This document shows, piece after piece, positions 1-64,000 of a stretch of DNA of 64,000 nt. A model generated the notes under the pieces. The model was not told where the DNA came from. It made no database searches and saw only the letters and a program-made list of their open reading frames with translations. Position 1 is the first letter of the stretch. Every line of letters begins with the position of its first letter. The stretch is from Acidobacteriota bacterium. GTDB lineage: Bacteria; Acidobacteriota; Terriglobia; Acidiferrales; UBA7541. Where the stretch lies: assembly GCA_003167215.1 (NCBI GenBank), contig PMTV01000014.1, forward strand, positions 1 through 64,000, in the 5' to 3' direction. The position numbers and the translations under genes are program-made.

Positions 1-298
1 CGCCGAGCCAGCGATGGTTGACGAAAAACATACCGCAGCGGTTCGCTTCTTCAGCGATGGCTTCCTGCGCTTGGCGTTTAGTGCCGAGAAAAAGTACTCG
101 TTTGCCCTGTCCGGCCATCTCGGCGACATATCGGGCCGCATCGCGGAACATCTTTAGGGTCTTTTGCAGATCGATAATGTGGATGCCATTGCGTTCGCCG
201 AAAATGTATTCCTTCATTTTCGGGTTCCAACGCCGCGTCTGATGGCCGAAATGGACCCCAGCCTCCAGAAGCTCCTTCATCGTAATTTCGACTCCCAA
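1..298 (-). CDS. rpsB: 30S ribosomal protein S2, N-terminal part (runs off the left edge)
   Basis: Component of the small ribosomal subunit. The minus-strand reading from 298 gives about 99 residues beginning [13 protein letters not shown], followed by the S2 hallmarks [18 protein letters not shown] and FVNHRWLG near the window edge; the rest of the gene lies outside. The start is taken as TTG at 296-298 because a strong Shine-Dalgarno (GGAGGAGGT) sits only a few bases upstream, whereas the first ATG (MKELL) is about 21 bases from it. It lies 124 bases downstream of rpsI on the same strand, in the usual rplM-rpsI-rpsB order. The gap contains inverted repeats (GGATGC...GCATCC and GCCGG...CCGGC) that could form a leader structure. 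Identity is certain; the start choice is inference. Confidence 0.95.
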
Positions 299-422
299 TG
301 TACCTCCTCCGTTAGAGGGATGCTTTTTTCTCCGCGTGCTGACTGGAGCAGCATCCTTTTTTGCCGGTCCTTCCCGGCCGTGAATTTAGTCCGGCCCGAC
401 GAATCGAGCCGAACCCCGAAAA

Positions 423-845
423 TTAGCGCTTGCTGAACTGGAAGCGGCGACGCGCTCCCTTTTGTCCGTACTTCTTGCGTTCTTTCATGCGCGAATCGCG
501 CGTCAAGAAACCGTTCTTGCGCAATGCAGGCCGCAGCTCGGGGTTAATCCTTGAGAGCGCGCGCGAAAGTCCCATGCGCACTGCTCCGGATTGGCCACCG
601 ACGCCCCCGCCCTTCACGATGCATTTCACTTCGAGCTGGTCGAGCATCTGCGTGAACTTGAGCGGCTCGACTGCGGCCGTGTGCCATGCGATATTGCGAA
701 AATATTCATCCACCGGGCGGCCATTCACGGTAAAACGCGCGGGTCCCATCTTGATATACACGCGCGCGATCGATTCCCGGCGGCGGCCGGTGCCGTAGAA
801 CTGTTTTCCTGCGGCGCCTTCTAACGAATTCGAAGCTGAACTCAA
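423..845 (-). CDS. rpsI: 30S ribosomal protein S9
   Basis: Small-subunit protein whose C-terminal tail reaches the P-site tRNA. The 140 residues show the S9 pattern: FYGTGRRRESIARVYI near residues 16-31, the KGGGVGGQSGAVRMGLSRAL block in the middle, and the basic tail ending RRFQFSKR with the conserved terminal arginine. The start is TTG at 843-845, preceded at good spacing by AAGGAGGAAC. It lies downstream of rplM on the same strand with a 132-base spacer, longer than in many genomes, in which I see no gene. Length is normal for the family. Confidence 0.97.
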   Translation of the reverse strand: MSSASNSLEGAAGKQFYGTGRRRESIARVYIKMGPARFTVNGRPVDEYFRNIAWHTAAVEPLKFTQMLDQLEVKCIVKGGGVGGQSGAVRMGLSRALSRINPELRPALRKNGFLTRDSRMKERKKYGQKGARRRFQFSKR

Positions 846-977
846 AGTTCCTCCTTCTTTAGTTGCCTACGCCGAGCGCACTGCGCGAAAAAATGCGCGG
901 TGCAGAGTGCGGCACAAGCGCGCTTCTGGCGAATTTCTCCGCCAAGCGCGGAAAATTTTCGAATCCCTATCGCGTGG

Positions 978-1427
978 TTACAGCGCGAGCGGCTGGGGCT
1001 TTTGTCCGGTGTGGCGGGCCAGGCCTTCACTTCCGGCATAAACACGCAGCTTCTTGGCCCGGCGCGCGCGGAGCTTGTTCTTCGGCAGCATCCCCAACAC
1101 TGCTTCGCGCACAACTTCTTCCGGACGGCGTTGCAACATCACCCGGATCGGAATCTCTTTCAATCCGCCGGGATAACCGCTGTGGTGACGGTAAATTTTC
1201 TGATCGATCTTGTTTCCGGTCAGCTTCACGCGCTCCGCGTTAATTACCACCACGTGATCGCCGCAATCCAGATGCGGCGTAAAATTCGCCTTGTCCTTGC
1301 CAATCAGAAGGCGGGCGATACGCGTGGCAAGACGCCCCAGAACGACGCCTTCGGCGTTCACCACGAACCAATTCTTCCCTATTTGCAGATCTTCGGCCTC
1401 TCGGCCCTTTGGTACATGCGTCCGCAT
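978..1427 (-). CDS. rplM: 50S ribosomal protein L13
   Basis: Early-assembly protein of the large subunit. The 149 residues contain the L13 blocks WFVVNAEGVVLGRLAT, GDHVVVINAERVKLTGNK, YRHHSGYPGG and the MLPKNKLRARRAKKLRVYAG segment. This is the first gene of the rplM-rpsI-rpsB group. It is preceded by a near-consensus promoter (TTGACA, 17-base spacer, TAAACT at 1465-1493), which would give a leader of about 30 bases. The start is ATG at 1425-1427. Confidence 0.97.
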   Translation of the reverse strand: MRTHVPKGREAEDLQIGKNWFVVNAEGVVLGRLATRIARLLIGKDKANFTPHLDCGDHVVVINAERVKLTGNKIDQKIYRHHSGYPGGLKEIPIRVMLQRRPEEVVREAVLGMLPKNKLRARRAKKLRVYAGSEGLARHTGQKPQPLAL

Positions 1428-1464
1428 CAGTCAGTCACACCCTTCCGTCTAGAGACAAACCCTG

Positions 1465-1493
1465 AGTTTAGATTACGAAGAAGATTCTGTCAA
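1465..1493 (-). promoter_or_regulatory. Sigma-70-type promoter of the rplM operon
   Basis: Read on the minus strand there is TTGACA (1488-1493), exactly 17 bases, then TAAACT (1465-1470), about 38 bases upstream of the rplM start. This is one of the best consensus matches in the window and fits a highly expressed ribosomal operon. Confidence 0.8.
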
Positions 1494-1517
1494 CGAGGAG
1501 TCGCTCGAAGAGTGGCC

Positions 1518-1554
1518 GCCCTAAAATGAAGACGGGCCGCGCTGGGGCGGCCCG
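1518..1554 (-). terminator. Probable intrinsic terminator after the bactofilin gene
   Basis: On the minus strand a 7-bp GC-rich stem, CGGGCCG pairing with CGGCCCG (1533-1554, 8-base loop), is followed by TCTTCATTTTA. It lies about 75 bases after the bactofilin stop codon and just upstream of the rplM promoter, so it would insulate the ribosomal operon from read-through. Confidence 0.6.
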
Positions 1555-1627
1555 CCGCAAATATGGATCGAGTGGGATCGGCTGCACTAGATAGCCCGAC
1601 CTGGATTATGCGCGCTCAGTAAGCAGC

Positions 1628-2182
1628 CTAGGAAGACGCCGCGGCTGTGCTGCGTGCACCGCGGAACGCAGGTTTATCGCCGTCAGCCGCGTCTCCGGTC
1701 TTGTCGATCTCGATCGAGCCCTTGAAGTAAGCGCCGTCCTCGATCATGATCCGAGCGGTCGTTAGATCGCCGACCACAGAGCCGTCCTTCTTAATCTCGA
1801 TGCGATCGCGCGCTCGCAAATTCCCTTTCACGTTCCCGTAGACCACGACTTCGCGGGCGATTATATCTGCAGTCACTTTCGCACTCGCGCCGATAGTCAG
1901 CTTACGGTCTTCGAGTTGGACCAACCCCTCGACTGTTCCGTCGATGTGCAGGTCCTCATTGCCGGTGATTTCGCCTTTCACGTGCAGAGTCGCTCCGAGC
2001 CGTGCGATGCCGCTCGATGAAGATGTAGCCGGATACGTCGAATCGATAGGTGCCATTTTCTTAGCCTCCCCAGGAAATACTGGTGCAGTTTCGGTCGATG
2101 CAGTGGATCTTTGCAATGGTTGCGGCTGCTGCTGTGGGAGCGGACTCTTTGCCGGAGCGTCCGTTTTTTTGTCTCCCCACAT
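1628..2182 (-). CDS. Bactofilin (polymer-forming cytoskeletal protein)
   Basis: Bactofilins are small beta-helical proteins that self-polymerise at the inner face of the membrane and act as scaffolds for cell-shape and wall enzymes. Residues 1-60 are a Pro/Gln/Ser-rich disordered tail. Residues about 60-165 form the repeating hydrophobic ladder of the family (GATLHVKGEITGNEDLHIDG, VEGLVQLEDRKLTIG, ADIIAREVVVYGNVKGN, RIEIKKDGSVVGDL). A second short tail closes the protein. The ATG is preceded by AAGGAGGAGT at ideal spacing. No M23 peptidase is immediately adjacent, unlike many bactofilin loci, so its partner is not obvious. The promoter lies in the upstream 285-base gap. Confidence 0.9.
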   Translation of the reverse strand: MWGDKKTDAPAKSPLPQQQPQPLQRSTASTETAPVFPGEAKKMAPIDSTYPATSSSSGIARLGATLHVKGEITGNEDLHIDGTVEGLVQLEDRKLTIGASAKVTADIIAREVVVYGNVKGNLRARDRIEIKKDGSVVGDLTTARIMIEDGAYFKGSIEIDKTGDAADGDKPAFRGARSTAAASS

Positions 2183-2365
2183 TTACTCCTCCTTGGGCCC
2201 GTACTATGCCAGGACTATAAGTAATGAGGACTGGTTTCTAAATGTAGCCCCACCTAAACACGAAGCCAAATCCAAAATGGTACAGCTGTGCCCGGTGAGG
2301 CAACGCTACAGCTGGGGAGTAGGATAGTAAAGCTCCTGGGGCAGAAACTGCAAGGGAAAATGGGT

Positions 2366-2384
2366 AGTCGGTCGCTTTCCGACT
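2366..2384 (-). terminator. Possible terminator hairpin after the S53 protease
   Basis: AGTCGG and CCGACT form a 6-bp stem with a 7-base loop about 85 bases past the stop codon. A second weaker hairpin nearer the stop is followed by seven Ts on the minus strand (about 2425-2431). Either could end the long protease transcript; neither is strong. Confidence 0.35.
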
Positions 2385-2467
2385 GTGATGTAGCGTCGTG
2401 AGCAATCTCGCAGACACTGCGAAAAAAACTCGACTGAAAGGTCGGCTTTCGAACCCGCGCGAATCGC

Positions 2468-5400
2468 CTAGTTGACTGTCAACGTGAACGTGAACGTGTG
2501 CGTGATGGCGCCGCTGGTTACCGTAATAGTGACGGGTTGGTTCTGGACCATCGGCGTCCCGGGGTTAGCGGGAGGAGTGGTGGTGCTGCCTCCGCCTCCG
2601 CAGGCTGCGTTGGCGACGAGCAGGGCAAGGAGCACCATCGGAGCGAGCCAGCGGATACTGCGCTGTCGAAATTGCGTGGCGAGGAGCACGCCGGCGAGCA
2701 GAAATAGAAGTAAGCCAAAAGGGTGAAGCGCCAGTTGCTCGGAAAGTTGCTTGGCCGTCGGAAGTCCCGGACGGCTTAAGGGACCGATTGAGGAACGGTG
2801 GGCCGGGACAAGCTGGCTTGGGGCGGTGGTGGTAATGGTCATTTTGCTGGAGCTGCCAACCGGCACCGAGGTCGGGCTAAATGAGAAATTACTTTCGCTG
2901 GGCAGGCCCGAAACAGTTGCGGTAGCAAAATTGATGGCGGCGTTGAATCCGTTTGTTCCGGTGACGGTTACCATGGTGCTGGCGGAAGCCCCAGGAGATG
3001 CAACAGTGACGGTGGCCGGAGCGAAGGTAATGCTGAAGTCTGGGCCCGGGTTGACCTGCTCGGAGATGTTGAAGCCCGAGGACACGTAGTTGACGTCACC
3101 GCTGTACGTCGCAGTGACCGCATCAGTGCCGGCGGGCAGCGCTGTGGTGGTTACTTGCGCCACACCGTTGGACAGAGGAGCACTTCCGAGCGAAAGATTA
3201 CCCGACACGAACGCTACCGTACCGGTCGGAGTAGGAGTTCCGCCTTGAGTGGACGTAACAGTAGCTGTGAGAGTGACGCTCTGGCCTTGCTGGATCGACG
3301 ACGGGGACGCGGTGAGGGCCGTCGAGGAATGGATTTGGGCATCTACGATCTCAACTGCGGAAGAAACTGCATAGTTCGTGTCGCCATTGTACTTTGCCGT
3401 CACCGTGTTCATACCGAGGCTCAGCGCCGTGGTGTTGAGAGATACGGACTGCACCATGGTGCACAACTGGCTGATGGTGACCGGACCCAATGGCGAGGTG
3501 CCAACCGTGGTCGAACCAGAAAGGAAGGTAATACTCCCGGTAGGCGGATTGCCACAACTCACGGCACCCAGTACCGCGTTGATCGTTTGATTGGGGCCGA
3601 TCAGCACGTTGGTGGACGAGTTGAAAGTAACCGTCGTGGGAGCCTGAGTAATAGTGAAGGCGGCAGGGGCGGTGGATGCGCTCGCGTTGAAGCTGGCATC
3701 GCCGGCGTAGGTGGCGCTTAGGGAATGGGAGCCGGCGGTGAAGGTGAAAATGGGATTGGTGGGCAAGGCGTTGCCCTGACTGTTGAGCGGAAGCGTGAGA
3801 GCTGGACTGAGGGCCTGATTGTTGTCTTTGAAGGTGACGTTTCCGCTGGGGAAACCGTTGTGAGAATCGCCAGCGACATCGGCGCGAGGAAAGACAGTGG
3901 AACCGTATGCGCCGGAGGTAAACGGCTCGACATTGCCGTTGGAACTCACGGTGATGACGGATACCGCGACGGTGCTGGGTTCGGGAGTAACGGTAACGGC
4001 GACGGGACTAGAATCGCTGGCACCGAAGACGCTGTCGCCGGGATAATGCGCGGTCACGTTGTAGCTCCCGCCGGGCAGCACGTCGGTTGTGGAACTGACG
4101 GCAGCTGCAGTGAGTGGGAACGCGGCGATGCCGGGATCAATTGAAGTGGCCGCGAGCAGGGCGACGTTGCCCGTAGGTGTGCCGGTAGCAGGAGCGACAG
4201 CGGAGACGCCGATGGTCACGTTAACTGGCGTGCCGTGGACGATGCCGGAAATGGGAGAGAGAGCCAAAGTGGTGGCGCTGGGCTTGAATCCCGCAAAAAA
4301 CGTACTCCAACTTCTGACCAGATTTGCGGCGTTCACCGAACCCAGGCCGGTAGCTAGATCATAGCCCGCGTTGGAGGTGTAGCCGGTAAGGATGCCAATG
4401 CCCTCCGCGCCGGGTGTGCCGCAATTAACAGGATGCGCCACCGTTCCGTCGCAAGGCATGGCGTTGGTTCCGGTCGTAATGTCATAGAAAACGCAGGTGC
4501 TGGAAGTTAAGGAGGCGCTGGCGGAAGTGCAACTCGCGCCAGACTGAGCGGCGAGGTTATAGAGCACATAGTTGGCATTGCCCTGGCGCGAGGCCGTCTT
4601 CTGGTCAACCATAGCCATAATGCCCGCGAAACTGGGAGCCGACGCGGACGTGCCGCCCACCCCGAGGAATTCGCCGTTCTGCCCATCGCAAGAGACCCCA
4701 TCGGTTAGGTCAGCCTCGCAAACGATGTAAAAACTGTCTGTATAAAATCCGGCGCTGGCGAACAGGGCGACGTCGGGAATGTCCCGTTTTCCGTCGGCGG
4801 GAACTCCAAGTCCCTTCTGCCACGCAGGTTTTGCATAGCCACCCGAGCAACTGGTGACGTCCTGGCCATCGCCAACGGTGCAGGAACTTTTTCCCCCGCT
4901 TCCGCCCACGGTGTTAACAACGATTGAGAGCAATTCGGGATTGTTGCAGTTAGCGATGGCGGTGCCGGGGAAGCCGAATAAGCTGAGAGCCGAACTTGTG
5001 CAGGTGTCATTCCAGGGAACTTCGGGGATGTACCCTTTGGCGGACTCCTGAGTGGTTGGATTATTCGTGGCGTTCCAGAATGTTAAAGGAGAGGCGATGT
5101 CGTTGAAATCGGTGCCACCGACGGCGACGTTGTAGGGAGTTGAAGCGAACCCGCTGACCTGTAAACCGAATTCAGCCGGAGCGGGTGGTGTGTTGTCGTG
5201 GCCATCGCAACCCGCCGAGCCGCTATCGCCCGCAGCGAGAATCACTGTGATTCCCTGAGCTGCGGCCTGTTGCCAGAGAGAGTTGAAGAATTGATTGCCG
5301 GCGGTTCCAATGCCCGCTTCGCAGATCCCGTAACTTTCGCTAATGATCGGCGCAATATTTTGGTCCACGGCAAACTGAGCGGCGAGATCGACACCGAGGG

Positions 5401-6460
5401 TGGTATTCGTGGTCGCAGAAATGACGAACTTCACAGTGGCGCCTTTGGCGACAGAGCCGGACCACTCGATATCCAGATCCGACTCGGTCTCATCGCCCGG
5501 CGAGATGCCGGGATCAGGGCCGTCGACGACAACAACGGGGTCCTTCGCGGGAAGGCCGAACAGGGCCTGAAAAGATTCGATGTCGCTGTTGACCACGTCG
5601 CTTTCACCGATGACGGCGATGGTTTGGCCGGTACCGTCGTTGACAGGAGTGGCATTCCAGAGCGGCAGGACGTCGTAAATGGTGGCGAAATCAAAGGGGC
5701 CAAGGGCAAAACAAGTGATCGCTGCACCGGTGTTGGAGTTGGTGCCGCAACTGAGATTAAAGAGCGGTTTCGTGCTTCGCACGGGTTTTATCGCGCCGGT
5801 GGAACGGTTCTTGGTATAAACGCCGGAGACCACGTGCATCGCCTTACGCGGAAAATTGTGAAGTGTGTCAAGCCCGACGACAACTGGCGCGAGTGCGGTA
5901 GGAATGGACGGGTCGCTTGAGTTCGCCCAGTGCTCTGCGCCGCTAACATTATATTTATGGATGGCGGTGCGGAAGGCGGACTGAACTTTTCCGGCGGTGC
6001 CGGAGAATTCGATCACAGTCGCGCCATTCGATACGCGATTGACGGCGAATCCCTGGGATTGCAGCCAGGAGACGACGGTTTGAATGTCTTGCGCGGAAGA
6101 GCCGAATTGCGCACCGAATTGCTGTGGCGTGAGCCAATTGTGGTAACTCGCTGATGCGGAATTCTGCTGATCCTGGAGTAGTTGCTCAAGGGCGGATTCC
6201 TGATCGGGACCGCGGCGCAGCAGCAGGAGCATGCGTTCCATGGGAAGGGTAGAGGGCGCGGCGCCTACGTCGTACTGCGCCCGCGCAAGGTAATAGGTGT
6301 TGCCGGTGAGGACGGTCCGGTTCGCTTCGTCAATGGGCTGCACGATACGCGAGGGAATGGCCAGAGACTGGGCGGAAGCGAAAGGCACAAAGAGTGCGAA
6401 AGCCGACACTATCGCCAGACACACACTGATGGTTCGAAAACGGCTGGGTTGCGTTCGCAT
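2468..6460 (-). CDS. Secreted S53-family (sedolisin/kumamolisin-like) protease with Ig-like repeats
   Basis: Serine-carboxyl endopeptidase, active at acid pH in characterised members. From the ATG at 6460 (chosen for GGGAG just upstream and a proper signal peptide ending ASAQ; a longer GTG start lies 33 bases upstream) the order is: signal peptide 1-31, pro-kumamolisin activation domain about 40-200, catalytic domain about 230-650, four Ig-like repeats each ending near a Y-x-GD motif, a BACON-like segment, then a C-terminal membrane helix pair and a short tail. Catalytic residues visible: Glu and Asp in ESDLDIEW (about 326-330), Asp of AAGDSGSAGC (about 412) and Ser in GGTSASAPS (about 605). 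At 1330 residues it is much larger than single-domain sedolisins. It is typical of acidobacterial exoenzymes and has no operon partner. Confidence 0.9.
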   Translation of the reverse strand: MRTQPSRFRTISVCLAIVSAFALFVPFASAQSLAIPSRIVQPIDEANRTVLTGNTYYLARAQYDVGAAPSTLPMERMLLLLRRGPDQESALEQLLQDQQNSASASYHNWLTPQQFGAQFGSSAQDIQTVVSWLQSQGFAVNRVSNGATVIEFSGTAGKVQSAFRTAIHKYNVSGAEHWANSSDPSIPTALAPVVVGLDTLHNFPRKAMHVVSGVYTKNRSTGAIKPVRSTKPLFNLSCGTNSNTGAAITCFALGPFDFATIYDVLPLWNATPVNDGTGQTIAVIGESDVVNSDIESFQALFGLPAKDPVVVVDGPDPGISPGDETESDLDIEWSGSVAKGATVKFVISATTNTTLGVDLAAQFAVDQNIAPIISESYGICEAGIGTAGNQFFNSLWQQAAAQGITVILAAGDSGSAGCDGHDNTPPAPAEFGLQVSGFASTPYNVAVGGTDFNDIASPLTFWNATNNPTTQESAKGYIPEVPWNDTCTSSALSLFGFPGTAIANCNNPELLSIVVNTVGGSGGKSSCTVGDGQDVTSCSGGYAKPAWQKGLGVPADGKRDIPDVALFASAGFYTDSFYIVCEADLTDGVSCDGQNGEFLGVGGTSASAPSFAGIMAMVDQKTASRQGNANYVLYNLAAQSGASCTSASASLTSSTCVFYDITTGTNAMPCDGTVAHPVNCGTPGAEGIGILTGYTSNAGYDLATGLGSVNAANLVRSWSTFFAGFKPSATTLALSPISGIVHGTPVNVTIGVSAVAPATGTPTGNVALLAATSIDPGIAAFPLTAAAVSSTTDVLPGGSYNVTAHYPGDSVFGASDSSPVAVTVTPEPSTVAVSVITVSSNGNVEPFTSGAYGSTVFPRADVAGDSHNGFPSGNVTFKDNNQALSPALTLPLNSQGNALPTNPIFTFTAGSHSLSATYAGDASFNASASTAPAAFTITQAPTTVTFNSSTNVLIGPNQTINAVLGAVSCGNPPTGSITFLSGSTTVGTSPLGPVTISQLCTMVQSVSLNTTALSLGMNTVTAKYNGDTNYAVSSAVEIVDAQIHSSTALTASPSSIQQGQSVTLTATVTSTQGGTPTPTGTVAFVSGNLSLGSAPLSNGVAQVTTTALPAGTDAVTATYSGDVNYVSSGFNISEQVNPGPDFSITFAPATVTVASPGASASTMVTVTGTNGFNAAINFATATVSGLPSESNFSFSPTSVPVGSSSKMTITTTAPSQLVPAHRSSIGPLSRPGLPTAKQLSEQLALHPFGLLLFLLAGVLLATQFRQRSIRWLAPMVLLALLVANAACGGGGSTTTPPANPGTPMVQNQPVTITVTSGAITHTFTFTLTVN

Positions 6461-6591
6461 GGGGCTCCCTGCCCGGACAAGCCTGCGGAGCACCGGGGGC
6501 AGAGGGAGATTTATCGGAAGTTGGCACAGGAGTCAAGTGATATTGGGGGCGAAAGGAAATTGCATCTTATTCCCCGGGTCACTCGCAGTGG

Positions 6592-7101
6592 TTACAAATA
6601 CCGCTGTTGCAGGATTGCGATGTGGTGCGCGACGTGTCCGGCAATCGTGTAAGACAGCGCATTTACGGTGACGGAATTCCCGCTGGCGAAACCGCTGCGC
6701 GCCCAAGCGGCATCCGGCAGATTGCGGAAAAATGCCAGGGTAGCCTCGCGGATTTTCTGGAACTCCCGGACACGATCACCCCATGAATACTCGTTGGCCC
6801 GAGCAGCGGTGGCGCTGACGTTCTGATCGAAACTCGGGAGCGGGTCACTAAAGCCGCGGCCGAACCAGAGTGCTCGGAACGCGAATACACGCTCGGTGTC
6901 GTTCACGTGACTCAGTACTTGCCGAATGCTCCACTTTTCCGGGGCGTATCGGTGCAGCGACTTTTCCTCGGAGACACCACTCAGCAGGGAAGCTACATCT
7001 CGTAGCTGGGATTCCAGCACTTCCACGATGTTGTCGCCCGAGATTCGATTGATGTAGCTGAAATAGTGCGGCGCGGCTTCGTCAGGTTTCGGAAATCCCA
7101 T
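6592..7101 (-). CDS. DinB-family putative metalloenzyme
   Basis: Four-helix-bundle protein of the DinB/YfiT superfamily. Members bind a metal through three histidines and include thiol-dependent transferases; the founder, Bacillus dinB, is DNA-damage inducible. This is not DNA polymerase IV. In 169 residues I see the first ligand motif KWSIRQVLSHVNDTER and the C-terminal pair GHVAHHIAIL, so the metal site looks complete. It starts 16 bases after the lexA stop codon on the same strand, so it is probably co-transcribed with lexA and under the same control. Substrate unknown. Confidence 0.85.
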   Translation of the reverse strand: MGFPKPDEAAPHYFSYINRISGDNIVEVLESQLRDVASLLSGVSEEKSLHRYAPEKWSIRQVLSHVNDTERVFAFRALWFGRGFSDPLPSFDQNVSATAARANEYSWGDRVREFQKIREATLAFFRNLPDAAWARSGFASGNSVTVNALSYTIAGHVAHHIAILQQRYL

Positions 7102-7117
7102 GGCCCCAATGCCTGTT

Positions 7118-7741
7118 CTAATATTTTCGCAGCACTCCCACTACTCGTCCTTGTACTTTTACATCCGCAGCCAAAACGATGATGGGGGCCATCTGCGAGT
7201 TCGCCGGCTGGAGCCTGACCTTCCCGCCCGGTTCGCGGTAAAAACGCTTCACCGTGGCCTCGTCTTCTCCGACCAGCGCCACAACGATCTCCCCGGGGTT
7301 GGCCACTTGGGTTTGTTCTACAACTATGTAATCACCGTCGAGAATGTGATCGTCGCGCATGGATTCGCCGCGCACTTGCAAAACGTATGTGTTCTGTCCG
7401 CGGGCGAAATCAGCCAGCGAGATTGTTTCGCGGTCCTCTACCGCTTCCAAGGGCCGTCCGGCCGCGATGCGTCCCGCCAGCGGCAGTTCCACTACGTGGC
7501 GATCGAGCAATTGCTCGCGTATGGGCTTGGGGAGCTGCATGACTTCGATTGACCGGCTTTGATTGTATCCGCGGCGGATGAAACCCTTTTTCTCCAGGGT
7601 GGAGAGATGCTTATGCACCGTCGCCAACGAAGTCAGCTTCAATGAGCTCGCAATTTCTTCGAAACTCGGCGAGTAGCCGTTTTTGTTAAGGAATCCGACC
7701 AAGTAGTCCAGGACTTCCTTTTGCCTCTTCGTCAGTGTCAT
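7118..7741 (-). CDS. lexA: LexA repressor, SOS regulator
   Basis: Represses DNA-damage genes and inactivates itself by RecA-stimulated cleavage. The 207 residues begin MTLTKRQKEVLDYLV, the standard LexA start; in-frame codons extend upstream but would run into the promoter. Residues 1-65 are the winged helix-turn-helix. The cleavage site is Ala94-Gly95 in RIAAGRP, and the dyad is Ser127 (GESM) and Lys165 (ATVKRF), all intact. The recognition helix region (SLATVHKHLSTLEKKG) resembles the Gram-positive/alphaproteobacterial type. A DinB-family gene follows after 16 bases. The promoter and a putative operator lie at 7770-7798. It is divergent from a MutS-like gene. Confidence 0.97.
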   Translation of the reverse strand: MTLTKRQKEVLDYLVGFLNKNGYSPSFEEIASSLKLTSLATVHKHLSTLEKKGFIRRGYNQSRSIEVMQLPKPIREQLLDRHVVELPLAGRIAAGRPLEAVEDRETISLADFARGQNTYVLQVRGESMRDDHILDGDYIVVEQTQVANPGEIVVALVGEDEATVKRFYREPGGKVRLQPANSQMAPIIVLAADVKVQGRVVGVLRKY

Positions 7742-7769
7742 CCTGCCCCCTATGCGCGGTAGCGTGGCC

Positions 7770-7798
7770 ACTGTAGGCGAACTAAAAGCGAAAGTCAA
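7770..7798 (-). promoter_or_regulatory. lexA promoter with overlapping putative LexA operator
   Basis: On the minus strand TTGACT (7793-7798), 17 bases, TACAGT (7770-7775). The spacer is filled by the 20-bp element at 7775-7794, whose plus-strand sequence is AGGCGAACTAAAAGCGAAAG. It contains two GCGAA units 11 bp apart. Near-copies occur upstream of recA (17000-17019) and the helicase-nuclease gene (26328-26347). Position and geometry suggest autorepression. The region is shared with the divergent MutS-like gene. Confidence 0.65.
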
Positions 7799-7900
7799 TA
7801 GTACTTCAGGTCAGTGTCCTTTTATCAGCGATGGCGCCTGCCCTTTTCCTCTAGACTTAACAGCTCTGCGAGCGCAGCGCACTTTTCGCGAGACTTGACG

Positions 7901-9706
7901 ATGTCCAACGACTCCTCAGCCGCCCAACAAGACCCTGAGTCCGAATATCGCAACCGTTTGGAAGTATTGCGCGACATCGAATCGCGTTACAAACAGACCG
8001 CTGGGAAACTTGGTCCGGCCACTCTGCTCTTCTTGGCTGTCTCGGTTGTCTCCGCGGGGTGGATTGTCACAACCAGAATCAGCGCAATTTACTGGGTCTT
8101 GCTCCCCGTATCGTTGCTCATTCTTTTCGCGATCGCTCATGAGCGCGTGATTCGCGCGATTCGAAAGAGTTCCCGTAAAATCGCCTTTTACGAACGCTGT
8201 CTCGCGCGAATCGGCAATAAATGGATGGGAACCGGCGAGACGGGCGACCGCTTTTCTGACCCGTCGCATCCCTACGCGCGCGATCTCGATGTTTTCGGAG
8301 CAGGGTCTCTGTTCGAGCTGCTTTGCACCGCGCGCACTCGAGCGGGTGAGGAAATTCTGGCGAATTGGCTTTTGGCTCCAGCCCCGCCGGACGAAGTGCG
8401 CCTTCGCAACGCCGCCGTTACCGAACTAAGCAAGCGGCTCGATCTGCGTGAAGACTTGGCGGTTGTCGGAAAAGATTTTCGCTCTGGCGTTAAACCGGAA
8501 GCCTTGGTGATGTGGGGGGAAGGTGCTTCGGCACTCAATCCCGGATTCTTGCAGATTCTTTTACTCGTGCTTGGCTTACTGTGGATTTGCAGCCTAATCG
8601 CCTGGGCAGCTTTCGACCTCCGATATCCAGCTCTCCTGATTTCCATCGTGAACGCCGGGGTCGCCTCGAGATTTCACCAGCGCACATCGAAGGGTGCTTC
8701 CGCGATCGAGGAAGCAGCTCACGACCTGAAATTGCTTTCGCAGGTGCTCGCACGAATAGAGGGGGAGAGGTTTTCTTCTTCTAAGCTCGTGAGTCTTCAC
8801 GCCGTCCTTCAAAAGGACGGCGTAGTTTCCTCACAGTCCATTGCTCGCTTGAATCGGCTGGTTGATTTCCTGGTGTCGCGCCGGCATCTGGCTGTGAAAG
8901 TCCTCGACCCGTTCGTATTTTGGAGTTTGCAGTGGACGCTCGCCATCGAATCCTGGCGCAAGAAGTTTGGCCGCGCGATAGCCCCCTGGCTTGCTTCGCT
9001 GGGCGAAATCGAAGCTCTATCGGACCTCGCGGGCTACGCCTACGAGCATCCTCAGGACGTTTTCCCCGAATTCACCGATGAAGGGCCGCTCTTTGACGCC
9101 GAAGGACTCGCTCATCCCCTGATTCCCGAGAGCCGTGCCATCCGAAACGATTTAATCCTGGGAAGCAACCTGCGCCTCATAATTATCAGCGGCCCTAACA
9201 TGGCCGGTAAAAGCACATTCCTCCGCTCGATTGGAATCAATGCCGTTCTCGCGCAATGCGGTGCTCCTGTGCGCGCAAATAAACTCCGGCTTTCTCGCCT
9301 GGCGGTCGGCGCTTCCGTTTGCGTTCTAGATTCCCTGCAGGGCGGAATTTCCCGCTTTTATGCGGAGATCACGCGTCTGAAAGTAATCGCAGATTTGACG
9401 GATGGTCCCTTGCCTGTGTTGTTCTTGCTTGATGAATTGCTACAGGGAACGAATTCGCACGACCGCCGCATCGGCGCGGAGGCTGTTGTGCGGAACTTGC
9501 TGAAACGAGGCGCCGTCGGATTGCTTACCACTCACGATCTGGCTCTGGCTGAAATTGCTGCTCCGCTGGGAGCAACTGCCGCAAACTTCCATTTTGAAGA
9601 TCACCTCGAAAACGGCAAATTGCGCTTCGACCACCGGCTGAGCCCGGGAATCGTTCAAACCAGCAATGCTTTGCAGCTTATGCGCTCCATCGGACTGGAT
9701 GTTTGA
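7901..9706 (+). CDS. Membrane-anchored MutS-like ATPase
   Basis: Contains the MutS family C-terminal ATPase but not the mismatch-recognition domain. About 601 residues from the ATG at 7901; a GTG at 7814 is possible but lies close to the lexA promoter. Two transmembrane helices lie near residues 37-80 and two more near 210-255. The ATPase begins about residue 427: Walker A in ISGPNMAGKSTFLR, Walker B in VLFLLDELLQGTNSHDR, then the TTHDLALAEIA switch histidine. Sequence between the membrane segments and the ATPase resembles the MutS core/clamp helices. Proteins like this are known from Bacteroidota and Acidobacteriota, but I know of no defined role. It is divergent from lexA across 159 bases, so it may share the operator. 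Confidence 0.8.
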   Translation: MSNDSSAAQQDPESEYRNRLEVLRDIESRYKQTAGKLGPATLLFLAVSVVSAGWIVTTRISAIYWVLLPVSLLILFAIAHERVIRAIRKSSRKIAFYERCLARIGNKWMGTGETGDRFSDPSHPYARDLDVFGAGSLFELLCTARTRAGEEILANWLLAPAPPDEVRLRNAAVTELSKRLDLREDLAVVGKDFRSGVKPEALVMWGEGASALNPGFLQILLLVLGLLWICSLIAWAAFDLRYPALLISIVNAGVASRFHQRTSKGASAIEEAAHDLKLLSQVLARIEGERFSSSKLVSLHAVLQKDGVVSSQSIARLNRLVDFLVSRRHLAVKVLDPFVFWSLQWTLAIESWRKKFGRAIAPWLASLGEIEALSDLAGYAYEHPQDVFPEFTDEGPLFDAEGLAHPLIPESRAIRNDLILGSNLRLIIISGPNMAGKSTFLRSIGINAVLAQCGAPVRANKLRLSRLAVGASVCVLDSLQGGISRFYAEITRLKVIADLTDGPLPVLFLLDELLQGTNSHDRRIGAEAVVRNLLKRGAVGLLTTHDLALAEIAAPLGATAANFHFEDHLENGKLRFDHRLSPGIVQTSNALQLMRSIGLDV

Positions 9707-9977
9707 GAAGCGGCAGCGCTAATGGCGCGCTCGCCGATGCCTGCAAGAGCGCGGTCAGTATCATCCATCTTTGCCGGACAACGAGCGATAGCTGCTGCGC
9801 ATCTTACTGAATGCCCGAAGCGTAATGGCTGCTTCCCAATTTCCGTTTTCCTGATAGCCGCGTTGTGCTACGCTTTCCTAGGGCAAGAAGGTTCTCATCT
9901 GCATGAGAAATCTCGAACAAAAAGACCATAAACTTTCGTATCTCTCCGCATTCATGGACGTGGGGTCCTAAAAAACT

Positions 9978-11882
9978 ATGGCTTTGACCACCATTGAGAT
10001 TCCGAAGCGCAAGCGTGAAATAATTGACAACGCCGTGATCCGTTTCTGCGGCGACTCCGGTGACGGCATGCAGATCACCGGCAGCCAGTTCACCAACACC
10101 GTCGCTCTATACGGCAACGATCTGGCGACTTTTCCCGACTTTCCGGCTGAAATCCGCGCCCCTGCGGGAACTCTGCCCGGCGTCAGCGGCTTCCAGGTCC
10201 ACTTCTCGTCGAGTGACGTTTACACGCCCGGCGACTCAGTGGATGTTCTGATCGCCATGAACCCCGCCGCTTTGAAAATGAATCTTGCGGATTTGAAAAC
10301 AAACGGAATTCTGATCGTCAATGTCGACGACTTTAAGGAAAACGATCTGCGCAAGGCGCAGATCGTGACGAATCCGCTGGAAGATCATTCACTTGACGGC
10401 TACCGCCTTTTCGCCGTTGAGCTCACCAAAATGACTCGCGCGGCCCTGAAGGATCTGGGTCTCGACGCCAAGAGCATGGACCGTTGCAAGAATTTCTTCG
10501 CCCTCGGAATGTGTTACTGGCTCTACAACCGCTCCATGGAGCCCACGCACGGCTGGCTCGAAGAAAAATTCAAGAACAAACAGCAACTAGTTCAAGCCAA
10601 CAAACTCGCCATGAAGGCGGGGTACAGCTACTGCGAAGCTACCGAAGCGTTTCAGATCAGCTATGAAATTCCGCCGGCTAAACTTACGCCGGGCGTGTAT
10701 CGCAATATCAGCGGAAACGCGGCGCTGGCGCTGGGCTTCGTGGCCGCTTCTCAAAAGGCAGGCATCCCGCTATTCCTCGGTTCCTATCCGATTACGCCGG
10801 CTTCAGACATCTTGCACGAGCTCTCCATGTATAAAGACTTCGGCGTAATCACTTTTCAAGCCGAAGACGAAATCGCCGCAATTACTTCAGCCATCGGCGC
10901 TGCCTATGCGGGGGCTCTTGGCATCACCTCGACATCGGGCCCCGGTATGGCGCTCAAGACCGAAGCGCTGGGCTTGGCTGTCGCCGTAGAATTGCCGCTG
11001 GTGATTTGCGATATTCAGCGCGGCGGCCCGTCCACCGGCCTGCCGACCAAGACGGAACAAGCAGACCTGCTGCAAGCTTTGTTTGGACGTAACTCCGAAG
11101 CTCCCATTCCGGTCGTGGCGCCTTCCTCGCCCGGCGATTGTTTCTGGATTGCCCTCGAAGCCAGCCGGATCGCCATTAAACACATGGTTCCCGTCATCAT
11201 TCTGTCCGACGGTTATCTCGCTAACGGCGCCGAACCATGGAAAGTTCCGACGATTGACGAATTGCCTGAAATACCGGTGCATTTCGAAACGAATCCCGAA
11301 GGCTTCCTTCCGTATCGGCGCGATCCTGTCACGCTGTCGCGCCCGTGGGCTGTTCCTGGAACCCCCGGCCTCGAACATCGCATCGGTGGAATCGAAAAGC
11401 AGGATGTCACCGGCAACATCGACTACGAGCCACTTAACCACGAGCACATGGTTCGATTGCGTGCGGCGAAAGTGGAGTCAGTGGCAAACGATATTCCACC
11501 CGTGGTTCCTGAAGGCGATCAGTCAGGCGACTTGCTGATTATTGCCTGGGGTTCCACGCACGGTCCCATTACCGCGGCGCTGAATGCTCAGCGAGAAAAG
11601 GGCCGCAGCATCGGCCACGTCCATCTCCGCCATCTCAATCCCCTCCCGAGGGACCTCGGCGACGTCATCAAACGTTTCAAGAAAGTGCTCGTCCCGGAGA
11701 TGAACATGGGCCAGCTTTTGATGATTCTCCGCGCGAAATTTCTAGTGGATGCTCAAGGCTACAACAAAATTCAGGGCAAGCCCTTCAAGACCTCAGAGAT
11801 CGAAAACAAAATCGAACAGATGCTTGGCTTGGCTCCCTTCACATCGCCGGAAGACGATTTTGATGAGCAGGCAGGAGAGTAG
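9978..11882 (+). CDS. korA: 2-oxoacid:acceptor oxidoreductase, fused gamma-alpha subunit
   Basis: Catalyses CoA-dependent oxidative decarboxylation of a 2-oxoacid (most likely 2-oxoglutarate) with ferredoxin as electron acceptor. In 634 residues, about 15-200 form the gamma domain (RFCGDSGDGMQITGSQF, PAEIRAPAGTLPGVSGFQVHF) and about 230-630 the alpha pyrimidine-binding domain (GSYPITPASDILHELS, SGPGMALKTEALGLAVAVELPLVICDIQRGGPSTGLPTK; listed here in pieces). The gamma-alpha fusion is the common bacterial Kor arrangement. korB follows after two bases. The substrate is assigned by family resemblance only. The preceding 270-base gap holds no convincing gene. Confidence 0.92.
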   Translation: MALTTIEIPKRKREIIDNAVIRFCGDSGDGMQITGSQFTNTVALYGNDLATFPDFPAEIRAPAGTLPGVSGFQVHFSSSDVYTPGDSVDVLIAMNPAALKMNLADLKTNGILIVNVDDFKENDLRKAQIVTNPLEDHSLDGYRLFAVELTKMTRAALKDLGLDAKSMDRCKNFFALGMCYWLYNRSMEPTHGWLEEKFKNKQQLVQANKLAMKAGYSYCEATEAFQISYEIPPAKLTPGVYRNISGNAALALGFVAASQKAGIPLFLGSYPITPASDILHELSMYKDFGVITFQAEDEIAAITSAIGAAYAGALGITSTSGPGMALKTEALGLAVAVELPLVICDIQRGGPSTGLPTKTEQADLLQALFGRNSEAPIPVVAPSSPGDCFWIALEASRIAIKHMVPVIILSDGYLANGAEPWKVPTIDELPEIPVHFETNPEGFLPYRRDPVTLSRPWAVPGTPGLEHRIGGIEKQDVTGNIDYEPLNHEHMVRLRAAKVESVANDIPPVVPEGDQSGDLLIIAWGSTHGPITAALNAQREKGRSIGHVHLRHLNPLPRDLGDVIKRFKKVLVPEMNMGQLLMILRAKFLVDAQGYNKIQGKPFKTSEIENKIEQMLGLAPFTSPEDDFDEQAGE

Positions 11883-11884
11883 AT

Positions 11885-12913
11885 ATGACCACGGCCACTT
11901 TGCCCGTCTATACAAAAAAAGATTTTCAGACCGACCAGGAGATTCGCTGGTGTCCGGGATGCGGGGACTACGCCATCCTCTCTGCCGTGCAAATGGTCTT
12001 CGCCGACCTGGGTATCCCGCGTGAAAAATTCGTAATCATCTCCGGGATCGGATGCTCCAGCCGCTTTCCGTATTACATCAACACATTCGGATTCCACACC
12101 ATTCATGGACGCGCGCCCGCCGTGGCCACCGGTTTGAAGATCGTTCGTCCGGACCTGGAAGTATGGGTGGCCACCGGTGACGGCGATTCGCTGTCCATCG
12201 GCGGCAATCACACTATTCACATGCTGCGCCGCAATGTCGGCCTGAAAGTGCTGCTGTTCAACAATAAAATCTACGGGCTCACCAAAGGCCAATACTCTCC
12301 GACTTCCGAGGTCGGCAAAAAAACCAAGTCCACACCGTTCGGCACCACCGACCGTCCGTTCAATCCGATCTCTCTTGCCATTGGATCGGAAGCCACCTTT
12401 GTGGCGCGCTCCGTGGACGTGTTCCAAACTCACTTAAAAGACACGTTGAAAAAGGCCGCGGCCCACAAAGGTTCGGCTTACGTTGAGATCTTACAGAATT
12501 GCAACATCTTCAACGACGGCGCGTGGGAAACGGTCACGGAAAAAGAGGCGCGCAGCGAAAATATCGTTCAGCTCGAACACGGCAAGCCGCTCATCTATGG
12601 CAAAAACCGTGACAAGGGAATTCGATTAAACGGGCTGGACCTGGAAGTGGTGCAACTTGGAAATGGCGTCACGGAAAAGGACCTGCTGGTTCACGACGAA
12701 AAGCATCCGCGCGCGGCCTACGCCTTTCTGCTCGCGCACATGGAACACCGGCCCGGATTCCCCACTCCCATCGGCGTCTTCCGCTCTTGGGACAACGTGC
12801 CGCGCTACGAAGACCTGATCAACGACCAAATTCGCGAAGTGCAAGCGAAACGCGGCAAAGGCGACCTGGCAAAACTGCTTCGCTCGGGCGATACCTGGGA
12901 ATTGAAAGCCTAG
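11885..12913 (+). CDS. korB: 2-oxoacid:ferredoxin oxidoreductase beta subunit
   Basis: Thiamine-diphosphate-binding partner of the preceding subunit. The 342 residues include WCPGCGDYAILSAVQ near residue 22, the cluster/TPP cysteine GIGCSSRFPYY, the diphosphate-binding GDGDSLSIGGNH and NNKIYGLTKGQYSPTS. There is no separate ferredoxin domain, so the short Kor-type beta subunit needs an external ferredoxin. AGGAGAG precedes the ATG within the end of korA, suggesting translational coupling. The transcript ends at the strong hairpin at 12952-12987. Confidence 0.93.
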   Translation: MTTATLPVYTKKDFQTDQEIRWCPGCGDYAILSAVQMVFADLGIPREKFVIISGIGCSSRFPYYINTFGFHTIHGRAPAVATGLKIVRPDLEVWVATGDGDSLSIGGNHTIHMLRRNVGLKVLLFNNKIYGLTKGQYSPTSEVGKKTKSTPFGTTDRPFNPISLAIGSEATFVARSVDVFQTHLKDTLKKAAAHKGSAYVEILQNCNIFNDGAWETVTEKEARSENIVQLEHGKPLIYGKNRDKGIRLNGLDLEVVQLGNGVTEKDLLVHDEKHPRAAYAFLLAHMEHRPGFPTPIGVFRSWDNVPRYEDLINDQIREVQAKRGKGDLAKLLRSGDTWELKA

Positions 12914-12951
12914 CTCTGCCTGCTTTAACGGCAACCTAGTTCTAAAAAGTG

Positions 12952-12994
12952 AATCGGCGCCGCCCGGTTTTCCCCGCGGCGCCGATTTCATTTC
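12952..12994 (+). terminator. Bidirectional intrinsic terminator between korB and the LytM peptidase gene
   Basis: A perfect 12-bp stem, AATCGGCGCCGC with GCGGCGCCGATT, has a 12-base loop and is followed by TCATTT on the plus strand. On the minus strand it is followed by CACTTTTTAG. It sits between two convergent genes and can serve both. Confidence 0.85.
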
Positions 12995-13034
12995 CGAAGC
13001 TGACCGAATCATCGAGCCGTATCGGAGAATTGTT

Positions 13035-14333
13035 TTATGGAGTCGACCCCGGCGGTGCCGCAGGCGCAGAGTTCTTGGCCAACACTGCATTTGGCTGCGT
13101 CAATTTCAGAGGCATCAGAGCAAGCGCGTGGTCGCGAAGCGCCACGAATTGGCTCCAGTCGCGCTTTGCGACGGGATCGGACGGCGGCAAGGGCAATCGC
13201 TCGAAATTCAAAAATTGTCCCTGCTTCTGAATTCGAAAATCCAGGTGCGGGCCGGTGGCCAGTCCGGTCATGCCCACGAGCCCGATGCTCTGGCCTTGCT
13301 CCACGCGCTGCCCAGAACGAACCAGGATGCGCGATAGATGCATGTAGTAGGTGGTGTATCCGTTCGTATGCTGAATCTCCACCAGATTTCCCGCTCCGCC
13401 TTTGGCTCCGGCGAAAATCACGCGGCCTTCGCCAATCGTCTGCACTGGAGTGCCGCTGGGTGCTGCGTAATCGATCCCGAGATGCGGCCGATATTCCTTC
13501 AGGATGGGATGGAAGCGATGCGCGCTGAAATGCGATGTAATCGGCGCGGCAAACTTGAGCGGTGAATGCAGAAACGCCTTCTTCATCGACTTCCCTTCCG
13601 GCGTGAAATATGCCGGAGTTCCCGAAGCGTCATGAAAGAGCACCGCGCCATACGGGCGCCCGGCATTCTTGTATTCCGCAGCGAGAATCCGGCCGTACGA
13701 AAGCACTTCGCCGTTCGAAAGGAGCTTCTTTTCAACCACTACGCGAAACGTGTCGCCAGGGCGAGGGTCGGTGTAAAAATCCAAGTCCCAGCCGAAAATC
13801 TGCGCCAGCCGCATCGCCAACTCTGGCTTTTCGCCGGCGTTGATCACCGCTTCAAAAAGCGAGCCGTGGACTTCCCCCATCACTCCCACCGTCTCCGTTT
13901 CCGACGGAATGATTTCAATCGCGGAATGAAAGTCGCCGCCTTGCGGCGCGATCGTAAGCACTCGGTCTGTATCAATCCGGTAACGCACTGAGCGCAAATC
14001 GCCAAGAACGGAGCGGCCCACGGCCAGGCGATTTCCAGCGCGCAAATGCCTAAGGTCGAAAACAGACTGCGCGGAAGAAATCAAGCGCGCGACGGTGCCG
14101 GCATCGATTCCCAGACCTTCCAAGAGTGTATGAAAAGGAACCCGCGCAGGAACCAGTCGCTCGCTGTAGAGGACCACCTGCTCCTGAATTCGCCGCGCTT
14201 CTTCGCGTGCGGACGTCGCCTGCGAACTGATTTCAGCCTCCGCGGAATTGCGAACGTAATAGGACGCGCCAACGCAGGCGGCGCCAATGGCCGCCAGAAC
14301 GCACCAAAATAATATTTTGCCGAACTTGCCCAT
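13035..14333 (-). CDS. M23 (LytM-type) metallopeptidase, membrane-anchored
   Basis: Peptidoglycan endopeptidase or regulator of amidases. From the ATG at 14333 (GGGGGAT lies just upstream; a TTG three codons earlier is possible) there are about 432 residues. A membrane helix at 5-25 is followed by a coiled region, an OapA/LysM-like linker domain, and the LytM domain at about 290-390. The first zinc motif is HLGID (H-x3-D). The second, normally H-x-H, reads HLDF: the first histidine is kept and the second is Asp. A Pro/Ala-rich tail closes the protein. It is downstream of the transpeptidase gene at 14480-15565, with hairpins in the 146-base gap. Activity is uncertain because of the substituted ligand. 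Confidence 0.85.
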   Translation of the reverse strand: MGKFGKILFWCVLAAIGAACVGASYYVRNSAEAEISSQATSAREEARRIQEQVVLYSERLVPARVPFHTLLEGLGIDAGTVARLISSAQSVFDLRHLRAGNRLAVGRSVLGDLRSVRYRIDTDRVLTIAPQGGDFHSAIEIIPSETETVGVMGEVHGSLFEAVINAGEKPELAMRLAQIFGWDLDFYTDPRPGDTFRVVVEKKLLSNGEVLSYGRILAAEYKNAGRPYGAVLFHDASGTPAYFTPEGKSMKKAFLHSPLKFAAPITSHFSAHRFHPILKEYRPHLGIDYAAPSGTPVQTIGEGRVIFAGAKGGAGNLVEIQHTNGYTTYYMHLSRILVRSGQRVEQGQSIGLVGMTGLATGPHLDFRIQKQGQFLNFERLPLPPSDPVAKRDWSQFVALRDHALALMPLKLTQPNAVLAKNSAPAAPPGSTP

Positions 14334-14445
14334 ATCCCCCAATCGCCTTACTCAGAGAGGTACCGAGGATAACGCAAGCTGACCTACGCGGAAAAGAAAA
14401 ATGGCCCGTTCTGGTACATGGCAGTAAACCCAGCGGGGTTTCCAA

Positions 14446-14468
14446 CTGATCGGGTTCTACCGGATCAG
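14446..14468 (-). terminator. Hairpin between the transpeptidase and LytM genes
   Basis: CTGATC and GATCAG pair, with an inner GG/CC pair around a small loop. A second hairpin, AAACCC with GGGTTT, lies 10 bases away at about 14426-14441. Neither is followed by a clear T-run, so termination is only a guess; mRNA processing or attenuation is equally possible. Confidence 0.3.
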
Positions 14469-14479
14469 GTCGAACGTTC

Positions 14480-15565
14480 CTACTTCGAGCCGCCTGCGGA
14501 AGTGGTGTATGCCGGTTGGCGAACTGATTCGACGAAGTAATTGCGTTCGCGCAGCCCGTGGTAAATTCGGCCGGCGATCTCGGACGCGTGTGGACCGCTG
14601 ATGGAGCGGCTTCCGCCGCGAATTAGCACTACCAGAACAATTTTCGGGTGCGCTTGATCCGCGTAAGAAACGAACCAGCCCAGCCGCCCGCCGAGCGATT
14701 CGTCGTTACAAGTGCCGGTTTTTCCCAGCGCCTGTTCGCCGTCGGGATCGTAACTCTGTTTTGCAGTGCCGTACATTACGGCGGCCAGCATGCCTTCGCG
14801 CAAATCGGGGAGTAGCGGCGCGATATCAAGCTGTTGCCGCACCTTCGGCTGAAAATTCCGACGATCTTCCGCGGTGCGCGGATATTGCAGATAATACTGC
14901 GTGCCGCCATTGGCCAGCGTGGAAACCAGCGACGCAAGCTGCAGCGGCGTGATGCGGATGCCTTCTCCGAAGCTCGACATACGAGCGACTCCGCCGTAAG
15001 CCGGAATGCGCGGCGGCAATAAACCGGGCTGTTCTTCTTGGATGTTGTATCCCGCGCGCGAACCAAGTCCCATCAGCGTCGCGTATTTTGATACTCGCTC
15101 GAAACCCAATTGCTTGCCGACTTCTTCGAAATACACATTGTTGGAATGCGCCATGGCCTCGGTGAGGTCCATATAGCGGCGGCGGCCAACTTTCAGCATG
15201 GTGTCGCGAGTGATCACGCCTTCTTCCAGGCCTGCCAGGGCAATTACCGGCTTGATCGTCGAGCAAGGCTCAAATCCGGAAGAGAAAGCCATTTTCTGAT
15301 TGACGATGGTCAGGATGCGCCCGGTGCTGGGATCCATCGCGAGTACCGAACCATTGGCGTGCCCCAAAGCGTCGAGCGCGACCTGGCGAATGACCGGGTC
15401 GTCGTATTCCACCTTGTCGCCCTTTCCCGGATCAGCGTAACTCGGGGTACCGCGCCTGTGGTGCGTGCTGGTCGCTGGTGGCGCACCGAACGCAACTCCT
15501 AGAGCGCCTGCGAGAAACAGACAGACTATCGATACCGTTTGATAAAGGACTGGTTGGCGGCGCAT
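14480..15565 (-). CDS. Penicillin-binding transpeptidase (stand-alone domain)
   Basis: D,D-transpeptidase domain related to PBP2/FtsI. In 361 residues I see an N-terminal membrane or signal segment at 10-28, then the active-site motifs: Ser102-x-x-Lys105 in PCSTIKP, SNN at 141-143 (AHSNNVYF) and KTG at 282-284 (GKTGTC). The protein lacks the N-terminal dimerisation domain of class B PBPs, so it is about half their usual length. It may be a minor PBP or a division/sporulation-like paralogue. It is co-oriented with the LytM gene downstream and recA upstream. Catalytic motifs are complete. Confidence 0.85.
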   Translation of the reverse strand: MRRQPVLYQTVSIVCLFLAGALGVAFGAPPATSTHHRRGTPSYADPGKGDKVEYDDPVIRQVALDALGHANGSVLAMDPSTGRILTIVNQKMAFSSGFEPCSTIKPVIALAGLEEGVITRDTMLKVGRRRYMDLTEAMAHSNNVYFEEVGKQLGFERVSKYATLMGLGSRAGYNIQEEQPGLLPPRIPAYGGVARMSSFGEGIRITPLQLASLVSTLANGGTQYYLQYPRTAEDRRNFQPKVRQQLDIAPLLPDLREGMLAAVMYGTAKQSYDPDGEQALGKTGTCNDESLGGRLGWFVSYADQAHPKIVLVVLIRGGSRSISGPHASEIAGRIYHGLRERNYFVESVRQPAYTTSAGGSK

Positions 15566-15806
15566 TAAGTTTTGTATTAGCCCGTAGCCTTCTCAATCAG
15601 GATGCAAACGTAGTTTAAGGAAGTGGCACAGGTTCGCGCAACTGTTAAGGAGGACAGCTTTCCTGGTGAGCATAACTGGCCGGGAGTACCAGTCTACGCA
15701 TCCGGCATGATACTAGTTCGCGCCCCGCCGAAGGCAATCCTTGTGTTCGGACGGCAAGAGCCGCGAAATCCCGGCTAAATGTGTGATGCTGAGCGGAAAA
15801 TTAGCG

Positions 15807-16901
15807 CTATCGCGCCGAGCGACCTTGCACAGCGGCTGCCGCTTTAGGCGCCTGTTTCGGCGCTTCGGCTGCTGCTGGCTTGGCCTGATCTTCCACCGAA
15901 GCAAGATTTGTCGGCAGGCCCAATAGCTTGCGCAGGTCGTGTTCGATCTTCGCGCGGATGTCCTTGTTTTCCTTAAGGAACAGCCGGGCGTTGTCGCGTC
16001 CCTGCCCCAGGCGTTCGTTCTTATACGAGATCCACGTGCCCGATTTTTCGAGCAGGCCCTTGGCCACACCCAAATCGACCAAGTCGCCCTCGCGCGAAAC
16101 ACCTTCGCCATAAATGATGTCGAACTCCGCTTCGCGGAACGGCGCAGCCACTTTGTTTTTCACGATCTTTGCGCGAGTGCGCGAGCCTACCACGCGATCG
16201 CCTTCCTTGATGGACTGTATGCGCCGAATATCCACGCGAATCGAAGAGTAAAACTTCAGCGCGCGCCCGCCCGTGGTTGTTTCCGGGTTGCCGAACATCA
16301 CCCCGATCTTTTCGCGAATCTGGTTGATGAAAATCAGGCAGGTCTTCGACTTCGACACAATCGCCGTCAGTTTTCGCAGCGCCTGCGACATTAAGCGCGC
16401 CTGTAAGCCCATCTGCGCGTCACCCATGTCGCCTTCGAGCTCCGCGCGCGGAACCAGGGCCGCCACAGAGTCCACCACGATGATATCCACAGCATTCGAG
16501 CGAATCAGCGCTTCGGCAATTTCCAGCGCCTGTTCCCCATTGTCCGGCTGCGAAACCAAAAGATTGTCAACATCCACGCCTAGCTTTCGCGCGTAAGAAG
16601 GATCCAAGGCGTGCTCAGCGTCGATGAAGGCCGCCTGCCCGCCCAGCCGCTGCGCCTCTGCGATCACGTGGAGCGTCAGCGTGGTCTTGCCCCCTGATTC
16701 CGGGCCGTATACTTCAATCACGCGGCCACGCGGGAAACCTCCCACACCCAGCGCAGCGTCAATCGAGATCGACCCGGTCGGTATCACGTTCACCGGAACC
16801 AGCACATCCTTGTTTCCCAGGCGCATGATCGAGCCTTTGCCATACTGTTTTTCAATTTGCGATATCGCTAGATCCAAATTTTTTGTTTTTTCGTCGTTCA
16901 T
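15807..16901 (-). CDS. recA: RecA recombinase
   Basis: ATP-dependent strand-exchange protein and coprotease for LexA. The 364 residues from the ATG at 16901 (GAGGT six bases upstream) show Walker [13 protein letters not shown] near 66, [15 protein letters not shown] (Walker B), [20 protein letters not shown] (loop 1/2 region) and [15 protein letters not shown]. The core is normal. The C-terminal tail, acidic in most RecA proteins, is here Ala/Lys/Arg-rich (ending GRSAR). A possible -10 (TAGGAT, 16989-16994) and a LexA-like element (17000-17019) lie 90-120 bases upstream. Damage induction is inferred. Confidence 0.98.
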
Positions 16902-16988
16902 CGTTAGACCTCGAGAGGGATTTCGTTTTTCTTCCTGGGAAAGGCGCGCTGAGTGTACTACCAAGTATCCTCACCCCCAAACTTGCTC

Positions 16989-17019
16989 ATCCTAACACGA
17001 GGCGAAGAAAAAGCAAAAG
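16989..17019 (-). promoter_or_regulatory. recA promoter region with putative LexA operator
   Basis: The plus-strand sequence at 17000-17019 is AGGCGAAGAAAAAGCAAAAG, identical at 17 of 20 positions to the lexA element. It lies just upstream of a possible -10 (TAGGAT on the minus strand, 16989-16994); the -35 would fall inside the element. The gene starts at 16901. Confidence 0.6.
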
Positions 17020-17060
17020 GTATTTCTGGCCCTTTTTCGCGTTCCCGGCATCGCCCAACG

Positions 17061-17990
17061 TTACTGGTCCAGGCTGCCCGTGTGCGTCAGCGTGGCATAA
17101 ATCTGATGCATAAAATCCGGGTCAACAGGAATGTCCCTGGGAGCGAACCAAGGCTTCCATGCTTCCGGCAAGCCTTCATCCACGATTTCCTTTTCACTCT
17201 TACCTGCGGAAATTTCCTGCCGGACGTGCGCAATCGTCTGCTGCAACAGCGGCAGATACATCGCCAGCTCGCCGCGATTCGAGAGCCGGCTGTGCCCGGT
17301 GATAATAATCGTCTCGTCGTTGATCCGCTCCAGGACCGCAGAGAGAGAACGCGCAATCCCCTCCATGTCAACTCCGCCGGGAAGGCCGCCCTTGCTGTCG
17401 AAAATATCGCCGATGTCCACAACGTTCGCTTGCACAAAATAAACCACGGAATCGCCGTCCGTGTGCCCGTTGGAGTAGTGATCCATCTCGATATCTTCCC
17501 CGTCAAAATGAATTGCGAGCGAATCGCGAAAAGTGATGCGCGGCCAGGCGCGTTCGGGATACGGACCGATCGGCGTCGGAGACCAAGTCGGCGTCTGCTT
17601 GATCATCAAACGCTTGCGCACATTCTCCTGCGCGATAATGATCGCATCCGGCCCATAAATTTCGTTGCCGCCGACGTGGTCGTAGTGCCAGTGCGTGTTC
17701 AGCAGAAATTTCACTGGACGCTTTCCCATATCATCCAGCGCATTCTGAACCAGAGGATTTCCGGCCGCTTCCGGGTGATCCACCAGCAGATAGCCCTCGG
17801 GACCCGAGAGCACGGCAATATGAAAGACATCTTGCGGCACGTGAATCTGAATCAGGGTAATGTTCCTTCGCACTGGAATAATTTTTGTTTCGGCTTTCGT
17901 AAAGTCCGCTTCACCTAACTGAAACGCGGACAGTGGACAGCAAACGAAAAACAACGCAAGCACACCCGCCAAGCGAAGAATGGTTTTCAT
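17061..17990 (-). CDS. Secreted metallo-beta-lactamase-fold hydrolase
   Basis: Probable periplasmic zinc hydrolase of unknown substrate. The start is taken at the ATG at 17990, which has AAGGAG six bases upstream; an ATG four codons earlier lacks a site. A signal peptide ends near CPLSA. Zinc ligands are complete: HWHYDH motif at about residues 100-105, GHTDGDS, GDIFDS and ITGHSRLSN. The C-terminal helical segment is typical of cyclase-type MBL proteins, including subclass B3-like and quinoprotein-associated hydrolases. It resembles those more than true beta-lactamases, so resistance should not be assumed. It is alone, between recA and a repeat-containing spacer. Confidence 0.82.
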   Translation of the reverse strand: MKTILRLAGVLALFFVCCPLSAFQLGEADFTKAETKIIPVRRNITLIQIHVPQDVFHIAVLSGPEGYLLVDHPEAAGNPLVQNALDDMGKRPVKFLLNTHWHYDHVGGNEIYGPDAIIIAQENVRKRLMIKQTPTWSPTPIGPYPERAWPRITFRDSLAIHFDGEDIEMDHYSNGHTDGDSVVYFVQANVVDIGDIFDSKGGLPGGVDMEGIARSLSAVLERINDETIIITGHSRLSNRGELAMYLPLLQQTIAHVRQEISAGKSEKEIVDEGLPEAWKPWFAPRDIPVDPDFMHQIYATLTHTGSLDQ

Positions 17991-18097
17991 AAGCTCCTTC
18001 ATTCAGGCGATCCATTAGTCAGGACACGATTCTTCCGGCTTAGACGCCCAAGAAGTCGCGCCGTGAGCGCAAGGAGGAAACTGAAGACTCTTTGTGG

Positions 18098-18150
18098 GTC
18101 GTGGCTTTAGCCACGACATAACGACTCGGCGGTGTAGTCGGCTTTAGCCG
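18098..18150. repeat. Pair of REP-like palindromes with GGCTTTAGCC cores
   Basis: GTCGTGGCTTTAGCCACGAC (18098-18117) is a perfect 8-bp stem with a TTTA loop. CGGCTTTAGCCG (18139-18150) repeats the core 40 bases on. They lie in the 200-base spacer between two same-strand genes, without T-runs. This layout is like REP/BIME elements that are scattered through many genomes. Confidence 0.6.
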
Positions 18151-18190
18151 CTGAAGTTCCGGTCTTGCAGCTACAAGCTCACAGAGCCTG

Positions 18191-19048
18191 CTAATATTTG
18201 TAGAACCCGCGTCCGGATTTGCGCCCCAGCCACCCGGCGGCCGCATATTTCTTCAACAGCGGGCACGCGCGATATTTCGGATCGCCAAATCCTTTCGATA
18301 GCACTTCGAGAATGTCGATGCAGACATCCAGCCCGATGAAGTCCGCCAGTTCGAGCGGCCCCATCGGATGGTTCATCCCGGTTTTCATCACCGCGTCCAC
18401 GGCCTCGGGCGTCGCCACGCCCTCCATCACGCAAAACGCAGCCTCATTAATCAATGGCATCAGCACGCGATTTGAGACGAAGCCCGGCGCGTCGTTCACC
18501 GCAACGGGCTTCTTCTCCAGCTTTTCGCACAGCGACATCGTGGTCTCGAAAGCTTCCTCGCTCGTAGCCAGCCCGCGAATCACTTCCACCAGCACCATCA
18601 TCGGCACCGGATTCATGAAGTGCATCCCGATGAACTTTTCCGGGCGCGAAGTTTGTGCCGCAAGCTGCGTAATCGAAATCGAAGACGTATTGCTGGCCAG
18701 AATCACGCCTGGCCGCAAAACGGCGTCCACATCCTTCAGCACGCGCAATTTCAACTCAAGTTGCTCGGGCACTGCCTCCACAGCAAAATCAGCCGCAGCC
18801 AGTCCACCAACATCGGTAGTCGGCTCGATGCGCGCCAGAATAGCCGGCTTATCGGCCTCGCTAATTTTCCCCTTCTTCACTTCGCGATCCAGATTCTTCC
18901 CGATAGTCTCCAGCCCGCGGTCCAGAAAGCGCTTCTCCACGTCGCGTAAAATCACGCGATACCCCGCCCGGGCAAAAACATGCGCGATGCCGTTCCCCAT
19001 GGTCCCCGCGCCAAGTACGCCAACAGTTTTGATCGCATCCACCGGCAT
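18191..19048 (-). CDS. 3-hydroxyacyl-CoA (3-hydroxybutyryl-CoA) dehydrogenase
   Basis: NAD-dependent oxidation of 3-hydroxyacyl-CoA, as in beta-oxidation or butyrate/PHB metabolism. The 285 residues show the Rossmann motif GVLGAGTMGNGIAHVFA, the acidic NAD ribose contact in ILRDVE, FIGMHFMNPVPMMVLVEV and the C-terminal domain with NRVLMPLINEA and NHPMGPLELADFIGLD. The start is the ATG at 19048, with GGAGG five bases upstream; the preceding in-frame TTG is too close. It is single-domain, hence Hbd/PaaH type rather than the FadB fusion. It is last in a same-strand run with thiolase, consistent with the same pathway. Confidence 0.93.
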   Translation of the reverse strand: MPVDAIKTVGVLGAGTMGNGIAHVFARAGYRVILRDVEKRFLDRGLETIGKNLDREVKKGKISEADKPAILARIEPTTDVGGLAAADFAVEAVPEQLELKLRVLKDVDAVLRPGVILASNTSSISITQLAAQTSRPEKFIGMHFMNPVPMMVLVEVIRGLATSEEAFETTMSLCEKLEKKPVAVNDAPGFVSNRVLMPLINEAAFCVMEGVATPEAVDAVMKTGMNHPMGPLELADFIGLDVCIDILEVLSKGFGDPKYRACPLLKKYAAAGWLGRKSGRGFYKY

Positions 19049-19148
19049 CAAGCCTCCGGAATCAAGAAAGATGTAGCGGAGCTAAGGAAACACAGGAGGG
19101 AGAGAAACGTCAAGCATTGCTGAGCTGATTGCTCCGAGGAAGGCCAAA

Positions 19149-19556
19149 TTAAGTACGGGATGAACGCCTCTTGCTTGCCGCCGCCAATTTCCATGCCATT
19201 CCCATAAGATCAGGCAAAGCATCGGGATGAACGCGCGATAGGCTCACCAATACCCACTCGTAGTTGAGGTAGTGATCGGTAATGTAGTAGGTTTTCGGAT
19301 CGGAAGCCATCAACTCCTCGCGCTGTTCAAAATCTGTTCGAACGACCAGCGATTCGCCATCGTGATGCATCCGCACGAACAGCGCGCCTCCTACCTTGAA
19401 CGCCGGCGTGCCGTAGGACGTCCCTTCTTCGACGTTGTCCAGCGAAAGCGCGAATCGGCGGACAGCCTCGAACGCCGCAGGCGTGTTCGCCGTTACGCGA
19501 TCCCGCTTTAGTTTTTTCCTTCTTGGAGGTTTCGAGGCACTGAGCCGTGTCGGCAT
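19149..19556 (-). CDS. MmcQ/YjbR-family protein
   Basis: Small protein of the MmcQ/YjbR (CyaY-like fold) family, whose biochemical function is not firmly known. The 135 residues begin with a basic tail, then AAFEAVRRFALSLDNVEEGTSYGTPAFKVGGALFVRMH, the family's signature strand-turn region (shown in part), and end YEWVLVSLSRVHPDALPDL followed by a helix. GGGAG precedes the ATG. It lies between a zinc-ribbon gene and the dehydrogenase on the same strand. A second family member lies at 21820-22155. Confidence 0.8.
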   Translation of the reverse strand: MPTRLSASKPPRRKKLKRDRVTANTPAAFEAVRRFALSLDNVEEGTSYGTPAFKVGGALFVRMHHDGESLVVRTDFEQREELMASDPKTYYITDHYLNYEWVLVSLSRVHPDALPDLMGMAWKLAAASKRRSSRT

Positions 19557-19619
19557 AAAACTCCCGAGGACAAGGGACCAAGGATAAGTAATCTCAGCAC
19601 ACAGAAACGCTGGGCTCGA

Positions 19620-19943
19620 CTAGTCGGGAATAAGTCCCGCGAATGTTTCGCGGATGACTTTCTCCGCGCGGGAAACATCCTCTCGTCTCACAAAGATTCC
19701 GTAGCTCGGGCGATATGCTCCGATGTGTGACAGTTGATCGTGGTCGTCGATCTGGTAGCTCTGGATTTTATGCTCTCGCAGAGCGGCGAGCGCACGGCTG
19801 AAAGCGACAGGATCATTGCCGCGCCAGGCGAGCGCCGGACCTACCTGTCCGGCTGGTGCTTTTGAGGAGGCCAGTGCTTCGTCACAATCTGGACAACGCG
19901 TGATACCCGCGCGGTATTCGGCTTTGCATTTCGGACAGAACAT
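19620..19943 (-). CDS. Small zinc-ribbon protein, unknown function
   Basis: The 107 residues open with a zinc ribbon (CPKC at 3-6 and CPDC at 17-20). About residues 38-105 form an alpha/beta segment (AFSRALAALREHKIQSYQ, YGIFVRREDVSRAEKVIRE) resembling the DUF2007 putative signal-transducing fold. It starts 10 bases after the thiolase stop codon on the same strand, so it is probably co-transcribed. The link to fatty-acid metabolism may be positional only. Confidence 0.7.
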   Translation of the reverse strand: MFCPKCKAEYRAGITRCPDCDEALASSKAPAGQVGPALAWRGNDPVAFSRALAALREHKIQSYQIDDHDQLSHIGAYRPSYGIFVRREDVSRAEKVIRETFAGLIPD

Positions 19944-19953
19944 ATCGCCGGTG

Positions 19954-21138
19954 CTACGGACGCTCGATGGCTAACGCTACTGCGTTGCCTCCGCCAAGGC
20001 ACAGCGCGGCGATTCCGCGCTTAAGATTGCGCCGCTGCATTTCAAACAGCAGGGTAACGAGCACTCGCGCCCCGGACGCCCCAATTGGATGCCCCAGCGC
20101 AACCGCGCCGCCATTCACATTCACTTTTTCCGGATTGAGCTTGAGCACGCGTGTCACCGCAATCGCCGCCACGGCAAACGCCTCGTTCAATTCATAGAGG
20201 TCCACATCCTTGTCGCGGTCCCACCCGGTTTTCTTCAGCAGCTTTTCGATAGCGTCCACCGGCGCCATCATCACCCATTTCGGCTCGACTCCGCTCACGG
20301 CCTGCGCCACGATTCGCGCCATCGGTGACTTCCCCATGCGCGCCGCGTTCTTTTCGCTGGTAACAATCACCGCTGCTGCGCCGTCATTCGTTCCCGGCGC
20401 GTTCCCTGCCGTCACGGTGCCATCTTTCTTGAACGCCGGCTTCAGCTTGCCGAGCGCTTCCAGCGAAGTATCCTCGCGCGGAGATTCGTCCGTCTTGATG
20501 ATCACTGGCTCGCCTTTTTTCTGTGGAATCTCCACCGGCACGATCTGCGCGCCAAAAAAACACGACTTGATCGCACGCACGGCTTTGCGATGGCTTTCGA
20601 GCGCGAATTGGTCCTGCTCCTGCCGCGTGATGCCGTATTTTTCGGCCACCAGCTCGCCGGTAACGCCCATGTGATAATTTTCGTAGACGTCCCACAGCCC
20701 GTCGGTGATCATCGAATCGAAAATTTCCTGATTGCCAAGACGAAATCCGCTGCGCGCGCCCTTCAGCAAATACGGGCAGTTCGACATGGACTCCATGCCG
20801 CCCGCAACCACCACCTCAGATTCGCCAAGCTGCACCGCCTGAGACGCCAGCGCCACCGCTTTCAATCCCGACCCGCAAACTTTGTTGATCGTCATCGCCG
20901 CAACTCGCGGATCGAGCCCGCCGCGCAACGCCGCCTGCCGCGCCGGATTCTGTCCTAGTCCCGCCTGAACCACATTCCCCATGATCGCTTCGTCCACCAG
21001 GTTCGGCTCGATGCCCGCCCGCCGCACAGCTTCCGCGATTGCTTTCGCGCCAAGCTCCGGCGCGGTAAGCGGCGCAAGCCCGCCCATGAATTTCCCAATC
21101 GGTGTGCGCACCGCGCTTAAGATGACAGCCTGCTCCAT
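19954..21138 (-). CDS. Acetyl-CoA C-acetyltransferase (thiolase)
   Basis: Condenses two acetyl-CoA or cleaves acetoacetyl/3-ketoacyl-CoA. The 394 residues carry the nucleophile Cys in [14 protein letters not shown] (about residue 87), the NEAFA motif ([13 protein letters not shown]), the [10 protein letters not shown] histidine and the second cysteine in ALCLGGGNA. The start is the ATG at 21138 because AGGAG sits eight bases upstream; a GTG three codons earlier is too close. It has a good own promoter (21178-21206). It heads a same-strand run with the zinc ribbon, YjbR and dehydrogenase genes, fitting a short-chain acyl-CoA pathway. Confidence 0.94.
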
Positions 21139-21177
21139 GGTCTTCACTCCTAGGTATGCATTTCAGCCAGAAACCCC

Positions 21178-21206
21178 AGTATATGCGCGGGATAAATCAG
21201 GGTCAA
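21178..21206 (-). promoter_or_regulatory. Promoter of the thiolase gene
   Basis: On the minus strand TTGACC (21201-21206), exactly 17 bases, TATACT (21178-21183), about 40 bases before the start codon. Confidence 0.75.
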
Positions 21207-21304
21207 ATTGACTGCTTGCGCGTCGCCGCCACCACTCAGAATTTATCCACGCTGGCCAGAGGCGGTATATCATCAGCTTCCAGGGGCATCGAGGAGGCTG
21301 TTTC

Positions 21305-21823
21305 ATGGACCGCGACGATTTTCTTCATAATTTCGAACAGATTCGCGGGCGCACTATACGCCTCGTCCGCTGCATCCCGCCGGACAAAATCGAGTGGACT
21401 TGCCGTACCGGAGAATTCGCTCTCGGCGATCTGGCACGGCACATCGCCGCCACCGAGCGCTACGTCTTCGCCGAATGCGCCGTCGGACGCCCTAGCCGCT
21501 ACAAAGGCTGCGGACGCGAACTCGCGGACGGCTTGGACAACGTCGTCGCCTTCATGGAACGCATGCATTCGGAATCCATGGAAATCTTCACCGGGATGAC
21601 CCAGGCAGACTTCGAGAAAAAAGGCATCTCCCCGGACGGCATTCCCATCACCGCCTGGAAGCTGCTGCGCTCCATGCTCGAACACGAAATTCACCACCGC
21701 GGTCAGATCTATGTGTATCTCGGAATTCTGGGCGTTCCGGTTCCTTCGCTGTACACCCTCAACGAGCGCCAGTTGCAAGCACTCTCTGCCCAAAATGCGG
21801 CGCAAAGTCGGTCGGTTCAGTGA
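21305..21823 (+). CDS. DinB-family putative metalloenzyme
   Basis: Second DinB-superfamily protein in the window (172 residues). Three-histidine pattern: GDLARHIAATERY near residue 46 and EHEIHHRGQIYVYL near 125, as in family members that bind a divalent metal. The C-terminus (LGVPVPSLY) is typical of thiol-dependent enzymes of this group. GAGGAGG precedes the ATG by eight bases. The stop codon overlaps the start of the next gene (GTGA), so the two are translationally coupled. Substrate unknown. Confidence 0.87.
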   Translation: MDRDDFLHNFEQIRGRTIRLVRCIPPDKIEWTCRTGEFALGDLARHIAATERYVFAECAVGRPSRYKGCGRELADGLDNVVAFMERMHSESMEIFTGMTQADFEKKGISPDGIPITAWKLLRSMLEHEIHHRGQIYVYLGILGVPVPSLYTLNERQLQALSAQNAAQSRSVQ

Positions 21824-22155
21824 AAGCAGCAGATTTTCGCCGTATCGCTCTGACCATGCCGGAAGCAGTGGAAGGCTCACACTTCGGAAACGCCGACTTC
21901 CGCGTGAACGGAAAAATTTTCGCCACGCTAGGTCTCGAGAAGGAAGGCTACGGCGTCCTATTGCTAACTCCCGAGCAGCAAGCCGGAATGGTTGAAGACG
22001 AACCGGACATCTTTTCGCCCGTCCCCGGCGGTTGGGGACGCAAAGGTTCCACGCGCGTGCGCCTCGCAAAAGTCGCGCCGGATATCCTGGAAGCCGCCTT
22101 GCGCACCGCCTGGCTCAGAAAAGCCCCAAAACGCTTATTGAAGCCGTCCAAGTAG
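21820..22155 (+). CDS. MmcQ/YjbR-family protein
   Basis: 111 residues of the MmcQ/YjbR family: FRRIALTMPEAVEGSHFG, FRVNGKIFATLGL, then a C-terminal helix with the lysine-rich end. The GTG start overlaps the stop of the DinB gene by four bases (GTGA), implying coupling. DinB/YjbR pairing recurs in soil bacteria, but the function of the pair is unknown to me. Confidence 0.85.
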   Translation: MKAADFRRIALTMPEAVEGSHFGNADFRVNGKIFATLGLEKEGYGVLLLTPEQQAGMVEDEPDIFSPVPGGWGRKGSTRVRLAKVAPDILEAALRTAWLRKAPKRLLKPSK

Positions 22156-22246
22156 AGCCGGAATCCGAAGGGACGCAGCACACGCCCGCTGAAGCGCACG
22201 CAAGATATAATCATTTAAGGGATGACGCGACTGGTCTTAAACGGTT

Positions 22247-22942
22247 CTACAGAACGTTCACCGCCCGCGCCGCGAGCAGCACCACAATCGTCAGCGAAAT
22301 CAGCGACTGCGCCATCATCCCCGCCTTGGCCCAACGCGAAAGCACAGCCGTATCCGTCGGCGAAAAAGCCGTGCTGGTATTGAACGCTAGAAAAAGATAA
22401 TCCATGAAACGCGGTGACCATGATGAATCCCCGCCCTCCTGGCTCAACATCTGCGGAAATAGAAACGAGCTATCCAGACGGCCGCGCCGACTCTCGCGGT
22501 TTAGCGGTCCGCCCGCATCCAGCTTCCAGTACCACAGCGCGAACACCAACACGTTGGTCACCCAAAGCGCGGTCGCCGCGCGCAATAGCGTCTGCGCCGG
22601 CTCCCGATGGTGTGGGATGCCCTGAATCAAAAAAGCCAGCGAAGCAATCATGCCGATGGTAATTGCGCCATTCACAGTGAACGTCAAAATCCGTGCGACG
22701 TTGAAATGCCCTTTATGGTTCGATATGACCAGTGGAATAGCGAGCACGAGGATGATCGCCAGCAGCAGCCAACTCGGACCTACGGAGAGCGGCTCCGGCA
22801 ATGCCCAATAGACACATCCCGCCGCCAACATCGCCACCACCGCGGGCCATCGAGGTTCACGCACAATTTGAGCGCTCATAAGTTTGTCGCGAGGCAGTAT
22901 AGGACGCGGCTCGAAGAACCGCAATTCGCCGCACATCTTCAT
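22247..22942 (-). CDS. Integral membrane protein, DUF1345-like
   Basis: About 231 residues with four to five predicted membrane helices (near 30-45, 55-75, 88-108, 120-138 and the C-terminus). The last third ([20 protein letters not shown] followed by a long helix) resembles the DUF1345 family, whose segment looks like a channel pore loop. No function is established. The start is uncertain: ATG at 22942, or ATG at 22879 (MSAQIV), which would remove 21 polar residues; neither has a clear ribosome site. It is convergent with the DinB-YjbR pair and divergent from sodC. Confidence 0.7.
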
Positions 22943-22969
22943 GGGCTACTTCCGCTACATCTGAAAATC

Positions 22970-22998
22970 TTGCCTCGCAAAAGCGTCCGGTCTATAAT
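22970..22998 (+). promoter_or_regulatory. sodC promoter giving a leaderless transcript
   Basis: TTGCCT (22970-22975), 17 bases, perfect TATAAT (22993-22998), then six bases to the ATG at 23005. The expected transcription start falls on or next to the start codon, and no ribosome site is present. Confidence 0.7.
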
Positions 22999-23004
22999 CC
23001 CGGC

Positions 23005-23523
23005 ATGAAACTCTACAAAGTATTGGCCATAGGCCTGCTTCTTTGCGTCATCGCTCTCGCGCTCTCGATTGCCGCGAAAACCGTGGTTCACATGACAGAC
23101 GCGCAAGGCAAAAGTGTGGGCACCGTCGTCCTGTATGAAAACCAGGGAGGCGGAGTCGGTCTAGACCTCAACCTCGAAAATCTGCCGCCGGGCGAGCACG
23201 CGATTCACTTCCATCAGGTCGCGAAATGCGATGCGCCAGACTTTAAGTCCGCGGGTCCGCATTTCAATCCGGACGGCAAGAAGCACGGCTTCGACAGTCC
23301 CGATGGCCACCACGCCGGCGACATGCCCAACTTCACCGTGGGCGCCGACGGAAAGGCGAAAGTCCGCCTCACCGACAAGGATGTAAACTTCAGCACTGAC
23401 GCTCACTCGCTTTTCAGCAATGGCGGCACGGCCCTTGTGATCCACGCAAAAGCCGACGACATGAAAACCGACCCGTCCGGCAATTCGGGCGATCGCATCG
23501 CTTGCGGCGTCGTTCACAAGTAG
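23005..23523 (+). CDS. sodC: Cu/Zn superoxide dismutase, exported
   Basis: Periplasmic dismutation of superoxide. An N-terminal signal/anchor helix (residues 5-24) is followed by the dismutase domain. Ligands visible: HFH in [33 protein letters not shown] (zinc loop His and Asp) and VIHAKADD. The disulfide partner is in GDRIACGVV. All copper and zinc ligands appear present; the 172-residue length is normal for bacterial SodC. No lipobox. Expression looks leaderless, from a TATAAT six bases before the ATG. Confidence 0.93.
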
Positions 23524-23663
23524 TTTTTTTCTGCTGATTCGTGAACCGTATTCCAGAGTAGGGATCAACTTTGCACGGCTTCGGCTTTCCTGCGCGTTCG
23601 CCCCGCATTCGCTTTCTTCCGCTAGGGAAGTTCTGTCCTTTTTTCGTTTACGGCCTTCTGAGA

Positions 23664-23692
23664 TTGACACGAGCGTCCGCCGGGCATAAGGT
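23664..23692 (+). promoter_or_regulatory. Promoter of the SGNH hydrolase gene
   Basis: TTGACA (23664-23669), 17 bases, TAAGGT (23687-23692). The expected transcript start is near 23699, which rules out the in-frame TTG at 23692 as start codon and favours GTG at 23782. Confidence 0.6.
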
Positions 23693-23781
23693 TGTTCGCA
23701 AAGCTAGGAATCGAAACCGTAATTCAGGAGTTTCCCATAGCGCGCACATCGAAAATTATTCGAAATGAGACCGGCTATTTC

Positions 23782-25113
23782 GTGCCCGGGAAGAACCTGC
23801 AACCAGTCCAGACACTGAAAACCTGGACCGCGCTGCTCCTTGCCGCGCTGCTTCTCGCGGTCTTCGGAGCATTTTCGTCAGCAGCACAGGCCCAAGAAGC
23901 GCGCCCCGACCTCTTCGGTCGTCACCCGGCGAATCTTTCCAAGATAGTAGTCGTCGGTGATTCGCTCTCCGCGGGTTTTCAGAGCGATTCCCTGCTCGAC
24001 ACGGCGCAGCCGCACGGCTGGGCTAGCTTAGTCGCCGCGCAGGCGGATGAGCCGTTGATCCTGCCTCTAATTGCGCCGCCGGGAATTCCCAACGTCCTGG
24101 AATTGCTCAGCGTGGGGCCCCCACCGATCATCGAGCCGGCTCCCGGCACATCTCCGGGGCGCGACGATCCTTTTGTTCAGGCCACCGACCTTGCCGTACC
24201 TGGCGCCGAACTCCAGGATGTACTCACAACTGCGCCGTCGCTTCCAATCGACAGTCTGACCGACCTGGTCATCGGTTTGCCCGGCCTTCTCGACGGAGTT
24301 TCGAAGACTCAAGTCGAGTGGGCCCAGACTCTTCAGCCCACAACAATCTTTTTGTGGATAGGAAGTAACGACATTCTGGGAGCCGCGTCCGTCGCTGATC
24401 CTTCCGCAGCCACGCCGCTCGGTAGTTTCGCCTCAAATTACAATAAACTGCTGAATGAATTGTCGGCAACCGGCGCGACGCTGGTGGTCGCGAATATTCG
24501 CGACGTCACTGTTATTCCCTATTTCACCCCGGCCGGCACCATCGCGCAGGAAGCCGGTCTTCCTTTATTCGTCATCGGACCAATTCTCGGAATCGGGCCG
24601 GGTGATTACGTGCTGCCTCACGGCGTGGCGCTCGTTCCCGGCATTCTGACCGGTTCCATAAAGGGCCCGCTGCCTTCCAGCGACGTTCTGCGAGCACCCC
24701 AAGTCCTTGAAACTCGTGCGATCATCGATGCTTACAACTTCATTATCGCCATCGAGGCCTTCGGACACGGCGCCGTGCTCGTGGATATCCACGCGCTCAC
24801 CGAGCAAATCCGCTCGCAGGGTATCGAAGCCAATGGGCACCACTTGACTAATGCATTTCTCGGCGGCCTTTTTTCCCTCGACGGAGTTCATCCCACGAAC
24901 ACCGGCTACGCCGTGATTGCGAACAAATTCATCACCACGCTGAACCAGACCCGCGGAACTTCCATTCCGCTCGTCAACATCAATGAAGTGGCCAGCACTG
25001 ACCCGCTGATCTTCGCGGACGCGGCCCGGGCCGTTTCGCTTAGCAAACACGTTAGTCCGGCAACCGCCGCAGCCTTGCATGCGCTTTTGCTGCACACGTC
25101 CTCACAAAAGTAA
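23782..25113 (+). CDS. Secreted SGNH/GDSL-type lipase or esterase
   Basis: Extracytoplasmic ester hydrolase of unknown substrate. From the GTG at 23782 there are about 443 residues. The signal peptide at 12-37 ends AAQAQ. Block I is VVVGDSLSAGF (nucleophile Ser about 60), the block III Asn is in WIGSNDILG (about 195), and block V is DGVHPTNTGY (catalytic Asp/His about 370). The frame stays open upstream to a TTG at 23692, but the promoter overlaps that codon and its N-region would be too long. At 443 residues it is longer than minimal GDSL enzymes, with insertions between blocks. The domain is clear; the start is an inference. Confidence 0.85.
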   Translation: MPGKNLQPVQTLKTWTALLLAALLLAVFGAFSSAAQAQEARPDLFGRHPANLSKIVVVGDSLSAGFQSDSLLDTAQPHGWASLVAAQADEPLILPLIAPPGIPNVLELLSVGPPPIIEPAPGTSPGRDDPFVQATDLAVPGAELQDVLTTAPSLPIDSLTDLVIGLPGLLDGVSKTQVEWAQTLQPTTIFLWIGSNDILGAASVADPSAATPLGSFASNYNKLLNELSATGATLVVANIRDVTVIPYFTPAGTIAQEAGLPLFVIGPILGIGPGDYVLPHGVALVPGILTGSIKGPLPSSDVLRAPQVLETRAIIDAYNFIIAIEAFGHGAVLVDIHALTEQIRSQGIEANGHHLTNAFLGGLFSLDGVHPTNTGYAVIANKFITTLNQTRGTSIPLVNINEVASTDPLIFADAARAVSLSKHVSPATAAALHALLLHTSSQK

Positions 25114-25263
25114 GAAACGAAATTCCGATCAAGATGTTCTTGCTGCCCAACCTGCGATTGAACCTCCCTGAGCCTCTCCGGCGTGCGGTTCATGATCCGC
25201 ACAGGCATAATTCCATCGTCCTAACTGATCGTTGTAATCTTCTCTTCCACAGGAGGCACGCCC

Positions 25264-26220
25264 TTGCCTGACCAACCCGGTCCAGACCCCGCTGAGGAGT
25301 CGCAATCCGGAGCAACACACGCCGCCGGCTCGGCTCAGCCCAACGCGCCTCATTCTGACGAGCCTCGGCCCTGGGGACGCGACGACCGTAACCGGCTCCT
25401 CCTCTGGGTGGTGATCGCGTTCGCTCTTCCCGTTCCTTTCGTTCTGCTGCTGCATCTCTGGATCAAACCCACCGGTTCTGTTTTCACCATTCAGAGCGAA
25501 TTACCCACCAAAGCCATCATTGCGTTTTTTGTCGTCCTGGCCACCTGGTTCATGTCCCGCAAGGAAAAGCGTCCCCTCGACGATTACGGCATCCCTCTCC
25601 GCCAGGCATTCGGAGAAAGATTTTGGGAAGGTTGCATTTGGGGCTTCGCTGCGCTTTCCGCCTTGCTTCTTGTTCTCTTTGTCTCCGGTCACTTCCAAAT
25701 TGATTCCGTGGCTCTCTCGGGAGGCGCAATTTTCCGCTACGCGGTTGGCTGGGCTGCCGTTTTTCTTGCTGTGTCCGTAAGCGAAGAGTTTGCGTTTCGC
25801 GGCTACTGGCTTTTCTCTTTTTCCCGGCGCATGCGCTTCTGGCCTGCTGCTTTGTTTACCTCGGTCGTGTTCGGCGCCGCCCACCTGGGCAATCCCGGAG
25901 AAAATCTTCTCGGCATTCTGCAAGTCATTGTGGTCGGCTTGCTTCTATGTCTCACCCTCCGCCGCACCGGCAATCTCTGGTTCGCGCTTGGATTCCACGC
26001 AGCCTGGGATTGGGCCGAAACTTTTTTCTACGGCACGCCCGACAGCGGCCTTCTTGGCGTCGGCCGATTTCTGAACAGCTCCGTTCAGGGCCCGAATTGG
26101 CTCACCGGAGGTTCAGCCGGCCCCGAAGGCAGTGTCCTCGTATTCTTAGTTTTCGCTCTCTGCGCCCTGCTGATCCATCTCCGATTTCCAAAGGTGATCT
26201 ACCCGGATCGGCCCGTCTAG
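25264..26220 (+). CDS. CPBP-family intramembrane protease
   Basis: Membrane glutamic protease of the CAAX-processing/bacteriocin-immunity family (Abi). The 318 residues comprise a 40-residue hydrophilic head then about eight membrane helices. Signature motifs: SEEFAFRGYW (EExxxR, about residue 180), FGAAHLGNP (His about 205) and GFHAAWDW (about 245). The start is TTG at 25264, supported by AGGAGG seven bases upstream; there is no nearer ATG. Substrate unknown. The gene stands alone after the SGNH hydrolase. Confidence 0.88.
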   Translation: MPDQPGPDPAEESQSGATHAAGSAQPNAPHSDEPRPWGRDDRNRLLLWVVIAFALPVPFVLLLHLWIKPTGSVFTIQSELPTKAIIAFFVVLATWFMSRKEKRPLDDYGIPLRQAFGERFWEGCIWGFAALSALLLVLFVSGHFQIDSVALSGGAIFRYAVGWAAVFLAVSVSEEFAFRGYWLFSFSRRMRFWPAALFTSVVFGAAHLGNPGENLLGILQVIVVGLLLCLTLRRTGNLWFALGFHAAWDWAETFFYGTPDSGLLGVGRFLNSSVQGPNWLTGGSAGPEGSVLVFLVFALCALLIHLRFPKVIYPDRPV

Positions 26221-26327
26221 CGCCCGCTCAGTCGCCAAGAGATCGAGAATTGCTGGCGCACGATTCTGGTCGCTTCGGCTCTGGCAAGTTCGACGAAATC
26301 GTGCGTGTCCGATACCTAGAAATCCAT

Positions 26328-26347
26328 AGGCGAAAGAAAAGCGTAAC
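26328..26347 (+). promoter_or_regulatory. Putative LexA operator upstream of the helicase-nuclease gene
   Basis: AGGCGAAAGAAAAGCGTAAC matches the lexA-upstream element at 16 of 20 positions, with GCGAA and GCGTA 11 bp apart. It ends 35 bases before the start codon and 20 bases before a possible -10 (TATCAT, 26368-26373), so it would cover the -35 region. Confidence 0.6.
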
Positions 26348-26382
26348 CCCTTCGCTTTGAATTCCGCTATCATGGTTGCCCG

Positions 26383-29382
26383 ATGGCTCAGGCGACCACA
26401 CGTGAAAACTTTGCTGCGTTGAACGCACAGCAACGTCGCGCTGTGGAACACGGCGAGGGCCCGCTCCTAGTCGTCGCCGGGGCCGGAACCGGTAAAACGC
26501 GCGTCATCACTGAACGGATTCGCTATCTCCTGGAATCGAATCCGGAGCTTGCCGGCGAAAACATTCTGGGACTGACGTTCACGGACAAAGCTGCGGGCCA
26601 AATGAAGTCTCGCGTCGTGAAATCAGTTGGCGAGCGCGCCGAAGGCATCTGGCTCAGCACCTTTCACAATTTCTGCCTGGAAAAAGTCCTTCGCGTCGCG
26701 AACCCGGACTTAAAGGTGCTCGAGGACGTCGATCACTGGATACTGTTGCGGCGTCATATGGCCGAGCTGGACCTGAAACATTTCAGGCGTTTGGCGGCGC
26801 CGGGCGAATTCCTCTACGATTTCCGGCAATTCTTTTCGCGCTGCCAGGATGAGCTGGTCACGCCCGATGATTACCAGAGCTATGTTGACAAATCGTGGCA
26901 AGCCTATCTCGAACGTCGAGAATTGCTCGAGCCCGACGCGCGCACGCTCGAAGAAGAAGAACTGGCCCGCCGGGAAGAACTCGCACGCGTTTACCGCGTG
27001 AGCGAACGATTGTTGCGGGAGCGAAACCTGCTCACCTTCGGCGCGCAATTGATGCAAACGGTGCAATTGTTGCGATCCGATGCCGCTCTTTTGCAAAGCC
27101 TGCGCGATCAGTTTCATTACATTCTGGTGGACGAATTCCAGGACACCAACATCGTCCAGCTCGAACTGCTTTGGCTGCTGGCCGGCGACCGCGGAAATAT
27201 CGTTGCGGTTGGCGACGACGACCAGGCCATCTATCGTTTCCGCGGCGCTTCCTTCGGCAGCTTCACGATTTTCCTGAAACGCTTCTGCGGAGTTACGGAT
27301 AAAAATCTTACCGACGGAGTGCGCCGGTTCATCGCGCCATTGACACAAAATTACCGATCCACCACGCGAATCCTGCGCGTGGCGGGCGAAGTGATTTCGC
27401 ACAACGAAAAATCGCCCTTGCTGCCTCCCAAGACCTTGACCACCGACAATTCCGACGGCGAAAAGATTCGCGTCGCTGAATTCGGCCGCCCCGAAGAGGA
27501 AGCGCACTGGATCGCCTCGGAAATCGAGCGCTTGCACCTGCCCGGAAATCCCTGGCGCAACTTCGCCGTGCTCTATCGCAAACACGCGCACGTGAAACGC
27601 CTGATCGAAGCGCTGCAGCAGCGGAAGATTCCCTTCGTCATCAAGAAATTCTCGATTCTATCCAGTACGGTCGTGCGCGATCTCTTGGCCTACCTGCGGC
27701 TCATCGCCGTTCCTTCTGACAATGTGGCCTGCGCGCGTGTGCTCGCTGCGCCGTACTGGAGGCTTCAGCCGCGCGACTTGGTCCGTCTCGCGGAACGCGC
27801 GGGGAAAAATCACCGCCGGTCATTGAGCGACGAAATCGACGCGGCGCAAAGCGAATTGCAATTTGCATCCGAAGCATCGCGTCTCCCGGAACTCGTAGCT
27901 TTTTTGGCGCGTTTCCGCAAAGCCGCGCGCAAGACTTTCGCCAGCGCGTTGCTGGACGAATTGATTTCCTCCTTGGAACTTGCGCCGCTTCCCTTTGAGG
28001 CCGACCGCCGGTACCTCGAACGCTTCGTGCAATTCGTGAAGGATTGGGAGCAAAAGAGCGAGGGAAAAAGCCTGCGCGACTTTATCGAATATCTGGATTA
28101 TTTCGCCGAAGCCTCCGGTGATATATGTCTGGAAGAAGAATCGGCCGATGATGCCGTGCAGTTGATGACCGTGCATTCGGCGAAAGGCCTCGAGTTTCCG
28201 CACGTTTTCATAATGCACCTCAATAAGAACGATTTCCCCTCGAACGCGCGCCCGGTCAAATTCGAATTCCCCCCGGAAATGATGAAAGAGGAAAAACCAA
28301 CCGGAGATTTTCAGATCCAGGAAGAGCGGCGGCTGTTTTATGTCGCTCTGACGCGCGCCCGCCAGCGGCTTACCCTTTCGACTCTTAACAATAAATGGAA
28401 AAAGCCTTCGCTCTTCCTGGAAGACTTCTTGCGGAACGCGAAAATACAGAAGGGCGACACGGCGCAGTCGGCGCCGCAGATCACCGTGCCGCCGTCCCAG
28501 GAAATCACGGGCTCGGCACCTGAATCTTCCGATCCCTCGCAATTATTTTCGTCCAACGTAGGACAGGATGAAAACGCGCGCGCTTATTCCCGCGTCGCGC
28601 TCTGGGCCAAAGCCTACCATCCGCCGGTAGCCGAACCGTTGCAACTCAGCGCTTCCGCCATCGAGTGTTACTGCAAATGCCCCATGCAATATTTGTTTCA
28701 AAATATGTGGAGCATTCGCGGCGGCCCGCGCGCCACCATGACTTTTGGAAGCGTGATGCATACCACCATCAAGGAATTCGCCGGCGGCATGGCCAAGCGC
28801 GGAAAATTCCCTTTCGAAGACGTAATGGCGGTTTACGATCGCGAATGGCGCTCCATGGGTTTTCCCGACGACTATCAGGAAGAGGAATACCGCAAAGCCG
28901 GCCGCGAACAGCTCGAGAATTTCCATCGCTCCTACGCGGCCGCCCCGCCGGACATGGCGCACCAGGAAAAATCGTTCGAGCTTCACCTCGATCATGACGT
29001 CATTGTGAAAGGCCGCATGGATCAGGTGAACCGGCTGGGCTCAAAAGAAGTGGAAATCGTGGACTACAAAACGGGCAAGCCCAAGGACGCCAAAAAGGCC
29101 AAGGACAGCTTGCAACTCAGCGTTTACGCTCTGGCGGCTGAAGAAGTGCTGGAACTGAAACCGGAACGCCTGGTTTTTTACAATCTGACCACCAACGAAG
29201 CAGTCGCGAGTGAGCGCGACGCGAAAGCACTGGCGAAAACGAAACAGACTATCTACGAAGTGGCCGACCAGATTCGCGCCGGTGAGTTTCCCGCCAAGCC
29301 GAGTTTTCTCTGCGTGTATTGCGATTACAGACCGCTGTGCCCCGCGCACGAACAATTAATTTCGATTCAACCGGCCAGATAG
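26383..29382 (+). CDS. UvrD/Rep-type helicase fused to a RecB-like, Fe-S-cluster nuclease
   Basis: Single-chain ATP-dependent helicase/nuclease of 999 residues, probably for DNA break processing. The helicase part (about 1-680) has Walker A AGAGTGKTRV (about 33), ILVDEFQDT (about 248), GDDDQAIYRFRGA, the QNYRSTTRIL motif and VHSAKGLEFPHVF. The nuclease part (about 740-995) has an upstream Cys in IECYCKCPMQY, His in SVMHTT, Asp in KGRMDQV, the VDYKTG catalytic block, and CVYCDYRPLC. The four-cysteine arrangement matches AddB/Cas4-type 4Fe-4S nucleases. No AddB or RecC partner is adjacent. A LexA-like element lies upstream, suggesting damage induction. Confidence 0.9.
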   Translation: MAQATTRENFAALNAQQRRAVEHGEGPLLVVAGAGTGKTRVITERIRYLLESNPELAGENILGLTFTDKAAGQMKSRVVKSVGERAEGIWLSTFHNFCLEKVLRVANPDLKVLEDVDHWILLRRHMAELDLKHFRRLAAPGEFLYDFRQFFSRCQDELVTPDDYQSYVDKSWQAYLERRELLEPDARTLEEEELARREELARVYRVSERLLRERNLLTFGAQLMQTVQLLRSDAALLQSLRDQFHYILVDEFQDTNIVQLELLWLLAGDRGNIVAVGDDDQAIYRFRGASFGSFTIFLKRFCGVTDKNLTDGVRRFIAPLTQNYRSTTRILRVAGEVISHNEKSPLLPPKTLTTDNSDGEKIRVAEFGRPEEEAHWIASEIERLHLPGNPWRNFAVLYRKHAHVKRLIEALQQRKIPFVIKKFSILSSTVVRDLLAYLRLIAVPSDNVACARVLAAPYWRLQPRDLVRLAERAGKNHRRSLSDEIDAAQSELQFASEASRLPELVAFLARFRKAARKTFASALLDELISSLELAPLPFEADRRYLERFVQFVKDWEQKSEGKSLRDFIEYLDYFAEASGDICLEEESADDAVQLMTVHSAKGLEFPHVFIMHLNKNDFPSNARPVKFEFPPEMMKEEKPTGDFQIQEERRLFYVALTRARQRLTLSTLNNKWKKPSLFLEDFLRNAKIQKGDTAQSAPQITVPPSQEITGSAPESSDPSQLFSSNVGQDENARAYSRVALWAKAYHPPVAEPLQLSASAIECYCKCPMQYLFQNMWSIRGGPRATMTFGSVMHTTIKEFAGGMAKRGKFPFEDVMAVYDREWRSMGFPDDYQEEEYRKAGREQLENFHRSYAAAPPDMAHQEKSFELHLDHDVIVKGRMDQVNRLGSKEVEIVDYKTGKPKDAKKAKDSLQLSVYALAAEEVLELKPERLVFYNLTTNEAVASERDAKALAKTKQTIYEVADQIRAGEFPAKPSFLCVYCDYRPLCPAHEQLISIQPAR

Positions 29383-29449
29383 GTCGGTAGCCCCGAATTA
29401 CGGTGTCGCCCCGTCATCCTAGACGAGTGCCGCTCGAAACCAACGGGAA

Positions 29450-30622
29450 TTAGTGGAGTCCAGCCTGGAAATACCCTTGCCGCGCGGTCACGTCCAAGTC
29501 CGGCCGCCGGACGCGCACTTCGATGGTGTGATAGTCCTTGCTGCGGTCCGATTCTCTCGGAGCGAAAGTGATGGTGTACACATCGCGAGCCTGCTCGGTC
29601 ACCGCCGAGTACAGCCGCGACAATTCATTATCCCTCGCCGCGTAAAATGTATCTCCGCCCGTGCTCGCGGCGTACTTGTCGATCTCCGACGCTCCGTGCT
29701 GAATGAGGGAGCGGCCAATCGGAGTCTGGTGAGTCACGGAAATAGCAAACACGGAAACATCAGCGAGGAGAAGCGAGTGCAGGGTTTCGTTGAACGAGTG
29801 CTGGTTGTTGTGGGTATTGCTCCCGTCGGAAATAAGGAAAATTATTTTCCGACGATCGCGCCCGCGCCCTTTCAGCATTTGGCCCGCTGCATAGATGGCG
29901 TCATCCAGAGAATTATGGGTAGCCTGTTTTCCAAAACCGCGAACCTGCACGCCGCCTTGCCCGGTGGTTCCGGTTCCGTCCGGCTGGGTCTGCCCATTGA
30001 TGATCGGACCCGCGGTCGTAGGGTCGTTAATGATTGTTGTACTATGCGAGTCCAGGGACAGGCGCTTGAGCGCGGTAAAAAGTTTGTCGTTGTTGAAAGA
30101 AAAATCGGCGACCGTCTGGGGAAATTCCGAATAGGTGACCAGGGCTACCTCGTCCGCGGAGCCAAAGCCGGCGGCGACCGCGTCCAGACTTTTCTTGACC
30201 TGTTCGGCCTCCTTTTCGGCAAGATCATCGTCGAGCAGGACCACCGCGGACAGCGGATAGGGCTGCGAATCGAACAGCACGATTTGCTGCTCTACGTCGT
30301 CGGAGAAAATGCGGAACTCATCCCGCTGAAGGTCGACGACGAGCTGGCCGTCGCGGTTCTTGACCGTGACCGGCACGATGACAAGTTCCGTTCGTACCGA
30401 GATGCGATTGCGAGTATCTCCTTGTTGCACGGCTGCGCCTGACGGTGACGGCCTCGCCGCAGGGTTCTGCGGCGGCGGGCTGGGTTTTGCCGTCTGGCCC
30501 GGTTGAACGGGAGCCGGCGGCTGGGCGTCCTGCTGCAGCGAGCCAGGCTGGATCGGTTGCTGCGCGTGCGCGCAAGCGCAAAGAAGTAATACAATGGCAA
30601 TCGACAGAATGATTCGCGTCAT
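29450..30622 (-). CDS. Secreted VWFA-domain protein (acidobacterial type), degenerate metal site
   Basis: Exported protein with the VWFA-related domain common in Acidobacteriota, of unknown role. The 390 residues comprise a signal peptide (1-20), a Pro/Gln-rich linker to about 70, a short beta segment (VPVTVKNRDGQLVVDLQRDEF) and a VWA domain about 125-370. The first metal-ion-dependent adhesion motif, normally DxSxS, here reads DDDLA, so metal-dependent binding is doubtful. The later Asp motif (FLISDGSN) is kept. The characteristic end (VRVRRPDLDVTARQGYF) is shared with the two neighbours. It is divergent from the next VWFA gene. Confidence 0.87.
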   Translation of the reverse strand: MTRIILSIAIVLLLCACAHAQQPIQPGSLQQDAQPPAPVQPGQTAKPSPPPQNPAARPSPSGAAVQQGDTRNRISVRTELVIVPVTVKNRDGQLVVDLQRDEFRIFSDDVEQQIVLFDSQPYPLSAVVLLDDDLAEKEAEQVKKSLDAVAAGFGSADEVALVTYSEFPQTVADFSFNNDKLFTALKRLSLDSHSTTIINDPTTAGPIINGQTQPDGTGTTGQGGVQVRGFGKQATHNSLDDAIYAAGQMLKGRGRDRRKIIFLISDGSNTHNNQHSFNETLHSLLLADVSVFAISVTHQTPIGRSLIQHGASEIDKYAASTGGDTFYAARDNELSRLYSAVTEQARDVYTITFAPRESDRSKDYHTIEVRVRRPDLDVTARQGYFQAGLH

Positions 30623-30786
30623 CGGCGTATCTCGTTTCGCGCCCTTCGGCGGCGTTCTAAGCTATTGCTCGTTCGCAACCTGCCTCTGTGCCGGCGAACT
30701 ACTCATGTCCGGCGACAGTGGCCAAACATCCGGCCGCGCTCCGAGTGCATCGTAAGTAGCGCGGCTAATCTGAGGGAGATTATACA

Positions 30787-31842
30787 ATGCGGCTGACCCG
30801 CCTCGTGGCAGGCTTTTTCATACTGGCTCTCGCAGGATACTTGGGTGCAGGCGGAGCCTGGCCTGCGAATGCTACTTCGTCGAGCGCCCTGTCGGGGGAT
30901 GCGCCGCAGTCGTCCACACCCGCCCCACCGCAACAGGATCAGCAACCCCCACAGTCATCCCAAACCTTGAAGAGAGAGACCACACTGGTCAACGTCTTTG
31001 TGACCGCCCGTGATAAGAAGAACGGCATCGTCTCCGACCTGCTGCAAAACGATTTCAAAATCTCTGAGGATGGCCAGGACCAAAAGGTTGCCTTCTTCGA
31101 GAAAGACGTAAATATGCCGATCACGCTCGGCCTGCTAATCGACACGAGCGGCAGCATGTACCACGTGATCGGAGCGGAACAGGATACGGCATCGCGTTTT
31201 CTGCGGGAAGTGATGCGGAAGAAAGACGAAGCCATGGTCATCAGCTTCGACTTTGACGTGGACTTGCTGGCGGACTTTACGGAAGACACCAACGTTCTCG
31301 AACGTGCCATCCGCCGGACGAGCATAAGTTCCGTGGCAGGCGGAGGACCAGTAACTCCGGGCACGATTCCGCAAGGAAACAATGCCGGCGGAACGGACCT
31401 CTACGACGCGATCTACCTGGCGTGTCACGACGAATTAGCAACGGAAGCGGGACGCAAGGCCGTGATTGTGATGAGCGACATGGAGGACACCGGCAGCAAA
31501 TTAAGATTGCAGGATGCAGTCGAAGCTTGCCAGCGAGCTGACGGCGTGATTCATGTGCTTCTGATCTCGGATTCCACTTTCGGGGTGACGATGGGAAGCG
31601 GTCCGGGAGTGGCGCGAAAAATGTCGGAGGACACGGGCGGCCGCGTAATCAACGTTCACAGCGAGAAGTCGCTGGAAAAAGCATTTGACGTAATCTCGGA
31701 AGAATTGCGCTCTCAATATGTGATTGGCTACTATCCCACCAACGAAAAACGCGACGGAACATTCCGGAAAATTAAGGTCGATATCGATCGGCCCGACGTC
31801 AAGGTTCTCGCTCGCAGAGGTTATTACGCACCATTTAAGTAG
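30787..31842 (+). CDS. Secreted VWFA-domain protein (acidobacterial type)
   Basis: 351 residues: signal peptide (about 1-28), Pro/Gln-rich linker, NVFVTARDKKNGIVSDLLQN pre-domain, and a VWA domain with an intact MIDAS motif (LLIDTSGSM at about residue 118) plus IVMSDMEDTGS. The C-terminal signature VKVLARRGYYAPF closes it. GAGGGAG precedes the ATG. Its flanking paralogues lie on the opposite strand on both sides. Members of this family are abundant in the phylum and probably act outside the cytoplasm, but no function is established. Confidence 0.9.
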   Translation: MRLTRLVAGFFILALAGYLGAGGAWPANATSSSALSGDAPQSSTPAPPQQDQQPPQSSQTLKRETTLVNVFVTARDKKNGIVSDLLQNDFKISEDGQDQKVAFFEKDVNMPITLGLLIDTSGSMYHVIGAEQDTASRFLREVMRKKDEAMVISFDFDVDLLADFTEDTNVLERAIRRTSISSVAGGGPVTPGTIPQGNNAGGTDLYDAIYLACHDELATEAGRKAVIVMSDMEDTGSKLRLQDAVEACQRADGVIHVLLISDSTFGVTMGSGPGVARKMSEDTGGRVINVHSEKSLEKAFDVISEELRSQYVIGYYPTNEKRDGTFRKIKVDIDRPDVKVLARRGYYAPFK

Positions 31843-31887
31843 AACCCTGCGTACAGGCAGACTGCTCCGGGCGCCTCGGAAATCACG

Positions 31888-32988
31888 CTACTTACCAGCT
31901 GGCGTTGGCGCCACTGAGTAATAGCCCTTGCGCGTTCGGACGGCGAGACCCTTGCGATCGGTCCCGACTTCAATTTTGCGGTATTTGCCCGCTGTTTCCG
32001 TATCCTTAGGCGAATAGGCAATGAAATACTGGCTGCGCAATTCAGTTCCGATGTCCACAAACGATTGCGCCAAATCCTCGACTTTGTAAGGATAAAATAC
32101 GCGGCCGCCAGTTTGGTCCGCAAATTCCTCCAGCACTTTGTCTCCGCCTTCCACGTGTAGCTTCTTCGGTTTGTCGCCGCTGATGGAGAGCCAGTCGGTG
32201 TTCGTGCTGATCGCGTAGATGGCGGCCTCGGCGCGAATGGCGGATTCGATGGCGTCACTGAGCGCGTGGTCGCTCAGATTATCATCGCCATCGCTGATCA
32301 CGACAATCACGCGGCGTACTTCGGGATTCGGCCCGTTGGGCGCAGGCGGATTCAGGAGTTTCTCGGAGGCCCGATAGATAGCGTCGTTCAGAGCGGTTCC
32401 GCCTCCCGCGCGCTGCTTGCGGATCGCGGCGGTGAGCAGGCCGAGATCACCGGTGTAATCCTGTATGACCTCGGGTTCGTTGTCGAAGGTCATCAGAAAA
32501 GCCAGGTCTTTATTCCTGCGGATTACGCCATCAAGGAAATCGATAGCGGCGTCCTGTTCGAACGCGAGGCGGGGCCGGATGCTATTGGAGGTGTCGAGCA
32601 GCACCCCGATGCGCAGCGGCAAGTCGGTTTCGCGTCCAAAGAACCGGATGTCCTGTGGCGCGTTGTCCTCGAGAATTTTGAAGTCGCTCTGTTCGAGATC
32701 GGTGACGAAATTATGGCGGCGATCGGTGACGGTGGCGACTAGATGAACCAGGCCGGTGGTGGAAACAATCGGCGGCAATTTGTTCTGCCCCGCCTGCGCG
32801 GCATCAGCGGGACTTTGCGCCGGGGGAGCCTTTTGCCCCGTTTCAGAAGATTGCGAAGCAGGAGCGCTCCAGTCTGGCCGCGCCGGACTAGAAGGCGGAG
32901 GAGACTGCTGTGCGTAAATGCAGGTCCCCGAAATACAAATAAGCGCTGCCAGAACGATAAGAGTGCGCAATCGTCGCACGTTGATCAA
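31888..32988 (-). CDS. Secreted VWFA-domain protein (acidobacterial type)
   Basis: 366 residues: signal peptide ending near CIYAQ, Ser/Pro/Gln linker to about 75, HLVATVTDRRHNFVTDLEQS pre-domain, VWA domain with intact DxSxS (LLDTSNSIRP) and VISDGDDNLSDH, and the family end GLAVRTRKGYYSV. The start is TTG at 32988 directly after the rluD stop codon, or GTG at 32979; neither has a clear ribosome site. It may therefore be read as the last gene of the ileS-lspA-lgt-rluD transcript. It is convergent with the previous VWFA gene. Confidence 0.88.
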   Translation of the reverse strand: MINVRRLRTLIVLAALICISGTCIYAQQSPPPSSPARPDWSAPASQSSETGQKAPPAQSPADAAQAGQNKLPPIVSTTGLVHLVATVTDRRHNFVTDLEQSDFKILEDNAPQDIRFFGRETDLPLRIGVLLDTSNSIRPRLAFEQDAAIDFLDGVIRRNKDLAFLMTFDNEPEVIQDYTGDLGLLTAAIRKQRAGGGTALNDAIYRASEKLLNPPAPNGPNPEVRRVIVVISDGDDNLSDHALSDAIESAIRAEAAIYAISTNTDWLSISGDKPKKLHVEGGDKVLEEFADQTGGRVFYPYKVEDLAQSFVDIGTELRSQYFIAYSPKDTETAGKYRKIEVGTDRKGLAVRTRKGYYSVAPTPAGK

Positions 32989-34032
32989 TTATAGAAACCC
33001 CTGCAATCCGGCATCAATCACGCTGGAAGCGATTTTTACGGCTCGTCCCAAACCCTGAAAGTACGCGGTCAAATCGGGCGGCAGCGGAGCACGGCACTCA
33101 ATTCGTTTGCCGGACCGCGGATGAACAAAAGCAATTCGCGCGGCGTGCAGGAAATTTCTTTCCAGCGGCGGCAGGAGTTCAGCGCCGATACGTTCCTGGC
33201 GCGGCGCGCCGTAAACCGTGTCGCCCACGACCGGACATCCGAGCGCGGAGAAATGCACGCGAATCTGGTGAGTTCTGCCGGTGTGCAAGCCCGCTTCGAT
33301 GAAAGAAAAGTTGCCGAGCCGCATGCGCAAGCGCCAGTCCGTACGTGCCTGGCGGCCTTCGCGGCGCCGTGCCGTCATGCGCGAGCGGCGGCGAAGGTCG
33401 CGCGCAATGGGCAAATCGACGATTCCGGCTTCGCCCTTTAACTTCCCGTGTAGAAGCGCCAGATACGTCTTCTCAATGCGGCGTTCGCGAAAATCTTCGA
33501 CCAGCTTTAAGTGGGCCATATCAGTCCGCGCAATCAATAACACGCCGGAGGTCCCTTTGTCGATTCGATGCACGATGCCCGGCCGGAGAGGCCCGCCTAC
33601 TGTGGACAAACCTTGACCTCCGCCAAAGCGATGCAACAGCGCGGCGACGAGAGTACCGGCGTCAGCACCTGCGCCCGGATGAACGATCATTCCCGCGGGT
33701 TTGTTTACGACCGCCACGTCCGCATCTTCGTAAATGATATCGAGCGGGATATTTTCCGCCTCCACGCCGGGGAGCGGAGGACGAGGAATATTTACGGTGA
33801 CCGTTTCCCCAACTTCGAGACGATGTGAGGACTTCCTCGCGAGACCATCCACAAGCACCCGCGCTTCGTCGATCAGAGTCTGCACGTGGGTGCGGCTCAT
33901 GTCGCTGAGATGCACGGCGAGAAAACGGTCGAGACGCTGGCCCCCGGCTTCTTCGTTAACGGCGAAAGTATCGTGCTCGGAAGAGTCTTCGTCAGATTCG
34001 AAATTGTTTGGCATATCAGAATGTGCGCGCAT
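32989..34032 (-). CDS. RluD-type 23S rRNA pseudouridine synthase
   Basis: Isomerises uridines in 23S rRNA (RluD family by sequence; the exact site is not provable here). An N-terminal S4 RNA-binding domain (GGQRLDRFLAVHLSDMSR) precedes the catalytic domain with VNKPAGMIVHPG, the active Asp in VHRIDKGTSG and the end block HTGRTHQIRVH. A basic insertion (RDLRRRSRMTARRREGR) is unusually Arg-rich. The start is unclear: ATG at 34032 or 34014. It follows lgt closely, in a same-strand group with ileS and lspA. Confidence 0.9.
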   Translation of the reverse strand: MRAHSDMPNNFESDEDSSEHDTFAVNEEAGGQRLDRFLAVHLSDMSRTHVQTLIDEARVLVDGLARKSSHRLEVGETVTVNIPRPPLPGVEAENIPLDIIYEDADVAVVNKPAGMIVHPGAGADAGTLVAALLHRFGGGQGLSTVGGPLRPGIVHRIDKGTSGVLLIARTDMAHLKLVEDFRERRIEKTYLALLHGKLKGEAGIVDLPIARDLRRRSRMTARRREGRQARTDWRLRMRLGNFSFIEAGLHTGRTHQIRVHFSALGCPVVGDTVYGAPRQERIGAELLPPLERNFLHAARIAFVHPRSGKRIECRAPLPPDLTAYFQGLGRAVKIASSVIDAGLQGFL

Positions 34033-34063
34033 CGAAGTTTTGCAGATGGGAGGCGAGCAGCAT

Positions 34064-34891
34064 CTAGCGCGCAACCGTAGCGCGGGCGGCAGAAGAAGAG
34101 GCCATCGGCGCGCCCTTGCCTCTCAACCCACGCCACCAAAGGAATGCGCCGGTAACGATCAGGCCGACGCTTACAATCTGCATCAGTGAGACCGTATCGT
34201 GGAACATCATGGTGCGGCCCGGATCGCCTCGGAAGAATTCGATGGTGCCGCGCTCCACCCCGTAGAGAAGGAAATACGTGGCGATGATTTGCCCGGTAAA
34301 GCGCTGGCGCTTGCCGATCCAAACAAGAATTAGGAAATTGAGAAACTCCGCGGCCGCTTCATAAAGCTGGGTGGGATGCAAATGAACGCCGAGCGGCGTT
34401 CCGGCAAGCTGCGCGGCCGCCGGATTAGTGAACACCACACCCCAAGCAACGGTAGTCGGCTTGCCGTAACAGCACCCGGCGGCAAAACATCCCAACCGCC
34501 CGATGGCGTGGCCCAGCGGCAACCCCGCCACAATCGTGTCCATAACGGGGAGCAGCGGCATTTTCTGAAAGTATGAATACAAAACAATCATGAGTATGGC
34601 GCCGACGATGCCGCCATAGAAAGTTCCGCCGGACTGAAATGTGTTCAAGCTGAAAATGTCCCGCGGATTGGCCACGTAGTAGTCCCAGTCGCTCAGAATA
34701 AGCCAGACTTTCGCCAGGAGGAGCGCAACCAGGACGGTGTAGATCCCCATGTTCCAGACTTTGTCAGGATCGAGACCTGCGCGCGGCGCCCGCTTGCGGG
34801 CATACCATAAGCCTGCAAGCACGCCAGTAGCAACCAGCACGCCGTACGAATAGATATTAATTCCGCCGATATGAAAGAGGATGGGATGCAT
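34064..34891 (-). CDS. lgt: Prolipoprotein diacylglyceryl transferase
   Basis: Inner-membrane enzyme that attaches diacylglycerol to the lipobox cysteine, the first step of lipoprotein maturation. 275 residues with about seven helices. Signatures: GGTFYGGIVG, GHAIGRLGCFAAGCCYGKP and LHPTQLYEA. It starts two bases after the end of lspA, whose product acts next in the same pathway. Length and motifs are normal. The C-terminal Ala/Arg tail is slightly extended. Confidence 0.96.
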   Translation of the reverse strand: MHPILFHIGGINIYSYGVLVATGVLAGLWYARKRAPRAGLDPDKVWNMGIYTVLVALLLAKVWLILSDWDYYVANPRDIFSLNTFQSGGTFYGGIVGAILMIVLYSYFQKMPLLPVMDTIVAGLPLGHAIGRLGCFAAGCCYGKPTTVAWGVVFTNPAAAQLAGTPLGVHLHPTQLYEAAAEFLNFLILVWIGKRQRFTGQIIATYFLLYGVERGTIEFFRGDPGRTMMFHDTVSLMQIVSVGLIVTGAFLWWRGLRGKGAPMASSSAARATVAR

Positions 34892-34893
34892 CG

Positions 34894-35406
34894 CTAGGCT
34901 CGCTCTTGATTAGGATGCCGCCAATCGCGGAAGAGTTCAAGGATCACAAGGCCCGCGCCGACAACAATCGCCGAATCAGCAATGTTGAATGTATACCAAT
35001 GATGGCTGCCAATGTAGAAGTCGATAAAATCGGTCACACTGCGATGGAGAACACGGTCGAGAACGTTTCCCGATGCGCCGCCCAAGATTAAAGCCAGCCC
35101 GCACTGTGCGAGCCTGCCCCCCGCGCGGCCGCTGACGAGCAGCCAAGCAAGCAACGCGATAACGGCGACAGAAAACACAATCAGCACAGGGGCCAGCAAG
35201 GGGTTGCTTGAATCGGCGAACAATCCGAAAGCCACCCCTGGATTGCTGGTATGAACCAGATTCAGCAAGCCGGGAACGAGAACGCGAATGGTCCCCGGGG
35301 AGGTGTACCGCTCCACTGCGTATTTGCTGACCTGATCCGCCACTAGCGCGGCGAACACGAGAAATCCCAGGGTGTACCAGCCTGAACGCGACGCGGAAGA
35401 TGTCAA
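34894..35406 (-). CDS. lspA: Lipoprotein signal peptidase (signal peptidase II)
   Basis: Aspartyl protease that removes the signal peptide after Lgt has acted. About 170 residues with four membrane helices. Catalytic aspartates lie in GNVLDRVLH and FNIADSAIV. Start chosen as TTG at 35406, which overlaps the ileS stop codon as TTGA with AAGG just upstream; a longer in-frame extension to 35478 would read through ileS and is Arg-rich and unlike the family. The ileS-lspA-lgt order is a recurrent arrangement. Confidence 0.94.
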   Translation of the reverse strand: MTSSASRSGWYTLGFLVFAALVADQVSKYAVERYTSPGTIRVLVPGLLNLVHTSNPGVAFGLFADSSNPLLAPVLIVFSVAVIALLAWLLVSGRAGGRLAQCGLALILGGASGNVLDRVLHRSVTDFIDFYIGSHHWYTFNIADSAIVVGAGLVILELFRDWRHPNQERA

Positions 35407-38285
35407 ACCTTGGCACTCCCGCTGGCGACGCCGCTGTCTCGATCGATTTCGGCAAGAGCGGCGAGGCACCGCTCGCATAATGTGGGGTATTCCGCGCTCT
35501 CACCCACGTGTGTGGAATAATTCCAGCAGCGTTCACATTTTTTACCGAGGGCGCGCTCGATGCGAATTTGGAGTCCTTCCAGGGTGGCGGCCGGCTCAGT
35601 TCCCTGGATCGGGCTTGCGGCGATCTCGACCTGCGAGACGATGAAAAGTGCCGGCAGGTAGGCGGAATATTTGCGCAACAGATCGAGCAGTTCGCCGGTT
35701 GCTGCGAGCGTGACGCGCGCTTCGAGGCCGCCGGAAATTGTCTTTGCAGCGCGGGCAGGCTCGAGCGCTTTCAAGACTTCCCCACGAACCACAAGAAGGC
35801 GGTCCCAAACCGCAGAGCGCGATCCATCCAAGGCATTTTCGAAATCTTCGGCGGCGGGAAACAAAGACATGTGCACGCTTTCGGTTTTCGAACCGGTGGG
35901 CGGCAAGTGCTTCCAGACCTCTTCAGAGGTAAAAGCCAGGGTGGGAGCGATGAGGCGAACGACAGCGCTCGCGATGCGGTACATGGCGGTTTGCGCCGAG
36001 CGGCGCCCCAGACTCTTGGGTGCGAAGGTGTACAGACGGTCTTTAAGAACGTCGAAATAAAACGCGCTTAAATCCACCGTGCAAAAATCATGCAGCGCGT
36101 GGTACACGCGATGGAATTCGAAATTGGCGTACCACTCCTGACATTGGCGCACGAGCGCGCCGGTGCGCCGCAACATCCACGCGTCCATTTCCCAAAGATC
36201 CGCGTCGGGGACTGCGTCGCGCTCCGGTTCGAAGTCGTAAAGATTCGATAGTGCAAACCGGAACGTGTTGCGGATTTTGCGATAGGCTTCGGCGAGCTGC
36301 GTCATCATGGCATCGGAAAGGCGGACATCGGCGGTGTAGTCCTGCGACGAAACCCAGACACGAAGAAGGTCGGCGCCCCACTTCTCGCAGATTTCCTTGG
36401 GCTCCATGGAGTTGCCGAGCGACTTCGACATCGGGGTGCCTTTTTCGTCGAGCGTCCATCCGTGCGTGACGACTTGATCGTACGGGCGCATGCCATCAAC
36501 GCCAATCGCAACCATCAGCGAGCTCTGGAACCATCCGCGAAACTGGTCCGGGCCTTCGAGATAAACATCCGCGCGAGGCTTCCCTTCCCTTTTTTGCAGC
36601 ACGGCCAAATCGCTTGAACCGGATTCGAACCACACATCGAGTATGTCGGACTCTTTGCGCCACTTTGCTCCGCCGCACGAAGCGCACTTCGTCCCGGGAG
36701 GCAGCAGTTCCTCGGCTGAATGCGTGTACCACGCGTCGGCGCCTTCACGCTCAAAAAACGGGATAACGTTGCGGAGCGCGTTGAAATCCTTGAGTATTTT
36801 CCCGCAAGCGTCGCAATAGAAAATCACCAGTGGGATTCCCCAGAAGCGCTGGCGCGAAATGCACCAGTCGGGCCTGTCGGCGATCATGTTGTGAATGCGC
36901 TCTTCGCCCCACGCCGGCAGCCACTTTACTTTTTTGATTTCGTCCAGCGCTCGGCCGCGCAACCCAGGCGCGTTCGGGGGAGGAACCGTTGCGCTGCCGC
37001 CATCAAGTTGTATGAACCACTGTTCGGTAGCGCGAAAAATCACGGGAGTGTGGCAGCGCCAGCAATGCGGATAGCTGTGCGAAAACTTCTTTTCGCCGAC
37101 AAGCATGCCGCGCTCCGTCAGCAGCGAGATGATGGCCGGATTCGCTTCGAAGACAGTCTTGCCCTTGTACTCGGGCAAACCTTCGACAAAGCGGCCGTCG
37201 TTATCGAGCGGAGCGTAGGCTTCGAGGCCATATTTCTGGCCGGTGGCAAAGTCTTCCGCGCCGTGGCCCGGAGCGGTGTGCACAATTCCACTGCCCTGAT
37301 CCAGGGTGACGTAGTCGGCGAGCACAGCCGGCACGCGCAACTCCTTAAGAAACGGGTGCTGAAACTGCACGCCTTCGAGTTCGCGTCCCTTTCCAACTTT
37401 CGTGAATGGAGCGCCCGGTTCGAGCCCCAGCAGCACAGCCAACTCCGGGTCGCTCATTCTTTCTTCCGCGAGCAGGAGCTTGCCTGCGGCACTATTCACG
37501 ACAACGTATTCGTAGTCCGGATGAAACGCGAGAGCGCGGTTCGCCGGCAACGTCCATGGCGTTGTGGTCCAGATCAGCGCGCTGACATCAGCGCCAATCC
37601 CGAGCTTCCTGGATTTCTCGCCGGCAACAACCGGAAACTTCACCCAGATCGATGGGCTGGTGTGGTCTTCGTATTCCACTTCCGCTTCCGCGAGAGCGGT
37701 GCGGTCATAGATGCACCAGTACACAGGTTTCAGTCCGCGGTAAATGTAGCCCTTTTCCAGAAATGTGAGGAAGGCGCTGGCAACGCAGGCTTCATAACTT
37801 GGATCCATGGTGAGGTAGGGCTTTTCCCATTGGCCGAAAACGCCGAGCCGCTTAAATTCGCGTCTGTGCGCGTCGATGTAGCCTGCGGCGAATTCCCGGC
37901 ACATGCGCCGAAACTCCGCCGCGGACACTTTGCTTGTCTTGCCGCCCAGTTCCTTTTCGACCTTGGTCTCTATGGGCAGACCGTGGCAATCCCAGCCGGG
38001 AACATACGGAGTTCGGAATCCGGCCATGGTCTTTGACTTCACGATCATGTCCTTCAGTATCTTGTTCAGACCTGTGCCGAGATGAATTTCACCCGTGGGG
38101 TAAGGGGGGCCGTCGTGAAAGACGAACACCGGCGCAGCCGCCCGCGATTCCATGATGCGGTGGTATAGCGCCATCTTTTCCCAAGCTGCCAACTGCTCCG
38201 GCTCGCGCTCGGGCAGCTTCGCCTTCATGGGAAAATCTGTTTTGGGAAGATTAAGTGTACTCTTCAGGTCGCGCGTATTCGCCAT
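35403..38285 (-). CDS. ileS: Isoleucyl-tRNA synthetase
   Basis: Class Ia aminoacyl-tRNA synthetase, 960 residues. Catalytic and editing regions are recognisable (PYVPGWDCHGLPIE, TTTPWTLPANRALAF, PDWCISRQRFWG). The C-terminal zinc knuckle has four cysteines (CERCWNY and CERCLAAL). Two signatures deviate from consensus: HIGH reads HLGT (EIHLGTGLNK) and KMSKS reads PMSKS (GTPMSKSLGN). It is first in the operon with lspA, lgt and rluD. No T-box leader is visible in the 180 bases upstream. Confidence 0.96.
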   Translation of the reverse strand: MANTRDLKSTLNLPKTDFPMKAKLPEREPEQLAAWEKMALYHRIMESRAAAPVFVFHDGPPYPTGEIHLGTGLNKILKDMIVKSKTMAGFRTPYVPGWDCHGLPIETKVEKELGGKTSKVSAAEFRRMCREFAAGYIDAHRREFKRLGVFGQWEKPYLTMDPSYEACVASAFLTFLEKGYIYRGLKPVYWCIYDRTALAEAEVEYEDHTSPSIWVKFPVVAGEKSRKLGIGADVSALIWTTTPWTLPANRALAFHPDYEYVVVNSAAGKLLLAEERMSDPELAVLLGLEPGAPFTKVGKGRELEGVQFQHPFLKELRVPAVLADYVTLDQGSGIVHTAPGHGAEDFATGQKYGLEAYAPLDNDGRFVEGLPEYKGKTVFEANPAIISLLTERGMLVGEKKFSHSYPHCWRCHTPVIFRATEQWFIQLDGGSATVPPPNAPGLRGRALDEIKKVKWLPAWGEERIHNMIADRPDWCISRQRFWGIPLVIFYCDACGKILKDFNALRNVIPFFEREGADAWYTHSAEELLPPGTKCASCGGAKWRKESDILDVWFESGSSDLAVLQKREGKPRADVYLEGPDQFRGWFQSSLMVAIGVDGMRPYDQVVTHGWTLDEKGTPMSKSLGNSMEPKEICEKWGADLLRVWVSSQDYTADVRLSDAMMTQLAEAYRKIRNTFRFALSNLYDFEPERDAVPDADLWEMDAWMLRRTGALVRQCQEWYANFEFHRVYHALHDFCTVDLSAFYFDVLKDRLYTFAPKSLGRRSAQTAMYRIASAVVRLIAPTLAFTSEEVWKHLPPTGSKTESVHMSLFPAAEDFENALDGSRSAVWDRLLVVRGEVLKALEPARAAKTISGGLEARVTLAATGELLDLLRKYSAYLPALFIVSQVEIAASPIQGTEPAATLEGLQIRIERALGKKCERCWNYSTHVGESAEYPTLCERCLAALAEIDRDSGVASGSAKV

Positions 38286-38465
38286 CTAATAGGGATCAAA
38301 AACCCTTTCTACTGATGCAGGCCGGGGAAACTGGGAGCCTCAGTTGGAGACCGTATGTTACAATGAATCCAGAACGGTGTCAGCCGTCCGACGCCGTACA
38401 TCCTTTTTCGTGGTGGAGCGTCTAATATCAGGTAGAGCCATGACCGGGGAACCTAGGTAAGCCCT

Positions 38466-39668
38466 ATGCCAGACTTTACTTCAAGACTTGATGACGCTGG
38501 TCGCTCGACTACGGAGCCTACGCTCAGGATTGGGCGCCTGCCGTCTCCCGTACATACATCTGCTTTCAAAAGCTTTTTTTCCAACGTAAAGGATTTCCTC
38601 TCGGAGCGTCCGGCCAAAATCGCAGGTGGAAAGTCCGACGTATTCAAGAATCCCGAATTTGGCGAAGGGCTTGGCGACAATTTTAAGGAATTTTTTCGCG
38701 CGGCGCCCCGTGGGCCGGTGAACTCCGATCTATTGGTCAGTTGGAATTCTGAGTTCGGCGGATTCTGGCAAAACGTTCGCGACCTGATTTCACCGCGGAA
38801 ACTGGCTCCGTTAAAGACCACCAGCTCCCCCGTAGCGGTGCCCGAAATTTGGTCCAAGAATACTCAGTTCACGCGGGTGCAGGCGCTTTCGCTGGCATTC
38901 CACGTAGTAGTGATCGTGCTGATCATTATTCCACTTTGGCCGGAACTGATGTCACCGGGAACCACGCAGGCGAAGACCATGAACGTCACGCCGCTCGACA
39001 TCACTTCGCCATATCTGCCAAAACTGCCGCCAGGAGCCAAGAAGGCCGGAGGTGGCGGAGGCGGCGGGGCGCACGAATTGTTGCCTGCGAGCCGAGGCAA
39101 ACTTCCGAAGTTCAGTTTGACGCAAATCGTGCCGCCCAAAGTGAAGCCGCCGGACAATCCTAAGTTTGCAGCAACCCCAACGGTTCTTGGGATGCCGGAC
39201 ATGAAATTGGCCAGCCCCAACATGGCGAACTGGGGCGACCCCATGTCCAAAGTGACCAACGATTCCAACGGGCCTGGCAGCGGCAATGGAATTGGATCTG
39301 GAAATGGAACAGGAGTTGGAAGCGGGAGCGGCGGTGGCGTAGGACCGGGCGAAGGTGGAGGGGCCGGAGGCGGAATATTTAACGCCGGCACCAACGGGTA
39401 CGGCGTGCCCGCTTGCTTGTATTGTCCGACGGCGCAGTTCTCTGATGAAGCGGTTAAGGCAAAGTTCCAGGGGACGGTTTTACTAGTGGCCATCATCACC
39501 GCAGAGGGACACGCGACGGATATCCACGTGGCGAAGGGCCTGGGGCTAGGTCTTGACGAAAAGGCAATCGAGGCGGTTCGGACGTGGCGGTTTAGGCCGG
39601 CCCTTGGCCCGAATGGGAAGCCTGCGGCAGTCCGTCAAACTATTGAAGTGACATTCCATCTCTACTGA
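38466..39668 (+). CDS. TonB-family protein with cytoplasmic N-terminal extension
   Basis: Energy-transducer-like protein, 400 residues. An unusual 135-residue hydrophilic N-terminus comes first, then one membrane helix at about 139-160 (LAFHVVVIVLIIIPLW). A periplasmic Pro- and Gly-rich spacer follows, with a run of seven Gly and a GSGNG-type repeat at about 275-305. The TonB C-terminal domain is at about 315-400 (AKFQGTVLLVAIITAEGHAT, AIEAVRTWRFRPAL). No ExbB/ExbD is next to it, so it may use distant motors or act in another trans-envelope role. The N-terminal extension is longer than in classical TonB, which starts almost at the helix. Confidence 0.85.
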   Translation: MPDFTSRLDDAGRSTTEPTLRIGRLPSPVHTSAFKSFFSNVKDFLSERPAKIAGGKSDVFKNPEFGEGLGDNFKEFFRAAPRGPVNSDLLVSWNSEFGGFWQNVRDLISPRKLAPLKTTSSPVAVPEIWSKNTQFTRVQALSLAFHVVVIVLIIIPLWPELMSPGTTQAKTMNVTPLDITSPYLPKLPPGAKKAGGGGGGGAHELLPASRGKLPKFSLTQIVPPKVKPPDNPKFAATPTVLGMPDMKLASPNMANWGDPMSKVTNDSNGPGSGNGIGSGNGTGVGSGSGGGVGPGEGGGAGGGIFNAGTNGYGVPACLYCPTAQFSDEAVKAKFQGTVLLVAIITAEGHATDIHVAKGLGLGLDEKAIEAVRTWRFRPALGPNGKPAAVRQTIEVTFHLY

Positions 39669-39806
39669 GTTTCTCTTTTCTTGAGTTCTTCCTGCTGACT
39701 GCTATCCCGCTGAAGCTGCTTTCTCCGCTGAACGATTCCAAGGATTCCCGGACTGACGTTTACCTTCAGGACCATCTTATATCTGCGGGCTTGTCATTCT
39801 GCTACG

Positions 39807-40664
39807 ATGAAGACCATGAAAATAGGAATCTGGACTTCGTGTTTTCTTATTTCTGCCATTCTGGCTGTGGGGCCGCAAGCGGCCGCACAAAACAGCACAA
39901 TTGAGTTCGTCGCGAAGGCTACGCCGTCAAGCGGCACGGACGAACCGGTGCGCGGGATCACCTTTTACCTGCTGCGCCAAAGTTTCGATGATATCGGCAA
40001 GGAAGCGGCGGTGACGTACCCGCTGGTGGCCATGGACGCCTTCATCGATAAGCTCGATGTTTCGAAGGAATTAAAAGCGTGGATGAAGAAGAATCGATGT
40101 GTGAACCTGGCAGGCGAAGACTTCATCAAGAGACTCAAGCCCGATGACGTGATGAATGTGCCGGAATTCCACAAGGCTTATGTGGATAGGATGTCGGGAG
40201 ACCAGAGCGTGGCCTTTCCGACCCCGAAATACACTCCGGCTTTGAAGAAAAAGAATCCGGAAAAGTATGATGAGGAGGTAAAACAATATCAGAATGCCAT
40301 CCGGGCGTTTCTAGTTTTGAACCCTACCAGCACGGATGGAATCGATCTCGCGCTGGAAGACGTGAACCCGGGGCATAAGTGGGATACGATCGAAGCAAAC
40401 AGCACCGCCGAGCTGCATCGCCACACAATAGAACTTGCGGAATCGAAGTATCTTGTTGCACGCACGGAAACGGATTTGGAAGGCCACGGATATCTGCACG
40501 GCATCGCTCCGGGAACGTACTGGCTCAGCACGCTCGACATCGTTGCGCAAGCGGGCGACGTACGGAAGAAATGGGACGTGCGCGTTACCGTACCACCGGG
40601 AAAAACAACTTACGTCGCGCTTTCGAATATCAACGCGGTACAACCTCCACACGCCACACCTTAA
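39807..40664 (+). CDS. Secreted protein of unknown function
   Basis: I do not recognise the family. The 285 residues (ATG at 39807, or 39816 three codons on) have a clear signal peptide ending GPQAAAQ. A first beta strand region (STIEFVAKATPSSGTDEPVRGITFYLLR) is followed by a long charged helical section, and the C-terminus (GHGYLHGIAPGTYWLSTLDI, DVRVTVPPGKTTYVAL) resembles a carboxypeptidase-regulatory/Ig-like sandwich. It looks like an insertion of helices into a CarboxypepD_reg-like domain. It lies just upstream of the VOC-like gene with 15 bases between them, so they are probably co-transcribed. Confidence 0.7.
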   Translation: MKTMKIGIWTSCFLISAILAVGPQAAAQNSTIEFVAKATPSSGTDEPVRGITFYLLRQSFDDIGKEAAVTYPLVAMDAFIDKLDVSKELKAWMKKNRCVNLAGEDFIKRLKPDDVMNVPEFHKAYVDRMSGDQSVAFPTPKYTPALKKKNPEKYDEEVKQYQNAIRAFLVLNPTSTDGIDLALEDVNPGHKWDTIEANSTAELHRHTIELAESKYLVARTETDLEGHGYLHGIAPGTYWLSTLDIVAQAGDVRKKWDVRVTVPPGKTTYVALSNINAVQPPHATP

Positions 40665-40679
40665 CCGGCTGCCGGGAAT

Positions 40680-41300
40680 GTGACCGACGCCTCCGACATC
40701 ACTCGCTGGATCACTCAACTGGCGGATCGCGATCCGCAGAACAGAGCCGAAGCCGCGCTGCGGCTGTATTTGGAGGGTAGCGGCGTGTGCACGCCTTTGC
40801 TGAAACAATGGCTCGCCGATCCTGAATTTCGCGCGCTGACTCTGCCCGGCGAAATGAAGGCTCCGGCTGGATCGGGTTTCGGACCAGCGTCCATCGTGGT
40901 TGGAGTTGCCGTGAGACCGGAAACGTTTGAAACGATCCGCACGGCAAACAATTCTCCGTCGCTGGCGGACGTTCCTCCGGACCAGGATGCCAAGGAATTT
41001 GAACTGCACTTCGAGACCCGGATCGAGCTCGATATCTTAACTACGCGAGACCCAGGCGGCAAAGGCGCCATCGCCGGTTTTTTGGAGAAATTTGGCGAAG
41101 GGATTCAACAAATTGAAGTCTATGTGGGCGATGTAGACCGGGCCACGGAAATTTTACGTTTGCGATTTGGGTTGAAACCGATCTACCCGGCTGCTCGCGC
41201 CGGAGCTGCAGGCACGCGCATAAACTTTTTTCTTGCGCCGGCGCAGCAAGGGAAAAAAGTACTAATCGAATTTGTAGAAGCCAAAACGAAAAATCCTTAG
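40680..41300 (+). CDS. HEAT-like plus VOC (glyoxalase-fold) domain protein
   Basis: 206 residues, GTG start. Residues about 15-55 form two helices resembling a HEAT repeat (NRAEAALRLYLEGSGVCTPL). The remainder matches a vicinal-oxygen-chelate fold of methylmalonyl-CoA-epimerase type: EGIQQIEVYVGDVDRATEIL, a glycine-rich turn, INFFLAPAQQGKKVLIEFVE. The first VOC module is poorly conserved (IVVGVAVRPETFE) and lacks the usual metal-binding His, so catalysis is doubtful. It is likely co-transcribed with the secreted protein upstream. Tentative. Confidence 0.6.
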   Translation: MTDASDITRWITQLADRDPQNRAEAALRLYLEGSGVCTPLLKQWLADPEFRALTLPGEMKAPAGSGFGPASIVVGVAVRPETFETIRTANNSPSLADVPPDQDAKEFELHFETRIELDILTTRDPGGKGAIAGFLEKFGEGIQQIEVYVGDVDRATEILRLRFGLKPIYPAARAGAAGTRINFFLAPAQQGKKVLIEFVEAKTKNP

Positions 41301-41334
41301 GCCGCGGTAGAAACCATTTGCAGAATTTCGCGCT

Positions 41335-44034
41335 TCATTCTCCGCTCTGCTGCAACAGTTTGGCCACGAGCGCGGTCCATCCCGTCTGATGGCTGGCTCC
41401 GAGCCCCGCGCCGGTATCTCCGTTAAAATATTCATAGAAAAGAATCAGGTCGCGCCATTGAGGGTCGGTTTGAAATAACGAAACGTCGCCGTAAACCGCG
41501 CGGAGGCCGTCGCGACGCAGGAAAATGTGCGAGAGCCTGCGAGATATATCCGCGGCGGAATTCCACAGCGTTACCCTGCGTCCTGAATTCGTGGGGTATT
41601 CCACTTTGAATCCGTCGCCATAATAGTAATGAATCCGCTGGAGCGACTCTATCAGCAGGAAATTCATGGGGAACCAGATAGGTCCGCGCCAGTTTGAATT
41701 GCCTCCAAAAAGATCGCTGGTGGACTCGGCCGGCTCGTAGTCCACCGAGCTGGAATGCCCGTCCGCATCGAGCACAAATGGATGGTCCCGATGAAATTTC
41801 GATAGCGCACGGATTCCGTGAGGCGAAAGGAATTCGTTTTCATCGAAAACGTATCGGTAGATACGCTCAAGTTTCTCGCGATTGGCAATAGTGAGGAGCA
41901 GGCGGGTGCCCTTGTCGGATTTTTGGCTCATGTCCACATGCTTGCTGACTTCGGGATTGTGATCCAGGAACCATTGCATCCGTTTGCGGAAATTCGGCAA
42001 TCGCTCCAAAACCTCCGGTTCGAAGGTTTCGGCGGCAAAGAGAGGAATCAAGCCCACCATCGATCGGACCTTCATCGACATGGGCGTCGATTGGCCCAGG
42101 TGCAGGACGTCGTAATAGAAACCGTCCTTTTCATCCCATAGGCCGACTCCCTGGCCGCCCATGTCGTTCATAGCCTGCGCGATGTACACGAAGTGTTCGA
42201 AAAACTTGCTGGCGATGTCTTCATAAGCGGGATCCTGATGAGCGAGCTCCATGGCCATCGCGAGCATATCGAGGCAGTACATGGCCATCCAACTGGTCCC
42301 GTCGGATTGCTCGATGAAATTTCCGGGGCCCAGGGGCTGGGAGCGGTCGAAAACCCCTATATTATCGAGGCCGAGGAAACCGCCTTCGAAGACGTTTTTG
42401 CCCTCCGGATCTTTGCGGTTTACCCACCAGGTGAAATTAATCAAGAGTTTGTGAAACATGCGGACCAGGAACTTACGGTCTTCTTGCCCTTGTACCCGCC
42501 CCGCGATTTTATAAACGCGCCAAGCGGCCCAGGCTTGCACGGGCGGATTCACATCGGAGAAATTCCATTCGTAAGCCGGCAACTGGCCGTTTGGGTTCAT
42601 GTACCATTCACGCATGAAAAGCACGAGCTGTTCTTTGGCAAAGTCGGGATCGATCAGAGCCATCGCCACGCAATGGAAAGCCAAATCCCACGCCGCATAC
42701 CACGGGTACTCCCACTTATCGGGCATGGATATCACGTCGGAATTGTAGAGATGCGTCCACTCGTTATTCCGGCCGTCGAGACGCTCCGGCGGAGGGGCAG
42801 GCTGCGTGGGATCGCCCTCAAGCCAGCGACGAACGTCGTAGTGGTAGGACTGCTTGCCCCACAGCAGGCCGGCGAAAGCCTGGCGTTGGACCATGTGCGC
42901 GTCCTCGCTTCCGCAATGGCCAACACGCTGAGTGTAAAACTCGTCCGCCTCCTTCATTCTTTGCTCAAATATTTGGTCGAAAGCGGGACCGAAAAAATCC
43001 TGCGCTGATTTGTGGCCTTGCGCAGGATCTTTGTCCAGCAAACGAAGGCGGATGGTGAGATTTTTGCCAGGTTGAATTACTTCGGAATAATGTGCAGCCG
43101 CTTTCGTTCCGGTCATTGCCGGATTTAGGGCGCCGCGCTCACTCTGTGTAAGATAACGATGGAAAGCGTCTTTCACATACGGCGAAGCATTCTTGCTGTC
43201 GAACAACCGTTCGGCGTTGGTCTCATTATCGGTGAAGAGCGGTTCGGGCTTGCCCTCGGTAATCAACCAGCGCTTGCCGTAGTGATATTCGTTTAGGGCA
43301 AATAGTTCCCCACCTTGAAGGCCCTGTACCCGCGCCACTTGCGGCTTGTCGTAGCCTTCACCCCAGCCCCATCGATTCCGAAACCACAACGTGGGGAGCA
43401 GATGGAGAGGAGCCGGATCCGGGCCGCGATTCCAGGCCGTTATGCGGATCAGGATATCCTCGGACGAAGCTTTGGCGTACTCGACGAACACGTCAAAGTA
43501 GCGATTCTCAGAGAAGATGCCCGTGTCTACCAATTCATATTCTGGTTGCAGGCGCGTGCGTTTCGCATTTTCCTGAAGGAGTTGATCGTAGGGGAACGAC
43601 CCTTGTGGATACTTGTAGAGGCACTTTAGATACGAACTTGTGGGCGTGGCATCCAGATAGAAATAGTATTCCTTTACGTCTTCGCCGTGATTCCCTTGGG
43701 TATTGGTCAGGCCGAAAAGACGTTCTTTCAGAAAGGGATCTTTTTCATTCCAAAGAGCAATCGCGAAACAGATGTGCTGGTGGCGATCGCAGAAGCCGGC
43801 GATGCCGTCTTCACCCCAGCGATACGCTCGAGAACGCGCATGATCGTGCGGGAAATATTTCCAGGCGTCGCCATCCGGACTGTAATCTTCGCGAACTGTT
43901 CCCCACTGGCGTTCTGATAGATAAGGACCCCAGCGCTTCCAGTGGACTTCGCGATCCTCGCTGGCCTGCAACCTTAGCTCTTCCGCTGTGGCCACGCGAT
44001 CTTTTTCTTTCGGCCCGTCGGTCATCGAATCCAT
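41335..44034 (-). CDS. Large glycoside hydrolase, MGH1/GH63-like
   Basis: Cytoplasmic (no signal peptide) 899-residue protein of the glucosidase family related to mannosyl-oligosaccharide glucosidase/GH63 and mannosylglycerate hydrolase, with a C-terminal (alpha/alpha)6 barrel. Recognisable blocks: [82 protein letters not shown], and [19 protein letters not shown]. The substrate is unknown; an alpha-glucoside storage or compatible-solute role is plausible. It is monocistronic. A direct repeat (two GCGAA 11 bp apart) lies at 44060-44075 upstream. Name by family resemblance. Confidence 0.82.
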
Positions 44035-44300
44035 GCTACCGCGGGAGGGCTTTAAATTCGCGAACTTTGCGCGAACTTGTTCGGGACCGAAGATATCTCA
44101 CGCGTAAAGCGCAGCATAGTAAGACAAGGAGTGCGCAATTCTGTATTCTCTAATACGTAGCCGGTGACGATAGATTCGGGTGAAAGGGTTCACTCATTCA
44201 GACAGCTCTCACAGAAGTCTCCGGGCAGCGAATTGCGGCTGACATCACAAAATCTTCCCGACGTGTCGCCCTGCTGTGCGCAGCGGCGGCGGCATCGGCC

Positions 44301-45959
44301 GTGGTTTTTCCGATGTTATTTCTGGGAAACGCCTCCGGCCATGATTTTCAATTCCATCTCGCGTCGTGGATGGACGTCGCCGGACAGTGGCGCGAAGGTA
44401 TCGCGTATCCGCGTTGGGCGGAGTGGGCGAACTGGGGCTTTGGTGAGCCGCGATTTATTTTCTATCCGCCAGGATCGTGGATGCTGGGGGCAGGTTTAGC
44501 TTCGGTGCTGCCATGGAGAATCGTTCCGGGAACATTTATTTGGCTGGCGCTGGTGCTTGCAGGGTTCGGCATGTGGCGACTGGCGCGGGAGTGGCTTCCA
44601 AACGGACAGGCCTTGTTGGCAGGAGTGTTATTCGCCGTAAATCCGTATCATCTTGTGATTGTCTATTACCGAAGCGATTTCGCCGAACTCCTCGCAAGTG
44701 CGCTATTTCCGCTCGCTGTTCTGGGAGCTCTACGTGTGGCACGCGATGGTTGGAATCGTGTGCCAGGTCTTGCCCTGGTGTTCGCGCTGATATGGCTATC
44801 GAACGCGCCGGCGGGAGTAATTGCAACTTACTCGTTGCTTCTGATTTTCGCGGTGGGATGCGCATTGCATCGGAATATATGGCCTGTCCTTCGCGGCGGA
44901 ACGGCTATGGCGGGCGGCTTTGGTTTGGCGGCTTTTTATATTTTGCCCGCAGGCTGGGAACAGCGATGGGTTCAGATCTCGCAGGTGCTGGCGAAAAATC
45001 TTCGTCCCAGCCAGAATTTTCTATTTGCACACTCGAATGATCCCGAATTCGTTCTCTTCAACTGGAAGGTTTCAGCAGTAGCGCTGGGAACTATTATGGT
45101 GACTGGGATTGCCGCCGTTTTTGTTGCGCGCCAACGCCGGAATCTCTTGGAGCCTTGGTGGGCGCTTGTGACGCTCGCTTTAGCATCCTCATTTCTAATG
45201 TTTCCGCCGAGCATTTTCTTTTGGGAACATTTGCCGAAGCTTCAGTTCGTGCAATTTCCGTGGAGATGTCTCTTGCCGCTCGATGTCGCGCTTGCGTTCT
45301 TCGTGGCCGCGGCTTTGCAAAGCTCGCGGAAACAGTGGCTCGGATTGTTTGCAATTCTTATTGCTACCGCGGCAATCGGGACAACTTTCGTCAAAGACGC
45401 TTGGTGGGATAGCGAAGACATCCCGGTGCTCGCGGACGGAATTCGTTCCGGGCATGGCTACGAGGGCACGGACGAATATCAACCGCGGGGCTGCGACCGT
45501 TATGAATTGCCTGGACAGCCATCTGCCTCAACGGACAGTTCTGATACGCCGGTTCCGAATCTCAGTAACGCCGCGGAAACCGCAACGCCCAAGATTGCGA
45601 AGATTGATCCCGAATCGGGAGCCGTAATGCCACTGACCGGCGACGACCTCCACGTTAACCGATGGACCGCCGAAACAAGATTGCTCACCTCGAAGACGAG
45701 CCAGCCGGTCGCATTGGCTCTCAGACTTGTAAATTATCCGGCGTGGGAAATCCAAGTGGATGGAAAAACCGTGGGTGGCGATTCGCTTCCGGAGACTGCG
45801 CAATTGTCGCTTGAAGTACCCGCGGGCGAGCATTCCGTGAGTGTCCAGTTCCGACGAACTTGGGACCGCACTGCAGGCTCCGCAATCTCGATCTTCTCAG
45901 CTTTATTGCTTTTGGCATTGACTGCGTACACGCGACGCAAAACATCACATGGAGCTTAA
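44301..45959 (+). CDS. Polytopic membrane protein, PTPS-related/YfhO-like
   Basis: About 552 residues with 10 or more membrane helices, related to the 6-pyruvoyl-tetrahydropterin-synthase-related membrane family and YfhO-like glycosyltransferase-fold proteins (HDFQFHLASWMD near the start, then FIFYPPGSWMLG, AVNPYHLVIVYYRSDFAELL, QFVQFPWRCLLPL). The C-terminal 110 residues form a periplasmic beta domain ending in a last helix. The GTG at 44301 cuts the first helix in half. The same frame stays open back to 44184 with hydrophobic sequence, but contains no ATG, GTG or TTG. The true start may be a rare codon (CTG at 44271) or the gene may carry a small frameshift. Function unknown; cell-surface glycan assembly is a guess. 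Confidence 0.75.
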   Translation: MVFPMLFLGNASGHDFQFHLASWMDVAGQWREGIAYPRWAEWANWGFGEPRFIFYPPGSWMLGAGLASVLPWRIVPGTFIWLALVLAGFGMWRLAREWLPNGQALLAGVLFAVNPYHLVIVYYRSDFAELLASALFPLAVLGALRVARDGWNRVPGLALVFALIWLSNAPAGVIATYSLLLIFAVGCALHRNIWPVLRGGTAMAGGFGLAAFYILPAGWEQRWVQISQVLAKNLRPSQNFLFAHSNDPEFVLFNWKVSAVALGTIMVTGIAAVFVARQRRNLLEPWWALVTLALASSFLMFPPSIFFWEHLPKLQFVQFPWRCLLPLDVALAFFVAAALQSSRKQWLGLFAILIATAAIGTTFVKDAWWDSEDIPVLADGIRSGHGYEGTDEYQPRGCDRYELPGQPSASTDSSDTPVPNLSNAAETATPKIAKIDPESGAVMPLTGDDLHVNRWTAETRLLTSKTSQPVALALRLVNYPAWEIQVDGKTVGGDSLPETAQLSLEVPAGEHSVSVQFRRTWDRTAGSAISIFSALLLLALTAYTRRKTSHGA

Positions 45960-45970
45960 AGATTCCGACT

Positions 45971-47146
45971 TTACAAGGCTTTTCCCGCTGCCGCTCCTGA
46001 AGCCCACGCCCATTGGAAATTGTGACCACCCAGGTGGCCTGTGACGTCAATAACCTCGCCGATAAAAAACAGGCCTGGGATTTTCTTGCTTTCCATCGTT
46101 TGGCTGGACAGTTCATCCGTATCGACGCCGCCTGCGGTTACTTCAGCTTTTTCATAGCCCTCCGTATCTACGGGGAGCAACGACCATTCATGAATCCGCT
46201 TCTCTGTTTGTCCGAGCGATTGCTTGCTCCAGCTCGGAGGCGCGTGCAATTCGAGCCAGCGCGTCGCAAAACGCTTGGGGAGTATTCCCTGGAAGGCAGA
46301 TCGCGCTGCAGAGATGTCGCGAATCTTGGCTCTGCTCACGCTAGCCAACACATCGCGACCGGGCGCGAGATCAATGCTGATCGGTCGGCCTTTTTCCCAA
46401 TACGAGGAGATTTGCAGAATTGCCGGGCCGCTCAAGCCACGATGAGTGATCAGCATGTTCTCGCGAAATGATTGGCCGTTCGCGGAAGCGATTACCTCGG
46501 CCGAGACGCCGGCCAAGTCACAATAGTGTTTTCGGTCGTGCGCACCGAAAACGAGTGGCACGAGGGCAGGTCTTGTTTTTTGGATATTCAATCCAAATTG
46601 ACGAGCGACATCATACCCGAATGCCGTCGCGCCCATTTTCGGTATCGAAAGGCCACCGGTGGCGACCACCACAATGGGAGCATGAAATTCGGCGGCCTCC
46701 GTACACACTTGAAACCCGGCTGTGCGTTTAATCTCGCGGATTTTGGTGTTGAGAAATAGTTTGGTTCCTGCAGAGCGACACTCACCTTCGAGCATTCCCG
46801 TCACGTCTTGCGCGGAGCGATCGCAGAATAACTGGCCCAGAGTTTTCTCGTGGTACGGAATGCGGTGAGCTTCTACCAGAGCGATAAAATCTGCAGGCGT
46901 ATAACGAGCCAGCGCGGATTTCTGAAAGTGCGGGTTGCTGCAAATGAAGTTCTCCGGCTGACAGTAAAGATTTGTGAAATTGCAGCGGCCGCCACCGGAG
47001 ATAAGAATTTTCTTACCGGCGCGCTCGCTCCGCTCCAGAATTGCGACCTTGCGCCCACGTTTACCGGCTTCGATGGCGCACATCAGTCCCGCAGCTCCAG
47101 CACCCAAGACCAAAGCGTCAAATTTGTGAATTGTTATTTGCGCCAA
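45971..47146 (-). CDS. FAD-dependent oxidoreductase, HI0933/YhiN family
   Basis: Flavoprotein of the BaiN/YhiN type. The 391 residues contain the dinucleotide-binding motif LVLGAGAAGLMCAIEAGKRG, KKILISGGGRCNFTN, VVATGGLSIPKMGATAFGYDVA and the end block GLFFIGEVIDVTGHLGGHNFQWAWASG. Family members include a 3-dehydro-bile-acid reductase, but most are uncharacterised, so no substrate is assigned. It is convergent with the membrane protein gene 11 bases away, and divergent from the ABC-F gene. Confidence 0.9.
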   Translation of the reverse strand: MAQITIHKFDALVLGAGAAGLMCAIEAGKRGRKVAILERSERAGKKILISGGGRCNFTNLYCQPENFICSNPHFQKSALARYTPADFIALVEAHRIPYHEKTLGQLFCDRSAQDVTGMLEGECRSAGTKLFLNTKIREIKRTAGFQVCTEAAEFHAPIVVVATGGLSIPKMGATAFGYDVARQFGLNIQKTRPALVPLVFGAHDRKHYCDLAGVSAEVIASANGQSFRENMLITHRGLSGPAILQISSYWEKGRPISIDLAPGRDVLASVSRAKIRDISAARSAFQGILPKRFATRWLELHAPPSWSKQSLGQTEKRIHEWSLLPVDTEGYEKAEVTAGGVDTDELSSQTMESKKIPGLFFIGEVIDVTGHLGGHNFQWAWASGAAAGKAL

Positions 47147-47237
47147 GTGCCTTCTCGAATTTACGGATTGACCTGCCTCTGGATGCCGCTGCTGGTATGC
47201 TCAAGGGTAAACTAATTGCAGGAGAAGACCGAAACTT

Positions 47238-49052
47238 TTGGCTCCGATTATCAATGCCCAGGGATTGTCGAAACGATACGGACTCGCGCCGCTATTCGAG
47301 GATATCTCGTTTACGGTATCAGAAGGTGAGCGCATCGGACTGATCGGTCCGAATGGCTCCGGGAAATCCACTTTGCTGGAAATCCTTTTTGGGCGGGTGA
47401 AACCGGACCACGGAGGAGTGGCGATCCGCAAAGGCGCGAAGGTGAGTTTTGTCGAGCAGATTTCGCGTTTTGCCCCGGAAACGACGTGCAGGTCCGTTAT
47501 CGTAGGCGCCTTGGAACGCGCGGGTGTGCCGGAGTCAGAGTGTTCATTTCGGGCGGAAGAAGCGCTTAGCCGCGCAGGTTTCGCGGACTTTGAAACGCAT
47601 GCAGCGGCTTTGTCAGGCGGCTGGCGCAAACGGCTGGCGATTGTGGAGGGACTGGTCCAGGAACCGGACATTTTGTTGCTGGACGAGCCTACCAATCACC
47701 TGGATCTTGAGGGAATCAAGTGGCTCGAAAGTTTGCTCGAGGACGCGGAATTCGCGTGCGTGGTGGTCAGCCACGACCGCTACTTTCTCGAAAATGTGGC
47801 GAACGATATGGTCGAACTCGATCGCGCCTACCAGGAAGGATTTCTCCGCGTAAAAGGAAAGTACAGCATCTTCCTGGAGGCCAAGGAAGCGCATTTGCAT
47901 GCCCAGGGTAACCGCCAGGATGCGCTGGCGAACCGCGTCCACACGGAGATCGAATGGTTGCGGCGCGGTCCGAAGGCGCGGGCGACCAAATCGAAATCTC
48001 GAATTGATAAAGCGCATAAGATGATCGGCGAATTGGCAGACCTGAATGCGAGAAGCCGCACCGTCACGGCGAAGATAGATTTCTCCGCTTCGAATAGGCA
48101 AACAAAACAGCTCGTCGTACTGGATGGCGTTGGTTACTCGATAGGCGGCCGTTCGCTTTTCAAAGGGATTGATTTCACCGTGACGTCCGGTATGCGCGTT
48201 GGCTTGGTTGGGCCGAACGGCAGCGGTAAGACGACGCTGCTCCGCTTGCTGCGCGGCGAGATAGAACCCACGGCCGGCACAGTACGAAAGGCTGACTCGT
48301 TAAAAACCGTTTACTTCGATCAAAATCGCGAACTGGACCCTAACCTGACATTGCGGCGCGCGCTAGCGCCGGATAGCGACTCGGTGATTTATCAGGACCG
48401 AATAACCCATGTGGCGTCCTGGGCGGCGAGATTTCTCTTCAACGCTGAAGACTTGAACCGGCCCGTCGGCCGCCTGTCGGGTGGCGAACGCGCGCGCGTT
48501 TTAGTTGCGCAACTTATGTTGCAGCCCGCCGATGTGCTGCTCTTGGATGAACCGACGAACGATCTCGATATTCCCACGCTCGAAATACTCGAAGAAAACC
48601 TTCTGGAGTATCGCGGAGCGCTGGTGCTGATCACACACGATCGCTACATGCTGGATCGCGTCTCAACAATTGTATTTGGCTTGGACGGCCTAGGGAACAC
48701 GGAACGCTTTGCCGACTATTCGCAGTGGGACGCGTGGCAAAACGCGCAAAATGCCGGGAACGTGGCCGAACTAACGACTGCGAAGAAGCCCCCGGCAACA
48801 AGAGCCGAAATTCCATCCGGAGTAACAAAAAACAAGCTGACACATACCGAGGCCCGCGAGTTCGTATCCATCGAAAAACAAATGGCAAAGGCCGAGCAGG
48901 CGCTCATAAACAGGCGGGCCGCGTTGGAAGATCGCGAAATCGCCAGTGATGCGTCTCGCCTTCAAATCGCATTTGCTGAGATGGAAGCAGCACAGAAGAC
49001 GGTTGATAATCTATACGAGCGTTGGTCTGAGCTGGAACGAAGGAAAAGCTGA
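47238..49052 (+). CDS. ABC-F family ATPase (Uup-like)
   Basis: Soluble twin-ATPase that acts on the ribosome rather than in transport. 604 residues. ATPase 1 has GLIGPNGSGKSTLLEILFG, LSGGWRKRLAIVEGLV and LLLDEPTNHLDLEGI. An interdomain linker at about 210-270 is rich in Arg/Lys. ATPase 2 has GLVGPNGSGKTTLLRLLRG, LSGGERARVLVAQLM and LLLDEPTNDLDI. A C-terminal coiled coil (about 530-600) follows, as in Uup. The start is TTG at 47238; an AGGAG lies about 13 bases upstream, rather far. No resistance role can be inferred from sequence. Confidence 0.92.
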   Translation: MAPIINAQGLSKRYGLAPLFEDISFTVSEGERIGLIGPNGSGKSTLLEILFGRVKPDHGGVAIRKGAKVSFVEQISRFAPETTCRSVIVGALERAGVPESECSFRAEEALSRAGFADFETHAAALSGGWRKRLAIVEGLVQEPDILLLDEPTNHLDLEGIKWLESLLEDAEFACVVVSHDRYFLENVANDMVELDRAYQEGFLRVKGKYSIFLEAKEAHLHAQGNRQDALANRVHTEIEWLRRGPKARATKSKSRIDKAHKMIGELADLNARSRTVTAKIDFSASNRQTKQLVVLDGVGYSIGGRSLFKGIDFTVTSGMRVGLVGPNGSGKTTLLRLLRGEIEPTAGTVRKADSLKTVYFDQNRELDPNLTLRRALAPDSDSVIYQDRITHVASWAARFLFNAEDLNRPVGRLSGGERARVLVAQLMLQPADVLLLDEPTNDLDIPTLEILEENLLEYRGALVLITHDRYMLDRVSTIVFGLDGLGNTERFADYSQWDAWQNAQNAGNVAELTTAKKPPATRAEIPSGVTKNKLTHTEAREFVSIEKQMAKAEQALINRRAALEDREIASDASRLQIAFAEMEAAQKTVDNLYERWSELERRKS

Positions 49053-49124
49053 AGTCACAGCTACGAGTTTGGTTCGTCAGAACAAGGCCTGAGACTGCGT
49101 CAACGGAGATTTATTTCAGAAGAT

Positions 49125-49199
49125 TGGCTGGGAGGCCTGGACTCGAACCAGGATAATCAGATCCAGAATCTGATGTACTGCCAATTGTACGACCTCCCA
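49125..49199 (-). tRNA. tRNA-Gln (anticodon CTG)
   Basis: On the minus strand: acceptor TGGGAGG/CCTCCCA, D arm GTAC...GTAC, anticodon stem TCAGA/TCTGA with loop TTCTGGA (anticodon CUG, reads CAG), four-base variable region, T arm CCTGG-TTCGAGT-CCAGG, discriminator G and encoded CCA. All stems pair. A promoter lies upstream at 49246-49274, with a hairpin plus T8 between it and the tRNA. Confidence 0.97.
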
Positions 49200-49212
49200 G
49201 CAGGCCGGAGAC

Positions 49213-49239
49213 AAAAAAAAGGGGCCGTGAGCACGACCC
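49213..49239 (-). terminator. Terminator-like hairpin in the tRNA-Gln leader
   Basis: On the minus strand GGGTCG pairs with CGGCCC (one G-T wobble, 6-base loop) and is followed after one C by eight Ts (49213-49220). It lies between the predicted promoter and the tRNA, starting at the predicted transcription start. Confidence 0.55.
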
Positions 49240-49245
49240 TGGACT

Positions 49246-49274
49246 ACTTTACCGGTCGGGAACGTCTTCGTCAA
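49246..49274 (-). promoter_or_regulatory. Promoter upstream of tRNA-Gln
   Basis: TTGACG (49269-49274), exactly 17 bases, TAAAGT (49246-49251), read on the minus strand. The expected start is near 49239, about 40 bases before the mature tRNA 5' end. Confidence 0.7.
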
Positions 49275-49433
49275 CCGTCCAGCAAAGTGATGCCCATTTC
49301 CTTCGTCGCTTTCTTCAAGGCCGGCAAGAATCAAACTGTTGAGCCGTCGAAGCATCCACCCAAATGCATGAAAATAGGGATGTTACCAGAGATGGTTGGC
49401 GCGCGCAACTCACTGCTGGCTGGCACCGACGAA

Positions 49434-49462
49434 TTGGGTAAGCGACCTGCTTATGTTAAAAT
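49434..49462 (+). promoter_or_regulatory. Promoter of the YcbK-like gene
   Basis: TTGGGT (49434-49439), 17 bases, TAAAAT (49457-49462), 17 bases before the ATG at 49480, implying a very short leader. Confidence 0.5.
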
Positions 49463-49479
49463 TGAGTTGAAAAATATTT

Positions 49480-50092
49480 ATGTGCAGATCAAGAAACTAT
49501 TCGCGGAGTCTGTGGGCTGTGGGCGCAACACTGTTTCTGATTGCGTCGAGCAGCGCGCCTGCTCAATCGCGTCCAGTGTCTCCTCAGGAGCCCTCTTCTC
49601 CGGAGCGCCAGGATCATCGCCTGCTTCTTTTACAACACGCACACCGCTGAGCGCATTGATATTGTTTACCGCCGCGGCGATCAGTACATTTCGGACGCGC
49701 TCGCCAAGCTTGATTTTTTTCTTCGCGATCATCGGACGGGCGACGTCCGCCATTTCGATCCGCGCCTGTACGATATTCTGTCCGATCTCACATTTTCAAT
49801 CGGACATCCCGACGGCGAGATCGACATCGTGTGCGGCTACCGCACTCCGTCGACGAATGAATCCCTTCGCGCTCACTCCACCGGAGTGGCCAGGAACAGC
49901 CTTCACATTCAAGCGGAAGCAATCGACCTGCGCATGCCCGGCGTCGATACGTTCAAGCTGCGCCAGGCGGCACTCGCGCTGCGTCGCGGGGGCGTGGGCT
50001 ACTATCCTCATTCCGACTTCATCCACGTCGACACCGGCCGTGTCCGTCAGTGGTGTTTCGATTATCCCTCCAGCTTGACCACCGGCGACTAA
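49480..50092 (+). pseudogene. YcbK/DUF882-type M15 peptidase, frameshifted
   Basis: Murein endopeptidase-like protein split over two frames. Frame 1 (ATG at 49480 to stop at 49648-49650, 56 residues) encodes a signal peptide (MCRSRNYSRSLWAVGATLFL, then a cleavage site near SAPAQ) and reaches QDHRLLLL. The catalytic domain is in the +1 frame, from about 49627 to 50092: FYNTHTAERIDIVYRRG, YRTPSTNESLRAHSTGVARN, and zinc ligands in SLHIQAEAIDL and DFIHVDTG. Removing one T from the TTTT at 49627-49630 joins them as LLLYNTHTAERIDIVY, which aligns well with E. coli YcbK. So there is a one-base insertion, a sequencing error, or +1 recoding. It overlaps the convergent LdtD-like gene by four bases. Confidence 0.75.
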
Positions 50093-51831
50093 CCCGGATA
50101 CGGGTAACCCTTATCGAGTACTTCTTCGAGAGAGGCGTCGTGCCCGTAGATGTCGTCGTAAAAGTGAACGGTTCCGTCCTCCGTCACGATCACCGTGCCG
50201 TAAACAATTAAAACCGGAATCCGATGCGCAAGGTTTACCTGCTGCGTCGCGCCCCCATTCATCGCTGCACGGACCCGATCCATGTTCCAGCCCGGATTAT
50301 CGCGCAGCACCCAGACGGCCAGATCCGCGGGCTTTCCCAGTCGAATACAACCATGACTGAAATCCCTCCGGGACTTCGAGAAGAATTCCTGCGCGGGAGT
50401 ATCGTGCATGTACACGCTGTAGTCATTCGGAAAAATAAATTTCACCTGTCCGAGCGAGTTCTTGGGACCCGGCGTTTGCCGAAGGAAGAGCTCGCCCGCC
50501 CGCAGTTGCTCGAGCACGTCGCTCGTGACCGTTCCCGACGTGACCACCTCCTGGCGGCTGTTTACCACGTCAAATCCCTTTTTCGACAAGTAGTCCGGAT
50601 CGCGAGCTATGCGCGAAAAGTATTCAGCCTTCGCGATGGAATGGGGAACATTCCAGTAAGGTCGAAATACGACATACGCCATTTTCTCTTCAAACACAGG
50701 CGTGCTGTGGTCGTACGCTTTCCCGACCACGACATTCATTGTCAAAGCGATCTTGAATTTTTCATCGTAGGCTCGAAGGCGAAATTCGGGGATATTCACA
50801 ACGATGGGCGCCTTTTGATAAGCGTCGGGCATCCAGCGCCAGCGCTCGAGAGTCAGTTGCATCTGGCGCACACGCTGCCTTAGCGGAACGTTTAGGTCGG
50901 CCAATGTTTGCGCGCCGATTCGTCCGTCTGAATCCCGGCCATGCCGGCTCTGAAAACTCTTGACCGCGTCCACGAGCGGACCCTGATAGATCGTTTCATC
51001 CTCCGGAACATTGGCGTCGGCGGGAAGGTCGCCCACCAGACGGAGGAATCGGATCAACCGAGGGACTCCCGGATAGGAATCGCCCGGTGCGATCGTTCCC
51101 TTTACGGCGGGAAGCGGTTCGCCGTCGTATTCCTTCGCAAGCTCCAAATAGGTTTGCAGGGCTTTAATCGTGCGCCGGTAACCCGGATAGGGCGGTTCCA
51201 CTTGTGCCATGATGCCGGCAACATCGGAAGCGTCCACAACATCCTTTTTCAGGAATCCGGGCAAATCGTATTTCTTGGCCTCGATGTCGAAACCAAAGCC
51301 AAAATGCTTGGGATTCACTTTGCCGATATGAAGGTCCGAGACATACCTCATCACGCAAACGGTTAGCGCAGCGTCGAATCGCACCGCGTCTGCTTCGGAT
51401 GGCTGCGGAGCGGTGGGTTTGAGTTTTGCCACCCGGTCGCCCCAACGCGGCCCGTCGCAATCCTCCGCGGACAGTCCCTCTTGATCCGCGTTCTTCAGAA
51501 TGGCAATTACCTGCTGCGCCTGGGCGCTCGGCTCCATTCCCCTGACCCACGGCAGGGAATACTCGTACGATTGATAGAATTCCGTCATCAACTGGCCGTA
51601 ATCGTTGAAATCGGGCCAGCGCAGGTCCGAGAGGTTTCGTGCTTGGATGATCGCACGCAAAGAAGCTTGGCCCTCGGGGCTGAGCTGCTGAGGTGCAGGG
51701 ACGGATTGCGCGGAGGTTGCGGCTTGCGTGCGTGCTTCTCCCGCCGAGCTGATGTCGTGACCCCACAATAGTGCGATGGTCACAAGCGGCAGCAAGGACA
51801 GCAGGCTCCTGGAAATCCACGATCGCTTCAT
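50089..51831 (-). CDS. L,D-transpeptidase, YcbB/LdtD-like
   Basis: Periplasmic enzyme forming 3-3 cross-links in peptidoglycan. 580 residues. Signal/anchor segment about 8-30, an N-terminal scaffold domain, a peptidoglycan-binding helical segment (AVKSFQSRHGRDSDGRIGAQTLADLN at about 285-310, shown in part) and the YkuD domain about 345-520. The active site is conserved: YMHDTPAQEFF, then FSHGCIRLGKPADLA with nucleophile Cys. This is the long LdtD architecture rather than short Ldt. GGGGGT precedes the ATG. It is convergent with the YcbK-like gene; in E. coli ycbB and ycbK are also neighbours. Confidence 0.92.
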   Translation of the reverse strand: MKRSWISRSLLSLLPLVTIALLWGHDISSAGEARTQAATSAQSVPAPQQLSPEGQASLRAIIQARNLSDLRWPDFNDYGQLMTEFYQSYEYSLPWVRGMEPSAQAQQVIAILKNADQEGLSAEDCDGPRWGDRVAKLKPTAPQPSEADAVRFDAALTVCVMRYVSDLHIGKVNPKHFGFGFDIEAKKYDLPGFLKKDVVDASDVAGIMAQVEPPYPGYRRTIKALQTYLELAKEYDGEPLPAVKGTIAPGDSYPGVPRLIRFLRLVGDLPADANVPEDETIYQGPLVDAVKSFQSRHGRDSDGRIGAQTLADLNVPLRQRVRQMQLTLERWRWMPDAYQKAPIVVNIPEFRLRAYDEKFKIALTMNVVVGKAYDHSTPVFEEKMAYVVFRPYWNVPHSIAKAEYFSRIARDPDYLSKKGFDVVNSRQEVVTSGTVTSDVLEQLRAGELFLRQTPGPKNSLGQVKFIFPNDYSVYMHDTPAQEFFSKSRRDFSHGCIRLGKPADLAVWVLRDNPGWNMDRVRAAMNGGATQQVNLAHRIPVLIVYGTVIVTEDGTVHFYDDIYGHDASLEEVLDKGYPYPG

Positions 51832-52022
51832 TAATTTACCCCCGGCTTACTCGCAAACCTCAACGGCTGGCTCTCGCAAGATAGAGACGCCAAGAACCGT
51901 TACTCAAGTTACGCACTAAATTCTCGGCTTACAACTCTTTGTTGAGGCCCTGGAATCGCTCCTGGTATTTCGCTTCGATACATTGCCGGAGTCGCGCTTG
52001 AGCGGTTCAGTTGGTTGTGGCT

Positions 52023-53192
52023 CTACCGTAGTTCACGTGGGGCCACAGGAATCAGACGCTTATCGCGGACGCGAAACTGGCGGTCGCGCCAGTGAATGCG
52101 TTGTGGGAAGAAGCTTGCCAGCCAGACCACGAATGCGAACGCATCGCGCAGCGGCAGCATCCAGAGGTCTTGCCGTACGAGACGATCTCGCATTCCGCGT
52201 AGTCCTACGGAAACTGCCATCATGATGCGAAAAAACAGTGCGATCGCGAGGTAAACGGCAGCGACCCTCCAGGTTACAAGGGCACCAACGAGCGCGGCCC
52301 AGGGCAGCGCGTTGGAGAAAATCAGTCCAAGATGTCCCCAGGGCCGCGAATAGCGGATGCTCAGGTTCCAGCGAAGCTGATGGCGAAATGCATCGGCAAT
52401 CGTTTCTCGCGGGTAAACGATATCCACGGGGAAACGGCTGAGCTCGACGCGATAGCCGCGTGCGGCGATGCGATTGCCAAGCTCGTAGTCATCGCAGAAG
52501 TAGTCTGCCAGCGATTCGAATCCGCCGATTTCGGCCAGATGCTTTTTCGTGGTGGCCATCACGGCGCCGAGCATGAAGTCGAGCCCGCCAAAAAGACGAG
52601 CGACGAGCACACCTGGCGCGAAATCGGCGCTATTGCCCAGAGCTTCGAGATCGGCGGCGAATCCCCCGTCCGTCAAGCCGCAGTAAAGACACGTCACTCC
52701 GCCCACCTTTGCATCGGAAAACGGCCGCACCACTGCGCGAAGAAAACTCGGCCCAACGCGAACGTCGCTGTCGCTGACGATCACGGTGTCATGGCGCGCT
52801 TCGCGAACCATGCGGCAAAGCTTGTTGACTTTATCGCTGGCGCCCAGCGGCTCCGAACCGATGAGCAATCGAATCGAGCGCTGAGGAAAATCGGCGATTA
52901 TTTTTTCGATTACAGGAACCGCGGCATCGCGCTCATCACCCACGCAAAGAAGAATTTCGAATTCCGGGTAATCTTGATTGCAGAAGCTCGCGTAGTTTTC
53001 GTAGGTTTCGCGATCCAGGCCGTGAATGGGTTTCAGAATACTGGCGGGAGGAGTGAAATGTGTGGGCCCTTCGGTGTAACGGGCAGGCTTGACGCGAAAA
53101 AAATCCGCCGCTGCAAAGATCGCGATTAAGTAGTAGATGACAGGCGCAACCGCCAGCGCGAGAATCGCGTCGCGAACCACCATCCACGCCAT
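52023..53192 (-). CDS. hpnI: Hopanoid glycosyltransferase HpnI
   Basis: Adds an amino-sugar precursor (N-acetylglucosamine in characterised cases) to bacteriohopanetetrol. 389 residues: N-terminal membrane helix about 7-28, a GT2/GT21-type catalytic domain (SILKPIHGLDRETYENYASF in part, VSDSDVRVGPSFL with the metal-binding Asp pair, FCDDYELGNRIA, RHQLRWNLSIRYSRPWG), then three or four C-terminal helices. It starts seven bases after the second EamA gene and is last in the hpnJ-eamA-eamA-hpnI operon. The hpnK deacetylase is not in the window. Confidence 0.88.
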   Translation of the reverse strand: MAWMVVRDAILALAVAPVIYYLIAIFAAADFFRVKPARYTEGPTHFTPPASILKPIHGLDRETYENYASFCNQDYPEFEILLCVGDERDAAVPVIEKIIADFPQRSIRLLIGSEPLGASDKVNKLCRMVREARHDTVIVSDSDVRVGPSFLRAVVRPFSDAKVGGVTCLYCGLTDGGFAADLEALGNSADFAPGVLVARLFGGLDFMLGAVMATTKKHLAEIGGFESLADYFCDDYELGNRIAARGYRVELSRFPVDIVYPRETIADAFRHQLRWNLSIRYSRPWGHLGLIFSNALPWAALVGALVTWRVAAVYLAIALFFRIMMAVSVGLRGMRDRLVRQDLWMLPLRDAFAFVVWLASFFPQRIHWRDRQFRVRDKRLIPVAPRELR

Positions 53193-53198
53193 AGACCG

Positions 53199-53576
53199 CT
53201 ACCCTTTGCCCTGCCACACGAGGACGACACCAACGCAAACGAGGAAAACTCCCGCCCAACGAAGACGGGTGACGCGCTCCCCCAAGAACAAGCGGCTGCC
53301 GTAGGCACCCGCAGCGTAACTCAAGGCGGTGATGGGAACAACAAAGCTGACGTTTTCCATCGATAGCATCGTCAGCATGGCGAAAAAGCTGATAGCCATG
53401 AGCGACAGCCCGAGCCACATCCATCCCACTTTCAGCGCCCGGTCGAAAATCCGCAAGAGGGCCCAAGGCCGAAAATCCTTCACTTCGCCAATGACCTTCA
53501 TGGCACGCGTAATACAAAGTTCTCCGGCCGTGCTGCCCAAGACGATCAGCAGAAGCAAAATCGCCTCTAGTAACAT
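53199..53576 (-). CDS. Small EamA/SMR-like membrane protein (second of a pair)
   Basis: 125 residues with four helices, half the size of a normal EamA transporter. The ATG at 53576 shares one base with the stop of the preceding gene (TGATG), so translation is coupled. Motifs: AGELCITRAMKVIGEV, SFVVPITALSYAAGAYGSRL, GERVTRLRWAGVFLVCVGVV. With its neighbour it probably forms a heterodimer, as paired small multidrug-resistance proteins do. Its place between hpnJ and hpnI suggests flipping a hopanoid or lipid-linked sugar; that is inference. Confidence 0.82.
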   Translation of the reverse strand: MLLEAILLLLIVLGSTAGELCITRAMKVIGEVKDFRPWALLRIFDRALKVGWMWLGLSLMAISFFAMLTMLSMENVSFVVPITALSYAAGAYGSRLFLGERVTRLRWAGVFLVCVGVVLVWQGKG

Positions 53577-53992
53577 CAGGTGCGCTCTGTAGTGCTGAGC
53601 GCCGTGTTCCCCACGAAAAGAACGCCGAGGCAGATGATGGCAATGCCAATCCATCGCGTAATGCTGACGTACTCACCAAGTACAAAATGGCCAAGCAAGG
53701 CTACGATTGTGTAAGCAATCGCAGAGGCCGGCTGGACGTAACTAAAATCCGCCCAGGAAAGCACCAAAGTGTAGGAAATGAAAAACGTAAGCAGCGATGC
53801 AATTCCGAGCCAGACTATTCCGGAGGTAAAAGCGCGAAAAAAAAAGTGGAAGAGTTCATTCGGCGTCCATGCAGGAGGAACGCCGACGATTTTCATGCCT
53901 TTGCCCAGAAGTGCGTCCCCTACCGGGCCGAATGTGACCATCAGGAATAACAGGACGTAAGTCTTAAAATGCAGCCCTTCCGCCGACTTCAT
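53576..53992 (-). CDS. Small EamA/SMR-like membrane protein (first of a pair)
   Basis: 138 residues with four helices. The ATG at 53992 overlaps the hpnJ stop codon (ATGA). An in-frame extension to 54163 is open but lies inside hpnJ and is not membrane-like. Motifs: LMVTFGPVGDALLGKGMKIV, a Trp-rich loop, DFSYVQPASAIAYTIVALLG, GEYVSITRWIGIAIICLGVL. A half-size drug/metabolite-type transporter subunit, paired with the next gene. Confidence 0.82.
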   Translation of the reverse strand: MKSAEGLHFKTYVLLFLMVTFGPVGDALLGKGMKIVGVPPAWTPNELFHFFFRAFTSGIVWLGIASLLTFFISYTLVLSWADFSYVQPASAIAYTIVALLGHFVLGEYVSITRWIGIAIICLGVLFVGNTALSTTERT

Positions 53993-55512
53993 GCGCTCTG
54001 CGATTCGCTGGGCACTCCGACGTTCGAACGCGGCTCCATGGGCGGCGCCGACACGAGGACCTTTTTCTGTACGCCTTTCTTGGCAACCTTCCGGCGCTCG
54101 TGGCGAAGTTTCATAAAGTCCACAGCCTCGTGGAACAGGCGTTTCCGCTCGTGTGAATCCCAAAGTGATTCACGGACGATGCGCCAAGCGACGCGCGGGC
54201 GCAGATAGTAGCTGTCATAGAAACGGTTGACCGAGTCCACCATGTATTCGCGCGAGAGGCCCGGATACTCGAGATGGGGAAGCTGGTGGCCGTTCACGTC
54301 TGTGGCTGCTTCGCCGGCTAGAAAACCTTCGCGCATGCCCTGGTCGTAAAGTTCGGTGCCCGGGTAAGCATGTGCCATGGAAACCTGAATGGTTTCGCAG
54401 TCAATCTCTTTTGCGTACTCGATAGTTTTCTCGATGGTCTGCTTCGTCTCGCCGGGCAATCCGATGATAAAGTCGCCGTGAACGTGGATGCCGACTTTCT
54501 TGCAGTTCTGCACGAAGGTGCGGCCCATTTCGACCGTCGCGCCCTTCTTGATGTTCTTCAGGATTTGCGGATCGCCGGATTCAAAGCCAACAATCAATAA
54601 ACGAGCTCCGGCGTCGGCCATAGCCTTTAGCGTCTCGTAGTCGCTATGGACGCGAGCAGTGCAGGACCATTGGAAGCCGACGGGTTTGAATTCCTTGCAA
54701 AGAGCCAGAACGCGATCTTTGCGGATGTTGAAGGTGTCGTCGTCAAAGAAAAATTCCTTGGCCTGCGGAAACATTTTGTGCGCCTGCTTAAACTCGCGCG
54801 CCACGCTGTCCACCGATCGCACACGCCAAGCGTGGCCGGAAAGCGTTTGGGGCCAAAGACAAAACGTGCACAGAGCCGGACAGCCTCGCGCCGTATAAAA
54901 CGAAACATAGGGATTCAGGAGGAATGGAACGTTATAATTTTCGATCTTCAAATTCTTCTCATAGACTTCGGTGGCGAAAGGCAATTCATCAAGTTCCGCG
55001 GTTTGCAGCAGCGCGCGCGGAGGATTGTGGACCACCTTGCCGTCCTTCATGTAGCTCGCGCTCAGGATTTCTGAGAGTGGCTTGCCTTGCGCGTATTCCA
55101 CCACAGCGTGATCGAATTCGCCGCGAACGACGAAATCAATGTCCTGGCTCGCCAGCAGACTTTCCGCCGGCTTGATTTGCACCTGGGGCCCGACGAAGCA
55201 GATCTTGATACCTGGCTTCTTGTCTTTCATCGCGCGAGCCATGCGCAAGTCGCTGAAGAAACCCACCGTGGAGGTAAACAAAACGACGAACTCATAGTCC
55301 TGCGCTATGCGGACAACTTCCTCGGGCGTTATGTGATGCGGCGGCCCGTCCAGCAAGCGGCTCCCGGCAAGCATACCCGCCGGGTAGGCCAGCCAAACCG
55401 GATACCAATAGGATTCAATCTCACGTGTGGCGGGCCAGCGAGAACCCGCTCCGCCGTCGAACTTCTCAAAGCTGGGCGGATTTAGAAACAAAGTTTTCAT
55501 TACTGACGGCAT
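53989..55512 (-). CDS. hpnJ: Hopanoid-associated radical SAM protein HpnJ
   Basis: B12-binding-type radical SAM enzyme that, in characterised bacteria, is needed for conversion of bacteriohopanetetrol glucosamine to the cyclitol ether. 507 residues: an N-terminal cobalamin-binding-like domain opening MKTLFLNPPSFEKFDGGAGS and including VVLFTSTVGFFSDLRMA; the Fe-S cluster motif CPALCTFC (CxxxCxxC) near residue 215; FFFDDDTFN; GFESGDPQILKNIKKG; and GDFIIGLPGETKQTI. Start ATG at 55512 is preferred over the internal ATG because GAGGGGGT lies about 10 bases upstream. It heads the operon; a plausible promoter (TTGTCG/TATACA) lies about 60 bases upstream of the start. Confidence 0.9.
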   Translation of the reverse strand: MPSVMKTLFLNPPSFEKFDGGAGSRWPATREIESYWYPVWLAYPAGMLAGSRLLDGPPHHITPEEVVRIAQDYEFVVLFTSTVGFFSDLRMARAMKDKKPGIKICFVGPQVQIKPAESLLASQDIDFVVRGEFDHAVVEYAQGKPLSEILSASYMKDGKVVHNPPRALLQTAELDELPFATEVYEKNLKIENYNVPFLLNPYVSFYTARGCPALCTFCLWPQTLSGHAWRVRSVDSVAREFKQAHKMFPQAKEFFFDDDTFNIRKDRVLALCKEFKPVGFQWSCTARVHSDYETLKAMADAGARLLIVGFESGDPQILKNIKKGATVEMGRTFVQNCKKVGIHVHGDFIIGLPGETKQTIEKTIEYAKEIDCETIQVSMAHAYPGTELYDQGMREGFLAGEAATDVNGHQLPHLEYPGLSREYMVDSVNRFYDSYYLRPRVAWRIVRESLWDSHERKRLFHEAVDFMKLRHERRKVAKKGVQKKVLVSAPPMEPRSNVGVPSESQSA

Positions 55513-55626
55513 ATTTACTGGTACCCCCTCAGGGCTACAAAAGACCTCATAATTTCAGGTTCTGCTCGATGTGTATAGTTTACCCGGTTTCGGCGACAAG
55601 CCCAAGCACAGCTTGTTCGAAGTTGG

Positions 55627-56925
55627 TTACTGAAACACCTTCGCCAGCTGGCCCGTTGCCTGCAATAGACTTAGCTGCCCTTGCTGACGCGCAAAATCGG
55701 CGTCAAGGAATGCCACCCACTTGTCGCTCTCATCCAAGCGCGCTCGTTCGATATCTCGAAGTGTAAGGCGTCCTTCATCAAATTGGGACTGGTTCAGTTG
55801 CACGGTTTCTTGGGCCAGCTTTAAGTCAAGGCGGGCGACCTCGCGAGTAGCATCCAGTTCGCGAACGGTGCGGGCTTTTTGTTGGATGTCCAGCCGGACT
55901 TCCTGGCGCTTGTTCCCGAGAGTAAGCTCAGCGACGTTCAATTCGCTTTTCGCCAGCGCGACAGTCGCCTTGGTTTTGGAAGCGAAAAGAGGAATTGTGA
56001 TCTGAACGCCCACGCTTACGTTATTGCGCTCGAACTTCTTGTAAAACTCATCGTAATTATTGAACTTGCTCAAAATGCTGTACTGGCCGACTAAAGCCAC
56101 AGTGGGAAAGTAACTAAGATGTGCGCCGCGCAACAGCTGCTGGCGGGCCAAACGCTCGTTTTCCGCCTCCTGAATGCCGGGATCGGACCGGATAGCGGCG
56201 TTCATCATGTCGTTCACCGAGAGATCATTTTCGAACGACGGCTCCGACGTGTCCACTTCAATGGCTTGGCCATCGGGAATGCCGGTGAGATCGCGAATCT
56301 GTTGCGTCAGAGTTTCATCGCGGCCTTCGAGCTTGATGATTCTTTCCTCCACACGCGCTTGATCGAGTTCGCCGCGAGTCACTTCGATAGGCAGCTCCTG
56401 GTTTGCTGCGACGCGATCGCGCGTCACACCCAGAATTTTCTCTGCGCTGGCTTCTTCCTTACGCATCAGTTCCAGCGAATGGCGCACTTCGGCCAGTTCG
56501 AGATAAGCCGTAGCAGCCCGCACGATGACGACGTCATGCATTCGATCTATCTCGAGTTTCATGTTTTTGGCGCGGTCTTCCGCGGCGCGTTGCTGGCCTT
56601 TCAGCAGCGGATTGAAAACTGCTTCGTTGTAGCTCATTTGAAAAACAGCGGGCGGCCCTCCTGCAATGGAAGGAAACCCTGACGTGTACGCAGCGCCAGA
56701 ACCGGTATAGAGGTTTGGCAGGAATGCGGACCGGTCGAGACCGGCCTCGTTGAGGGCAACGGTGTACTGTACCCGCGCCAGAGCTAAATCCCGGCTATTC
56801 TGCAGCGCCAGGGTGACCGCTTGACGCATCGTCAACTTCCCGGTGTCCTGCGCGCTCGCGATTCCGACAAGCAGGAACGCCGCCAACGCGCCGGTCACAC
56901 CTAATATTCGCAAGTTTTTATTCAT
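55627..56925 (-). CDS. TolC-family outer-membrane efflux protein
   Basis: Outer-membrane channel of a tripartite pump. 432 residues: signal peptide ending GIASAQ, then the two repeated OEP units with long coiled coils (LTMRQAVTLALQNSRDLALA, AYLELAEVRHSLELMRKEEA, ALAKSELNVAELTLGNKRQE). The start overlaps the end of the permease gene by eight bases, so it is the last gene of the operon. Family assignment is clear; the cargo is unknown. Confidence 0.9.
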   Translation of the reverse strand: MNKNLRILGVTGALAAFLLVGIASAQDTGKLTMRQAVTLALQNSRDLALARVQYTVALNEAGLDRSAFLPNLYTGSGAAYTSGFPSIAGGPPAVFQMSYNEAVFNPLLKGQQRAAEDRAKNMKLEIDRMHDVVIVRAATAYLELAEVRHSLELMRKEEASAEKILGVTRDRVAANQELPIEVTRGELDQARVEERIIKLEGRDETLTQQIRDLTGIPDGQAIEVDTSEPSFENDLSVNDMMNAAIRSDPGIQEAENERLARQQLLRGAHLSYFPTVALVGQYSILSKFNNYDEFYKKFERNNVSVGVQITIPLFASKTKATVALAKSELNVAELTLGNKRQEVRLDIQQKARTVRELDATREVARLDLKLAQETVQLNQSQFDEGRLTLRDIERARLDESDKWVAFLDADFARQQGQLSLLQATGQLAKVFQ

Positions 56926-58153
56926 AGCGCAGCGATTCCGTAGGATGAAGACGCGCCGCGCGGTTCGCAGGGAGATAACCGAACAGCAGGCCCGTTGAGC
57001 AGGATACTACGAACGCCAGCAGTACAGAGAGCCACGACACAGGAATAGTAACTCCCCGCAGGTCAGGAATGAATCGGATGAAGAAATTGATGACGATGGG
57101 AATGGAAACTGCGATCACGATTCCCACCAGCGCTCCCGTGCCGCTTATCAGCAAAGCCTCCATCAGAAATTGATACAGGATCGAGTCGCGACGGGCGCCA
57201 ATGGCTTTGCGAATCCCGATCTCGCGGGTTCGTTCCGTCACCGTGACCAGCATAATGTTCATGATCCCGATGCCGCTGATGGTGAGAGCGATCAAGGCGA
57301 CCAGAATCAATAAAACTGTCAGCGCCAGCGAAATGCTATGGGCGGTCTCAAGAATTCCGGAAAGATTTTCTACCCTGTACCTGGCCCCGGAACGATGCCG
57401 GCTCAGCAAGACTTGTTCGACCTGAGTTGTCACCATGGGGACGTCCTCAGGCTTGTCTGCCTGCACGTAAAACGATTTGAAGAATTCAGTGCCCGTGTAG
57501 TACTTGATCAACGAAAAAGGAACGATCACGGATTCCGGGCGAATCTCGGAAAGGCCAAAGCTACTCACTCGTTCCTTGTAAACACCAATGACAATGAAGT
57601 GCAACTCCCCGATGCCAATATCTTTCCCTAGCGGACTCTCAGACGGAAATAGCAGATTGGCGAGAGCTGGTGTTAGCAGACAGACCTTGCTTTGCGTTCT
57701 TAAGTCATCTTGGTCTAAGTACCGCCCTTGAAGAACAAGCAGGTTACGGATCTTTTGAAAACCCGCCGTCACGCCGACCAGATAAACGGGATGCTCCTCG
57801 CCATTTACGCTGGTGAACATCGAAATGTCATTTGTCCCTGCCGCTTCCACCACGTTGGGGATACTCGATTTCACCGCTTCCAGGTCGGCTGGCGTGACTT
57901 CGTCCGCGACCGTCACCGCCCCCCCGGAGTGTATTACCGACGCATGGACGAGATTCGCCCCCACTCCCTCTATCTGGCCGATAATGTAGCGCTTCCCTGA
58001 CAGGGCAACGGTCACCACCAGCACGATGCAAGCGCTTCCTATAATCACGCCCAACATCGTCAGCATGGCGCGCACTTTATTAGCACGAAGCGCTTGCAGA
58101 GCAAGCTGCCAGGTCTCGCGCCATTCAGTCGGTGAGCCGCGAAGAGGTTGCAT
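56918..58153 (-). CDS. MacB-type ABC transporter permease
   Basis: 411 residues. First helix about 28-50 (MLTMLGVIIGSACIVLVVTV), a large periplasmic core domain about 60-275, then three FtsX-type helices (ISGIGIMNIMLVTVTERTRE, GTGALVGIVIAVSIPI, VLLAFVVSCSTGLLFGYLP). It lacks the N-terminal ATPase found in E. coli MacB, and no ATP-binding gene is present in this operon, so the nucleotide-binding subunit must be encoded elsewhere. It lies between the TPR gene and the TolC gene, same strand. Confidence 0.9.
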   Translation of the reverse strand: MQPLRGSPTEWRETWQLALQALRANKVRAMLTMLGVIIGSACIVLVVTVALSGKRYIIGQIEGVGANLVHASVIHSGGAVTVADEVTPADLEAVKSSIPNVVEAAGTNDISMFTSVNGEEHPVYLVGVTAGFQKIRNLLVLQGRYLDQDDLRTQSKVCLLTPALANLLFPSESPLGKDIGIGELHFIVIGVYKERVSSFGLSEIRPESVIVPFSLIKYYTGTEFFKSFYVQADKPEDVPMVTTQVEQVLLSRHRSGARYRVENLSGILETAHSISLALTVLLILVALIALTISGIGIMNIMLVTVTERTREIGIRKAIGARRDSILYQFLMEALLISGTGALVGIVIAVSIPIVINFFIRFIPDLRGVTIPVSWLSVLLAFVVSCSTGLLFGYLPANRAARLHPTESLRYE

Positions 58154-58215
58154 AGGGGTTACCTGCTAGTGGGATGCGCTTGGGCGAATGAGAGTTTCCA
58201 GCCATAGGCAAGCGT

Positions 58216-59250
58216 TCAGTGCGTTGACTTCTCGAGTTTCTCCAGCCGGGATTTGGCTTCTTTTTGTCCAGGATCCAATTGAAGAGCTGCGCGATATTGC
58301 TCGGCCGCCTCGGCACGTTTTCCTTCCGCTTCGTAAAGCCTTCCCAGCCACTGACGCGCGGCTGCGTGCGAAGGCCAATCGCTTCGGTCGGGAGAGCTCG
58401 CTAGGTAGGACTTCAAATATTCTTCTCCACGGGGCAGCTCGGTTCCGGCTAGCACTCGCGATACGCCACGGTAATATCCCAGGCGCGGATCATTAGGACT
58501 CACCTGCGCCGCGGCCTGAATCGCCGCTTCTACATCGGCGGGCTTGTTCTCATGGATAAAGAAGCGAATGACGTCGAGATAGGGCTCCACGCGTTTCGGC
58601 TTTGCGGCGAGCACTGCACGATATTCTTTCTCAGCCAGCTCGGACCTTTTCGCATTTAGCTCGTACGCGCCGTGCGCCAGATGCCCTTCTACCGGGTCGA
58701 TGGCCTCAATCGCCGTCACTTGTTCGCGAGCTTCATCTTTGCTGCCGCCGACAACCCAGGGAGCTTCCATGTCATATTGTTCAAGGTCCCGGCGAGCTTC
58801 CACATTCGACGGATTCAGTCGAATTGCCTCTTCAAATTCCTTCTTTACCTTCCGCGCATACGAAAAACTGCGGTCGCGGTCTGCTTTGCCTCCATAGATC
58901 GTGCCGAGCCATTGATGGTAGGCGGAATTTTTCGGATCAAGCTCGACGGATTTCTCACTGGCGGTTATCGCGTTGTCATAATCGTGGAGTTCGTAATAGC
59001 TGCGTCCGAGCCAATATTGTGCCTCGGCGTTGTTCGAAACCTGCGGCACGGATTGCAGCGTCTTGATTGCAGCAGTGTAATTTCCCAAGTTGAACTGGTG
59101 CTGCGCAGTTTGAATCGCCCCAGACGCATCCGATGCCGCTACGGAAGGAGATTCTATCGCCTCTGCAAGCGGTGCGATCGTCGCGAGCATAGCCATACCG
59201 GCGAAAAGCGCGACTGAAAACCTGGGAAAACAGGGGAACCGCCGGTTCAT
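58216..59250 (-). CDS. Secreted tetratricopeptide-repeat protein
   Basis: 344 residues: signal peptide about 1-31, then about six to seven TPR-like helical pairs (AQHQFNLGNYTAAIKTLQSV, AQYWLGRSYYELHDYDNAIT, AYHQWLGTIYGGKADRDRSF, AARQWLGRLYEAEGKRAEAA). The ATG overlaps the HlyD stop codon (ATGA). It is a probable periplasmic scaffold encoded inside an efflux operon between adaptor and permease, which is not a standard component; it may mediate cargo recognition or complex assembly. Role inferred. Confidence 0.85.
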   Translation of the reverse strand: MNRRFPCFPRFSVALFAGMAMLATIAPLAEAIESPSVAASDASGAIQTAQHQFNLGNYTAAIKTLQSVPQVSNNAEAQYWLGRSYYELHDYDNAITASEKSVELDPKNSAYHQWLGTIYGGKADRDRSFSYARKVKKEFEEAIRLNPSNVEARRDLEQYDMEAPWVVGGSKDEAREQVTAIEAIDPVEGHLAHGAYELNAKRSELAEKEYRAVLAAKPKRVEPYLDVIRFFIHENKPADVEAAIQAAAQVSPNDPRLGYYRGVSRVLAGTELPRGEEYLKSYLASSPDRSDWPSHAAARQWLGRLYEAEGKRAEAAEQYRAALQLDPGQKEAKSRLEKLEKSTH

Positions 59251-60482
59251 TTGGCCTCCGTGGCTCGAACTTCCATACCGTCCTTTAACTCTACTTCGCC
59301 GGGCAATGCGATCTTGTCGCCCAGTGCCAATCCCGAAATCACTTCATAATCTTTATCGCTGGCGACGCCCGCTTCAAACTGGCGGCGATGAATTTTTTCA
59401 CCGTCGAACACAAAGACATAGTGCTGTCCATTTTCGTAACTTACGGCTCGCCGCGGTACCACCAGAACACCCGGCCGTTGGCGGACGAGGATATGCACTT
59501 CAACATTTACGTTTGGAAGAAGCTCGACCTTGTCATTCTGCACCGAGCATAGAACTTCACCTACGCTGCGGGTCCCGCGCGCAACCACCTGCTTGGGAAC
59601 CTGCTCGACCTTCCCGGTCCATGTGCGGTTCGGCATGGCGTCCCAACTCACTTTTACCTCTTCGTCTGGTGCGAGCGAGCCGAGATCGGGTTCATCCACA
59701 AATGCGCGAACGCGCACTTGGCGCAAGTCGGCCATTTCCGCCAGAACGTCACCGACCTTCACATAATCGTTTGCATGCACAGGCAATGAATAAACCGTGC
59801 CGTCACTTTCCGCCGTAACCGTCGCCGAACGCAGTTTTTCTTCGAGTGACTGAACCTGACCTTCGGCCTGCTTTACGCGCAGACCAGCAGCCTCTGCGTC
59901 GATGTTTGTTTGTTTCTTTAATGCTGCGGTCTTCTGCTCGAATGCTTGCAGGTTGGCGCGAGCCTCGTCGAGAGCCTCCTGGTTCTTGGCGAGTTCGTCC
60001 TGCGTGGCGGCTTGTTTTGTCACAAGTTGGGTAAGCGCCGCTTGCGTGCGTTCAAGGTTGGCGACCTGCGCTTGCGCCTTCTGCAGATCTCCCGCAAGCT
60101 GCGCCACTTCATTGGGAGGGCCGCCCGCGCGAGCGTTTTGCAGAATGGTTTGTGCGGAAAGCAAATCTTGCCGCGCCTGCGCCAGCTGACTTTGAATGTC
60201 TGCCGCATTTAGGCTCAGAATAAGCTGCCCACGATGGACATTTTGCCCTTCGGTGACCATTATTTTATCCACGAAGGTGGGAAACTGGGCGCGAGCCGTG
60301 ACTGGGGAAATCGGTTCGATCTTTCCGTTGCTGGTAATGGACGCACTCAGATCCTCGCGAGACACTTGGGCGATTGCCACCGTTGGAGCCTGATCTCGCC
60401 CCGCGAGAACCACTAAAACTATGACGACAAGCGCCACAGCAAGCGTTATCACAATCCATTTTCGTTTGGTATTTTCCGCCAT
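59247..60482 (-). CDS. HlyD/MacA-type periplasmic adaptor
   Basis: Membrane-fusion protein linking an inner-membrane pump to TolC. From the ATG at 60482 there are about 411 residues: membrane anchor about 10-30, barrel-sandwich lipoyl half (ISPVTARAQFPTFVDKIMV), a coiled-coil hairpin about 90-210 (QLAQARQDLLSAQTILQNA, EALDEARANLQAFEQKTAAL), the second lipoyl half, then beta-barrel and proximal domains. An extended frame to 60551 is open, but a TG-C-TACAAT extended -10 element sits inside it at 60527-60532 (minus strand), so the later start is preferred. First gene of the operon. Confidence 0.9.
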   Translation of the reverse strand: MAENTKRKWIVITLAVALVVIVLVVLAGRDQAPTVAIAQVSREDLSASITSNGKIEPISPVTARAQFPTFVDKIMVTEGQNVHRGQLILSLNAADIQSQLAQARQDLLSAQTILQNARAGGPPNEVAQLAGDLQKAQAQVANLERTQAALTQLVTKQAATQDELAKNQEALDEARANLQAFEQKTAALKKQTNIDAEAAGLRVKQAEGQVQSLEEKLRSATVTAESDGTVYSLPVHANDYVKVGDVLAEMADLRQVRVRAFVDEPDLGSLAPDEEVKVSWDAMPNRTWTGKVEQVPKQVVARGTRSVGEVLCSVQNDKVELLPNVNVEVHILVRQRPGVLVVPRRAVSYENGQHYVFVFDGEKIHRRQFEAGVASDKDYEVISGLALGDKIALPGEVELKDGMEVRATEAK

Positions 60483-60625
60483 CATCGGCCGCGCGATCGA
60501 ACGCGCAGCTACCCCCGAAGCGTAAAATTGTAGCAGACCCGTTTGCTGCATGCCTACGCAAACACCGATGCGTGCCGGATTCGCACTCTAGGCGACTTCC
60601 GCCCCCTGCTAGGTTGGACGCCTTC

Positions 60626-60653
60626 TTGCACTACCCGTAGAGCGTGTTAGAAT
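60626..60653 (+). promoter_or_regulatory. Promoter of the 54-residue zinc-ribbon gene, leaderless
   Basis: TTGCAC (60626-60631), 16 bases, TAGAAT (60648-60653), then six bases to the ATG at 60660. There is no ribosome site, so the transcript probably starts at the AUG. Confidence 0.6.
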
Positions 60654-60659
60654 TCGCTC

Positions 60660-60824
60660 ATGAACGAGCCGCACTCAACTCCGCATTCTGGCGCCACAGA
60701 CGAGACCAAGCCGGGCAATAAACCGCCTAAAATCCATCGCGTCTGTATAGGCTGCAATAATATGTTCGAAGTCACCATGGAGAACTACGAAGCAAAACAT
60801 TGTGCTGTTTGCCACAAGGGTTAG
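60660..60824 (+). CDS. Small zinc-ribbon protein (54 residues)
   Basis: The reading from ATG at 60660 to TAG at 60822-60824 gives 54 residues: a Pro/Thr/Ser/Glu-rich first half and a second half with two C-x2-C pairs (CIGC at 29-32 and CAVC at 48-51, with an adjacent His), i.e. a minimal zinc ribbon. It has its own promoter with a -10 six bases before the ATG. Basic and acidic residues flank the ribbon. Function unknown; it is divergent from the efflux operon and upstream of the ABC-2 exporter. Confidence 0.65.
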   Translation: MNEPHSTPHSGATDETKPGNKPPKIHRVCIGCNNMFEVTMENYEAKHCAVCHKG

Positions 60825-61029
60825 TACGCCGCCAAGTCCGGCTGGAAGTGTCTTTGCCCATAGTCCACCTATCCGATTCGTGCGTTGCCGAATCCGAATC
60901 CCGCGGGGAAAACAACCTCACTTTGAGAAATCTCCAGAGCGACTAAAAGAAATTCTGTGCGTCTAATCTCGGCAGGGGTGCCGGCTAGACGCGCACGTTC
61001 GCGACGCTAATGTTAGAATCCAGTGATTC

Positions 61030-62052
61030 ATGAGCGCTGATTCGCTAATTTACGTCCACGAATTATGTAAACACTTCCGTACCTTTAAGCGCCGTGAAGG
61101 CGTCTGGGGCTCAATTCAAAATCTATTTGTGAGGGACTACCGCACGGTTGCGGCTGTGGACCGCGTCAGTTTTTCGATCGAGCGCGGGGAAATGGTCGGC
61201 TACATCGGCCCGAACGGCGCCGGAAAATCGACAAGCATCAAGATGCTCACCGGCATCCTCGTTCCTACGAGCGGCGAAATCCGTATCAACGGTTACGTTC
61301 CGTATCGCCAGCGCCGGCAATACGTGAAGACGATCGGCGTGGTATTCGGCCAGCGCACGCAGCTATGGTGGGACATCGCCGTAATCGAATCGTTCAAGCT
61401 CCTGCGCCGCATTTACGACGTCTCGCAGCGCGATTTTGATGCGCGCATGGAACGCTTCGACGAAATCCTGGGCATCCGCGATTATTTGCACACTCCCGTT
61501 CGCAAGCTTTCCCTTGGAGAGCGAATGCGCTGCGACCTGGCTGCTGCGTTGTTGCACAATCCCCCGTTGCTTTTCCTCGATGAACCGACGATCGGGCTCG
61601 ATGTGGTCGCGAAAGACCACATCCGGCATTTCCTCCGGGCTATCAACCGTGAATTCCGCACTACCGTCCTGCTAACGACCCACGACCTCGACGACATTGA
61701 AGAATTGTGCCGCCGCATCATGATTATCGACCATGGCAAAGTGCTCTACGACGGCCCGCTAAGCCATCTGAAAGAAAAATTGTTGCGCACCAAGCAAATC
61801 AAATTCGCCCTGAAAGACCGCGCCGAAGCCGCCGGAATCGCGCAGTTTTCGCGAGAGGGCCTTGAAGTAAAGCAAGTGGACGAGCTGACATACCGTATTC
61901 GTTTCGACCGCGTGAAAGTGGCGACTGCCGATCTTATCCGCCAGATCCTCGGCGCCGTCGAAGTCCGCGACATTTTGATAGAAGACGAACCCATCGAAGA
62001 GATCATCAAACGCATCTACGCGGGCGAAGCCCTCCCCGAGGTAGTGGCGTGA
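61030..62052 (+). CDS. ABC-2-type exporter ATP-binding protein
   Basis: Nucleotide-binding subunit, 340 residues. Walker A GYIGPNGAGKSTSIKML near residue 58, Q-loop VFGQRTQLWWD, signature LSLGERMRCDLAAALL, Walker B LLFLDEPTIGLD, switch TTHDLDDIEELC, and a C-terminal 90-residue domain. The first 35 residues include an extra segment (FRTFKRREGVWGSIQNLF) typical of the subfamily paired with two different ABC-2 permeases. A -10-like TAGAAT lies 10 bases before the ATG. It overlaps the next gene by four bases. Confidence 0.93.
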   Translation: MSADSLIYVHELCKHFRTFKRREGVWGSIQNLFVRDYRTVAAVDRVSFSIERGEMVGYIGPNGAGKSTSIKMLTGILVPTSGEIRINGYVPYRQRRQYVKTIGVVFGQRTQLWWDIAVIESFKLLRRIYDVSQRDFDARMERFDEILGIRDYLHTPVRKLSLGERMRCDLAAALLHNPPLLFLDEPTIGLDVVAKDHIRHFLRAINREFRTTVLLTTHDLDDIEELCRRIMIIDHGKVLYDGPLSHLKEKLLRTKQIKFALKDRAEAAGIAQFSREGLEVKQVDELTYRIRFDRVKVATADLIRQILGAVEVRDILIEDEPIEEIIKRIYAGEALPEVVA

Positions 62053-62861
62053 GCAGTTGGGCCCAGGCGCTGGTACCGTACGTCGAATTCTCGCGCGTGG
62101 GATTCGTCAACATCCTCGCGTTCCGCCTGCGCTATTTTACCGGCATCATCACCTATTTCCTGAACGTCACCGTGTATTACTTCATCTGGACTGCCGTCTA
62201 CAGCGGCGGCCAGCCGATCGCGGGATACAGCCTTGCGCAGATGATCACGTACGTCAGCGTTGGCTGGATGATTCGGTCGTTCTATTGGAATACCATCGAC
62301 CAGGAAATGGCCTACGAAGTAATCGAAGGCAAGATCGCCATGGACCTGATCAAGCCGGTCTCCATCCAATGGATGTGGATTTTTCGCGCGATGGGAGAAT
62401 CGGCATTTCGTTTGGGTCTTTTGACATTGCCGACTGCGGTTGTCGTCGCCTTGGTTTTTTCCGTTCAAGGGCCCGCATCACATGGAGATTTCTTCCTGTT
62501 TTTGGTCGCTGTGCTGGGCAGTTTTTTCCTGATGGGTGCAATCAACTTTATGATCGGCACTTGCGCGATTCCGTTGAAATCGATTTTGGCGCTCATTCGC
62601 GCGAAATATTGGCTGATCGAACTGCTCTCCGGGCTGCTGATTCCCATGGCGTTTTTCCCGGAAAGAATTCAGAAAGTACTGGCGTGGCTGCCCTTCGAGC
62701 ACATCGCCTACACACCGCTTCAGATTTATCTTGGCAAGCTCGACCGCATCCACGCTCTACGCGCGCTGGCAACGGAGTGGTTCTGGGTGGTCGTGCTGCT
62801 GGTGCTCGCGCATCTTTGGTGGAACCGCTCGCTGCGCGACATCACGATTCACGGGGGTTAG
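62049..62861 (+). CDS. ABC-2-type exporter permease 1
   Basis: 270 residues with six membrane helices (RYFTGIITYFLNVTVYYFIW, LIKPVSIQWMWIFRAMGES, FLLMGAINFMIGTCAIPL style segments, and ELLSGLLIPMAFFPERIQ). It belongs to the ABC2_membrane_6/DUF990-type permeases. The GTG start overlaps the ATPase stop, and the second permease follows after four bases, so this is a three-gene exporter operon. Cargo unknown. Confidence 0.87.
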   Translation: MSSWAQALVPYVEFSRVGFVNILAFRLRYFTGIITYFLNVTVYYFIWTAVYSGGQPIAGYSLAQMITYVSVGWMIRSFYWNTIDQEMAYEVIEGKIAMDLIKPVSIQWMWIFRAMGESAFRLGLLTLPTAVVVALVFSVQGPASHGDFFLFLVAVLGSFFLMGAINFMIGTCAIPLKSILALIRAKYWLIELLSGLLIPMAFFPERIQKVLAWLPFEHIAYTPLQIYLGKLDRIHALRALATEWFWVVVLLVLAHLWWNRSLRDITIHGG

Positions 62862-62865
62862 GCTG

Positions 62866-63726
62866 ATGAATCGTTCCTTGCCCGTTGGAGATGCGGCGGA
62901 AGAAAAAATCGGCCTCGCCAACCTTGTTGCCGCCGCAAAGCGCCACGCTTTGCTTTTCTTCGATTACTTCACCCAGTACGCCAAGGTCCGCGTCAGCTAT
63001 CGTGGTGATTTTTTCATCAGCCTGGGAACCAGTTTTGCGGCAACGGTTTTCGCGCTTTGGTTCGTGGTTATTTTGTTCCATAAGGCAACGCAGCTCGCGG
63101 GCTGGCGATTCGAGGAAGTCCTGTTTCTCTACGGTTTCTCGCTGATACCTTACGGCATATTCAACATCGTCAGCATGAATCTTTACGACTTCGGCAACAA
63201 CTTCATCATCGAGGGAAAATTCGACCGCGTTCTGCTGCGCCCGATTTCTTCCCTCTTTCAAGTGCTGTTCGAGACGTTTCGCATCGAGTCTTTGCAGGAA
63301 GTCGCTACCGGCATTTTTTGTCTGTGGTGGGCTTCCAGGCACCTGGGCCTGGTATGGACGCCCGCGAAATTCGCGATGCTTTTCTTCTTCGGTCTTTGTG
63401 CTGCGATTATTTACATTTCGCTTTTTTTGCTGTTGAGTACAGTTTCCTTTTGGTTTGAAGATCGCATAGGCGTGCATCCGCCGGTTTGGAACGTGATCGC
63501 CTTTGGACGCTACCCGCTCTCCATCTACAGCGGGGCGGTACAATTTTTCCTGTGCTGGATCATTCCCTTCGGCCTCGCATCCTTTTACCCCAGCGTGCGC
63601 ATGCTCGGCCGCACCGTGCACCCCGAATACGCGCCGCTCGTTCCGGTTGTTGCGCTCGTATTTCTCACTCTCGCAATCTCCGTGTGGAATATCGGCACCC
63701 GTCATTACTCTTCCACCGGCTCCTAA
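62866..63726 (+). CDS. ABC-2-type exporter permease 2
   Basis: 286 residues from the ATG at 62866 (the open frame upstream lies inside permease 1 and is not used). Six helices. Recognisable segments: YRGDFFISLGTSFAATVFAL, EEVLFLYGFSLIPYGIFNIV, GKFDRVLLRPISSLFQVLFE, VSFWFEDRIGVHPPVWNVIA and LSIYSGAVQFFLCWIIPFGL. The short FDRVLLRP block is typical of the DUF990/ABC2_membrane_6 partner. It probably forms a heterodimer with permease 1. Confidence 0.87.
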   Translation: MNRSLPVGDAAEEKIGLANLVAAAKRHALLFFDYFTQYAKVRVSYRGDFFISLGTSFAATVFALWFVVILFHKATQLAGWRFEEVLFLYGFSLIPYGIFNIVSMNLYDFGNNFIIEGKFDRVLLRPISSLFQVLFETFRIESLQEVATGIFCLWWASRHLGLVWTPAKFAMLFFFGLCAAIIYISLFLLLSTVSFWFEDRIGVHPPVWNVIAFGRYPLSIYSGAVQFFLCWIIPFGLASFYPSVRMLGRTVHPEYAPLVPVVALVFLTLAISVWNIGTRHYSSTGS

Positions 63727-63819
63727 AACCCATAGCATTACCGTAAAGATTGGACCGGCAAAGCAGTACATGGCTCATTCTTTGAGGAAATCGGTGAGAT
63801 CAAGCGGTGAAGGGAAAAA

Positions 63820-64000
63820 CTAAACCACTTTGAGGATCATGATCACGCGGTCGTCCTCATGCGTGCCGCCACGAGAGAAGAGGTCCACTTCCTTGAGCAC
63901 GATGTCGACAATTTCCTGAGCAGGCTTCGCGCGCTCGCGCACGGCCAATTCCACAAGCCTGGGCTGGCCAAACTCTTCGGACTCGGTATCCATGGCTTCG
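63820..64000 (-). CDS. PP2C/SpoIIE-type protein phosphatase, C-terminal end (runs off the right edge)
   Basis: Only about 60 C-terminal residues are inside the window: LVELAVRERAKPAQEIVDIV, VDLFSRGGTHEDDRVIMIL, stop at 63820-63822. The GG-THEDDR block matches the last metal-coordinating Asp motif of RsbU/SpoIIE-type Ser/Thr phosphatases that control sigma-factor or chemotaxis-like partner switches. Upstream domains are not visible. It is convergent with the ABC-2 operon. Confidence 0.75.
   Translation of the reverse strand, partial: EAMDTESEEFGQPRLVELAVRERAKPAQEIVDIVLKEVDLFSRGGTHEDDRVIMILKVV

Follow-up and report, generated by a model that had tools for sequence, protein, structure and literature searches.

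Results

Genes and elements at the three sites

The window, the whole stretch of 64,000 nucleotides that we analyzed, lies at the beginning of a 431-kb contig in a genome of 3.78 Mb. Related 20-bp elements lie upstream of lexA, recA and a helicase-nuclease gene, and had been proposed from the letters of the window as a candidate SOS operator. The features are listed below.

7118..7741, minus strand: lexA, 207 aa (NCBIfam TIGR00498 lexA, 201.8 bits against a cut-off of 110.95; PDB LexA chains)
7770..7775, minus strand: putative -10 hexamer TACAGT of the lexA promoter, assigned by position and conservation
7775..7794, minus strand: predicted LexA operator at lexA, CTTTCGCTTTTAGTTCGCCT in lexA sense, TTCGC-N6-TTCGC; matrix rank 1
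7793..7798, minus strand: -35 hexamer TTGACT of the lexA promoter, from the sequence; TTGAC- is retained here in many relatives
15807..16901, minus strand: recA, 364 aa (NCBIfam TIGR02012, 557.8 bits)
17000..17019, minus strand: predicted LexA operator at recA, CTTTTGCTTTTTCTTCGCCT in recA sense, one mismatch in the first half-site; matrix rank 3
26328..26347, minus strand: predicted LexA operator ahead of the helicase-nuclease gene and in the opposite orientation to it; matrix rank 2
26350..26369, plus strand: another copy, degenerate, CTTCGCTTTGAATTCCGCTA, flanked by the first box and the start of the helicase gene; two mismatches, 14.0 bits (matrix rank 5)
26383..29382, plus strand: UvrD-type helicase fused to a PD-(D/E)XK nuclease (AddA-like), 999 aa (Pfam UvrD-helicase, UvrD_C, PDDEXK_1)

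The lexA gene at 7118..7741 encodes the sole LexA found in the genome. The protein combines a winged helix-turn-helix domain, with the recognition helix TSLATVHKHLS, and the self-cleaving SOS peptidase domain, and aligns with PDB LexA chains over its full length. The Ala-Gly cleavage site and the Ser/Lys pair are visible by eye in its sequence.

A check of the sequence placed all three 20-mers, in plus-strand letters, at the coordinates of the original prediction, and reproduced the identities given there: 17/20 between the lexA and recA sites and 16/20 between the lexA and helicase sites. Read toward its gene, the lexA site is TTCGCTTTTAGTTCGCC and the recA site is TTTGCTTTTTCTTCGCC. In lexA sense the element reads as a direct repeat, TTCGC-N6-TTCGC, with an 11-bp step. 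The half-sites have the same orientation at all three sites, where two like units (GCGAA-like in plus-strand letters) follow each other 11 bp apart. The palindromic LexA boxes of the E. coli and Bacillus types were ruled out, as there is no inverted repeat at the three sites. The literal GTTC-N7-GTTC was ruled out as well: the lexA site reads TTTC-N7-GTTC, and the recA and helicase sites deviate more. Among the lexA sites of the class, the base preceding TTC carries 0.2 bits; being hardly conserved, the leading G of GTTC lies outside the core. The first half-site is TTTGC at recA and TACGC at the helicase gene, and given these deviations, binding at the two sites may be weaker. The degenerate copy at 26350..26369 may be a second operator, but it is a weak candidate for which a chance origin is also conceivable.

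In lexA sense the promoter reads TTGACT-TTCGC-TTTTAG-TTCGC-C-TACAGT. The element had been said to fill the spacer between the two hexamers exactly; this holds for the 17-bp direct repeat, which makes up the whole spacer, and not for the 20-mer, which overlaps TTGACT by two bases and TACAGT by one. The box lies between the -35 and -10 hexamers of lexA, which is an autoregulatory position. The exact fit could also be read in another way, namely that the repeat is a promoter element (an extended -35/-10 spacer or a sigma-factor site) common to damage genes and not a repressor site, kept in place by promoter constraint. However, helix-turn-helix dimer sites have just this geometry, a direct repeat with an 11-bp step, and the orientations of the box, described below, also bear on this explanation.

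The element exceeds chance expectation

We constructed a weight matrix from 43 distinct sites at 74 lexA promoter loci, all of other species and with two near-identical genomes left out, and scanned both strands of the window (~128,000 positions). The lexA site ranked first with 31.8 bits, followed by the helicase site with 24.7 bits and the recA site with 18.9 bits, while the fourth-best score in the window was 15.4. The recA and helicase sites are absent from the training set, which makes this test independent. Across 95 genomes of the order, there are 305 matches to the exact core TTCGCYTTNNNTTCGCCT versus 2 for the backward pattern, a control that is imperfect in that TTCGCTT is identical when reversed; at least one exact core is present in 92 of the 95 genomes. 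Searches of this genome alone with looser thresholds found 9 sites versus 6 for the backward control at up to one mismatch, which is hardly an enrichment, and 34 versus 42 at up to two mismatches, where there is no enrichment. With little or no excess at one or two mismatches, single imperfect sites are not trustworthy by their sequence alone; the signal comes from sites that match exactly or nearly so, and from where they lie.

The box is conserved at orthologous lexA and recA promoters

A perfect TTCGC-N6-TTCGC is carried by all 76 regions upstream of lexA that were examined in the class. Windows of equal size taken elsewhere at the same loci yielded 0-7 of about 73 with a looser pattern. 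Among the recA orthologues of the order, the box is found within 350 bp in 25/30, nearly always as TTTGCTTTTTNTTCGCC, so that the deviating first half of the recA box is itself conserved. The five recA promoters with no box within 350 bp all belong to a single genus (g2). Those g2 genomes that were looked at again have the box some 400-550 bp ahead of recA, beside a second box of opposite orientation. Three g2 loci (L433:654-857, L434 and L435) have a conserved 67-aa ORF with the pattern M[HR]GFSS.VLSCLER.RLEE.L.EAR.RGRNLSRLR between the double opposed box and recA; it may act as a leader or encode a co-induced small protein.

The helicase box is present, in either orientation, in 14 of the 15 same-genus orthologues examined, and is not near the gene in the orthologues examined from most other genera. 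In the family f4, taken to be that of Acidobacterium capsulatum, a box within two mismatches occurs in 19/20 recA upstream regions (L409-L428), mostly as TTCGCYTTTTNTTTGC and ~76-170 bp upstream. The lexA promoters of this family mostly read [AG]TTCGCYTTTTATTCGC, which aligns in register with the box described here.

The original prediction had staked itself on conservation at orthologous lexA and recA promoters, and the counts bear it out. They also bear on the possibility that the three elements are a chance likeness of A-rich stretches ahead of three genes. The absence of any excess of two-mismatch sites over the control in the loose one-genome search agrees with chance, but the ratio of exact matches across the 95 genomes, the first three matrix ranks and the unbroken series of lexA promoters do not. 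We give chance a vanishingly small probability, and reject it on the conservation of the element at orthologous promoters. The argument that sharing among three DNA-damage genes goes beyond chance therefore stands.

Further targets and a provisional regulon

Exact or one-mismatch sites were found on contigs C18, C4, C36, C66, C9 and C61 of this genome. The C18 box lies between imuA-imuB-dnaE2 and a divergent gene for an Lhr-like DEXH helicase. A box upstream of imuA-imuB-dnaE2 had been anticipated, and with it both recA and the translesion-polymerase genes of this genome carry the element. Further boxes are located before dnaB (C36), at a DECH-box helicase gene (C66) and, as a less clear case, inside an ORF (C61), and two boxes precede a radical-SAM gene on C4. 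The paired C4 boxes (C4:76236-76286; L326:2237-2287) are 33 bp, or three helical turns, apart, with the nearer one placed between TTGACA and TAAGAT; it is possible that they are cooperative operators. The exact box on C9 (C9:27540-27557; L325:2541-2558) is likewise less clear: it lies near an MFS drug-efflux transporter gene and miaB, neither of which is a usual SOS gene, and ORF153, which spans this box, is unlikely to be a gene. Neither uvrA nor ruvC is among the genes with near-exact sites in this genome. The Y-family polymerase gene on C41, which is the best match to the box-linked one of relatives, has no convincing box in the surroundings examined.

Of 90 exact sites sampled in relatives, 74 flank a recognised family, mostly of SOS type. 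The families comprise Y-family polymerase (16), lexA (12), dnaB (9), imuA/recA (7), RecA-like c6 (7), radical SAM (6) and DECH/Lhr helicases (4), together with DinB-superfamily genes (12 and 10), which are often divergent over one box. At several g2 loci (L248, L249, L255 and L258), a single box lies between divergent DinB_2/YfiT-like and DUF1572 genes, an arrangement that suggests that this DinB-superfamily pair is damage-inducible and thiol-transferase-like. At both c6 loci examined (L431:410-3629 and L432:427-3700), a box-driven c6 gene, whose product is degenerate and RecA/Rad51-like (about 210-240 aa), is followed by a gene for a family-B DNA polymerase (PF00136, about 805 aa), and at L431 the pair is followed by an ORF with WGR/DNA-ligase domains. 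The c6 and polymerase pair looks like an SOS-controlled alternative polymerase cassette.

The orientation of the box is consistent within each family and differs between families. It is sense in 28/28 cases at lexA and Y-family polymerase genes, and in 0/27 at dnaB, radical-SAM, imuA and DECH helicase genes, where it is antisense. Such family-consistent mixed orientation is expected of an operator and not of a promoter element, which would have one orientation; the two opposed copies at recA of g2 likewise argue against a promoter element. Together with the dimer-site geometry of the repeat, these observations leave that explanation extremely improbable, despite its account of the filled spacer at lexA.

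The predicted operator changes together with the LexA recognition helix

We extended the comparison to 110 further lexA promoters across Acidobacteriota, most of which again carry an 11-bp direct repeat, with the half-site variants TTCGC, TTCAC, TACGC and TACAC. Promoter labels were set from the DNA alone and then tabulated against the recognition helix, with residues in E. coli numbering. A clear label required at least 9 of 10 matches, a level that ~1% of shuffled regions reach, and the table covers 33 families. Shuffled sequence was used as the control for these labels, as reversed upstream sequence scored high, TTCGCTT being self-reversing.

Asn41 is accompanied by A at the fourth half-site base (TTCAC/TACAC) in 10/10 families and other residues at this position by G (TTCGC/TACGC) in 22/23 (Fisher p = 1.2e-7 by family), and an aromatic residue 40 is accompanied by A at the second base in 4/4 versus 2/26 (p = 0.0005), with the reservation that these family-level p values ignore shared ancestry. 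Across the phylum, the operator sequence changes together with LexA residues 40-44. The LexA of the window, with Ala at E. coli position 41 (its own residue 40; SLATVHKH) and the operator TTCGC, fits the rule. A phylogeny-aware test of the association on a LexA C-terminal-domain tree (36 rows, 1-3 independent pairs) was not significant. This is because about three changes are needed on the tree for either trait, leaving too few independent pairs for a sign test.

On balance, we lean slightly toward the view that LexA operators of Acidobacteriota keep a constant 11-bp geometry while two bases of T[T/A]C[G/A]C drift according to a helix code. With the same slight preference, the code would read Asn41 as A and Ala/Gly41 as G at the fourth base, and an aromatic residue 40 as A at the second. 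We regard the code, drawn from the correlation, as a strong lead with few evolutionary events beneath it. If true, a global repressor would have a specificity code of natural origin, and its regulon would track the mutations that the repressor acquires. The correlation opens a mutational test of how LexA could change its target without loss of the regulon.

The co-variation also bears on which protein binds the element. DdrO is a non-LexA damage regulator of Deinococcus, and a DdrO- or PafBC-like regulator could in principle bind the element, with lexA merely one of its targets. Non-LexA damage regulators do exist in other phyla, PafBC being an example (PMC6789036). Such a regulator, however, would leave the co-variation of the operator with LexA residues 40-44 without explanation, and the box lies within the lexA promoter in every relative of the class examined, as autoregulation predicts. 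We consider another regulator highly improbable.

The strongest evidence for LexA as the predicted binder is the co-variation of the operator half-site with its recognition helix in the 33 families. The three elements are thus very probably SOS boxes for the LexA encoded at 7118..7741, and we annotate them as predicted operators. The proposal of a candidate SOS operator was supported by all tests run, both at orthologous lexA and recA promoters and at other SOS genes.

Discussion

By analogy with the LexA family, a LexA dimer would bind TTCGC-N6-TTCGC with one recognition helix per half-site. Located in the spacer of the lexA promoter, the repressor would block RNA polymerase, and LexA would limit its own synthesis. 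Upon DNA damage, RecA on single-stranded DNA would trigger the self-cleavage of LexA and the operators would become empty. The emptied operators would allow the induction of lexA, recA and the helicase-nuclease gene, as well as imuA-imuB-dnaE2, dnaB, the radical-SAM gene and the DEAD/DEAH helicase genes. A probable SOS operator is hereby defined for a large, mostly uncultured soil lineage, making its damage regulon predictable from sequence.

The original prediction knew of no description of this motif, and in this it was mistaken: the LexA box of A. capsulatum had already appeared in print (Mazon et al. 2006, Microbiology 152:1109-1118), in a study that later papers cite by its title and as a direct-repeat case (PMC7739468, PMC3323433). 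The A. capsulatum box comes from the same phylum and class, is a direct repeat, and has the present box in register with it. The unit described here, TTCGC-N6-TTCGC, is fuller: the GC after TTC is conserved and the leading G is not. The box of the 2006 study by Mazon and colleagues is said to be GTTC-N7-GTTC, of the alphaproteobacterial type and demonstrated by gel shift, and recA of A. capsulatum reportedly has no LexA box, whereas recA of the present order has one. Our comparison suggests that the recA gene of Acidobacteriaceae, said to be boxless, carries a slightly degenerate box. The published acidobacterial box is thereby sharpened from GTTC-N7-GTTC to TTCGC-N6-TTCGC.

The alphaproteobacterial box (GTTC-N7-GTTC in Caulobacter) shares with the present one the direct repeat, the 11-bp step and the TTC core (PMC12700426; PMC9578287 Table 1). 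The Caulobacter example quoted in the former, GTTCttgttatGTTC, has no GC after TTC, unlike the present box. The Balneolaeota box TTACACATATTTTWTACATA is a direct repeat from a different phylum, reported as an independent origin of direct-repeat recognition (PMC7739468); its TACA unit resembles the TACAC half-sites that certain acidobacterial families have. The LexA of E. coli is a homologous winged helix-turn-helix protein, but its box is the palindrome CTG-N10-CAG and not a direct repeat, and its helix reads SPNAAEEH versus SLATVHKH here. Our literature search, which was thin on subscription journals, found no paper on the wider acidobacterial regulon or on the correlation between helix and operator. 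As SOS operators the three sites are ordinary and their kind is known, and the direct-repeat class is not new; as far as we have checked, the fuller consensus, the provisional regulon and the phylum-wide correlation are.
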